Source: Actinomycetota bacterium
GTDB taxonomy: Bacteria > Actinomycetota > Thermoleophilia > Solirubrobacterales > Solirubrobacteraceae
Direction: 5' to 3'
Assembly (NCBI GenBank): GCA_005885515.1
Contig: VAWK01000049.1
Span: 1 to 37,647 of the forward strand
DNA: 37,647 nt
Position numbers and translations under genes: made by a program. Below are positions 1 through 37,647 of this stretch, one piece after another. Each line of letters starts with the position of its first letter. Positions within the stretch are counted from its first letter, which is position 1. The notes beneath the pieces were generated by a model. That model was given only the letters and a program-made list of their open reading frames with translations. It did not search any database and was not told the DNA's origin.

Positions 1-34
1 ACTTTGTGAAGTTGATGAATCCCGAGTGGCGTTT

Positions 35-39
35 AGGAG
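35..39 (+). promoter_or_regulatory. Ribosome binding site of the rhodanese-ThiF gene
   Basis: AGGAG lies 7 nt before ATG 47. It decides between that ATG and the upstream in-frame GTG 26, which has no such site. Confidence 0.7.
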
Positions 40-46
40 TTTTCTG

Positions 47-1228
47 ATGAGTCCGTCCGGCCCCGAGCTGTTGCGCGCGATCAAGAGCCAGATCGAGGAG
101 GTCGACCCGGCCGAGGTGCACGAGCTGATCGACGAGGGCGTGGCGATCGTCGACGTGCGCGAGGCCGAGGAGCTGGCGAGCGGGCAGATTCCCGGTGCCA
201 AGCACGTTCCCCGCAGCTATCTCGAGACGCGCATCGAGGGGGCGGTGCCCGACCACTCGACCCCCGTGATCCTGTACTGCGCCTCGGGTAACCGCTCCGC
301 CTATGCGGCGCGCACGCTGCTTGAGGACATGGGCTATGAGAACGTGCGCTCGATGACCGGCGGGATCACCCTGTGGAAGGACCGCGGCTACGAGGTGCAC
401 CTGCCGCGCGCGCTTAGCCCCGAGCAACGCGAGCGCTACTCGCGCCACCTGCTCATTCCGGAGATCGGCGCCGACGGGCAGCAGAAGCTGCTCGACGCCA
501 AGGTCCTGCTGCTCGGCGCCGGCGGGCTGGGGTCGCCCGCGGCACTTTACCTGGCGGCCGCCGGCGTGGGCACGCTGGGCATCGTCGATGACGATGAGGT
601 CGACCTCTCCAACCTGCAGCGCCAGGTGATCCACTCCACGCAGCGCATCGGCATTCCCAAGGTCGACTCCGCCGAGGAGTCGATTCACGCGATCAACCCC
701 GACGTGAACGTCGTCAAGTACCCGCTGCGAATAGACGCCTCGAACATCCTGGGCATCATCGACGGCTATGACGTGATCGTCGACGGCGCCGACAACTTCC
801 CCACGCGCTACCTGCTCAACGACGCGTCGGTGCGGCTGAAGATCCCGGTCGTGTCGGCCTCGATCCTCGGCTTCGATGGCCAGCTGTCGGTGTTCATGCC
901 CTATGACGGGCCCTGCTACCGGTGCCTGTTCCGCGAGCCTCCGCCGGCGGAGCTTGCCCCCTCATGTGGTGCCAACGGCGTGCTGGGCGTGCTTCCGGGG
1001 ACGATGGGCCTGCTCCAGGCGACAGAGGTGATCAAGCTCATCGTCGGCATCGGCGAGCCTGCGATCGGGCGCCTGTTGCTCTACGACGCGCTGGGCGCCA
1101 CGCTGACCGAGGTCAAGGTCCACCGCGATCCCGACTGCCCGGTCTGCTCGCGCGATCCCTCCGAGATCTCCGACGAGGAGCTGGGCTCCTTTCCCGACTA
1201 CGAGGCGTTCTGCGCCGCCGCCGGGTAG
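47..1228 (+). CDS. moeZ: Rhodanese-ThiF/MoeB fusion, sulfur-carrier activating enzyme (MoeZ-like)
   Basis: The predicted 393-aa cytoplasmic enzyme adenylates the C-terminal glycine of a ubiquitin-like sulfur carrier and supplies sulfur to form a thiocarboxylate. Residues about 20-118 are a rhodanese domain with active-site loop CASGNRS (Cys78). Residues about 123-370 are a ThiF/MoeB E1-like domain with ATP loop GAGGLGS (157-163), paired zinc cysteines CYRC (290/293) and CPVC (364/367), and a Cys307 in the SCGANGVLG stretch. ATG 47 is preferred over GTG 26 because AGGAG (35-39) lies 7 nt upstream; the frame stays open to the window edge. The domain order is the reverse of mycobacterial MoeZ, which is ThiF then rhodanese. 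The likely partner is the CysO-like protein 72 nt downstream. The family assignment is firm; the exact partner is inferred. Confidence 0.93.
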   Translation: MSPSGPELLRAIKSQIEEVDPAEVHELIDEGVAIVDVREAEELASGQIPGAKHVPRSYLETRIEGAVPDHSTPVILYCASGNRSAYAARTLLEDMGYENVRSMTGGITLWKDRGYEVHLPRALSPEQRERYSRHLLIPEIGADGQQKLLDAKVLLLGAGGLGSPAALYLAAAGVGTLGIVDDDEVDLSNLQRQVIHSTQRIGIPKVDSAEESIHAINPDVNVVKYPLRIDASNILGIIDGYDVIVDGADNFPTRYLLNDASVRLKIPVVSASILGFDGQLSVFMPYDGPCYRCLFREPPPAELAPSCGANGVLGVLPGTMGLLQATEVIKLIVGIGEPAIGRLLLYDALGATLTEVKVHRDPDCPVCSRDPSEISDEELGSFPDYEAFCAAAG

Positions 1229-1246
1229 CCGCGCGCCGGGCCCGGA

Positions 1247-1262
1247 CGCCCGCTCGCGGGCG
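1247..1262 (+). terminator. Possible hairpin between moeZ and cysO genes
   Basis: CGCCCG-CTCG-CGGGCG forms a 6-bp GC stem with a tetraloop in the 72-bp gap. No T-tract follows, so this may be a weak terminator, an RNA-stability element or chance in GC-rich DNA. Confidence 0.3.
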
Positions 1263-1300
1263 CGCTCCCCATGCGCTGGGCGTGCTAATCATTCGCGGGC

Positions 1301-1591
1301 ATGGCCACGATCAAGATCCCGCCTGTGCTGCGCCCGTCGGTGGGCGGCGAGAAGATCCTCAGCGCCAGCGGCGCCAGCGTCGGCGAGGTGCTGCACGATC
1401 TCGCCTCAACGCACCCGGCGACGCGCAGCCAGCTGTTCTCGGCCGAGGGCGAGCTCAACCGCTACGTGAACGTGTACCTCAACGATGAGGACGTTCGCGT
1501 GCTCGGCGGTCTGGACACCGCCGTGGCGCCCGACGATGTGCTGGTGATCCTGCCCGCGATGGCCGGCGGGACACGGGCGCCTTCGCTCTAG
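1301..1591 (+). CDS. cysO: CysO-like ubiquitin-fold sulfur carrier (MoaD/ThiS family) with a C-terminal tail
   Basis: A 96-aa MoaD/ThiS-type beta-grasp protein. The C-terminal part YVNVYLNDEDVRVLGG...DDVLVILPAMAGG matches the carrier fold, with Gly-Gly at 89-90 as the expected thiocarboxylation site. In Mycobacterium CysO, GG is the true C-terminus; here six more residues, TRAPSL, precede the stop. The tail must presumably be removed before activation by the upstream E1-like enzyme. The JAMM protease encoded at 5584 is the obvious candidate, by analogy with the QbsE/QbsD pair. The role is sulfur donor to CysM at 4608. ATG 1301 sits 9 nt after TAATCA, suggesting a short-leader or leaderless transcript. 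The fold is confident; the processing model is inference. Confidence 0.88.
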   Translation: MATIKIPPVLRPSVGGEKILSASGASVGEVLHDLASTHPATRSQLFSAEGELNRYVNVYLNDEDVRVLGGLDTAVAPDDVLVILPAMAGGTRAPSL

Positions 1592-1835
1592 CGCCGCCAG
1601 CCGGCCTGGTCGATCAACTGCCGCTCGGCTCCCCGTTGCTTGGGGGTCCTGATCCTCAAGTACGCCGACGGGCCCGCCGACAACGACGTGGACGAGCCTT
1701 GGCATGCCTGCGACCATTGCAACAACTTCTTTCGGCTGCTCGCGGGGCGGCGAGTGGCTGCTCTCGCCAGCCTCGCATCTGACCTCGTGCCGCAGGCGTG
1801 GGCGAGCGCTCGAGGCCGAGCGCCGCAAACCGCGC

Positions 1836-2417
1836 ATGCGCTTCGGCCAGGAGGGTGGCTACAGTCTGATCGAGCTCCTGCTCGCGTCCCTGGCCGCGCT
1901 CGGTGTGTTGACCGCGACGCTGGCTCTGCTCCAAACCAGTCAGCAGGTGCAGGCGCGTGATAGCGAATGGGCGCTCACGCTGCAGGAAGGCAGGGCCGGC
2001 CTCGCGCGCATGGTGCGCGAGATACGGCAGGCGTACAGCATCAAGGCCGCGACCGGCAGCTCAATCGACTTCTACGTCACGATCGGAGGCAACGAACTCG
2101 AGGTCTCCTATCAGTGCAATGTCGCGCAGCCGGGCACGAGCTTGTACGAGTGCGTTCGCCTTGCCGCTACCCCCCCGGCACCCCTGCCCGCGTTGAGCAC
2201 CGGCACGCCGATCGTTCGCGACGTGCTCAATGAAACGGCCGCCGACAGCTCTGACCCCGTATTCAGCTACTCGCCCAATGCCACAGAACCCACCTTCGTG
2301 ACGGCGAAGGTCGCGCTGCCGTCGGGCGGCACGCTCAAGCAGGTGGGGAGCAGCGGTTACACCCACAAGGTCGTGCTGAGCAGCGGTGCCTACATCCGCA
2401 ATGTCTCGGGGGCATAA
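1836..2417 (+). CDS. Type IV pseudopilin, PilW/PulJ-like
   Basis: A 193-aa protein with a class III signal peptide: a short leader ending in Gly-Gly (MRFGQEGG), then YSLIE, giving Glu at +5 of the mature protein and a hydrophobic helix of about 20 residues. This is the cleavage context of prepilin peptidase. The rest is a Thr/Ser/Pro-containing extracellular domain with few charges. ATG 1836 places the cleavage motif near the N-terminus; the frame is open upstream to 1704, but that extension would bury the signal. The two following genes also carry N-terminal pilin-type helices, so this is the first of a minor-pilin set. No assembly ATPase or prepilin peptidase is in the window. The 244 bp upstream of the start show no other supportable gene. 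Confidence 0.82.
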   Translation: MRFGQEGGYSLIELLLASLAALGVLTATLALLQTSQQVQARDSEWALTLQEGRAGLARMVREIRQAYSIKAATGSSIDFYVTIGGNELEVSYQCNVAQPGTSLYECVRLAATPPAPLPALSTGTPIVRDVLNETAADSSDPVFSYSPNATEPTFVTAKVALPSGGTLKQVGSSGYTHKVVLSSGAYIRNVSGA

Positions 2418-2421
2418 GCCG

Positions 2422-3081
2422 GTGAGTGCGCACGACGACACCGTAACCAGGCCCTTCCGCAGACTCCGCCTGACCCTACCTTGGCGCGGTTGGCTATGCC
2501 GCGAGGAAGGCTTCGGCCTGATCGAGGTGCTCGTCGCGGCGGTCGTGTTGACGGTGGGCATCCTCGGACTGATCGGCGCCTTCGACGGCGCGCGCAAGCT
2601 CACACTGCTCTCCGAACGCAGGACCTCGATCGCCCATCGCGCCCAGCAGGAGATCGAGCGCCTGCAGGCAGTCCCCTACGCGGAGCTGGCAGCGGCTCCC
2701 TCGCTACCGCAGCACTCAAGCGAAACCAGCAACCCCGACTACTACGTCAACGGCACCAAATATCAATGGGACCCCGCGAACTCCGCGACCGAGGAACTCG
2801 TACCGGCGGTGGCGACGGAATGCGGAAGTACTCCCGTGGAAGGCTGCGGCGCCGTGTCAGCCTCGCGAACCGCTTGGACTGACGGACACCTGAGCGGCTA
2901 CGTATACGACTTCGTCACCTGGCACACCGATGGCCACTGCGGAACGCTCTGTCCGGGCGAAAAAAACTACAAGCGCCTCACGGTCGTCGTAACGGTCACC
3001 GTGCCCGGCGCCACACACCCCGTCACCCCCGTCCGGGTCTCTGTCTTCATAGCCGATCCGAACGCCTCGGTCTCCAAATGA
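2422..3081 (+). CDS. Type IV pseudopilin, PilV/PulI-like
   Basis: A 219-aa protein with prepilin motif EEG|FGLIEVLVAAVVLTVG: Gly at -1, Phe at +1, Glu at +5, followed by a hydrophobic helix. An AHRAQQEIERLQAVPY segment after the helix is typical of PilV-like minor pilins. The C-terminal domain has paired cysteines (CGSTPVEGC, HCGTLC), which may form disulfides outside the cell. GTG 2422 is chosen because GGGGG (2408-2412) lies 9 nt upstream and it begins 4 nt after the previous stop; ATG 2401 and ATG 2386, overlapping the upstream gene, are alternatives. It is probably co-transcribed and co-assembled with its neighbours. Confidence 0.82.
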   Translation: MSAHDDTVTRPFRRLRLTLPWRGWLCREEGFGLIEVLVAAVVLTVGILGLIGAFDGARKLTLLSERRTSIAHRAQQEIERLQAVPYAELAAAPSLPQHSSETSNPDYYVNGTKYQWDPANSATEELVPAVATECGSTPVEGCGAVSASRTAWTDGHLSGYVYDFVTWHTDGHCGTLCPGEKNYKRLTVVVTVTVPGATHPVTPVRVSVFIADPNASVSK

Positions 3082-3109
3082 CGACCAACCAGAACGGGCA
3101 AACCCTCAA

Positions 3110-4480
3110 ATGAGCGGCGGGTCCACCCGTCCGTCACCCGGACGTCATCTCGCTGTCAAGAACAGACTCGTGACGCAAAGCGGGTTCGCGCTGCCGGTGG
3201 CGATCATGGTGCTGCTCATCGTCACCATGCTGTCGGCGGCCGCGGTCGCCGTGTCCGTGCACTCCTCGAGCTCAACCACCCGCGACGACAACGCGAAGGC
3301 GGCGCTCGAGGCAGCGGAAACGGGCCTGCATGTCGCGACCTACCGGCTCGCGATGATACCGCTCGAAGGGAAACAGTGTGTAAAGAACGGTGGAGCCAAA
3401 AGTCCCGAAGAAGGTAAGTACTGCAAGGACGCCACGGAAGCGCTCGGCAACGGAGCCACCTTCACCTACTGGACCTCGGAAGTGCTGAGCGAACCGGCCA
3501 CGTGCGCCGGGGAAGCGATAAAGACCGAAGCCGGCCTCGACCAGCGCTGCGTCACGGCTGAAGGACAAGTGAACGGGGTCGCCCGGCGCGTGCAGGCGCG
3601 CGTCGCCGCCCCCAGCGCCAAGCCGCTGTTCCCGATCCATGGCGTCGTCGGACTCACGAAGCTCAACATCAGCGGCGGAGGCACGGTGCAGGGCTTGGCC
3701 GGGACCAACGGGAAACTTGAAATATCAGGAGGTGGTCTCAAACTCGCGGGCGGCTACACGCTCGGCTTTCCAGGAGGCAAACTGGAAAATAAAGGCGGCG
3801 AAGTTATCTGCCCTCCCTGCGGGATGCGCAGCAAAGAAGAAGGGCCAATTCCAGGCGCACTTCCGGAAAAACACGTCACGGCAGCGACCAGCGAAGATAG
3901 CCGGATTACAAAAAAAGAAGATGAACAGACGGGCTCGGTCACATGGACTGCGGCCAACTATGAACTCACCCTGTCGGGCAAAGGCGCCCACATCGTGCTT
4001 GGCGGCGCCAAATACTACTTCTGCAAGCTGGTAGCTGGGGGTGGCGGCGTTATCACTGTGACCGCGAGCACCAAAACGGAAATCTTCATCGATTCTTCCG
4101 AAGACACGGGTAGCCCCTGCAAATCTAGCCAAAAACCAAAGATATTCGAATTGTCGGGCGGTTCCAAACTCGAAAACTCCTCTGAAGACCCCAGCGCGCT
4201 GCTGATCGAGGTGTACGGCAAAAACGAAGTGATAGTCAGCGGAGCAGGCGAAGTCCAGGCGACCGTGCTTGCGCCGGAAGCGAAGGTCACCCTGTCGGGC
4301 GGAAGCACGGTCAAAGGCGGGCTCGTCGGCAACGAAGTAATCATGAGCGGGGGGTCCTTCGCGTGGGACGAAAGGGCCGCATCGCTGAGGCAGGAAGGCT
4401 CTGGCGCCGAGGCCTACCAGCGCGTCCCCTCCTGGGAGGAATGCAAGCCCACAGGCGCAACCGCGTTGGCGGGCTGCTGA
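3110..4480 (+). CDS. PilX-like pseudopilin with glycine-rich beta-helix-like body
   Basis: A 456-aa protein. After a positively charged leader, residues about 25-48 (SG|FALPVAIMVLLIVTMLSA) form the N-terminal helix of a PilX/GspK-type minor pilin; the +5 residue is Val, not Glu. A helical AALEAAETGL segment follows, as in PilX-type proteins. From about residue 180 to 430 the sequence carries degenerate SGGG-containing strands (for example LNISGGGTVQG, LEISGGGLKLAGG, VTLSGGSTVKGG), suggesting a beta-helix or beta-solenoid. Base composition drops here, with frequent AAA and GAA codons and short A-runs that are unusual in this window, suggesting recent acquisition or relaxed selection. It is probably an exported surface or pilus-tip component. 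Function beyond the N-terminus is unknown. Confidence 0.75.
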   Translation: MSGGSTRPSPGRHLAVKNRLVTQSGFALPVAIMVLLIVTMLSAAAVAVSVHSSSSTTRDDNAKAALEAAETGLHVATYRLAMIPLEGKQCVKNGGAKSPEEGKYCKDATEALGNGATFTYWTSEVLSEPATCAGEAIKTEAGLDQRCVTAEGQVNGVARRVQARVAAPSAKPLFPIHGVVGLTKLNISGGGTVQGLAGTNGKLEISGGGLKLAGGYTLGFPGGKLENKGGEVICPPCGMRSKEEGPIPGALPEKHVTAATSEDSRITKKEDEQTGSVTWTAANYELTLSGKGAHIVLGGAKYYFCKLVAGGGGVITVTASTKTEIFIDSSEDTGSPCKSSQKPKIFELSGGSKLENSSEDPSALLIEVYGKNEVIVSGAGEVQATVLAPEAKVTLSGGSTVKGGLVGNEVIMSGGSFAWDERAASLRQEGSGAEAYQRVPSWEECKPTGATALAGC

Positions 4481-4591
4481 TGCTGCAGCTGGCGGCCAGC
4501 GCAACAGGCACAAGCCAAGCCGACGGGGCGCTCGAAGATGGCGAGCTCGGGCAGCTGCACCGGGCGCTCGCGCGCGGGCGGCGGAGGCCGC

Positions 4592-4597
4592 TATATT
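4592..4597 (+). promoter_or_regulatory. Candidate -10 element of cysM
   Basis: TATATT lies 10 nt before ATG 4608, and no Shine-Dalgarno sequence is present. This suggests that cysM has its own leaderless or near-leaderless transcript, separate from the pilin genes. No convincing -35 is seen. Confidence 0.5.
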
Positions 4598-4607
4598 CAG
4601 TGAAGTA

Positions 4608-5579
4608 ATGGCGGCTGAGCGGCTGAGGAGCCGGCCCTGCGGCGGTCGGTATGGGGACATCGTGCAGTCGATCGGGAACACCCCGCTGGTCGAGCTGCCG
4701 CGACTGTCGCCCAAGCCGGGCGTGCACGTGTGGGCCAAGCTCGAGTCGCACAACCCCACCGGCTCGGTCAAGGACCGGGTGGCGCGGGCGCTGATCGAGG
4801 ACGCCGAGGAGAAGGGCGCGATCGAGCCGGGACAGACGATTCTCGAACCGACGTCGGGCAACACGGGCATCTCGCTGGCGATGATCTGCTCGCGCAAGGG
4901 CTACCGCTTGAAGGTGGTGATGCCCGAGAACGTCACGCGCGAGCGCACCCAGCTGCTGCAGATGTACGGCGCAGAGATCGTCTACTCGCCGGGCTCGGAA
5001 GGATCAAACGGCGCGGTCGCGATGGCGCTGGCGATGGCCGAGCGGGATCGCTCCTGCTACATGCCCTACCAGTACGGCAACGAGGCCAACCCCAACGCCC
5101 ACTACAGCGGCACGGCTCTCGAGATCCTGGAAGAGCTCGATGAGGTGTCGGCGTTCGTCGCCGGGCTGGGCACCGGTGGCACCCTGATGGGCACTGGCAG
5201 GCGGCTGAAGGAGACGTTCGGCGACGCCGTCAAGATCGTGGCGGCCGAGCCGATGCAGGGCGAGCCGGTGCAGGGGCTGCGCTCGCTGGACGACGGCTTC
5301 ATCCCCCCGATCATCGATCTCGCGCTGCTGGACCGCAAGATCTTCGTCACCAACAGCGACGCGATCTCGTGGACACGCAGGCTGCTGGATGAGGAGGGCA
5401 TCTTCGCGGGCGTCTCGAGCGGCGCCATCGCGAGCATCGCCGTGCGCATCGCCGGCGAGCTGGACGAGGGCAACGTCGTGTTCGTCGTGGCCGACGACGG
5501 CTGGAAGTACCTCTCGAGCGGCATCTACACGCTGCCCGTCGACGAGATCGAGAACGTTGACGCGACTGTATGGTGGTGA
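4608..5579 (+). CDS. cysM: O-phosphoserine sulfhydrylase (CysM), PLP-dependent cysteine synthase
   Basis: A 323-aa fold-type II PLP enzyme making L-cysteine. The PLP lysine is Lys55 in NPTGSVKDR, the substrate loop is PTSGNTG (81-87) and the phosphate-binding loop is GLGTGGTLMGTG (187-198). An arginine in QGLRSLDDGF (Arg225) aligns with the arginine that gives Mycobacterium tuberculosis CysM its preference for O-phosphoserine, and the total length is also the same. CysM of this type takes sulfur from thiocarboxylated CysO rather than free sulfide, and both the CysO-like gene and the Mec-like gene are in the same block. The C-terminus ends in VWW. The mec start follows the stop by only 4 nt. 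Substrate preference is inferred from the motif and the neighbours. Confidence 0.93.
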   Translation: MAAERLRSRPCGGRYGDIVQSIGNTPLVELPRLSPKPGVHVWAKLESHNPTGSVKDRVARALIEDAEEKGAIEPGQTILEPTSGNTGISLAMICSRKGYRLKVVMPENVTRERTQLLQMYGAEIVYSPGSEGSNGAVAMALAMAERDRSCYMPYQYGNEANPNAHYSGTALEILEELDEVSAFVAGLGTGGTLMGTGRRLKETFGDAVKIVAAEPMQGEPVQGLRSLDDGFIPPIIDLALLDRKIFVTNSDAISWTRRLLDEEGIFAGVSSGAIASIAVRIAGELDEGNVVFVVADDGWKYLSSGIYTLPVDEIENVDATVWW

Positions 5580-5583
5580 CCCG

Positions 5584-6012
5584 TTGCTCATCTCGCGCCC
5601 GCTGCTGGACGAGCTGATCGCCCATGCGCGTGAGGAGGCGCCCAACGAGTGCTGCGGCGTGATCGCCGTGCACGCCGACCACTCCGACGGCGGCTCCGCG
5701 CCGCGTGCCGCGCGCGTGTATCGCGCCGTCAACACGGCCGCCAGCCCGCTGCGGTTCGAGGTCGACGGCCGGGAACTGCTGCGAGCGATCGATGCGATCG
5801 AGCTGCAGGGAAGCGAGCTGGGCGCGATCTATCACTCGCACACCCGGACCGCACCGTATCCCTCCCAGACGGACATCAACTTCGCCGTCAACTGGCCTGG
5901 CGTCGAGTGGGTCATCGTGGGCCTGGCGGGCGCCGGCTCGCCGGAGGTGCGCTCCTACCTGATCGATGGGGGCGACGTGCGCGAGGTCGAGCTGCGGGAA
6001 AGCGCCACGTGA
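5584..6012 (+). CDS. mec: Mec-like JAMM/MPN zinc metalloprotease
   Basis: A 142-aa single-domain JAMM protease. The metal and catalytic residues are visible: Glu22 (NECCGV), His84 and His86 (HSH), Ser94 and Asp97 (SQTD). In mycobacteria Mec releases cysteine from the CysO-cysteine adduct. Here it could also trim the six-residue tail of the CysO-like protein. TTG 5584 is the likely start, 4 nt after the cysM stop and preceded by GGTGGTG; the frame is open further upstream only inside cysM in another frame. It overlaps the next gene by GTGA. Family and pathway are confident; the start codon is less so. Confidence 0.88.
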   Translation: MLISRPLLDELIAHAREEAPNECCGVIAVHADHSDGGSAPRAARVYRAVNTAASPLRFEVDGRELLRAIDAIELQGSELGAIYHSHTRTAPYPSQTDINFAVNWPGVEWVIVGLAGAGSPEVRSYLIDGGDVREVELRESAT

Positions 6013-6446
6013 GCGCCGGGCGCGAGACTCGGGCAGCCGGGTCGGCCGCCGAGGGGCTCGTGTGCCCGCGCTGCGCGCGCGGCTACCCGCCCAGCGAGCG
6101 CTTCTGCGTCGCGTGCGGCATGCCGCTGGTGCACGCATCGGGCGGCGAGCAGAAGGCCACCGCGCGCCAGCGGCGCGCGCGCAAGGTCAAGCCTCAGTAC
6201 GCACAGGGGCAGCTCGTGAAGGTGGCCCGGGCCCAGCACCAGAGCGAAGCCGAGTTCATCGAGGGGCTGCTGCTGGAGGAGGGCATCCCGTGCATGCTGC
6301 GCCGCTCGCGCGGCTTCGACGTCTCGGAAATGCTGGCGGCGGGTCCGCGCGATGTGCTCGTACCCGCCTCCGGAGCCCAGGCGGCGCGCGAAGCGCTCGC
6401 CTGGGAGCCGTCCGATGACCCCGCGCAAGAGGGCAGCGGCGCTTAG
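6009..6446 (+). CDS. Zinc-ribbon plus DUF2007-type protein
   Basis: A 145-aa protein. Residues 18-40 hold a zinc ribbon (CPRC...CVAC). A basic linker (ARQRRARKVK) follows, then a DUF2007-like domain (LVKVARAQHQSEAEFIEGLL, then IPCMLRRSRG) of the kind often labelled putative signal transducing protein. GTG 6009 overlaps the mec stop as GTGA, implying translational coupling. Its biochemical role is unknown; the position suggests a link to the cysteine operon, but co-location is the only evidence. The 3' end of this gene resembles the 23-bp repeat downstream. Confidence 0.8.
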   Translation: MSAGRETRAAGSAAEGLVCPRCARGYPPSERFCVACGMPLVHASGGEQKATARQRRARKVKPQYAQGQLVKVARAQHQSEAEFIEGLLLEEGIPCMLRRSRGFDVSEMLAAGPRDVLVPASGAQAAREALAWEPSDDPAQEGSGA

Positions 6447-6468
6447 ACCAGCACCGCGGCGCCTCTCA

Positions 6469-6583
6469 GACGAGGGCAGCCGCGCCTACGAGACGAGGGC
6501 AGCCGCGCCTACGAAACGAGGGCAGCTGCGCCTACGAGACGAGGGCAGCCGCGCCTACGAAACGAGGGCAGCCGCGCCTACGC
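6469..6583. repeat. Five tandem copies of a 23-bp unit
   Basis: Units start at 6469, 6492, 6515, 6538 and 6561 and are near-identical, with core GAGGGCAGCCGCGCCTAC. The period is not a multiple of three. The last 18 bases of the upstream gene, including its TAG (6429-6446), match the unit core at about 15 of 18 positions, and 6447-6468 looks like a decayed copy, so the array may have grown from that gene end. There are no spacers, so it is not a CRISPR array. The right end touches the stop of the convergent DUF1802 gene. Confidence 0.9.
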
Positions 6584-7210
6584 CAGGACGGGCTGGCCAG
6601 CCTCGCTGGTGATCGCGCGGATCTCCTCGGAGGCCCGCTCGAACTCGGCGTCGGAGAGGACCGGTGTGCCCTCGAACGGCAGGTCGCGCTGCAGCTCGAC
6701 CCACGGGTGCGAGGCGTTGTACTCGTCGCGCACCCTCACGGTGACCGGGCGGGGAATGCGGTGGGTGCGCAGCAGCAGCACGTGCAGCGGCTGGTGCCGG
6801 CGCCAGCCCAGGCGCCTTTCGGCGTAGTCGGAGGTCCACACGCAGAACGGCGAGAGGGCGTCCACGCAGCGGGGGTCGGTGACCGTGAACTGGCCGGCCA
6901 CCTGCGCCCACGCGCGTATGCGCACGCGATCGGGCTGCTGCACAGGGGCGCCCGAGGTGAAGGCTCCGAGCATCGGCTCGCCGTCGCTCCACACACCCTC
7001 CTCCAGCGCCCGCCGCAGCTCCGGCTGGTGGGACTCGCGCACCAGATCGCCGGTCTCGTGGTCGAACGTCGGATACAAAAAGAACCGCTCGTGGGCGAGC
7101 CTGATGGGCTTGCCCGGCTGCCGGATGACCGGCTTGCGGAGGGTAATGAGCTGCTCCCCTTCCGCCAGAGCGCGGACGGTGACGGCCCATTCTTTGAAAG
7201 CAATTGGCAT
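6578..7210 (-). CDS. DUF1802 family protein
   Basis: A 210-aa soluble protein. The N-terminal MPIAFKEWAVTVRALAEG and the segment HERFFLYPTFDHETGD are typical of DUF1802. The second half contains RAWAQVAGQFTV and a stretch ending in VWTSDYAERRLGWR. No catalytic residues are known for the family and no function can be assigned. ATG 7210 is chosen because GGAG lies 7 nt upstream; the frame is open to 7315, but the extra 35 residues look non-coding. It follows hyuB on the same strand after 125 bp with its own promoter-like sequence, so it is probably a separate transcription unit. Confidence 0.75.
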   Translation of the reverse strand: MPIAFKEWAVTVRALAEGEQLITLRKPVIRQPGKPIRLAHERFFLYPTFDHETGDLVRESHQPELRRALEEGVWSDGEPMLGAFTSGAPVQQPDRVRIRAWAQVAGQFTVTDPRCVDALSPFCVWTSDYAERRLGWRRHQPLHVLLLRTHRIPRPVTVRVRDEYNASHPWVELQRDLPFEGTPVLSDAEFERASEEIRAITSEAGQPVLA

Positions 7211-7286
7211 AAATGCGCTCCGGAACTGAGGGACAGCTTCTCGGGTACGCCCTGCGCGCCCGAAACGGCCGGCCGCAGGCCGGTTA

Positions 7287-7315
7287 AAGATACGAAAAGC
7301 GGGCGAAAATCCCAA
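7287..7315 (-). promoter_or_regulatory. Candidate promoter of the DUF1802 gene
   Basis: On the minus strand TTGGGA and TATCTT are separated by 17 nt in a stretch richer in A+T than its surroundings, leaving a leader of about 70 nt. Each box matches the sigma-70 consensus at 4 of 6 positions. Confidence 0.35.
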
Positions 7316-7335
7316 ATCCCCTGCAAATCCGGCGG

Positions 7336-8874
7336 TTATTTGGCATTCACGTGCAATTTGCGGCGATTCGCGCGTCGCTCCGCGGGCGGGCGCCCGAACC
7401 CGCCGCCTCCCGGCGTGTGTACGCGCAGCCGCTGGCCGGGCCGGAGCGTACCCGTCGCCTTTCCCGCCAGCGGCGCGCCGTCGAGCTCATCCACGCCGAG
7501 GGCGCCCGGCTCGCCTCCCGCGGCTCCCCGCGGTGGGTGTCGGCGGCGCTCGGCGATGAGCGAGAAGGTCAGCTCGCGCAGCGCCTCGATCTCGCGCACG
7601 ACGCCGTCGCCGCCGCGGTGACGCCCCGCCCCTCCGGAGCCCCGGCGCAGCGCATATTCGGTGACGCGCAGCGGGAACTCGCGCTCGAGTGCCTCGATCG
7701 GCGTGTTTAGCGTGTTGCTCATCGCCACGTGCACGCCGCTCGGGCCGTCGGCGTCGGGGCACGCGCCCTGGCCGCCGCCGATCGTCTCGTAGTAGGAGAA
7801 GTCGCGGTCGCCGAGCGTGAGGTTGTTCATCGTCCCCTGGCCCTGCGCGCGTCCGAAGGCGCTCAGCACCAGGTCGGCGACGCGCGAGGAGGTCTCGACG
7901 TTGCCCGCCGCCACCGCCGCGCCCGGGCGCGCGTTCAGCACCGTTCCCCGCGGCGCCCGCACCTCGATCGGCCGGTAGGCACCGGCCGAGGGGGGGATGT
8001 CGGGATCGGTCAGCACCTTCACCGCAAACAGGCACGCCGAACGCGTGACGGCGAGCGGGCAATTCAGGTTGCCTTGATGCTGCGCCGCGCTGCCGGCGAA
8101 GTCGAGCTCCAGTCGGTCGCCTCGCACCGCCGCGCGCAGGCGCAGGGTCAGGTCGCTGCCGTCCGGCGCCTCCAGCACATCGAAGCAGCGCCGCACGCCA
8201 TCGCCAAGCGCGGCCAGGCAGGCGCGCGTGCGCAGCTCGGCATACTCCAGCACCGAGTCGGTCGCCGCTCGCAGCTGCTCCGGGCCCAGCCGGCGCCCGA
8301 GCTGGGCCAGCCGCAACGCGCCGGTCCGGTTGGCAGCAAGCTGCGCTCGCAGGTCGGCGCGCCGCTCGGCAGGCTGGCGCATCTGCACGGTCAGCTCCTC
8401 GACCGCGTCCTCGTCCAGGCGCCGCGGGGGGATCACCACGCCCTCCTCTGCAAGCGAGCGGCTATGCGCCGGCATCGAACCGGGAAGCGCCCCGCCGACG
8501 TCGGCGTGGTGCGCGCGGCTGGCCGCGAATCCGAGCAGCGGCCCGGGTTCAAGAAACACGGGCGTTATCACCGTGATGTCCGGCAGGTGCGTGCCGCCGG
8601 CGAAGGGGTCGTTGAGAACCCACGACTCCCCCGGCGCGTGCTCCTGGTCGACCACGGCCGCGACGGCGGCGGGCATCGCGCCGAGGTGCACCGGGATGTG
8701 CTCGGCCTGCATGATCATCTCGCCGCCCGCGTTGAACAGCGCGGTCGAGGCGTCGCGGCGCTCCTTGATGTTGGCGGAGTGCGCCGAGCGGATCAGGACC
8801 ACGCCCATCTCTTCGCAGGCGGCGTGCAGCGCCCCCGTGATCACGCGCAGCTCGATCGGGTCGAGCACGCTCAC
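7336..8874 (-). CDS. hyuB: Hydantoinase/5-oxoprolinase B subunit (HyuB family)
   Basis: A 512-aa HyuB-family subunit. It opens with DPIELRVITGALHAACEEMG and carries the family motifs SAHSANIKERRD, DPFAGGTHLPDITVITPVF, a cluster from SRAHHADVGG to GSMPAHS, and a glycine-rich C-terminus (TPGGGGFGRP). With HyuA it would form an ATP-dependent cyclic-amide hydrolase such as N-methylhydantoinase or 5-oxoprolinase; the substrate cannot be read from sequence. GTG 8874 overlaps the hyuA stop as GTGA. The open frame runs on to 9669, but that part lies antiparallel-in-frame inside hyuA and is a shadow. Confidence 0.9.
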   Translation of the reverse strand: MSVLDPIELRVITGALHAACEEMGVVLIRSAHSANIKERRDASTALFNAGGEMIMQAEHIPVHLGAMPAAVAAVVDQEHAPGESWVLNDPFAGGTHLPDITVITPVFLEPGPLLGFAASRAHHADVGGALPGSMPAHSRSLAEEGVVIPPRRLDEDAVEELTVQMRQPAERRADLRAQLAANRTGALRLAQLGRRLGPEQLRAATDSVLEYAELRTRACLAALGDGVRRCFDVLEAPDGSDLTLRLRAAVRGDRLELDFAGSAAQHQGNLNCPLAVTRSACLFAVKVLTDPDIPPSAGAYRPIEVRAPRGTVLNARPGAAVAAGNVETSSRVADLVLSAFGRAQGQGTMNNLTLGDRDFSYYETIGGGQGACPDADGPSGVHVAMSNTLNTPIEALEREFPLRVTEYALRRGSGGAGRHRGGDGVVREIEALRELTFSLIAERRRHPPRGAAGGEPGALGVDELDGAPLAGKATGTLRPGQRLRVHTPGGGGFGRPPAERRANRRKLHVNAK

Positions 8875-10859
8875 GCGGCACGCTCCAGGCGGCACGTCCC
8901 GTGTGGGTCGACGTCTCCCGACCAGCCCGGTGGGACCAGCAGCGTGGACTCGGGCAGGGCGCAAAGCGCCGCCCCGCTCAGGCGCGTCCCCGGCGCGAGC
9001 TGCCCGTGCAACACCGTGGCCGGGATCGCGCGACCCGCGAACACGATTTCCGCGGCTCGCTCCTGCGGGACGGCCGCCGCCTCGCCACGAATGCGCGGCC
9101 GGGGCGACGCGCCCCAGGCCGACACGCGTATGTTCACGAGCTCGACCTCCGCGGAGTCGTCGCGGTAGCCGTAGCGCAGCTCGTGCGCCTCGGCGAAGGA
9201 CTCGCGCAGGGCCTGCGGATCGGGGTCCTGCGACTGCTCCACCACCAGCTCGAAGGACTGCCCGCGGTAGCGAAGCTCGTGGCGCACGCGCAGGCGTGCG
9301 GCGCTCCCGCCGAGCGCGGCCTGTGCCTGGCCGACCATCACCTCGCGCTCGCGCATGAGGCGCTCCCGCGTCAGCGCCTCTCCGGCCAGCATGACCGTGC
9401 GCGAGACATCGCGGCGCGGCGCAGCCGCGGCCAGGCCGAGCGCGCATAGCACGCCCGAGGCGCTCGGGCACAGGATGCGCTCGATGCCCAGCTCGCCGGC
9501 CATCGCCGCCGCGTGCAGCGGGCCGGCGCCCCCGAACGGCATCAGCACGAACGCGCGCGGGTCGATCCCCCGCTCGACCGTCAGCAGACGCAGTGCGCCC
9601 AGCATCTCGGTCTCGGCGACGCGCACGATGCCTTCGGCGCACGTCGTCGTATCGATCTCCAGCTCGCACGCGAGGCCGCCGACGGCGAGCGCTGCGGCCC
9701 CGCGGTCGAGCATCAGGCCTCCAGCCAGCGGCGAGTCCTCGAGCAGCCTGCCCAGCAGCAGGTTGGCGTCGGTGACGGTGGGTCGCTGACCGCCGCGGCC
9801 GTAGCAGGCGGGTCCCGGAACCGCACCGGCCGACGCTGGCCCGACGCGCAGCGCCCCGCCGGGGTCGCGCCAGGCGATGGAGCCGCCGCCCGCGCCCACC
9901 GTGTGGATGTCCAGCGCCGGCAGCGCCAGCGGCCGGCCCGCGACCGTGCGTTCCGCGGTCTCGCTCACCTGCGAGCGCTCGATCAGGCAGACGTCACACG
10001 AGGTGCCGCCCATGTCGAAGCACAGCACGTCGGCCTCGCCCGCCAGCTCCGCCAGCAGCAACGCCCCGCCGACGCCGCCCGCCGGCCCCGAGAGCACCGT
10101 CAGGGCGGCATGCGCGCACGCGCGCGCGGACTCCGTGAGCCCGCCCGAGGACTGCATGATCTGGGGCTCGGGCAATCCGCCCGTGCGCGCCTCGCCCGAC
10201 AGCCGGCGAAGGTAGGCCTCGAGCAGAGGCGAGAGCGCCGCGTCAAGGACGGTGGTGGCCGTGCGTTCGAACTCTCGGAAGGTGCCAACGAGATCGGAGG
10301 ACAGCGAGCAGTGAGCATCGGGTAGCAGCTCGGCGAGCACGCTGCCGAGCAGCTGCTCGTGCGCGGGGTCGGCGTAGGAGTGAAGCAGCGACACGGCCAC
10401 CGCCTGCGGCTGTGCGCGCGAGACCTCCGACGCCAGGGCGCGCGCGGCGGCGGGCTGCAGCGCGCGCAGGGGACCGTCGGGACCCATCCGCTCGGGCGCC
10501 CCGAAGCGCAGCTCGCCCGGCACCAGCGGCTCGGGGGCCGACGCGCAAAGGTCATACAGGCGAGCGCGCGCCTGGCGGCCGAGCTCGATCACATCGGTGA
10601 AGCCAGCGGTCGTGACGAGAGCCGTGCGCGCGGTGCGGCCCTCGAGCAGCGCGTTCGTGGCCACGGTCATGCCGTGCGCGAAGCGCTCCACCTGCCGCGG
10701 GCGCGCGCTGCCACGGGCCAGGACCAGGCCCACCGCCTCCAGCACGGCGGCCCACTGCTCGCTCGGTGAGGAGGGCACCTTGGCGGTGTGGACGGCGCAC
10801 TCGTCGTCCACGAGCACCGCGTCGGTGAAGGTCCCGCCGACGTCGACTCCCAGGAGCAC
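8871..10859 (-). CDS. hyuA: Hydantoinase/5-oxoprolinase A subunit (HyuA family)
   Basis: A 662-aa ATP-binding subunit with an actin-like ATPase fold. It begins LLGVDVGGTFTDAVLVDD (the phosphate loop) and carries HGMTVATNALLEGRTARTAL, CFDMGGTSCDVCLI, VGAGGGSIAW and MPFGGAGPLHA, all diagnostic of HyuA. It couples ATP hydrolysis to ring opening together with HyuB. GTG 10859 is preceded at 6 nt by TAGGCT, a likely -10 box, so the transcript may be leaderless. No hydantoin or oxoproline transporter is adjacent, so the physiological substrate is unknown. Confidence 0.92.
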   Translation of the reverse strand: MLLGVDVGGTFTDAVLVDDECAVHTAKVPSSPSEQWAAVLEAVGLVLARGSARPRQVERFAHGMTVATNALLEGRTARTALVTTAGFTDVIELGRQARARLYDLCASAPEPLVPGELRFGAPERMGPDGPLRALQPAAARALASEVSRAQPQAVAVSLLHSYADPAHEQLLGSVLAELLPDAHCSLSSDLVGTFREFERTATTVLDAALSPLLEAYLRRLSGEARTGGLPEPQIMQSSGGLTESARACAHAALTVLSGPAGGVGGALLLAELAGEADVLCFDMGGTSCDVCLIERSQVSETAERTVAGRPLALPALDIHTVGAGGGSIAWRDPGGALRVGPASAGAVPGPACYGRGGQRPTVTDANLLLGRLLEDSPLAGGLMLDRGAAALAVGGLACELEIDTTTCAEGIVRVAETEMLGALRLLTVERGIDPRAFVLMPFGGAGPLHAAAMAGELGIERILCPSASGVLCALGLAAAAPRRDVSRTVMLAGEALTRERLMREREVMVGQAQAALGGSAARLRVRHELRYRGQSFELVVEQSQDPDPQALRESFAEAHELRYGYRDDSAEVELVNIRVSAWGASPRPRIRGEAAAVPQERAAEIVFAGRAIPATVLHGQLAPGTRLSGAALCALPESTLLVPPGWSGDVDPHGTCRLERAA

Positions 10860-10865
10860 CCCGGC

Positions 10866-10871
10866 AGCCTA
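10866..10871 (-). promoter_or_regulatory. Candidate -10 element of hyuAB
   Basis: TAGGCT on the minus strand lies 6 nt before GTG 10859, with no Shine-Dalgarno sequence between. It fits the leaderless pattern seen at many genes in this window. Confidence 0.4.
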
Positions 10872-10885
10872 CGCGGCGCCGGTGC

Positions 10886-11320
10886 TCACGCGGCGGCTAG
10901 CTCGCGATCCTCCGTTTCTGCCAGGTGCTGATGCGAGGGGCAATAACCGTTGTGGGCGAGTGGCACGCGCTGGCAGGCCGCGCCCTTGCGCGTGGTGGCG
11001 CGGCACTGCGGTGGCGCTCCGCTCACTGCCGCGTAGCCCTCGATCGGGTGCGCGGCGACGAACTGCTGCGCATAGTCGATGTAGCGACTGACGACCTGGT
11101 GCACGTGTGACTGCTCCGACATCGGGAAGTAGGCCCGGATATCCCAAAACAGCGTGCGCGCGGGGCGGGCGAAGTAGTGCCGGTCGGTGGCCAGGCGCGT
11201 GACCACCGCCTCGCACGCCCGCAGAACGGCGGCGTGGTTGCGCGCCGCTGGCGCTCCCGGGCAGGGGGGGACGATGTGGGGAGCGAGCTCCCTGTATATG
11301 GCTCGACTGAACTGGTACAT
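10886..11320 (-). CDS. Unknown protein with C-terminal Cys/His (putative zinc) motif
   Basis: A 144-aa protein of unknown function. Residues 1-85 are mainly helical (MYQFSRAIYREL, then a stretch ending in RYIDYAQQFV). Residues about 108-133 hold CRATTRKGAACQRVPLAHNG followed by YCPSHQH. This C-x8-C-x10-C-x2-H pattern resembles the small zinc-binding motifs found at the end of many actinobacterial and phage proteins. The start is firm: GAGGAG lies 8 nt before ATG 11320. A nine-codon open frame with its own AGGAGG-type site ends on that ribosome site (see the separate entry). It lies downstream of nadB on the same strand after 142 bp. Confidence 0.65.
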   Translation of the reverse strand: MYQFSRAIYRELAPHIVPPCPGAPAARNHAAVLRACEAVVTRLATDRHYFARPARTLFWDIRAYFPMSEQSHVHQVVSRYIDYAQQFVAAHPIEGYAAVSGAPPQCRATTRKGAACQRVPLAHNGYCPSHQHLAETEDRELAAA

Positions 11321-11332
11321 GGCGACTACTCC

Positions 11333-11362
11333 TCACCCTGCTATCTGCGGTTTGGAGCACAC
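11333..11362 (-). other. Possible nine-codon leader peptide upstream of the Cys/His-motif gene
   Basis: GTG 11362 starts a short frame (MCSKPQIAG) preceded by AGGAGGGGCGG. Its TGA overlaps the GAGGAG ribosome site of the next gene. A GCCTGC-GAC-GCAGGC hairpin (11378-11392) lies just upstream. The arrangement could give translational coupling, but a nine-codon frame can occur by chance. Confidence 0.25.
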
Positions 11363-11462
11363 CCGCCCCTCCTAGACGCCTGCGACGCAGGCTTCTTTCA
11401 CCTGCCCCAACACATTCGGTCCGCAAAAGGACCGGCGCGGGCTCAGCGCCGCTCTCGCTGGA

Positions 11463-12968
11463 TCACATCCAGGTCTGCCACGAGGTCTCGCCGTCGGGCT
11501 CGACGACCACGTGGCGGTGGTCGAGCGAGGGATCCAGCTCGGGATGGTCTCGGCGCTGGTGTGCCCCGCGGCTCTCCGTGCGCGCCAGCGCGCAGCTCGC
11601 GATCATCCGCACGAGCGGGTGAGCGGCGCGCAGCAGCTCCTCCAGTCCTTCCCGCGTGCGCTCGATCCCGGCTTGGCGCCACAGGGCCTCGCGGGTCTGA
11701 CGGTCGGCCGGCCCGGGCGGGCTCGATGAGCGCAGCCGCGCGAGCTCCTGCTCGGAGGGGTCGGCTCGAGCGCGCGCGCTCGCGGGCTCGGCGAGCGCGT
11801 CGGCGACGGCGCGGCGGGCAAACACGAAGCACTCGCTCAGCGAGTTGGAGGCCAGACGGTTGGCTCCGTGCAGCCCCGTGCACGAGGACTCGCCCACCGC
11901 GTACAGCCCCGCGAGCGTCGATCGGGCGTTCAGGTCGGTGAGGATTCCTCCCATCATGTAGTGGGCCGCCGGCGCGACGGGGATCAGCTCCCTGGCCGGG
12001 TCAAGGCCCACTTCGCGCAGCGACGCGACCACGTTGGGAAAGCGCGCCGGGTCGATCATGCGCATGTCCAAGCCCACCGATCGCTGGCCCGACTGCTCGA
12101 GACGAGCCTGGATAGCCCGCGAGACCTCATCGCGCGGAAGCAGCTCATCGACAAAGCGCTCGCCGTTGGAATCGTGCAAGGTCGCACCCTCCCCCCGGAT
12201 CGCCTCCGTGACCAGGAAGCCTTCGCGCCCTCGCACGCCGATCACGGCGGTGGGGTGAAACTGCAGCAGCTCCAGGTCCGCGAGCCGGGCGCCCGCCGCG
12301 TGGGCGAGCAGGAGCCCGATCCCCTGCGAGCCTGGCGGGTTGGTCGTGCGGGCCCACAGGGCCGCCGCGCCGCCGGTGGCGATCACCACCGCGCCCGCCG
12401 CGATCACCTCGCCGTCCTCGCACACGAGCCCGCCGCAGCGACCGTCTGCGCGCCACAGCGCGCCTGCGCGCTGGCGCTCCAGCACCGTGATGCGCGCGTC
12501 CGCCGCCGCCAAGGCCGACAGCTGACGCACCACCCGGCGGCCGGTCGCGCTGCCGCCGGCATGCACCACCCGCCTGACTGAGTGACCACCCTCGAGCCCC
12601 AGCGCCAGGCGGCCGAAGCGATCTGCGTCGAAGCGCACGCCCAAGTCCTGCAGGTCGTGCACGCACTGCGGCGCCTCGCGCGCCAGGACCTGCGCCGCGG
12701 AGCGCCTGACCAGGCCGCGGCCCGCCAGCTCCGTGTCGCGGCAATGCCGCTCGGCGCTATCGGCGGCGGCCAGCGCGGCCGCGAGACCGCCCTGGGCCCA
12801 GTAGCTAGCGGTCTGAGCGAGCGGCGTGGCGGAGACGAGCGCAACCGTGGCCTGCTCGCGCGCGGCGCACAGCGCGGCGTACAGACCCGCCGCGCCCGCG
12901 CCCACCACCGCCACGTCGGCGCGCCTGGCCACAGGGTGCCGAGAGGAGGCCCGGGACCTTGTCCTCAC
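11463..12968 (-). CDS. nadB: L-aspartate oxidase (NadB)
   Basis: A 501-aa FAD enzyme oxidising L-aspartate to iminoaspartate, the first step of de novo NAD synthesis. Visible motifs are the FAD dinucleotide fold VAVVGAGAAGLYAALCA near the N-terminus, TASYWAQGGLAAAL, GGHSVRRVVHAGG, TNPPGSQGIG, RGEGATLHDSNGERF, HYMMGGILTDL and GLHGANRLASNSLSE. The C-terminal helical domain holds TRESRGAHQRRDHPE. The length is normal. GTG 12968 is the only plausible start near the FAD motif; its ribosome site is weak. No nadA or nadC is in the window. Upstream on the same strand are two zinc-ribbon proteins of unrelated type. Confidence 0.95.
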   Translation of the reverse strand: MRTRSRASSRHPVARRADVAVVGAGAAGLYAALCAAREQATVALVSATPLAQTASYWAQGGLAAALAAADSAERHCRDTELAGRGLVRRSAAQVLAREAPQCVHDLQDLGVRFDADRFGRLALGLEGGHSVRRVVHAGGSATGRRVVRQLSALAAADARITVLERQRAGALWRADGRCGGLVCEDGEVIAAGAVVIATGGAAALWARTTNPPGSQGIGLLLAHAAGARLADLELLQFHPTAVIGVRGREGFLVTEAIRGEGATLHDSNGERFVDELLPRDEVSRAIQARLEQSGQRSVGLDMRMIDPARFPNVVASLREVGLDPARELIPVAPAAHYMMGGILTDLNARSTLAGLYAVGESSCTGLHGANRLASNSLSECFVFARRAVADALAEPASARARADPSEQELARLRSSSPPGPADRQTREALWRQAGIERTREGLEELLRAAHPLVRMIASCALARTESRGAHQRRDHPELDPSLDHRHVVVEPDGETSWQTWM

Positions 12969-12989
12969 GCCGGCAGGCGATCCGCCGCT

Positions 12990-13238
12990 TCAGCCGCCCG
13001 AAGGCCCGGCGCGCGTGCCCGTCCGAGGCGCGCCCGCGCCCGTGGCCGCACCCGGTGTCACGCCCCTGCCACCGACCATGCCGGCTCCTGACGTCGGGCC
13101 CGCGGGCGCCGTCGAGCCCGATCCCGCCGTCGTCCCCGCCCCGGCGGTGGGCCCCGACGTCGCCGTCCCCGGCGTGAGGCCCGTAGCGCCCAGCGGGGTG
13201 CTCGCCGCGGTGCTCGGTGCCGGCGCGATCGCCCCGGG
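12990..13238 (-). other. Ala/Pro/Thr-rich tail in a second frame, likely 3' part of the frameshifted gene
   Basis: This frame encodes a low-complexity Pro/Ala/Thr/Gly chain and ends 21 bp before nadB. Such a chain is a common extracellular tail after a membrane helix, and its codons show the G/C third-position bias of neighbouring genes. It has no start of its own near its beginning. Confidence 0.5.
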
Positions 13239-13525
13239 CTCGTGACCGAGCGGGCGCCGGAGCCCGAGCCGCCCGCCAGCTTGACCAGCGCCGCGGCGAG
13301 TACGGCGAGCGCGACCGCCGCCACCACCGCCAGCAGGATCGCGGGTGCCTTCCAGTTGGGTGAGGCCGCCAGCTGCGTCCGGGCGGCGGTGCCACAGCGT
13401 AGGCACCAGTCCTGCGCGGGGCCGAGCGAGCCGCCGCACAGCGGACACACCTCACCCGCGGGGGTTGACGCCGCGACGCTGGCGCCCAGCGACTCGGGCG
13501 ATTGGGCAGACGCGCCGGCGGTCAC
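13058..13525 (-). CDS. Zinc-ribbon single-pass membrane protein, probably frameshifted
   Basis: The first ~95 residues look genuine: a zinc ribbon CPLCGGSLGPAQDWCLRCG (about 27-45), a linker, then one membrane helix (APAILLAVVAAVALAVLAAA). After TSPG the frame becomes arginine-rich, unlike any domain, and stops at 13058. The other minus-strand frame from about 13238 to 12990 instead encodes an Ala/Pro/Thr/Gly-rich tail (GAIAPAPSTAASTPLGATG) with strongly G/C third positions. One extra base in the CCCCGGG run at 13232-13238 would join the two. GTG 13525 overlaps the upstream gene's stop as GTGA. It is probably a cell-envelope protein of unknown function. Confidence 0.6.
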   Translation of the reverse strand: MTAGASAQSPESLGASVAASTPAGEVCPLCGGSLGPAQDWCLRCGTAARTQLAASPNWKAPAILLAVVAAVALAVLAAALVKLAGGSGSGARSVTSPGRSRRHRAPRRAPRWALRASRRGRRRRGPPPGRGRRRDRARRRPRARRQEPAWSVAGA

Positions 13526-14475
13526 GTACCACCCGAGCGCGGGCGCACGACCTCGGTGGGTTCCTCCTCGTCGGCGCGATCCACCGGAGCCGGCGGGGCC
13601 GGGCCGGGGGTGGAACCCGCCGCCGGCGCGGCTCCTGGTGATGGCGCTGGGGCGTCAGGTCCGGGCGCTCCTGGGGAGTCAGGTCCGGGCGCCGCAGGGG
13701 AGTCAGGTCCGGGCGCCGCAGGGGAGTCAGGTCCGCGCGCCACAGGGGAGTCAGGTCCGCGCTCGAACGGTGGCGTAGGCCCGGGCGTGCCGACGGGCGG
13801 CGCGGATGCGGCCGGCCGGCCCGTGGGCGGCGCATCCTCCCTGGCCGCTCCCGGGCTGCTCGCTCCAGGGGGCGGCAGCGGGGGTGACTTGGTCGTCGCG
13901 GCTCGCACCGGGGGTGTCGGTGCACCCAGGAGCGAACCCCGCGCCGGCGCAGGCGGCCCAGGCGCGGGCGGGGCCCACGTCCGGGGAGGGCCCCCGCTCT
14001 GGCCGGCCGCGGCCGCGCCGGGGCTTGCCGAGGCGGAGGGGGGGCCCGCGACCGGCAGATCGACGTTGCGGCTCAACGGCAGCCCGCAGTTGGGACAGAA
14101 GCGGTCCTCGCTGCCATGGATCGCCGCGCAGCGCGGGCAGGCGGTGATGCCGGCCTCCCTTAGCACGGTCACCGGCTGGCGCTCCTCCAAGAAGGATTCC
14201 AGCGAGCGCAGCTCGGAGTCGATCTGTCCGAGCGTGCCGAGCTTGGCGAGCACGAGCTCGTCGTTTCGCTGGCCGAAGCGGTGCAGGTTGAAGACGAGCC
14301 CGCCGAGATCACGATAAGCGAGCTCGCGCGCCTTGCGGAGGAAGCGAGCGCGCCTCCGCAGCCGCCCGCGCGCCGCGAAGCCTGGCCGCGTCGCGTCGGC
14401 AGCGTCGGTCCCGTGGCCCGCGCCGGTCGGTTCCGGCGATGAGGGTTGGGAAGTCGTGGCGGATGACTGCTCCAC
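13522..14475 (-). CDS. Helical zinc-ribbon protein with proline-rich tail
   Basis: A 317-aa protein. Residues about 38-105 are a charged helical region (RARFLRKARELAYRDLGG, LESFLEERQ). Residues 115-135 are a zinc ribbon CPRC...CPNCG. From about 140 to the end it is a Pro/Ala/Gly-rich, disordered chain including octapeptide repeats of the GPDSPAAP type encoded by the 24-bp DNA repeat. There is no signal peptide or membrane helix. GTG 14475 lies 9 nt after TAGCAT, consistent with a leaderless start. It overlaps the next zinc-ribbon gene by GTGA, so the two probably act together. The function is unknown; a scaffolding or nucleic-acid role would be only a guess. Confidence 0.7.
   Translation of the reverse strand: MEQSSATTSQPSSPEPTGAGHGTDAADATRPGFAARGRLRRRARFLRKARELAYRDLGGLVFNLHRFGQRNDELVLAKLGTLGQIDSELRSLESFLEERQPVTVLREAGITACPRCAAIHGSEDRFCPNCGLPLSRNVDLPVAGPPSASASPGAAAAGQSGGPPRTWAPPAPGPPAPARGSLLGAPTPPVRAATTKSPPLPPPGASSPGAAREDAPPTGRPAASAPPVGTPGPTPPFERGPDSPVARGPDSPAAPGPDSPAAPGPDSPGAPGPDAPAPSPGAAPAAGSTPGPAPPAPVDRADEEEPTEVVRPRSGGT
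13654..13765. repeat. 24-bp tandem repeat coding for GPDSPAAP-type octapeptides
   Basis: Copies start at 13654, 13678, 13702, 13726 and (partial) 13750, with unit core GTCAGGTCCGGGCGCCGCAG. The period of 24 keeps the reading frame of the minus-strand gene at 13522-14475. Confidence 0.85.
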
Positions 14476-14484
14476 GGCCGACCC

Positions 14485-14490
14485 ATGCTA
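14485..14490 (-). promoter_or_regulatory. Candidate -10 element of the zinc-ribbon gene pair
   Basis: TAGCAT on the minus strand lies 9 nt before GTG 14475. It falls just inside the 3' end of the upstream glycosyltransferase gene. Confidence 0.4.
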
Positions 14491-15513
14491 CCCCGAGCGC
14501 TCGAGCGCCGCGCGCCATGCCTGCGCGACGCGCTCGGCCATGCTGCGGGCGGAGAAGCGCATCGCGCTGGCGCGGGCGCCCCGGACGCGGCGAGGCGGCG
14601 CAGAGCCCACGCCTTCGGGCGAGACCGCGGACTTGGCGGGCGCGGTCGGGGCCGCCCGCTCCAGATGTGGCTCGAGCGCCGCCCGCCAGGCGGCGATGCC
14701 AAACGGGGCGCATAGCGAGCCCTCGACACCAGCCAGCGCCTGCGCGTGTATGCCGACGGGCGTCGCCAGCACCGGCACCTCGCACGCCAGCGCCTCCAGC
14801 ACCGCCAGTCCGAAGCCCTCGCGCTCGGAGGGCACGACCACGGCGTTGGCGGCGTTGACCCACAGCGGCACGCGGTCCGGCTCGACGCCGCCGAGCGTGA
14901 GCAGCGTCGCCCCGGCGGCCGCGGACAGCGCCTGTGCGCGGTCGTGCCGCTTCTCCGGACGGGCGGCATCGGACGGAAACAGCACGTAGGGACGCTCGCG
15001 ATCGAGCCCCAGTGCCGCGCGCGCCTGCTCGCGCGGGAGCGGGCGGAAGCGCTCCACGTCCACGCCGCATGGGAGCACCTGTGCCCGTCGTCGCGCCGAC
15101 TCGCTGGGCAGCTCGCTGACCAGCTCGGCGGAGACCGCCGCGATCAGCTCGATCAGCGGCAGCACGGCCGCGGTCGCAAGGCGCGTGCGGGGATGCAGCA
15201 GGTCGCTCCCGTGCACGGTAAGGGCGCGCACACGCGCGGGAATCGCAAGTGCGGGCCAGGCGCTGAGCCCGAAGTGGGCGTGCACCACGTCGTAGCGGTT
15301 CGGCTTCCAATCGGGGCTTCCGCGCCTGTGCCCGAACCTGCGCCGCCCCTGCAGCGGCGCGCGGGCGAGCGACCGCGAACCGGGCGCGAACTCGAACAGG
15401 TCGACGTCCAGCCCCTCGATCGCCCGCAGGGCAGCGACCTGGTCGCGCACGAAGCTGCCGCGCTCGGGGTGCGCCGGGTCGGGGAGCATGTTGGAGACCA
15501 CCAGCGCGCGCAC
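14488..15513 (-). CDS. Glycosyltransferase family 4
   Basis: A 341-aa GT-B fold glycosyltransferase. The N-terminal acceptor half starts [20 protein letters not shown] and contains [12 protein letters not shown]. The donor half holds [16 protein letters not shown] and the retaining GT4 signature [20 protein letters not shown] with the E-x7-E pair. It would transfer a sugar from a nucleotide donor to a cell-surface or lipid acceptor; the substrates cannot be told. GTG 15513 is chosen: TACGGT lies 7 nt upstream and it leaves a 23-bp gap to divergent murI. The longer open frame to 15999 is antisense to murI and is rejected. The gene ends 12 bp before the next start. Confidence 0.87.
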
Positions 15514-15520
15514 GCCGGGG

Positions 15521-15526
15521 ACCGTA
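15521..15526 (-). promoter_or_regulatory. Candidate -10 element of the glycosyltransferase gene
   Basis: TACGGT on the minus strand lies 7 nt before GTG 15513 in the 23-bp gap to murI, leaving no room for a conventional leader. Confidence 0.4.
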
Positions 15527-15536
15527 GCGCTCTGAA

Positions 15537-16412
15537 ATGATGGCCCGAGTGCCGAGCGCCTCCGGCAGTGCACTCGATCCGCGCGCCCGCCCGATCGGCG
15601 TGTTTGACTCGGGCGTGGGCGGGTTGACCGTCCTGCACGAGCTGCTTGTCGCGCTGCCGCACGAGGACTTCCTGTACCTCGGGGACACTCGGCGCTTTCC
15701 CTATGGCGAGCGCTCGCCCGGCGAGCTGTCGCGCTTCTCGGCCGAGATCGCCGAGGAGCTGCTGCGGCGCGGGTCCAAGCTGCTGGTCGTCGCGTGCAAC
15801 TCGGCCACCGCAGCCGCGCTTCCCGAGCTTGGCCGGCGGATGATGGAAACCACGCTCGGCGTGGACGTGCTCGGAGTCCTTCGCCCGGAGGCGCTGCGCG
15901 CGGTGGCGGCCACGCGCAGCGGACGCATCGGCCTGCTCGCCACCCCCGCCACCGTCGCGAGCGGCGCGTACGAGCAGGCCATCGCGGTGATCGACTCACA
16001 TGTCACGGTTCACGCCATCGCGTGCCCCACGCTAGCCACGATCATCCAGGCTGGCGAGGAGTACGGCGAGCGAGCCGTCGCCGCCGTGCGCGAGGTGTGC
16101 GCGCCGCTGCGCGCCGCCGGCGTCGACACAGTGATCCTCGGCTGCACCCACTATCCGCTCATCCGGCCGATGCTGCAGCGCATGCTCGGCCCGGGCGTGA
16201 CCCTCGTCAGCTCCGGCGCGGCGCTCGCGCGCCAGGTCGAGCACGCCCTGAGCACGCGCGCGCTACAGAACGCGCGCTCCGGCGAGGGCGACTACCGCTT
16301 TCTGTGCACCGGCGATGTGCGCTCGTTCCGCGAGCTAGGCACGCGCTTCCTGCAGATGCCCCTGGGCGACGTCGAGCATGTCGAGCTGGCCGAGATCGGG
16401 GCGGCCGCGTGA
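15537..16412 (+). CDS. murI: Glutamate racemase (MurI)
   Basis: A 291-aa enzyme interconverting L- and D-glutamate for peptidoglycan. It has [14 protein letters not shown], the first catalytic cysteine in [15 protein letters not shown] and the second in [24 protein letters not shown] is also conserved. Two ATG codons are adjacent (15537, 15540); neither has a ribosome site. It overlaps rph by GTGA. The order murI-rph-rdgB is a familiar actinobacterial cluster, here interrupted by a SnoaL-like gene. Confidence 0.95.
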
Positions 16413-17152
16413 AGGCTCGCAGCTACGGCCGCGCCGCCGGTGAGCTGCGCCCCACGACGATCGAGCCCGGGTTCATGCGCACGGCGACCGGCTCGGCGCT
16501 GATCTCGGCAGGGGAGACGCGCGTGATCTGCACTGCCTCGGCGGAGGACGGCGTGCCGCGCTGGATGGCGGGCCGGGGCGCCGGTTGGGTCACCGCGGAG
16601 TACGGCATGCTGCCGGCCTCGACCGGCGCGCGCAAGCAGCGCGATGTGGCCAGGGGACGCCAGGACGGGCGCGGCGTGGAGATCCAGCGCCTGATCGGCC
16701 GATCGCTGCGCGGCGTGCTCGATTTCGGGGCGCTCGGCGAGCGCACGATGTACCTCGACTGTGACGTGTTGCAGGCCGACGGCGGCACCCGCTGCGCGGC
16801 GATCACCGGGGCCTACGTCGCCCTCGCGCTAGCTTGCGCGCGGCTGCAGGCCGAGGGCCGCCTGGAGCGCTCGCCGCTGACCGGCTCTGTGGCGGGCGTC
16901 TCCTGCGGGATCGTCGACGGGACCGCGCTGCTCGACCTCGACTACTCGGAGGACTCGCTCGCCGAGGTCGACGCGAACGTCGTCATGACCGGCGACGGCG
17001 GCCTCGTCGAGGTGCAGGCGACCGCCGAGCGGACGCCCCTGTCGCGGGCGCACCTGGATGAGCTGCTGGCGCTCGCCGCAACCGGGATCGAGCAGCTGCG
17101 CCTCGCGCAGCAAGACGCGATCGCCAGCGCGCCCGCTTCGAGCCCGAGCTAG
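16409..17152 (+). CDS. rph: Ribonuclease PH
   Basis: A 247-aa phosphorolytic 3'-5' exoribonuclease that trims tRNA 3' ends. It contains MRTATGSALISAGETRVICT, GWVTAEYGMLPASTGARKQR, EIQRLIGRSLRGVLDF, DCDVLQADGGTRCAAITGAY and DLDYSEDSLAEVDANVVMTG, all RNase PH signatures. The length is typical. GTG 16409 overlaps the murI stop as GTGA, so translation is coupled. The last ~12 residues are Ala/Ser/Pro rich. Confidence 0.96.
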   Translation: MKARSYGRAAGELRPTTIEPGFMRTATGSALISAGETRVICTASAEDGVPRWMAGRGAGWVTAEYGMLPASTGARKQRDVARGRQDGRGVEIQRLIGRSLRGVLDFGALGERTMYLDCDVLQADGGTRCAAITGAYVALALACARLQAEGRLERSPLTGSVAGVSCGIVDGTALLDLDYSEDSLAEVDANVVMTGDGGLVEVQATAERTPLSRAHLDELLALAATGIEQLRLAQQDAIASAPASSPS

Positions 17153-17259
17153 CGGCGAGCACCGGTCGCCCTTGCAGCTGCTGCTTGGCTTGGACAACGT
17201 GCGCGAGCCGTGCCGCTCGCCGCTTAGCCGCCACCATCGCCTGGCATACTCGACCGGCG

Positions 17260-17658
17260 ATGTCACAGGAGATCGAGGACTTCGTCCGATCCGCGTACGA
17301 CCGGTTCAACGAAGGCGAGCGACTGCCGTCCGCCGATGTGTGGCACGCCGACGCTGTGTACGTCAACTCGAGCGACGATCCTGACCCCGGCACCCACCGC
17401 GGCCTGGACGCGATCGCGAAGCAGGTCCAGACGTGGATCGACACCTACCCGGATCTGCGCGTCGATCCGATCGAAATCCTGGTCAACGGCGATCGGGTAC
17501 TTGTCTGGGCGCGGTGGTCCGGTCACGGTGCCGGCAGCGGAGTCCCCATCGAGATGGAGATGGCTCAGGTCTGCACGATCGAGGACGGGAAGCTCAGGCG
17601 TGTCGAGGAGTACATGGACCGTGCCAAGGCGCGCGATGCGGTGGGACTGCCGAAGTAG
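17260..17658 (+). CDS. SnoaL-like / NTF2-fold protein
   Basis: A 132-aa single-domain protein. The N-terminal helix (EIEDFVRSAYDRFNEGE), the central strand with HRGLDAIAKQVQTWIDTYPD and the C-terminal sheet (MAQVCTIEDGKLRRVEEYMD) fit the SnoaL-like NTF2 fold. Family members range from polyketide cyclases to limonene-epoxide hydrolases, and many have no known activity, so no reaction is assigned. ATG 17260 follows CATACT by 9 nt; the frame is open further upstream to 17185 but that part is not protein-like. It sits between rph and rdgB, two genes that are normally close, so it looks like an insertion. Confidence 0.8.
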   Translation: MSQEIEDFVRSAYDRFNEGERLPSADVWHADAVYVNSSDDPDPGTHRGLDAIAKQVQTWIDTYPDLRVDPIEILVNGDRVLVWARWSGHGAGSGVPIEMEMAQVCTIEDGKLRRVEEYMDRAKARDAVGLPK

Positions 17659-17722
17659 CCGTCGCGAGTGTCGCCAATCGTTTCGCGAAGCCGTCCAGTA
17701 GCGCTGTCGTCACTGAACGCCT

Positions 17723-17728
17723 TAGCTT
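17723..17728 (+). promoter_or_regulatory. Candidate -10 element of rdgB
   Basis: TAGCTT lies 9 nt before TTG 17738. This spacing supports the TTG as a leaderless start. Confidence 0.4.
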
Positions 17729-17737
17729 AGGTCGACC

Positions 17738-18352
17738 TTGAGCAAGACCGTTAGCTTGCAGCTGCTGCTTGCAACCCGCAACGAGCACAAGCGGCGCGAG
17801 TTTGCGCGCCTGCTCGCTCGCGAGGCCGACGCCCACGTGCGGCTGCTGGTGCTGCCCGCGGGCGTGGCGCTGCCGCCCGAGCAGGGCGGCACGTTCGCCG
17901 AGAACGCGTTGCCGAAGGCGCGCGCGGCCGCCGCCGCGACCTGCGAGGCGAGCATCGCCGATGACTCCGGGATCGAGGCCGCGGCGCTCGCGGGCGCACC
18001 CGGCATACGCTCTGCACGCTACGCGGGCGAGCACGCGTCCGACCAGGAGAACCTCGAGAAGCTCCTGCGCGAGGCGCCGGCGGGCAGCGCGCTGCAGTAC
18101 GTGTGCGCGATCGCCTACGTGGACTGCGCCGCGGACGTGGAGCGGGTGTTCGAAGGCCGCTGCTCCGGGCGCCTGGCGGCGGCGCCGCGGGGGCGCCGCG
18201 GCTTCGGCTATGACCCCGCCTTTCTGCCCGATGACGGTCCGGCGGGGCTCACCATGGCCGAGCTGTCAGATGCCCAGAAGGACGCGATCAGCCACCGCGG
18301 CCGCGCCGTGCGCTCGCTGCTGCGCTTCCTAGAGGAGATTGATCGCCGCTGA
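17738..18352 (+). CDS. rdgB: Non-canonical purine NTP pyrophosphatase (RdgB/HAM1)
   Basis: A 204-aa house-cleaning enzyme hydrolysing dITP, ITP and XTP to monophosphates. It has LLLATRNEHKRREF (substrate loop), SIADDSGIEAAAL with the catalytic aspartates, GAPGIRSARYAG, GRRGFGYDPAFLPDD and a C-terminal SHRGRAVRSLLRFL. TTG 17738 follows TAGCTT by 9 nt; TTG 17756 is an alternative that would shorten it by six residues. The 3' end overlaps the convergent small membrane gene by 24 bp. Confidence 0.94.
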   Translation: MSKTVSLQLLLATRNEHKRREFARLLAREADAHVRLLVLPAGVALPPEQGGTFAENALPKARAAAAATCEASIADDSGIEAAALAGAPGIRSARYAGEHASDQENLEKLLREAPAGSALQYVCAIAYVDCAADVERVFEGRCSGRLAAAPRGRRGFGYDPAFLPDDGPAGLTMAELSDAQKDAISHRGRAVRSLLRFLEEIDRR

Positions 18353-18469
18353 GATCGCCACGGCGAGGCCCAGGCCCGCGTAGCCGTTGTAGCCGGCCAG
18401 CAGCAGCAGCAGGGCGGTGATGAGCGCTGCCACGACGGTCGCCAGCCAGGCGATACGGGTCACGCCCAT
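18329..18469 (-). CDS. Small membrane protein
   Basis: A 46-aa protein made almost wholly of two hydrophobic segments, IAWLATVVAALITALLLLLA and GLGLAVAISAAINLL, joined by GYNGYAG. ATG 18469 is used; ATG 18487 would add six residues. Its start faces the hup promoter region and its 3' end overlaps rdgB by 24 bp. There is no clear ribosome site. The hydrophobic pattern favours a real gene, but the function is unknown. Confidence 0.5.
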   Translation of the reverse strand: MGVTRIAWLATVVAALITALLLLLAGYNGYAGLGLAVAISAAINLL

Positions 18470-18507
18470 GGCGCAATTCTGGCGCATGGCCCCGGCGGCC
18501 CATGTGT

Positions 18508-18541
18508 TAGCGTCGCTTGCTCGGTATCGCGAACGAGGAGG
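18508..18541 (+). promoter_or_regulatory. hup leader: candidate -10 and strong ribosome site
   Basis: TAGCGT (18508-18513) is a candidate -10. AGGAGG (18536-18541) lies 4 nt before GTG 18546 and is among the strongest Shine-Dalgarno sites in the window, as expected for an abundant HU protein. Confidence 0.5.
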
Positions 18542-18545
18542 CAAA

Positions 18546-18824
18546 GTGACCAAGTCCGAGCTTGTCGATCAGGTGGCCGACCGCGCCGGCCTGAGCAAGC
18601 AGGATGCCGGCCGCGCGGTCGACGCGGTGCTCACCGCGATCGAAGATGCGCTCCGCCGCGGCAGCGAGGTGAGCGTGTCGGGATTCGGCAAGTTCCACGT
18701 CAGTGACCGTGGCGCCAGGATGGGTGTCAACCCGCGCACCGGGGAGCGGATTCAGATCGCGGCCTCGCGCGTGCCGCGCTTCACCGCGGGCAGCGGGCTC
18801 AAGAGCGCCGTGAAGGGCCGCTGA
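18546..18824 (+). CDS. hup: HU family DNA-binding protein
   Basis: A 92-aa nucleoid protein that bends DNA as a dimer. It starts MTKSELVDQVADRAGLSKQD, has the core VSVSGFGKFHVSDRGARMG, the beta-arm tip NPRTGERIQIAAS, and ends FTAGSGLKSAVKGR. It lacks the long Lys/Ala-rich tail of mycobacterial HupB. GTG 18546 with AGGAGG is secure. The stop overlaps the probable CTG start of pyrF, so the two are likely one operon. Confidence 0.96.
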   Translation: MTKSELVDQVADRAGLSKQDAGRAVDAVLTAIEDALRRGSEVSVSGFGKFHVSDRGARMGVNPRTGERIQIAASRVPRFTAGSGLKSAVKGR

Positions 18825-20218
18825 GCCCGCCGCCCGCGTTCGGAGACACGCTCGCGGCGCGCGTAGCCGAGCGCCGCTCGCAGATCGTGCTCGGCATCGA
18901 CCCCGATCCGAGCGCGCTGTGGCCACTGGTGGCGCACGGCGACGGCCGCGGCGGGCGGTCGCGCGGACCCGTGCGCGACGCGGGCCTGCGGGAGCCGGCG
19001 GTGGCCGCGGTGCTCGACCATTGTCGCGCCCTGCTCGACGCCACCGCCGACGCATGCGTCGCCGCCAAGGTGCAGCTCGCCCGCTTCGAGGCGCTCGGTC
19101 CCGCGGGGCTGGCCGCCGCGCGTGCCGTGGCTGAGCACGCCCGGCAGCTCGGGCTGCTGGTCATCGCCGACGGCAAGCGGGGCGACGTCGAGGTGAGCGC
19201 GCGCGCGTATGCCGGCGCGCTGTTTGGCGGCCTCGACACGCCCTTCGGCGGGCTCGCGGGGCTCGAGGCCGACCTGGCCACGGTCAACCCGCTGATGGGC
19301 AGAGATGCGATCCGGCCGTTCGTGAGCGCGGCGCGCAGCGCCGGCGCCGGCGTGCTCGTGCTCGTGCGCACGTCCAACCCCGGCGCGGCGGACATCGAGG
19401 ATCTCGAGCTCCGCGAGGGCGGTGCGGTGTGGGAGCGGGTGGCGATGATCGTCGACGAGCTCGGCGCCGACGGCGTCGGCGAAGCGGGGCTCAGCGACGT
19501 TGGCGCCGTGATGGGAGCGACCGAGCCCGGACATCTTGCCCGCGCACGCGAGCTGATGCCAGGAGCGGTTTTCCTGCTGCCGGGCGTCGGCGCCCAGGGC
19601 GGGCGCGTGGAGGACCTCGTGGCCGCCTTCTCGCCCGGTCGCGCCGCGGGACTGATCAGCGCCTCGCGCGCGATCGCCGACGCGCATCGAAACACGGGCG
19701 GCGAGCCGGCCAGCGCCGCGCGCGAGGAGGCCGAGCGCCTGCGCGAGGCGGCCTGGGAGCTGTCGGAGCGCGCGATCCGGTGCGAGGCGGGCATGATCGG
19801 GATCGCCTCCGGCGCCGGCGCACGCGTGTCCACCGGTGAGGAGCGCGTGACCGGTAGCACCGCCACCTCCGCCAGCGCGGGGGTGGTGGGGAGCGCCGGC
19901 ACGGTCGCCGGCGCGGGCGTGATCGGCAGCGCTGGCACGGTCGCCTCGGCGGGCGTGATCGGCAGCGCTGGCACGGTCGCCTCGGCGGGCGTGATCGGCA
20001 GCAGCGGAACGGTCGCGAGCGCCGCCACCGTCGGCAGCGCGGGCGTGCTGCTCAGCGCCGGCGTGGTGGGCAGCGCCGGGGTGATCGCGGGCCTGGCCAA
20101 CGCGGGCTGCCTGGCATGCGTGGCCTGCGTCGGCTGCGCCAACTGCGTGGGCTGCGTCGCCTGCGTGGGCTGCGTCGGTCTGCGCGGGGTGGTCGGCGCC
20201 GTGGGGCGCTCCCGCTGA
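18821..20218 (+). CDS. pyrF: Orotidine-5'-phosphate decarboxylase fused to hexapeptide-repeat / cysteine-ladder tail
   Basis: Residues about 1-315 are class 2 OMP decarboxylase, the last step of UMP synthesis: LGIDPDPSALW, KVQLARFEALG, the catalytic IADGKRGDVEVSARAYAGA, LVLVRTSNPGA and FLLPGVGAQGG. The frame then runs on without a stop. Residues about 343-465 form some 20 six-residue repeats (VIGSAG TVASAG type, hexapeptide beta-helix-like), and the last hexads turn into CVxCVG with eight cysteines exactly three residues apart. The N-terminal strand and helix (FGDTLAARVAERRS) are encoded upstream of the first standard start, GTG 18887. CTG 18821, overlapping the hup stop as CTGA, is the likely start. 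An internal GTG 19847 with GGTGAGGAG 3 nt before it could start the tail separately. Confidence 0.85.
   Translation: MSPPPAFGDTLAARVAERRSQIVLGIDPDPSALWPLVAHGDGRGGRSRGPVRDAGLREPAVAAVLDHCRALLDATADACVAAKVQLARFEALGPAGLAAARAVAEHARQLGLLVIADGKRGDVEVSARAYAGALFGGLDTPFGGLAGLEADLATVNPLMGRDAIRPFVSAARSAGAGVLVLVRTSNPGAADIEDLELREGGAVWERVAMIVDELGADGVGEAGLSDVGAVMGATEPGHLARARELMPGAVFLLPGVGAQGGRVEDLVAAFSPGRAAGLISASRAIADAHRNTGGEPASAAREEAERLREAAWELSERAIRCEAGMIGIASGAGARVSTGEERVTGSTATSASAGVVGSAGTVAGAGVIGSAGTVASAGVIGSAGTVASAGVIGSSGTVASAATVGSAGVLLSAGVVGSAGVIAGLANAGCLACVACVGCANCVGCVACVGCVGLRGVVGAVGRSR
19883..20026. repeat. Four 36-bp tandem units coding for paired hexapeptides
   Basis: Units start at 19883 (diverged), 19919, 19955 and 19991 (diverged at its end); 19919-19990 are two almost identical copies. 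Each encodes two hexads of the VIGSAG/TVASAG type. Confidence 0.85.
20108..20173 (+). other. Cysteine ladder: eight TGC codons every 9 bases
   Basis: TGC occurs at 20108 and at each ninth base to 20171, so cysteine is every third residue for eight turns, in a CVACVG/CVGCVA pattern continuing the hexad register of the upstream repeats. Confidence 0.9.
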
Positions 20219-20242
20219 CGCGGCGAGGCCGCGGCGTGCTCC

Positions 20243-20662
20243 TCAGCGCGGCTTTGCCTCCTCGAAGCGATCGAGGCCATCCTCTGGGATCGGCTCCCAC
20301 GGCGCCGCGTAGGCGACGAACGCACGCCAGCTGGGGCGCACGCCGGGGTCGCCGTCGAAGGCGCCCATGCGCACGCTCATCTGCGTGGGATCGTCGGGGT
20401 TGCGGCTGAACAGCTGCGCGCCGCATTCGCGGCAGAAGCACTTCTCAAAGCCGCCCTCGGGATGGCGCCACGCCCGCACCAGTTCCTCCCCGCGCAGCAG
20501 CCGCAACGTGCGCCCGTCGATCCTCGCCTGAGCCGAGGAGGCCGTGCCCGTGCGCCGCTGGCAGCGCGTGCAGTGGCAGTATCCGGCTTCGCGCGCCGGC
20601 TCGGTCAGCTCGAAGCGAACGCGACCGCACAGGCAGCCGCCGCTCGTGGATGGACCGGGCAT
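20243..20662 (-). CDS. GFA-family (glutathione-dependent formaldehyde-activating-like) protein
   Basis: A 139-aa zinc protein of the GFA/CENP-V fold. Cysteine sets are GGCLCGRVRFEL (two Cys), YCHCTRCQRRTG (three Cys) and CFCRECGAQLFSR (three Cys), in the order expected for the two zinc sites. Most actinobacterial members are not shown to act on S-hydroxymethylglutathione, so the substrate is unknown. ATG 20662 has no ribosome site; instead a perfect 10-bp inverted repeat abuts the start codon. It is convergent with pyrF, 24 bp apart. Confidence 0.88.
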   Translation of the reverse strand: MPGPSTSGGCLCGRVRFELTEPAREAGYCHCTRCQRRTGTASSAQARIDGRTLRLLRGEELVRAWRHPEGGFEKCFCRECGAQLFSRNPDDPTQMSVRMGAFDGDPGVRPSWRAFVAYAAPWEPIPEDGLDRFEEAKPR

Positions 20663-20685
20663 CAGCGAAGTGTGCCACTTCGCTG
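20663..20685 (-). promoter_or_regulatory. Perfect inverted repeat abutting the GFA start codon
   Basis: CAGCGAAGTG-TGC-CACTTCGCTG is a 10-bp perfect inverted repeat with a 3-nt centre, directly before ATG 20662. It may be an operator or an RNA hairpin hiding the start. It occupies the place of the ribosome site. Confidence 0.55.
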
Positions 20686-20805
20686 CCCGCTGCCCGCTGC
20701 GCGTCGCCGCCGGGCATTCCCGCCGCGCGTGGCTGGCGTTTAGCCTTGTCCTGCGCCGGCGGGATCCCCTGCGGCGCAGCGGGTGGATAGGGTTAGAGAG
20801 CCAGC

Positions 20806-21765
20806 ATGATCATCACGGTCACGCTCAACGCTGCCATCGACAAGTCCCTCTCGGTGCCCAACTTTCGCCTGGGCCGCCGGCATCGCACCGTCGAGCAGCG
20901 CACGATGGCCGGAGGCAAGGGGGTCAACATCGCGCGCACCCTGAAGGAGCTCGGCCAGCCGGTGATCGCCACCGGCTTCGCCGGCGGCCCCACCGGCACT
21001 CACATCGTCGAGCAGCTCACCGAGGAGTCGATCCTCAACGACTTCGTGCGCATCCGCGAGGACTCGCGCACGAATACCTCGGTGCTCGACCCGACGACCG
21101 GCGAGCAGACGGAGATCAACGAACGCGGGCCCTCGGTGTCGCGCAGCGAGATCGAGCTGTTCCACGACAAGCTCCTGTACCTCGCGCGCGGCGCGGCGAT
21201 CGTGGTATTCGCCGGCTCGCTTCCGCGTGGTGTGGACCCCGACGTGTACGCGTCTCTGATCCGCGAGCTCAAGCGGGCGGAGGTGACCACGGTGATCGAC
21301 ACCGATGGCGAGCCGTTGCGGCAGGCGATGCGCGCCGAGCCGGACGTCGTCTCGCCCAACGTGCTCGAGGCCGAGGAGCTGGTTGGGCACGAGTTCGCGG
21401 GCGAGACCGAGCGCTCGCTGGCCGTGCATGAGATCGCCGCGCTCGGCGCCCGCGAGGCGATCATGACGCTCCCCGACGGATGCTTTGCCCAGGTGATGGT
21501 CGACGGCCAGCCGCGCCTGAAACGCGTCCGCGTCGAGCCCCGCGAACCGATCGCCAAGCGGGGCTCGGGCGACGCGTTCCTGGCCGGGTACCTCGCCGCG
21601 CGCTACGAAGGACGCCCGCCCGACCACTGCCTGCGCTTCGGCGTCGCCTGCGGGGCCGAGTCCACCGGCCGGTTCGGCGCCGGGCTCATCGACCCGCGCG
21701 AGGCGCGCCGCCTGATGGGCGAGGTCGAGCTGTCCGACGTCGAGCTGCCCGCGGAAGTCACCTGA
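20806..21765 (+). CDS. PfkB-type sugar kinase (1-phosphofructokinase/tagatose-6-phosphate kinase-like)
   Basis: A 319-aa ribokinase-fold kinase. It opens with ITVTLNAAIDKSLSVPNF, the hallmark of the FruK/LacC/PfkB subgroup, and has MAGGKGVNIARTLKELG (PfkB signature 1), VFAGSLPRGVD, VVSPNVLEAEELVG and GSGDAFLAGYLAARYEG with the catalytic Asp. FruK- and LacC-type activities cannot be separated by eye. No PTS or sugar transporter is nearby. ATG 20806 follows TAGGGT by 12 nt; there is no strong ribosome site. Confidence 0.9.
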   Translation: MIITVTLNAAIDKSLSVPNFRLGRRHRTVEQRTMAGGKGVNIARTLKELGQPVIATGFAGGPTGTHIVEQLTEESILNDFVRIREDSRTNTSVLDPTTGEQTEINERGPSVSRSEIELFHDKLLYLARGAAIVVFAGSLPRGVDPDVYASLIRELKRAEVTTVIDTDGEPLRQAMRAEPDVVSPNVLEAEELVGHEFAGETERSLAVHEIAALGAREAIMTLPDGCFAQVMVDGQPRLKRVRVEPREPIAKRGSGDAFLAGYLAARYEGRPPDHCLRFGVACGAESTGRFGAGLIDPREARRLMGEVELSDVELPAEVT

Positions 21766-21824
21766 GGGCGGGACGGGCCACCTAAAGCCGCGGCGGCGAG
21801 GAATTTAAGCCGCGCTTCAGCAGT

Positions 21825-21836
21825 CGTTCATGAACG
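21825..21836. promoter_or_regulatory. 12-bp palindrome upstream of a small gene
   Basis: CGTTCATGAACG is a perfect palindrome 48 bp before ATG 21885 in an intergenic stretch with A+T-richer patches (GAATTTAAG at 21810-21820). It is a candidate operator. Confidence 0.35.
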
Positions 21837-21884
21837 GCCCGCAGGCTGTGGGCGACACCAGCCACACATCAAGGGAGAGAGCTC

Positions 21885-22112
21885 ATGGCAAGAATCATCG
21901 TGATCAGCGACTGCGCCGATCAGCCGCGGCGCCCGGCGGTCGCCGCCGAGACCGCGGTGCTGCTGGATGAGCGCGTCGAGCCCGTGCACCTGTGCGACAG
22001 CCATGCCGCCCGGCAGCTGATACAGCGCCTCGCGTGGGCCGTCAGCGACGCCGAGGACGTGCAGCGCGACCGCGCCGAGCGCCCCCGCGCCGGGGTCGCC
22101 GCAGCCGCCTGA
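21885..22112 (+). CDS. Small unknown protein
   Basis: A 75-aa protein. A strong ribosome site (AAGGGAGAGA, 21871-21880) precedes ATG 21885, supporting expression. It starts with a strand (RIIVISDCAD), has a central LLDERVEPVHLCDSHAARQL segment with His-x-Cys-Asp-x-His, and ends in a charged helix and Ala-rich tail. There is no signal peptide or membrane helix. I do not recognise the family. It stands alone between the sugar kinase and the convergent ABC transporter. Confidence 0.6.
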   Translation: MARIIVISDCADQPRRPAVAAETAVLLDERVEPVHLCDSHAARQLIQRLAWAVSDAEDVQRDRAERPRAGVAAAA

Positions 22113-22177
22113 GACGCCGATGCCTGCGCCGGACGGACCGCGCGGCGCAGGCGGGCACCAGGCTCGGCTGCGCGCCG

Positions 22178-23050
22178 CTACCCGCCCGCCACGTCGCGGC
22201 GCAGGAATACCAGATATCCGGCCAGGAGCGCCGGCGCCGCATACAGGGCACACACCCACGCGGAGTGGCTGACCGGCGACCAGTTGGTCGGGGTCCTCAG
22301 CAGGCCGTGCCAGGCCTCGTACTGTTCGGTCAGCAGGTAGGGCCGTATTCCTTCAAGACCCGGAATCTGAGCGATGATGAACAGCAGGATCGTGACCCCC
22401 ACCGCGCCCACCACCGCCGCGGCGCTGTTGCGGGTCACGGTCGACAGCAGCACGCCGATGCTCGCGACTGCGATCAGGGGAATCAGGTAGCAGGCGTTGG
22501 CGGCGAACACCAGCAGCAACCCTTCCGACGGCGAGACGACGGTGCCCGAATAGGTGATGACGCGATTGAAGCCCCAGGCGGCCACGCCGGCCGCGGTCGC
22601 CACGGCAGCGGAAAGGAAAACCGCGATCGTCGCGTAGGTGACCGCCGCCAGTGCCTTCGCGGCGAACACCTGGCCACGGTCGACCGAGCGGGTGAGGATC
22701 GTCTTGAGCGTGCCGTTGCCGTCCTCGGCCGCGACGATGTCGCCGGCCACGAGCGAGGCGATCAGCGGAAGCATGAAGACCGACAGGAAGAGCAGCATCA
22801 GCACGGGCGTCGCCAGGCCCGATTGCGTGATCTGTGAGGCAAAGATGTTGTCGCCGTGGTCGTGATGCTGGCGCAGGCTCTGGACCATCACGAAGATCAG
22901 CGGCAGGATGATCGCCAGGCCCAGACCGAGGTAGGTGCGCTTCTGGGAGACCAGCTTGCGCAGCTCCCAGCGGTAGACGGTCAGGGTCGCCGCTCGTTTG
23001 AAGCGGGGCGCGGCGAGCGCTCCGGCGGGAGCCACGCCGACGCTGCTCAC
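22178..23050 (-). CDS. ABC-2 type transporter permease
   Basis: A 290-aa integral membrane protein with about six helices, the first at LGLGLAIILPLIFVMVQSL. The cytoplasmic start has YRWELRKLVSQKRTYLG, typical of ABC-2 permeases. The amphipathic segment AAEDGNGTLKTILTRSVDRG after the second helix is also a common ABC-2 feature. It pairs with the ATPase encoded upstream, overlapping by GTGA. The substrate is unknown; the secreted LolA/RseB-like protein in the same operon hints at a lipid or lipoprotein-related role. Confidence 0.88.
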   Translation of the reverse strand: MSSVGVAPAGALAAPRFKRAATLTVYRWELRKLVSQKRTYLGLGLAIILPLIFVMVQSLRQHHDHGDNIFASQITQSGLATPVLMLLFLSVFMLPLIASLVAGDIVAAEDGNGTLKTILTRSVDRGQVFAAKALAAVTYATIAVFLSAAVATAAGVAAWGFNRVITYSGTVVSPSEGLLLVFAANACYLIPLIAVASIGVLLSTVTRNSAAAVVGAVGVTILLFIIAQIPGLEGIRPYLLTEQYEAWHGLLRTPTNWSPVSHSAWVCALYAAPALLAGYLVFLRRDVAGG

Positions 23051-24027
23051 TGCGCCTCCACCAGCTGCTCGGCTGCCGCAGCCGCGGTCGCCTGCAGCCG
23101 GGCATCGTCGCCGTGGCCATCCTCGGTCAATCTGAAGAACAGGTCCTCGAGCGTCGCCAGCTCGGGCGTCAGGGCGAGGATGCCGACGCCAGCACGCGCG
23201 AGCGCGAGCGATAGCTGTGCCACGGCATGCTCGTCCGCCTGGAAGGCGATGCCAACCTCGCCGCCGCTGGCGCGCTCGACGCCAGGCTGCGCCCGCGCGA
23301 TCTGAAGGGCGCGTGCGTCGTCGGTGCTGCGAAGCCGGTAGCCGGCGCCGCCCTGGCGGCGCAGGTCGGCCAGGGCACCCTCATACACAAGGCGGCCGCG
23401 GTCGACGATCGCCACCCGGTCGCACAGTTCCTGCACCTCCGGCAGCTGGTGGCTTGACAGCAGCACCGTCATGCCCTCGTCGGCCAGCCGGCGGATGAGC
23501 AGTCGCATGTCTCGCATTCCCGCTGGATCGAGCCCGGTGGCCGGCTCGTCCAGGATCATCAGGCGCGGTGCCCGCAGCAGCGCGGCCGCGATCCCGAGGC
23601 GCTGGCGCATCCCATGCGAGTAGCCGCCCACGCGATGGCCGGCGCGGGGCAGAAGCTCGACGATGTCGAGCACCTGATCGATGCGCTGTCGTGCGTTCGC
23701 GCCGTCGAGCGCGGCCAGCAGCTGCAGGTTCTTGTGTCCGCTCAGATAGGGATAGAAGCGCGGCGCCTCGACGAATCCGGCCACGCCCTCCAACGCACGG
23801 GCGCCGTGGCGCATGGGGTCGCGGCCGAACAGCTCGACGTTTCCCTCGGTGGGGGTGATGAGGCCCAGCGCCATGCGCAGCGTGGTCGTCTTGCCGGCCC
23901 CGTTCGGCCCGAGGAAGCCATACACGTCGCCCGCGCGCACGGTCAGGTCGACGTGGTCGACAGCAACCACCTCCTTGTAGCGCTTGACCAGTCCCCTCGC
24001 GCGGACCGGCGCCGCGTCGGCCGCCAC
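23047..24027 (-). CDS. ABC transporter ATP-binding protein
   Basis: A 326-aa ATPase of the DRA/CcmA/NatA-like class. Walker A is GPNGAGKTT, the signature loop is YSHGMRQRLGIAAALL, Walker B is LMILDEPATGLDP, and the switch histidine is in LLSSHQL. The C-terminal ~90 residues form the extra domain common in ABC-2 drug and antibiotic exporters. GTG 24027 starts 1 nt after the stop of the LolA-like gene, so the three genes form one operon. The order is secreted protein, ATPase, permease. Confidence 0.94.
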   Translation of the reverse strand: MAADAAPVRARGLVKRYKEVVAVDHVDLTVRAGDVYGFLGPNGAGKTTTLRMALGLITPTEGNVELFGRDPMRHGARALEGVAGFVEAPRFYPYLSGHKNLQLLAALDGANARQRIDQVLDIVELLPRAGHRVGGYSHGMRQRLGIAAALLRAPRLMILDEPATGLDPAGMRDMRLLIRRLADEGMTVLLSSHQLPEVQELCDRVAIVDRGRLVYEGALADLRRQGGAGYRLRSTDDARALQIARAQPGVERASGGEVGIAFQADEHAVAQLSLALARAGVGILALTPELATLEDLFFRLTEDGHGDDARLQATAAAAAEQLVEAQ

Positions 24028-24028
24028 G

Positions 24029-25141
24029 CTAGAGGCCTCGCGCGACGGCCTCGATGCTGCTCGGCGTCACCGAGCCGGCGAGCAGGTAGGTCACCCCCGA
24101 GCGCTCGAAGCTCAACAGCGTGCCCAGCGGCGTGGCCAGCTCGCTCGCGCTGAGGCCGCCCAGATTCACCTTGGGCGAGCCCGCCGGCAGTGGCGAGGAC
24201 GGCGCCTTGGAGCCTGTGCCGGACTTGCTTTCGAGCACCGCGATCGTGCTGACGCCGTGACCGTGGGTGGTGAGCTTGGGATGCTCGCCGGCGGTGCGCT
24301 CCGAGCCGTCGCCTCCTTCCCGTGAGGCACGCACGTCTTCGACTTTCACGCCTGGGGGCGGCGTGAAATCGAACACCGAGCCGTCCACCGCGCCGTAGGA
24401 GATCGAGCTCGCCGCCAGTTCGATCACCGGCGCGGAGCTCGAAGAGGAGTACACAGCCGCGCGCAGCGGCACGCCGCGAACAGCGTCCCACGAGAGCTCC
24501 ACCGCTCCGAGGAGGCTGCCGCCTTCGTTGGGCGAGATCCGCACCGTGTAGGCCGGTTGCCCGGCGACGTCGGTCGGCAGCGCACCAGACACGTGCGCGT
24601 GCTGCTGCAGGTGCGAGATCGCTTCTTCGATCTTGTCAACGGACGGCGGTTCGTGCGTCCGGGCCGAGTCTTGCGCTGCATCGGAATCGGTTTCGCCGGA
24701 GCCTTCGTGGCTGGGCACCGCGTACTGGTACAGCGTGTTCGTCGAGGCGTCGTACAACTTGAGCGTGTGCCCGTCATATAGAAGCTGCGTGTCGCCTCGT
24801 TCTGCCTGAAGCTCCAGGCGGACGCGACCGTCCTTGGCGATCCACAGCCGTCCCGATGCGCCAGACAGCAGCGGACTCGAGGAGAGCTGGCTCGCTTCGC
24901 CGCCGCCGCTCGCGAGGTTGGCGCCTTCCAGGAGGTGGTTGGTGAGCTTCACGCTTGCGCTCACCCCGTCCACCGGTGGCGCTGCAAGCGCGTCGTGAAC
25001 GGCCACCGGCAACGGCGCGGGCGCGGGCGTCGGCGATGAGCCCAGCGCGGACGCGAGCGCGGTCGCGGAAACCCCGACGGCAACCACGAGCGTGCATAGC
25101 AGCAGCAGGCGAGATAGCGGAAGGCGGCGGAGGATGTTCAC
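24029..25141 (-). CDS. Secreted LolA/RseB-like protein
   Basis: A 370-aa exported protein. The N-terminal NILRRLPLSRLLLLCTLVVA is a signal peptide or anchor. The following beta-rich half (SGRLWIAKDGRVRLELQAER, TQLLYDGHTLKLYDASTNTL) and VAGQPAYTVRISPNEGG with VFDFTPPPGVKVEDV match the LolA/LppX/RseB half-barrel fold that binds lipid acyl chains or senses envelope state. A Ser/Pro-rich linker precedes a last segment, VTYLLAGSVTPSSIEAVARGL. GTG 25141 is preferred: AGGGA lies about 9 nt upstream, while GTG 25180 is only 1 nt from a TAACCT -10 and probably lies within the promoter. The fold assignment is moderate. Confidence 0.75.
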   Translation of the reverse strand: MNILRRLPLSRLLLLCTLVVAVGVSATALASALGSSPTPAPAPLPVAVHDALAAPPVDGVSASVKLTNHLLEGANLASGGGEASQLSSSPLLSGASGRLWIAKDGRVRLELQAERGDTQLLYDGHTLKLYDASTNTLYQYAVPSHEGSGETDSDAAQDSARTHEPPSVDKIEEAISHLQQHAHVSGALPTDVAGQPAYTVRISPNEGGSLLGAVELSWDAVRGVPLRAAVYSSSSSAPVIELAASSISYGAVDGSVFDFTPPPGVKVEDVRASREGGDGSERTAGEHPKLTTHGHGVSTIAVLESKSGTGSKAPSSPLPAGSPKVNLGGLSASELATPLGTLLSFERSGVTYLLAGSVTPSSIEAVARGL

Positions 25142-25181
25142 GGCGATAGGTCCCTGTTCTGGAGCTTGCCGATCAGTCACG

Positions 25182-25187
25182 AGGTTA
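25182..25187 (-). promoter_or_regulatory. Candidate -10 element of the LolA-like/ABC operon
   Basis: TAACCT on the minus strand. Its position rules against GTG 25180 as start and supports GTG 25141 with a leader of about 30 nt. The palindrome AGAGATCTCT (25218-25227) lies upstream, in the region shared with the divergent cytochrome gene. Confidence 0.4.
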
Positions 25188-25330
25188 GCGCCGTACCTTG
25201 GCCGCGCCTAAAGCTTCAGAGATCTCTCATCGTGGCGCCGCGCCCGGCCGTCGGGCACCATCGCACCGACGCACCTCACTGCCGTGCGTCCGCCGTGGTG
25301 CTGTCGCGACGGCGGCGCCCGAGCACCCGA

Positions 25331-25336
25331 TATCTT
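25331..25336 (+). promoter_or_regulatory. Candidate -10 element of the cytochrome c gene
   Basis: TATCTT lies 9 nt before ATG 25346 with no Shine-Dalgarno sequence, fitting a leaderless transcript. Confidence 0.45.
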
Positions 25337-25345
25337 CCCCATCGC

Positions 25346-25855
25346 ATGGTCATCGCCATCGTGCTGTTCTGGGCGCTCCTGGGGCTGGGGGTCTTCTTCG
25401 TCGCGATGCGCGGCGGACCCCGCGGCGCGCGCGCGGCGCTGCACACGGAATCCGCGATCGGACAGCGGGTCGTGATCCTGGGCGTGGCCGTGCTGGTCGC
25501 CTTCGGCGTGGCGGTGCCCACGCTGGTGCTCGCATCCAACGGCGAGCACAAGGCCGGCGTGGCCGTGGGGGGGTTGCACCTGTCCGCCAGCGAGCAGCGC
25601 GGCCGCGACCTGTTCGCGCGCTCGTGCGCCGTTTGCCACACGCTCGCGGCGGTGAAGGCCGTGGGTCGCATCGGGCCGAACCTCGACGTCAGGGTCGGCG
25701 CAGACATCGCGACCGCGTCCGGGCGGCGGGCGCTCGTGCTGAACGCGATCTCCGAAGGCCGGGCGCGCGGCCTGGGGCAGATGCCGGCACAGCTCTATCA
25801 GGGGCGAGAAGCAGAAGAGGTCGCCGAATTCGTGGCGGCCGTGGCGGGACACTGA
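25346..25855 (+). CDS. Membrane-anchored monoheme cytochrome c
   Basis: A 169-aa protein. Helix 1 is VIAIVLFWALLGLGVFFVAM, helix 2 is VVILGVAVLVAFGVAVPTLV, and the domain from about residue 85 is class I cytochrome c: RDLFARSCAVCHTLAAVK binds heme c through CAVCH, and MPAQLY supplies the probable distal Met ligand. The heme domain faces outside. It resembles the small cytochromes associated with terminal oxidases in actinobacteria, but no oxidase gene is adjacent. ATG 25346 is supported by TATCTT 9 nt upstream; the open frame to 25166 lacks protein features. Confidence 0.87.
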   Translation: MVIAIVLFWALLGLGVFFVAMRGGPRGARAALHTESAIGQRVVILGVAVLVAFGVAVPTLVLASNGEHKAGVAVGGLHLSASEQRGRDLFARSCAVCHTLAAVKAVGRIGPNLDVRVGADIATASGRRALVLNAISEGRARGLGQMPAQLYQGREAEEVAEFVAAVAGH

Positions 25856-25947
25856 GCGGGTCGCCCGCGCCGGGCCGCGCCCGTCAGCCCCGGCCGGGCG
25901 GGCGATGTTTGGCCATCCGTCGATGGCGAAGCGCGCAGGGCATGGGT

Positions 25948-25953
25948 TAACGT
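25948..25953 (+). promoter_or_regulatory. Candidate -10 element of glnA
   Basis: TAACGT lies 11 nt before ATG 25965, with AGGGGG between the two. It marks a very short leader that still has a ribosome site. Confidence 0.4.
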
Positions 25954-25964
25954 CCAGGGGGCCG

Positions 25965-27302
25965 ATGCCAGCGGAGCTGCTGACGGCCGAGGACGTCAAG
26001 GCGATCGTCGCCGAGCGCGAGATTCGCTTCATCCGCTTCTGGTTCACGGACGTCCTCGGCCAGCTGAAGTCGTTCTCGATCAACGCGGCCGAGCTCGACG
26101 ACGCGTTCGATGCCGGCATGGGCTTTGACGGATCCTCGATCACCGGCTTCAACGCGATCGAGGAGTCGGACATGATCGCCATGCCCGACCCCTCGACCTT
26201 TGCGGTGCTGCCCTGGCGGCCCGAGACGCAGGGCGTGGGGCGGATGTTCTGCGACGTGATCACGCCCGAGCGCACCCCGTATGAGGGCGACCCCCGTCAC
26301 GTCCTCCGGCGAGCGCTGGAGCGTGCGCGGGGGATGGGCTATGACACGTTCAACGTCGGGCCCGAGCTCGAGTACTTCCTGTTCCGCGACTCGCGCTCGA
26401 CCGAGGTGCTCGACGAGGGGGGCTATTTCGACCTCACGACGCTTGATGCCGGCTCGGACGTACGGCGCGAGACCGTGCTCGCGCTCGAGCAGCTCGGCAT
26501 CCACGTCGAGTACACCCATCACGAGGTTGGGCCCTCCCAGCACGAGATCGACATGCGCTACGCCGATGCGCTGAAGATGGCCGACGACTGCATGACCTAT
26601 CGCATCACGGTGAAGGAGTACGCGCTCAAATACGGCTGGCACGCGACCTTCATGCCCAAGCCGCTGTACGGCGAGAACGGCTCTGGCATGCACACCCATC
26701 AGTCGCTTTTCAGCGACGGCACGAACGCCTTCTTCGACGCCGGCGACCAGTACTTCCTGTCCGACGTGGGCAAGGCGTTCATCGCCGGCCAGCTCAAGCA
26801 CGCGCGCGAGATTTGCTCGATCTTCGCGCAGTGGGTCAACTCCTACAAGCGGCTGGTGCCAGGCTTCGAGGCGCCCGTGTACGTGGCGTGGTCGCGCCGC
26901 AACCGCTCGGCGCTGATGCGCGTGCCGCTGTACCACCCGGGGAAGGAGAAGGCCACGCGCGTGGAGCTGCGCTGTCCGGACCCGGCCTGCAATCCCTACC
27001 TGACCTTCGCCGTGCTGCTGCAGGCGGGCCTCGAGGGGATCGAGAAGGGCTACGAGCTGCCCGAGCCGATGGAGAAGAACCTCTACCACCTCTCCGGCGA
27101 GGAGCGCAAGCGCCTGGGCGTCGAGCAGCTGCCCGAGAGCCTCGGCGAGGCGATCGAGATCACCGCCGAGTCAGAGCTCGCGCTGCGAACGCTCGGCGAG
27201 CACATGTTCAATCGCTACGTCGAGATCAAGCGCCAGGAGGCCGACGACTACCGGGCGCAGGTCACGCAGTGGGAGCTCGACCGCTACCTCGCGATCCTCT
27301 GA
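25965..27302 (+). CDS. glnA: Glutamine synthetase, class I (alpha-type)
   Basis: A 445-aa enzyme making glutamine from glutamate, ammonia and ATP; class I forms dodecamers. It has FWFTDVLGQLKSF, MGFDGSSITGFNAIEESDM, VGPELEYFLF (metal Glu), GPSQHEIDMRYADALKMADD, FMPKPLYGENGSGMHTHQSL and RNRSALMRVP. The C-terminal part reads NLYHLSGEERKRLGVEQLPE and lacks the adenylylation-loop context (NLYDLPPEE) and the 25-residue insert of beta-type enzymes. Control by adenylylation is therefore unlikely; feedback inhibition is the usual mode for alpha-type. ATG 25965 is chosen for AGGGGG and the fit to family starts; ATG 25905 would add 20 residues. It stands alone as a transcription unit. Confidence 0.95.
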   Translation: MPAELLTAEDVKAIVAEREIRFIRFWFTDVLGQLKSFSINAAELDDAFDAGMGFDGSSITGFNAIEESDMIAMPDPSTFAVLPWRPETQGVGRMFCDVITPERTPYEGDPRHVLRRALERARGMGYDTFNVGPELEYFLFRDSRSTEVLDEGGYFDLTTLDAGSDVRRETVLALEQLGIHVEYTHHEVGPSQHEIDMRYADALKMADDCMTYRITVKEYALKYGWHATFMPKPLYGENGSGMHTHQSLFSDGTNAFFDAGDQYFLSDVGKAFIAGQLKHAREICSIFAQWVNSYKRLVPGFEAPVYVAWSRRNRSALMRVPLYHPGKEKATRVELRCPDPACNPYLTFAVLLQAGLEGIEKGYELPEPMEKNLYHLSGEERKRLGVEQLPESLGEAIEITAESELALRTLGEHMFNRYVEIKRQEADDYRAQVTQWELDRYLAIL

Positions 27303-27341
27303 GCGCGGCCACCGGCCGCGCGTGGGCCCGGCTGCGCAGCC
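27303..27341. terminator. Hairpins between convergent glnA and yyaL-like gene
   Basis: GCGCGGCC-ACC-GGCCGCGC (27303-27321) is a perfect 8-bp stem directly after the glnA stop, followed by the palindrome GGCTGCGCAGCC (27330-27341). There is no T-tract, as is common in high-GC actinobacteria. It could serve both strands. Confidence 0.45.
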
Positions 27342-27369
27342 GCGCATCCTGCGCGGCGCACCCGCGCTC

Positions 27370-29235
<1,866 letters not shown>

Positions 29236-29245
29236 TCCTCGGGCA

Positions 29246-29251
29246 AGCCTA
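29246..29251 (-). promoter_or_regulatory. Candidate -10 element of the YyaL-like gene
   Basis: TAGGCT on the minus strand lies 10 nt before GTG 29235, in the 51-bp gap to the upstream hydrolase gene. Confidence 0.4.
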
Positions 29252-29286
29252 GTGCGCGGACGCGGCGCTGCCGCGTCCGCGCCGCC

Positions 29287-31293
29287 TCACGGCAGGCGCG
29301 AGGGGCGGGCTTCGACGGGCCCAGTGAGCCGGAAGCCGCTCACGCGGGCGGGCCATGCGCCCGCGTCCCAGGGCCATGGACCTGCTCCGCCCGGCGCCGC
29401 GGAGCTTCGCGAGAGCTTGACGGTCGCGAGGCTGACGTGAAAGTGCACGCGCCCGAGCCTGCCGCTGACGAAGCCACGCAGGCCGAACGTGACCGTGCCC
29501 GGCGCGGCCTGCCGGCCGGAGATCCTGATCGTCGCCGGCTGCAGCGCGCCGTTTCGAACCGGAAACGTGCCGCTCAGCTGCACACCGGACACGAACGAGT
29601 AGCGCCTCAGCATCGCTGCCGATGAGGTCAGCCGTGCGTAGCCGCCGCGCAGGCCGCCGAAGCTCGAGCCGCTCGGCAGTTCCTGTTCGGCCTGAAGCGT
29701 GGCGCTGATCACCTGGCGGCTGAGATCGATCAGGGTGTCGAGCACGGCGGTGAGCGTGCGGCCGGGCCTGCCGCCGAGGTGTCGTGGCGCGGGGACGTAG
29801 GCGAGCTTCGTAGGGGCGATCGGCGTCGGCGCGAAGGGATCGCTGCGCGGCACGCACGGAGCGACGCGGCTGGCGGCGAAGAATGCCGACACCGCCGCCG
29901 CCGCGCAGCCGCTGAAGTCGCTGCCGAGCACCGAATGGCCCGTGTAGGGGACGACCTGGAGCTGCGCGCCCGGGATCTGCGCCGCGACCTGCGCCGCGAC
30001 CGAGCTCGGCGTGCGCAAGTCCTGGCCGCCGGAAAGGATCAGCGTCGGCACGGCGGGGAGCGCGCCGGCCGGCGCCGGCGCCGGCGAGGCGTCGGGCCAG
30101 TAGGCGCAGTCGGGGACCAGGTCGGTCGCGAGCGCGGTGCGGGCGTCGAACGGAAAGAAGTCCCCGCTCGGCAGCGCGTGCACGGCCGCAAGCGCTTCGG
30201 ACAGCCGAGTCGCGGGCGGGCGTTCGCGCTGCCAGGGGAAGGGCGTCTCCTCGCACGAGGTCGCCGCGAACAGCGCTTCGTCGATCGGCGGCGAGTTTTC
30301 CACCGGCTGCCGCGGGACGCTGGGAATCAATCCCAGCGCGAGCAGGTGCAACCGCACCAGCGGCGCGGGATCGCCGCGCAGGGCCGAGCGCACCGCCGCG
30401 GGCAGGAGCGCGCGCAGCGCCGGGTTCAGGTCGCCGGCCTGCAGGATCTGGAGCAGGTCGCTCTCGCTGACCCTGGCGGCTCTGCGGTGCCCCGCCCCGT
30501 CGAACGCCGATCCGCGCAGCGGGCGCCGGCGCAAGCGGGCAGTCAGGCGCGCGAGATCGCGCAGCGGATTCGCGGTGATGTTCGCGCAGGCATGGTTCGA
30601 GCACAGCTCGGCCAGGACCGCCGGGATCGCCCCGAAGCTCGGGATCGCGAGCGGTTCCGGCCCGTTGGCGGGAACGACCGAGTCCAGCACCAGCGCTTCG
30701 ACGTGGGTCGGGTAGCGGGCGGCGTACTGCAGCGCCACCTTCGTGCCATAGGAGGTCCCGTACAGGACCAGCCGTTCGTACCCCGCCGCGCGCCGCAGCG
30801 ACTCGACGTCGGCCACCGATTCCTGGGTCGTGTAAGCGCCTCGCGCCGGCCCGATCTGCAGCGCGCACCGTTCCAGCAGCCGACCCACCGACCCGGTTGC
30901 CGGCGCAGCGAAGGCACGGCAGCTGAGGGGATCCGACGTTCCGGTACCGCGCTGATCGAACAGGATCAGATCGCGCGCAGCGAGCGCCGGGGACATCGCC
31001 CTGGCGATGAAGTCGTCGAGCGGCAGCGTCGCCTGGCCCGGACCCCCTGCGAGCGCGAGCACCGCGCTCGCCGCCGGGGCGAGGGCGGTGGCCAGCCGCT
31101 CCACGCTGAGGTTGACCGTGCCGGCGACCCGACCGCTGCGGTCGAGCGGAACGGGCAGCGTGGCGCAGTCAAAGCGGGGGCTGCCCTGGCAGGGGGCGAA
31201 CGTCAGCGCGGTCGCCGGAATCGGGCGGATGGCCGCGACCGCGGCGCCGAGAAGCGGCGCCACCAACGCGGCTCTGAGGGCCCGCCGCGACAT
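29287..31293 (-). CDS. Secreted TAP-like alpha/beta hydrolase with extra C-terminal domain
   Basis: A 668-aa exported hydrolase of the tripeptidyl-aminopeptidase/proline-iminopeptidase group. A signal peptide spans about 1-29 (RRALRAALVAPLLGAAVAA). The alpha/beta fold has LALAGGPGQATLPLDD (oxyanion loop), ILFDQRGTGTSDPLSC, the nucleophile elbow LYGTSYGTKVALQYA, an acid in LILSGGQDLRTPSS and the histidine in VVPYTGHSVLG. Family members usually end near residue 500; here about 150 residues follow, with beta-rich stretches such as VSGVQLSGTFPV and GTVTFGLRGFVSGRLGRV. The substrate is probably a peptide or ester. ATG 31293 lies 7 nt after TAACGT. Confidence 0.87.
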   Translation of the reverse strand: MSRRALRAALVAPLLGAAVAAIRPIPATALTFAPCQGSPRFDCATLPVPLDRSGRVAGTVNLSVERLATALAPAASAVLALAGGPGQATLPLDDFIARAMSPALAARDLILFDQRGTGTSDPLSCRAFAAPATGSVGRLLERCALQIGPARGAYTTQESVADVESLRRAAGYERLVLYGTSYGTKVALQYAARYPTHVEALVLDSVVPANGPEPLAIPSFGAIPAVLAELCSNHACANITANPLRDLARLTARLRRRPLRGSAFDGAGHRRAARVSESDLLQILQAGDLNPALRALLPAAVRSALRGDPAPLVRLHLLALGLIPSVPRQPVENSPPIDEALFAATSCEETPFPWQRERPPATRLSEALAAVHALPSGDFFPFDARTALATDLVPDCAYWPDASPAPAPAGALPAVPTLILSGGQDLRTPSSVAAQVAAQIPGAQLQVVPYTGHSVLGSDFSGCAAAAVSAFFAASRVAPCVPRSDPFAPTPIAPTKLAYVPAPRHLGGRPGRTLTAVLDTLIDLSRQVISATLQAEQELPSGSSFGGLRGGYARLTSSAAMLRRYSFVSGVQLSGTFPVRNGALQPATIRISGRQAAPGTVTFGLRGFVSGRLGRVHFHVSLATVKLSRSSAAPGGAGPWPWDAGAWPARVSGFRLTGPVEARPSRLP

Positions 31294-31300
31294 CGATCAC

Positions 31301-31306
31301 ACGTTA
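31301..31306 (-). promoter_or_regulatory. Candidate -10 element of the secreted hydrolase gene
   Basis: TAACGT on the minus strand lies 7 nt before ATG 31293, giving exact leaderless geometry. Confidence 0.45.
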
Positions 31307-31374
31307 GCCGCCGGGCTCGGCCGCCCGCGCCGCTCGATCGCCCGAGGCGCCCCACCCGCGGCCGGGCGCGCCGC

Positions 31375-31764
31375 TCAGTCGCTCCACCAGCCCCGGATGA
31401 CCTCGCCGTCGCCGTCGTGACGGGGGCCGAATGCGAGCAGCTCGATCCCGTCGGGACCGGCCTCGAAGGCGCGCGTGACCTCGGGCGCGACGCGGATCGC
31501 GTCCATCGGCTCGAGCTCGATGATGTCCTCGTCGAGCTTCAGGCGCCCGGAACCGGCGAGGACGACGTAGACCTCCTCGGCGCGCTCGTGCCTGTGCGCG
31601 AATGGCTGGCGCCGGCCCGGCTTCAGGCGGTGGTGGCTGACGCCCGTGTGCTCGGCCTGCAGGTCGTCCCTGGCGAAACGCGCCTCCTGAACATCCTGGA
31701 AGCCGAACCTGGGAGCCGAGTCATCCACCTCGGTGATCCGCTTGACCGTGTAGCGCGCGCTCAT
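31375..31764 (-). CDS. Cupin-domain protein
   Basis: A 129-aa single cupin. Metal-binding motif 1 is HRHERAEEVYVVLAGSGRL with its His residues and Glu, and motif 2 around VTRAFEAGPDGIELLAFG is weaker, lacking the usual histidine. It could bind a metal or small ligand; no reaction can be named. ATG 31764 is chosen because ACTCTA (31775-31780) read on the minus strand is TAGAGT, 10 nt upstream; GTG 31776 overlaps that box. It is divergent from ridA, 47 bp away. Confidence 0.8.
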   Translation of the reverse strand: MSARYTVKRITEVDDSAPRFGFQDVQEARFARDDLQAEHTGVSHHRLKPGRRQPFAHRHERAEEVYVVLAGSGRLKLDEDIIELEPMDAIRVAPEVTRAFEAGPDGIELLAFGPRHDGDGEVIRGWWSD

Positions 31765-31774
31765 CGCGACGCTC

Positions 31775-31804
31775 ACTCTACCCGCGCCCCGGCCGCGGTA
31801 CGCT
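31775..31804. promoter_or_regulatory. Divergent promoter region of cupin and ridA
   Basis: The minus strand has TAGAGT (31775-31780) 10 nt from ATG 31764. The plus strand has TACGCT (31799-31804) 7 nt from GTG 31812. Both genes appear leaderless, and their -10 boxes are only 18 bp apart. Confidence 0.45.
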
Positions 31805-31811
31805 CGCAGGT

Positions 31812-32204
31812 GTGAATCCGGGGATCGATCGTGCGACCGTACAGGCGCCCGGAGCGCCGGCGGCGATCGGGCCCTACAGCCACGCGGTGCGCGCGGGCGA
31901 GCTGCTGTTCTGCTCGGGTCAGATCCCGCTCGACCCCGCCACCGGCGAGCTCGCCGCGGACACGGCCGCCGAGCAGGCGCGGGTATGCCTGCAGAACCTG
32001 GCGGCGGTCTGCGAGGCGGCGGGGACCTCGCTCGCTCGCGCGCTGCGGCTGACCGTGTACATGACCGACCTCGCAGCCTTCGGCGAGGTCAACGACGTCT
32101 ACGCGCGCTTCTTCCCGCAGGAGCCGCCGGCGCGGGTGGCGATCGGCGTCGCGCAGTTGCCGCGGGGGGCCTACGTGGAGATCGACGCCGTGGTGGCGCT
32201 GTAG
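31812..32204 (+). CDS. ridA: RidA/YjgF/UK114 family enamine-imine deaminase
   Basis: A 130-aa protein that hydrolyses reactive enamine/imine intermediates released by PLP enzymes. It has AIGPYSHAVRAGELLFCSGQ, the invariant-arginine region PPARVAIGVAQLPRGAYVEI, and VYMTDLAAFGEVND. The length is typical. GTG 31812 follows TACGCT by 7 nt. The 3' end overlaps the convergent MarR gene by 34 bp. Confidence 0.93.
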   Translation: MNPGIDRATVQAPGAPAAIGPYSHAVRAGELLFCSGQIPLDPATGELAADTAAEQARVCLQNLAAVCEAAGTSLARALRLTVYMTDLAAFGEVNDVYARFFPQEPPARVAIGVAQLPRGAYVEIDAVVAL

Positions 32205-32725
32205 GCAGCCTCGCCGGGTGGCGCGGCCTCGCCGGCGGGCGCAGCCTCGCCGGGTGGCGCGGCCTCGCCGGGGGGCGCGGACTCGCCGGGGGGCGCGGAC
32301 TCGGCGCCGTACAGCGCGCGCGTCAGCAGCCGCCACAGCGTCGCCCGTTCGCGGGCGTCGAGCGCCTCGAGCACCTCGTCCTCGATCGCTTCCTGCGCGC
32401 GCTCGGCACGCGCCAGGGCGCGACGCCCGGTGGCGGTCAGCTCGACGATGTGGCGCCGTCGATCGGCGGGGTCGCGCCGGCGGATGACGTAGCGCAGCTG
32501 CTCGAGCTCGTTCAGCAGCAGAACCACGTTGTTGGCGTCCATGCAGAGCGCCTCGGCCAGCTCCTGCTGAGGGCAGCTGTCGTTGTCGCGCAGGTAGCTG
32601 AGCGTCACGAACAGGCGCAGGTGCATGCCCAGCAGCTGCTCGCCGCTGCGCCGGTAGACCTGCTTGGCCAGGCGCGTCAGCAACACCATCGAGCCTGGCG
32701 CCGCGATCCGATCCTCTCCCCTCAT
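32171..32725 (-). CDS. MarR-family regulator with repeated Ala/Pro tail
   Basis: A 184-aa winged-helix regulator. Residues 15-145 have the MarR fold: LRLFVTLSYLRDN, the recognition region QQELAEALCMDANNVVLLLN and the wing VIRRRDPADRRRHIVELTATG. It likely represses the divergent MFS exporter and itself. The last ~40 residues are six-residue repeats APPGEA/S from an 18-bp DNA repeat, followed by a stretch antisense to ridA. ATG 32725 lies 9 nt after TAAAAT. Most MarR proteins end near residue 150, so the tail may be a run-on through lost stops. Confidence 0.9.
   Translation of the reverse strand: MRGEDRIAAPGSMVLLTRLAKQVYRRSGEQLLGMHLRLFVTLSYLRDNDSCPQQELAEALCMDANNVVLLLNELEQLRYVIRRRDPADRRRHIVELTATGRRALARAERAQEAIEDEVLEALDARERATLWRLLTRALYGAESAPPGESAPPGEAAPPGEAAPAGEAAPPGEAAYSATTASIST
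32205..32304. repeat. 18-bp tandem repeat in the 3' part of the MarR gene
   Basis: Units start at 32205, 32223, 32241, 32259 and 32277, with a partial unit at 32295. The form is GCGGCCTCGCCGGGGGGC with small variation. The array begins directly after the ridA stop. Confidence 0.85.
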
Positions 32726-32734
32726 GGTCGCTCC

Positions 32735-32808
32735 ATTTTACATCATGATGCGTCAATCGTCACTATTAGATAAATCATACTCATCGCGGGGACGATCTCT
32801 GCTATGTT
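32735..32808. promoter_or_regulatory. Divergent promoter/operator region of marR and MFS genes
   Basis: This is the most A+T-rich stretch nearby. The minus strand has TAAAAT (32735-32740), 9 nt from the MarR ATG, with GTGACG 17 nt further upstream. The plus strand has TATGTT (32803-32808), 7 nt from GTG 32816. CATCATGATG (32741-32750) is a perfect palindrome touching the marR -10 and is a likely MarR operator half or core. Confidence 0.5.
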
Positions 32809-32815
32809 GTTCGTT

Positions 32816-34390
32816 GTGAGCGGCGCATGGGGAGACAGCGAAAGCGGCCGCCGGGGGCTGCGCGACCGCGCCGTCATCGCGGCGGCGGCCGGCGGGGCGA
32901 GCGGGCGCCGCCGTTGGATCGCCCTGGGCGTGCTGTGCCTGGGCCAGCTGATGATCGTGCTCGACGCGACCATCGTCAACGTCGCCCTGCCGTCAATCCA
33001 GCACGACCTGCACTTCACCCAGCAGAACCTGACCTGGGTGATGAACGGCTACCTGATCACGTTCGGCGGCTTCCTGCTGCTCGCCGGCCGGATGGGCGAC
33101 CTGGTGGGCCGGAAGAAGGTTTTCCTCGCCGGCCTGGTGCTGTTCACGGCGGCGTCGATGCTGTGCGGTGTGTCGGGCAATCAGACGATGCTGATCGTCG
33201 CGCGCCTGCTGCAGGGCATCGGCGGGGCGATCGCGTCGAGCGTGATCCTCGCGATCATCGTCACCGAGTTTCCCGGCGCGGCCGAGCAGGCGCGCGCGAT
33301 GGGCGTGTTCGCGTTCGTCTCCGCGGGCGGCGGCTCGATCGGCCTGCTCGCCGGGGGCGCGCTCACGCAGTCGCTCAGCTGGCACTGGATCTTCTTCGTC
33401 AACGTCCCCGTCGGGGTGCTCGCGTTTGCGCTCGGGTGGGCGCTGATCGATGAGAACGAGGGCATCGGCCTCTCGCGCGGGGTGGACGTGCTCGGATCGA
33501 TCCTGATCACGGGCTCGACGATGCTGGGCGCGTTCGCGATCGTGAAGTCCACCGACTACGGGCTGCTGTCGGGTCGCACGCTGGGCGTGGGCGGGGCCTC
33601 GCTTGCGCTGCTGGCTGCGTTCCTGCTGCTCGAGTCCCGCCTGGAGAACCCGATCATGCCGCTGCGCATCCTGCGGCTGCGGATGCTGATGGGCTCGAGC
33701 CTGGTGCGCGGCCTGCTGATCACGGGCATGTTCTCCGCGTTCTTCTTGGGATCGCTGTACCTGGAGCGCGTGCTCGGCTATGACGCGCTCCAGACGGGAC
33801 TCGCGTTCATGCCCGTGACGGTGTGCATCGGCGTGATGTCGATCGGAACCTCGGCCAGGCTGATGGCTCGCTACGGCGCCGTGCGCCTGCTGAGCGCCGG
33901 GCTCGTCTCGATCATCGCCGGGCTGGTGCTGCTCGCCGGCCAGGGCGTCGGCGCGAGCTACTTCCCGGGGCTGTTCTTCGCCTTCCTGCTGCTCGGCCTG
34001 GGCGCCGGCTGCGCGTTCCTGCCGCTGCTGACGATCGGCATGTCCGACGCGCCCAAGCGCGACGCGGGCCTCGCGTCGGGGATCGTGAACGTCTCGATTC
34101 AGCTGTTCGGCGCGATCGGCCTGGCGACGTTGGGAACGATCGCCACCGACCACTCCAAGGCGCTGCGGGCGGGCGGCGAGCAGGTGCGCAACGCGCTGAC
34201 CGGCGGCTACCACCTCTCCTACCTGGTGGGCGCGGCGTGCGTGGCGGCCGGCATCGTGGCGGCGTTCGCGGTGCTGGGCGGCCCCACGCGCACGCTGCCG
34301 CAGCAGGTCTCAGGCGGCGAGGCGGAGCTCGACGCAGCCGCGCGCGACGCTCGCGCGGCTACGCCCGAGCCCTCAGCTCAGCCCGCCTGA
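32816..34390 (+). CDS. DHA2-type MFS drug exporter (EmrB/QacA family)
   Basis: A 524-aa protein with about 14 membrane helices. It has the DHA2 start RRWIALGVLCLGQLMIVLDA followed by TIVNVALPSI, motif A GRMGDLVGRKKVFLAGLVLF, motif B-like IVARLLQGIGGAIASS and motif C-like AGGGSIGLLAGGAL. It would export drugs or toxic metabolites using the proton gradient. Control by the divergent MarR gene is the expected arrangement. GTG 32816 is preferred since ATG 32804 sits inside a TATGTT -10 box; the ATG would add four residues. The 3' end overlaps the convergent acyl-CoA synthetase by 32 bp. Confidence 0.92.
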   Translation: MSGAWGDSESGRRGLRDRAVIAAAAGGASGRRRWIALGVLCLGQLMIVLDATIVNVALPSIQHDLHFTQQNLTWVMNGYLITFGGFLLLAGRMGDLVGRKKVFLAGLVLFTAASMLCGVSGNQTMLIVARLLQGIGGAIASSVILAIIVTEFPGAAEQARAMGVFAFVSAGGGSIGLLAGGALTQSLSWHWIFFVNVPVGVLAFALGWALIDENEGIGLSRGVDVLGSILITGSTMLGAFAIVKSTDYGLLSGRTLGVGGASLALLAAFLLLESRLENPIMPLRILRLRMLMGSSLVRGLLITGMFSAFFLGSLYLERVLGYDALQTGLAFMPVTVCIGVMSIGTSARLMARYGAVRLLSAGLVSIIAGLVLLAGQGVGASYFPGLFFAFLLLGLGAGCAFLPLLTIGMSDAPKRDAGLASGIVNVSIQLFGAIGLATLGTIATDHSKALRAGGEQVRNALTGGYHLSYLVGAACVAAGIVAAFAVLGGPTRTLPQQVSGGEAELDAAARDARAATPEPSAQPA

Positions 34391-35834
34391 CCTTGCCGCT
34401 GGCCGTCTTGGGCAGCTCGGCGACGAAGTCGATAATGCGCGGATACTTGTAGGGCGCCGTCTGGAGCTTGACGTGCTCCTGCAGCAGGCGCTTGAGCTCG
34501 TCGCTCGGCGCGTGGCCCTCGCGCAGCACCACCACCGCGCGCACCACCGCGCCGCGGTCGGCGTCGTAAGCCGAGACGGCCGCCGCCTCGAGCACCGCCG
34601 GGTGCGAGACGAGCGCGGACTCGACCTCGAACGGCCCGATGCGGTAGCCGGCGGAGACGATGACGTCGTCGTTGCGCCCCTGGAAGTACAGCCAACCTTC
34701 ATCGTCTTCGCGCACCAGGTCCCCGGTGCGCCAGATGCCGCCGGCGCGGCGATCGGCGGCGCTCCACGCCCCGTCCTGTGCGCGTCGAACCTGCTCGCCG
34801 AGATAGCCGAGGAAGAAGGTGGGCACCGAGGCGGGATCGACCGTCAGCTCGCCCCGCTGCACGCCCAGCCGCACACCCGGAAGGGCTCTCCCCATCGAGC
34901 CCGGCCGCGCCGCCTCGGCCGGCGGAGCACCCGTCAGCTGCCCGGTCTCGGTCTGACCGTAGCCGTCGCGGATCTCGAGACCGGTCATCTCGCGCCACGC
35001 CTCGAGCACCTCGGGGTTGAGCGCCTCGCCGGCCGCTAGCAGCCCGCGCAGCTCGGCGGGGCCGCGCACCGCAGTGCGCTTGGCGATCACGCGGTACTCG
35101 GTCGGCGCCATGCACAGCACGTTGACACCCTCCTGGCGCAGCAGCGCCACGCGTTCCTCGGGCTCGAAGCGGGCGTCGTGCAGCAGCGCGGCCGCTCCCA
35201 GCAGCCACGGCGCGATGAACACGTTGCGCGCCGACTTCGACCAGCCGCTGGCCGCCGTGCACCAGACCAGCTGGCCGGGGCGGGCACCAAGCCAGTGCTG
35301 CGCCTGCAGGCGCTGGCCGCACAGATAGCGCTGAGCGTGCAGCACCGCCTTCGGGCCGCCTGAGGTCCCGCTCGTGAACGTGATCAGGCAGGGGTCGCTG
35401 GCGGCGAGCTCGGCGGCGGGCGCGGGCTCGCCGGCGAGCAGCGACTCGTCCGGCACGAGCGCCACGGCGCACCGCGGCGCCGCCCGCTCGAGCTCCGAGC
35501 GGTTGCGCTCGTCGGCGACGATCAGCGACGGGCGCGCAACCGCGAAACGCAGGCGCAGGTCCTTGGCCCGTAGCTGCTCGGTCACCGGCAGCACGACCGC
35601 GCCGATGCGCATGCACGCGACCATCGTGAGCACCCACTCGGGCCGGTTGCCGATCAGCGTCATCACCACGTCACCGCGACCGATACCGCGCGCGGCGAGC
35701 GCGCCAGCGAGCCGCGCGCTCCTATCGGCCGTCTCCCCAAAGCTCCACTCGCGCCGCCTCCCGTCGCGCGCGCGCTCGATCAGGGCCAGATCTGCGGGCG
35801 GCAGCGCCTCGAGCACGTCGGTGGCGAAGTTCAT
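34359..35834 (-). CDS. Acyl-CoA synthetase (AMP-forming)
   Basis: A 491-aa ANL-superfamily ligase activating a carboxylate via acyl-adenylate. The P-loop is ITFTSGTSGGPKAVLH, the A5 motif DGYGQTETGQLTG, the A7/A8 hinge IWRTGDLVREDDEGWLYFQG with GRNDDVIVSAGYRIGPFEVE, and the A10 lysine lies in PKTASGKVRRAEL. The pattern is closest to medium-chain (ACSM-like) or acetate-type enzymes; chain length is uncertain. ATG 35834 is used; the open frame to 35984 lies antisense to the dehydrogenase gene. It is divergent from the acyl-CoA dehydrogenase, suggesting a joint role in fatty- or branched-acid breakdown. Confidence 0.92.
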   Translation of the reverse strand: MNFATDVLEALPPADLALIERARDGRRREWSFGETADRSARLAGALAARGIGRGDVVMTLIGNRPEWVLTMVACMRIGAVVLPVTEQLRAKDLRLRFAVARPSLIVADERNRSELERAAPRCAVALVPDESLLAGEPAPAAELAASDPCLITFTSGTSGGPKAVLHAQRYLCGQRLQAQHWLGARPGQLVWCTAASGWSKSARNVFIAPWLLGAAALLHDARFEPEERVALLRQEGVNVLCMAPTEYRVIAKRTAVRGPAELRGLLAAGEALNPEVLEAWREMTGLEIRDGYGQTETGQLTGAPPAEAARPGSMGRALPGVRLGVQRGELTVDPASVPTFFLGYLGEQVRRAQDGAWSAADRRAGGIWRTGDLVREDDEGWLYFQGRNDDVIVSAGYRIGPFEVESALVSHPAVLEAAAVSAYDADRGAVVRAVVVLREGHAPSDELKRLLQEHVKLQTAPYKYPRIIDFVAELPKTASGKVRRAELRARA

Positions 35835-35839
35835 GCCGG

Positions 35840-35845
35840 TATTCT
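35840..35845 (+). promoter_or_regulatory. Candidate -10 element of the acyl-CoA dehydrogenase gene
   Basis: TATTCT lies 41 nt before ATG 35887, in the 52-bp divergent gap. A leader of about 35 nt carrying CTGGAG would follow. Confidence 0.35.
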
Positions 35846-35886
35846 CACCCCAGCACCCGAACGCCGACCCTGGAGCGCCAGACCCC

Positions 35887-37101
35887 ATGGCCATAGCCGC
35901 CTCCTCGCACATCGAGAAGACCGACGAGCAGAGGGCGATCACCGAGATGGTGCGCCAGTTCGCCGACGAGCAGATCCTGCCCAACGCCGAGCGCTACGAC
36001 CACGAGGACTCGTTCCCCGAGCCGATCGTGGAGCAGATGAAGGAGCTCGGACTGTTCGGCGTGACCATCCCCGAGGAGTACGGGGGCATGGGCCTGGACC
36101 TGACCACCTACGCGATGATCGTCGAGGAGCTCTCGCGCGGCTGGATCTCGATCTCGGGGATCGTCAACACGCACTTCATCGGCTCCTACCTGCTGATGAA
36201 GTTCGGCACCGATGAGCAGCGCCAGAAGTACCTGCCGCGCATGGCCACCGGCGAGATCAGGGCCGCGTTCTCGCTGTCTGAGCCCGAGCTCGGATCCGAC
36301 GTGCAGGCGATCAAAACGAAAGCCGTCAAGCTCGATGACGGCGCGTACGAGATCAACGGCTCGAAGATGTGGGTCACCAACGGCCTGCTGTCGACGCTCG
36401 TGTTCGTGCTCGTCAAGACCGATCCCCAGGCCGAGCCGCGCCACCGGGGCTTCACCTGCTTCATCGCCGAAAAAGAGCCTGGCGTGAGCGAGAACCGCGG
36501 CCAGTTCGCTGGCCTGAACGTGCCGCCCAAGATCAGGAAGCTGGGATACAAGGGGGTCGAGTCAACCGAGCTGGTGTTCGACGGCTACCGCTGCCCGGCC
36601 GAGAACATCCTCGGCGGCGAGGCCGCCGCGTTGAACAAGGGCTTTGCCCAGATGATGGACGCGCTGGAGGTGGGCCGCGTCAACGTGGCCGCGCGCGGCG
36701 TGGGCATCGCCCAGCGGGCGCTCGAGCTCGGCCTGCGCTACGCGCAGGAGCGCAAGGCGTTCGGCAAGCCGATCGCCGAGCACCAGGCGATCCAGTTCAA
36801 GCTCGCCGACATGGCGACCCAGGTCGAGGCGGCCCGCCTGCTCACGCTGCGAGCGGCGCGCCTGAAGGACGCCGGCGAGCGCTCCGATCTCGAGGCCGGC
36901 ATGGCCAAGCTGTTCGCCTCCGAGGCCGGGCGCTTCTGCGTCGAGGAGTGCCTGCGCATCCACGGCGGCTACGGCTACTCCAAGGAGTACGAGGTCGAGC
37001 GCCTCTACCGCGACGCGCCGCTGCTGCTGATTGGCGAGGGCACCTCGGAGATCCAGCGGATGGTGATCGGGCGCAAGCTGCTCCAGCGTCATAAGATCTG
37101 A
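35887..37101 (+). CDS. Acyl-CoA dehydrogenase
   Basis: A 404-aa FAD flavoenzyme doing alpha,beta-desaturation of acyl-CoA. It has GVTIPEEYGGMGLDLTTYAM, the FAD/substrate motif AAFSLSEPELGSDVQAIKTK, WVTNGLLSTLVFVLVKT, RKAFGKPIAEHQAIQFKLAD, RIHGGYGYSKEYEVERLYRD and the catalytic-base region LLLIGEGTSEIQRMVIG (Glu384). ATG 35887 matches the family start; the upstream open frame to 35374 is antisense to the synthetase. An electron-transfer flavoprotein is not in the window. Substrate chain type cannot be told. Confidence 0.95.
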   Translation: MAIAASSHIEKTDEQRAITEMVRQFADEQILPNAERYDHEDSFPEPIVEQMKELGLFGVTIPEEYGGMGLDLTTYAMIVEELSRGWISISGIVNTHFIGSYLLMKFGTDEQRQKYLPRMATGEIRAAFSLSEPELGSDVQAIKTKAVKLDDGAYEINGSKMWVTNGLLSTLVFVLVKTDPQAEPRHRGFTCFIAEKEPGVSENRGQFAGLNVPPKIRKLGYKGVESTELVFDGYRCPAENILGGEAAALNKGFAQMMDALEVGRVNVAARGVGIAQRALELGLRYAQERKAFGKPIAEHQAIQFKLADMATQVEAARLLTLRAARLKDAGERSDLEAGMAKLFASEAGRFCVEECLRIHGGYGYSKEYEVERLYRDAPLLLIGEGTSEIQRMVIGRKLLQRHKI

Positions 37102-37147
37102 TCCGTCGCCACCCACCGCCACGTTCCGGAAGGGAGCTTCAGCGCAC

Positions 37148-37525
37148 ATGGCCGAGGACGCCAAGGCTCTGATCGAGCTTGCGACGCGCCGGTTCCTCGA
37201 GGAGGTGCCGGCGCTCGAGCCGATCAAGCTGGTCGTGGGCGTCCAGCTGCGGGGCAGGGGGGATGTGCAGCAGTTCCGGCTTGAGCTGCCCGCCGTGCGC
37301 GTGGCCAAGGACCCCGCCATCGACGCACGCGTGCGCGTGGACATGCGTCGCGAGTTCTTCAACGAGATGGTCGCCCACGAAGCCAAGGTGCCCGACTGGA
37401 TCGAGGCGTTCACCTACGGGCAGGCCAAGGCCAGCGGCCCCGAGCAGTTCCTGCGGCTGATCGTCAACGTCGTCGAGCGCCAGCAGGAGCGCCAGAGGAC
37501 GCGCAAGGCGCGCAAGCCCGTCTAG
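37148..37525 (+). CDS. Conserved-looking small protein of unknown function
   Basis: A 125-aa soluble protein. A strong ribosome site (GGAAGGGAG, 37127-37135) precedes ATG 37148 by 12 nt. It has an N-terminal helix (ELATRRFLEEVP), a beta-rich middle (IKLVVGVQLRGRGDVQQFRL then RVDMRREFFNEMV) and a basic C-terminus (ERQQERQRTRKARKP). The pattern faintly resembles SCP2-like sterol-binding folds, but I cannot assign it. It follows the acyl-CoA dehydrogenase by 46 bp and may be co-transcribed. Confidence 0.65.
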   Translation: MAEDAKALIELATRRFLEEVPALEPIKLVVGVQLRGRGDVQQFRLELPAVRVAKDPAIDARVRVDMRREFFNEMVAHEAKVPDWIEAFTYGQAKASGPEQFLRLIVNVVERQQERQRTRKARKPV

Positions 37526-37583
37526 CCCCTCTCGAGCGGGCACGATCTGCCGACGGGGGCCGGTCTGGCCGGCGGGCGCCGGG

Positions 37584-37646
37584 TCAGTGGTAGGAGGTGA
37601 GCTGCTGGGCGAGGAACGCAAGCGAGCCCAGCAGGAACAGGCACAT
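37584..37646 (-). CDS. Partial: C-terminal end of a probable membrane protein
   Basis: A minus-strand frame entering from the window edge encodes CLFLLGSLAFLAQQLTSYH and a stop at 37584. The hydrophobic segment followed by a short polar end is typical of a last membrane helix. An in-frame ATG at 37646 could be internal. Too little is visible to name it. Confidence 0.4.
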   Translation of the reverse strand: MCLFLLGSLAFLAQQLTSYH

Positions 37647-37647
37647 G

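What the first reader, a model, noticed from the sequence alone, without database searches (positions are those of the whole stretch)
19847..20218. PyrF carries a hexapeptide-repeat tail that turns into an eight-cysteine ladder
Seen: after the OMP decarboxylase domain the frame runs on for about 123 residues in strict six-residue register (VIGSAG/TVASAG type), and the last hexads become CVACVG/CVGCVA, with cysteine at every third residue eight times. Known: hexapeptide repeats with an aliphatic residue every six fold as left-handed beta-helices, and OMP decarboxylase does not need such a tail. Inference: the tail may be a solenoid with a stacked cysteine face, which could bind metal, form disulfides or be modified. 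It could also be an independent gene: GTG 19847 has GGTGAGGAG 3 nt upstream and begins exactly where the repeats begin. Either reading is unusual.
Basis: partly seen in the sequence, partly recalled or inferred. Interest (0 to 1): 0.75.

Follow-up and report, generated by a model that had tools for sequence, protein, structure and literature searches.

The report
Enzyme fused to cysteine-cored rod protein
In this actinobacterium the gene for a pyrimidine-making enzyme runs on, without a stop, into a repeat tail that relatives encode as a separate small protein, and that tail is predicted to fold into a thin rod whose stacked cysteines would point into the core and likely hold metal ions.

The parts
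18821..19774 (+). PyrF (OMP decarboxylase) core; start probably CTG 18821, overlapping the HU stop as CTGA
   Evidence: TIGR02127 E 2.6e-65, 220.2 bits against cut-off 110.6; PF00215. Start inferred: the first ATG/GTG/TTG of the frame is GTG 18887, inside the conserved QIVLGIDPDP motif
19775..19846 (+). linker, open frame; in genus relatives a stop falls here
   Evidence: 17 of 17 same-genus PyrF ends read in the right strand (of 21 loci held) stop within 12 residues of the AW-x-x-S motif
19793..19795 (+). ATG, possible internal start of a free tail (GAGG upstream)
   Evidence: sequence; inference only
19847..19849 (+). GTG, possible internal start of a free tail (AGGAG 3 nt upstream)
   Evidence: sequence; stand-alone L084 starts comparably, MSTSPLENAASGVIG with GAGG
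19874..20107 (+). 12-residue repeats (SAGVIGSAGTVA type), predicted solenoid coils with S/V/S/T inside, ending in GLANAG
20108..20173 (+). cysteine ladder, 8 Cys every third residue
20174..20215 (+). C-terminal cap VGLRGVVGAVGRSR (family consensus GLRGAVG)
20243..20662 (-). GFA (glutathione-dependent formaldehyde-activating type) gene, in the same extra segment between pyrF and pfkB
   Evidence: PF04828 E 2.5e-24; no tblastn match near pyrF in 34 related loci
20739..20749 (+). TTTAGCCTTGT, counterpart of the CGCTAGCCTnTGT-like motif before pfkB in relatives; marks the right side of the extra segment
   Evidence: read by eye in 10 relatives
20806..21765 (+). pfkB, the direct neighbour of pyrF in the genus
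   Evidence: PF00294 E 3.6e-37

Best explanation
The tail is a member of an unnamed actinobacterial family of small proteins that most likely became fused to PyrF here through an insertion between pyrF and pfkB, and it is predicted to fold as a narrow beta-solenoid whose cysteines would line the core and likely bind thiol-loving metal ions such as Cu(I) or Zn(II). Shown: one open frame; homologous separate genes in many relatives; cysteines invariant in the nearest members and purifying selection on the C-terminus; about 1 kb between pyrF and pfkB here against 68-285 nt in 19 genus relatives. Predicted: 12 residues per coil, four inward residues per coil, S/V/S/T in the rod and Cys in all four places of the last two coils. 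Inferred: the protein is cytosolic (PyrF is cytosolic; N-termini read by eye carry no obvious signal peptide, no predictor run), so the inward thiols would stay reduced and coordinate metal, much as copper storage proteins do inside a helix bundle. The fusion itself is probably tolerated, not needed by PyrF.
Confidence: 0.45

Rival explanations
1. Same rod, but the cysteines form disulfides or serve as a redox buffer instead of binding metal, as in TmAFP.
For: TmAFP, the best solved match for one model, has C2-C8 core disulfides (PMC8038014, passages).
Against: With four Cys per coil two TmAFP-type bonds would cross in one plane (my geometry argument); the cytosol is reducing; fusion to PyrF argues for the cytosol.
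Confidence: 0.15
2. A structural or self-assembling rod: flat Ala/Gly/Val sides stack into fibres, cysteines only cap or pack the end.
For: Outward repeat positions are mostly A/G/V with 4-20% D/E/K/R/N/Q/H, GRAVY of the tail 1.24; repeat number varies (P0007 lacks one unit).
Against: The invariant columns cluster in the cysteine end. In the pairwise test the repeats are also constrained, so this is a matter of degree.
Confidence: 0.2
3. A precursor peptide whose cysteines are modified by enzymes (RiPP-like).
For: Cys-rich C-terminus; weak match to the His-Xaa-Ser repeat family HxsA4 (E 0.55 in the window, 11.2 bits against cut-off 55; 2 of 42 members at E<=0.01).
Against: No modifying enzyme recurs beside the gene: apart from the family itself the largest neighbour cluster covers 12 of 70 loci, at mixed positions. 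Among 29 neighbours scanned one is a radical SAM gene, a MiaB-like one.
Confidence: 0.05
4. The fusion is an accident or assembly error and only the free tail (from GTG 19847 or ATG 19793) matters.
For: No clear fusion in 69 related loci: of 19 with a long open stretch upstream in frame, 18 show the base pattern of another frame and one (L130) is ambiguous; internal start candidates exist.
Against: P0007, from another contig, has the same junction; CYTH-domain fusions occur in P0029 (26.5 bits, cut-off 23.2) and P0014 (20.9, below it), so fusion seems to have happened more than once.
Confidence: 0.3
5. Ice-binding protein, by the TmAFP likeness.
For: Fold match only.
Against: No TCT/TxT ranks: Thr at outward repeat positions is at most 8%.
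Confidence: 0.04

Closest known systems
Tenebrio molitor antifreeze protein (TmAFP; 1ezg, 1l1i)
   Different: No TCT ice-binding ranks, not among sequence matches, bacterial and probably cytosolic, four Cys per coil at one end instead of two per coil throughout
Cytosolic copper storage proteins (Csp3) and bacterial metallothioneins
   Same: Many thiols buried in a core is the mechanism proposed here (PMC7558416, passages)
   Different: Csp3 is a four-helix bundle; here no helix is predicted; metal binding untested
Collagen-like repeats (PF01391, NF038329, NF046116)
   Same: Triplet register with a small residue every third; weak profile matches
   Different: No proline in the tail; 21.7 bits against a cut-off of 27.2
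Left-handed hexapeptide beta-helix (PF00132)
   Same: Six-residue units with aliphatic residues
   Different: No Pfam match in the window tail; period 12, not 18
Patescibacterial Cys-ladder proteins (L171, L173, L175, L176)
   Same: Cys triplets near the C-terminus ending in CVGC(V/I)GLR
   Different: Frames of 574-616 aa without SAGVIG repeats; relation uncertain

Membership tests
OMP decarboxylase PyrF (TIGR02127) | curated model score | tested here: met
   220.2 bits against cut-off 110.6, residues 7-291
unnamed SAG-repeat/Cys-ladder family (this work) | 12-residue repeats, a run of Cys every third residue (7-14), GLRGAVG-like cap | tested here: met
   a separate gene elsewhere
TmAFP-type antifreeze protein | 12-residue coil with every third residue inward | tested here: met
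   by sequence only: lag identities and residue types by position; orientation rule from PMC8038014 (passages)
TmAFP-type antifreeze protein | fold | tested here: inconclusive
TmAFP-type antifreeze protein | TCT ice-binding ranks | tested here: not met
   Thr at outward repeat positions at most 8%
Left-handed hexapeptide beta-helix | Hexapep profile and 18-residue coil | tested here: not met
   no PF00132 match in the tail or in 42 relatives; lag 18 equals lag 6 and is below lag 12
Collagen triple helix | Pfam gathering score | tested here: not met
   21.7 bits against 27.2; no proline in the tail
Copper storage protein Csp3 | four-helix bundle | tested here: not met
   no helix in either model
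Metal-thiolate storage protein in general | binds metal | not testable with these tools
   needs purified protein

The most novel reading that the evidence does not exclude
A new class of intracellular metal-binding protein: a 12-residue beta-solenoid with a thiol-lined bore, four cysteines per coil over about two to three and a half coils, that spreads as a free-standing gene behind unrelated actinobacterial genes and can be welded onto a host enzyme, here PyrF.
Probability: 0.3. Interest if true: 0.82.

Novelty: new variant of a known kind. Interest (0 to 1): 0.62.

Why it matters
A conserved protein family in Actinobacteria with no Pfam or NCBIfam model reaching its cut-off in the window tail, and only weak collagen-like or HxsA4 matches in 42 relatives, and seemingly under-called by gene finders (6 and 54 hits in searches of 5.8 billion predicted proteins that scored a capped number of candidates), would give a beta-solenoid counterpart to metallothioneins and copper storage proteins: a rigid tube with a thiol bore and a tunable number of coils. 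It also offers a natural test of how a wandering small gene becomes a domain: this genome shows the fused state, relatives the empty site.

Tried and rejected
Papers: six searches for a description of the family listed no title that describes it (of I saw 10 of 3,456 papers); the library is open-access only. Collagen and phage tail-fibre profile matches were taken as triplet low complexity. Defence: no PADLOC match. Plasmids and phages: no match with L150, but the low-complexity filter may hide such a query, so this says little. Selenocysteine at the TGA in the ladder of G043 was dropped: a TAG follows and the copy in G076, same genus, is frameshifted, so both look decayed. A shared neighbour that would tell the function: none across clades. 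GFA travelling with the tail: no GFA match in the 89 loci L081-L169, with L031 as positive control. Fusions P0010, P0011, P0042 and P0048 may be metagenome chimeras and were not counted; only PyrF and CYTH were.

Rows dropped and limits: of 78 loci, eight (L170-L176, L178) were left out as low-complexity or patescibacterial; L162 was cut by a contig end; A2 used 63 of the 78, leaving out also L124, L128, L167, L168, L169 and L177. Of the 43 genomes, nine have matches to a part only (repeats or ladder). In one search two further genus genomes (G156, G162) gave weak repeat-only matches (E 5.9e-6, 1.5e-4), not counted as members. In one search the minus-strand loci were read in the wrong strand; L061 and L066 were reread, L071, L073, L074 and L075 were not read. 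In one search the Cys position of the ladder is 100% Cys by construction. The fusion test could miss a fused gene, so I repeated it another way; my gene caller is crude and called the family frame as a gene in only 43 of 69 loci. Of the 22 start-stop overlaps, five need a CTG start.

Full report
WHAT IS THERE. The window is a whole contig (C2) of a 79-contig genome, 92% complete. pyrF lies between an HU gene and a GFA gene plus pfkB. The PyrF core scores 220 bits against TIGR02127. Its frame runs on with no stop into a tail: 24 residues of linker, then 123 residues from GTG 19847 to the TGA at 20216. The tail consists of SAGVIG/SAGTVA units and ends with eight cysteines, one every third residue, and a GLRGVVGAVGRSR cap. 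Seven TGY codons at that spacing occur in 0 of 100 shuffles. Third-position GC stays at or above 0.9 through the tail. The fused protein would be 45.2 kDa from CTG 18821 or 42.9 kDa from GTG 18887, the core about 32 kDa.

IT IS A FAMILY. The tail alone finds matches in 43 of 151 genomes of the order, this one included; in 34 the match spans repeats and ladder. In 32 of the other 33 both the pyrF place and the tail place are listed, and they lie on different contigs or more than 400 kb apart. Nineteen sequences (18 relatives and the window) align with all eight cysteines invariant. Ladders have 7 to 14 cysteines. In an even sample of the phylum 11 of 396 genomes match at E<=1e-8, 8 of them reaching the ladder; the first look there is loose and capped, so this is a lower bound. 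In the genus 2 of 24 have it, G000 and G125. No Pfam or NCBIfam model names it; only collagen-like and HxsA4 models match weakly. Purifying selection: dN/dS of the last 52 codons is 0.04-0.38 in 13 pairs, all Cys columns shared, in 11 of the 13 with at least one different Cys codon.

WHERE IT SITS. By my crude gene calls, of 69 loci 47 have a co-oriented gene directly upstream, 20 an opposite one, 2 none in reach; in 22 of the 47 a possible start overlaps the upstream stop by 4 or 1 nt, 17 of them with ATG, GTG or TTG. Upstream genes picked from different clades are unrelated: enoyl-CoA hydratase, helicase, epimerase, short-chain dehydrogenase, MFS, iron-sulfur subunit, ABC protein, EAL/GGDEF, hydrolase, one without a match (10 scanned); and in the order GNAT, Lon, SMC, desaturase, acyl-CoA dehydrogenase, MiaB-like, dihydrolipoamide acyltransferase-type, HAD, one without a match (9 scanned). 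Within a clade the place is kept, between clades it differs. So the gene moves or is regained, slowly, with no visible vehicle.

HOW PYRF GOT IT. In 19 of 21 same-genus loci pfkB starts 68-285 nt after the end of the PyrF alignment; one locus has no pfkB in reach and one is cut by its contig end. Here the gap is 1031 nt and holds the tail and a GFA gene on the other strand; a motif before pfkB is kept at 20739 (by eye). Seventeen of 17 correctly read relatives, of 21 held, stop pyrF within 12 residues of the AW-x-x-S motif. The simplest reading is an insertion just behind the pyrF core that removed the stop. It is probably not the only fusion: CYTH-domain proteins P0014 and P0029 carry the same kind of tail in frame (P0014 scores below the CYTH cut-off). 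Among 69 relatives none is clearly fused; L130 is ambiguous. P0007, a near-identical PyrF-tail from another contig with one 12-residue unit fewer, supports the junction and suggests repeat-number change.

FUNCTION. Four inward cysteines per coil, over about two to three and a half coils, in a protein fused to a cytosolic enzyme, suggest a thiol-lined bore that binds Cu(I), Zn(II) or similar. This is inference by analogy with Csp3, which binds up to 20 Cu(I) inside a helix bundle (PMC7558416, passages seen). Rivals are a disulfide or redox role, a structural fibre, and an accidental fusion in which only the free tail counts. No neighbour, expression or binding evidence decides between them.

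VERDICT. Observation confirmed; interpretation partly right. A new, unnamed, conserved actinobacterial protein family with a likely TmAFP-like fold and a cysteine core, fused to PyrF in this genome and in no other genome examined here (P0007, a near-identical entry, aside). The family is well supported, the fold fairly, metal binding is a guess worth a simple test.

Noticed in passing
window 18821-18824: pyrF seems to start at CTG overlapping the HU stop as CTGA; several same-genus loci also have CTG but no ATG/GTG at the matching place, so a conserved non-standard start is possible.
   Followed up: partly
L083 8215-8217 (same place as in L034) and L048: In one genus of the order the family gene is broken: a TGA at a ladder Cys codon plus an early TAG in G043, a frameshift in G076.
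   Followed up: partly
L171, L173, L175, L176: Patescibacterial frames of 574-616 aa hold Cys triplets ending in CVGC(V/I)GLR, very like the cap of this family; common origin or convergence is open.
   Followed up: no
P0014, P0029: CYTH-domain proteins with the same kind of Cys-ladder tail in frame: other likely fusions of this family.
   Followed up: partly
window 6468-6582: Five copies of a 23-base tandem unit, not a multiple of three.
   Followed up: no
window 13645-13787: 24-base repeats in a minus-strand frame give a Pro-rich GPDSPAA array after zinc-ribbon-like cysteines (function by eye).
   Followed up: no
L112, L132, L142, L149, L150, L154, L157, L158: In this Mycolicibacterium-type group the family gene sits behind the same gene, in L142 an iron-sulfur subunit gene (PF13085): a clade-wide fixed place.
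   Followed up: partly
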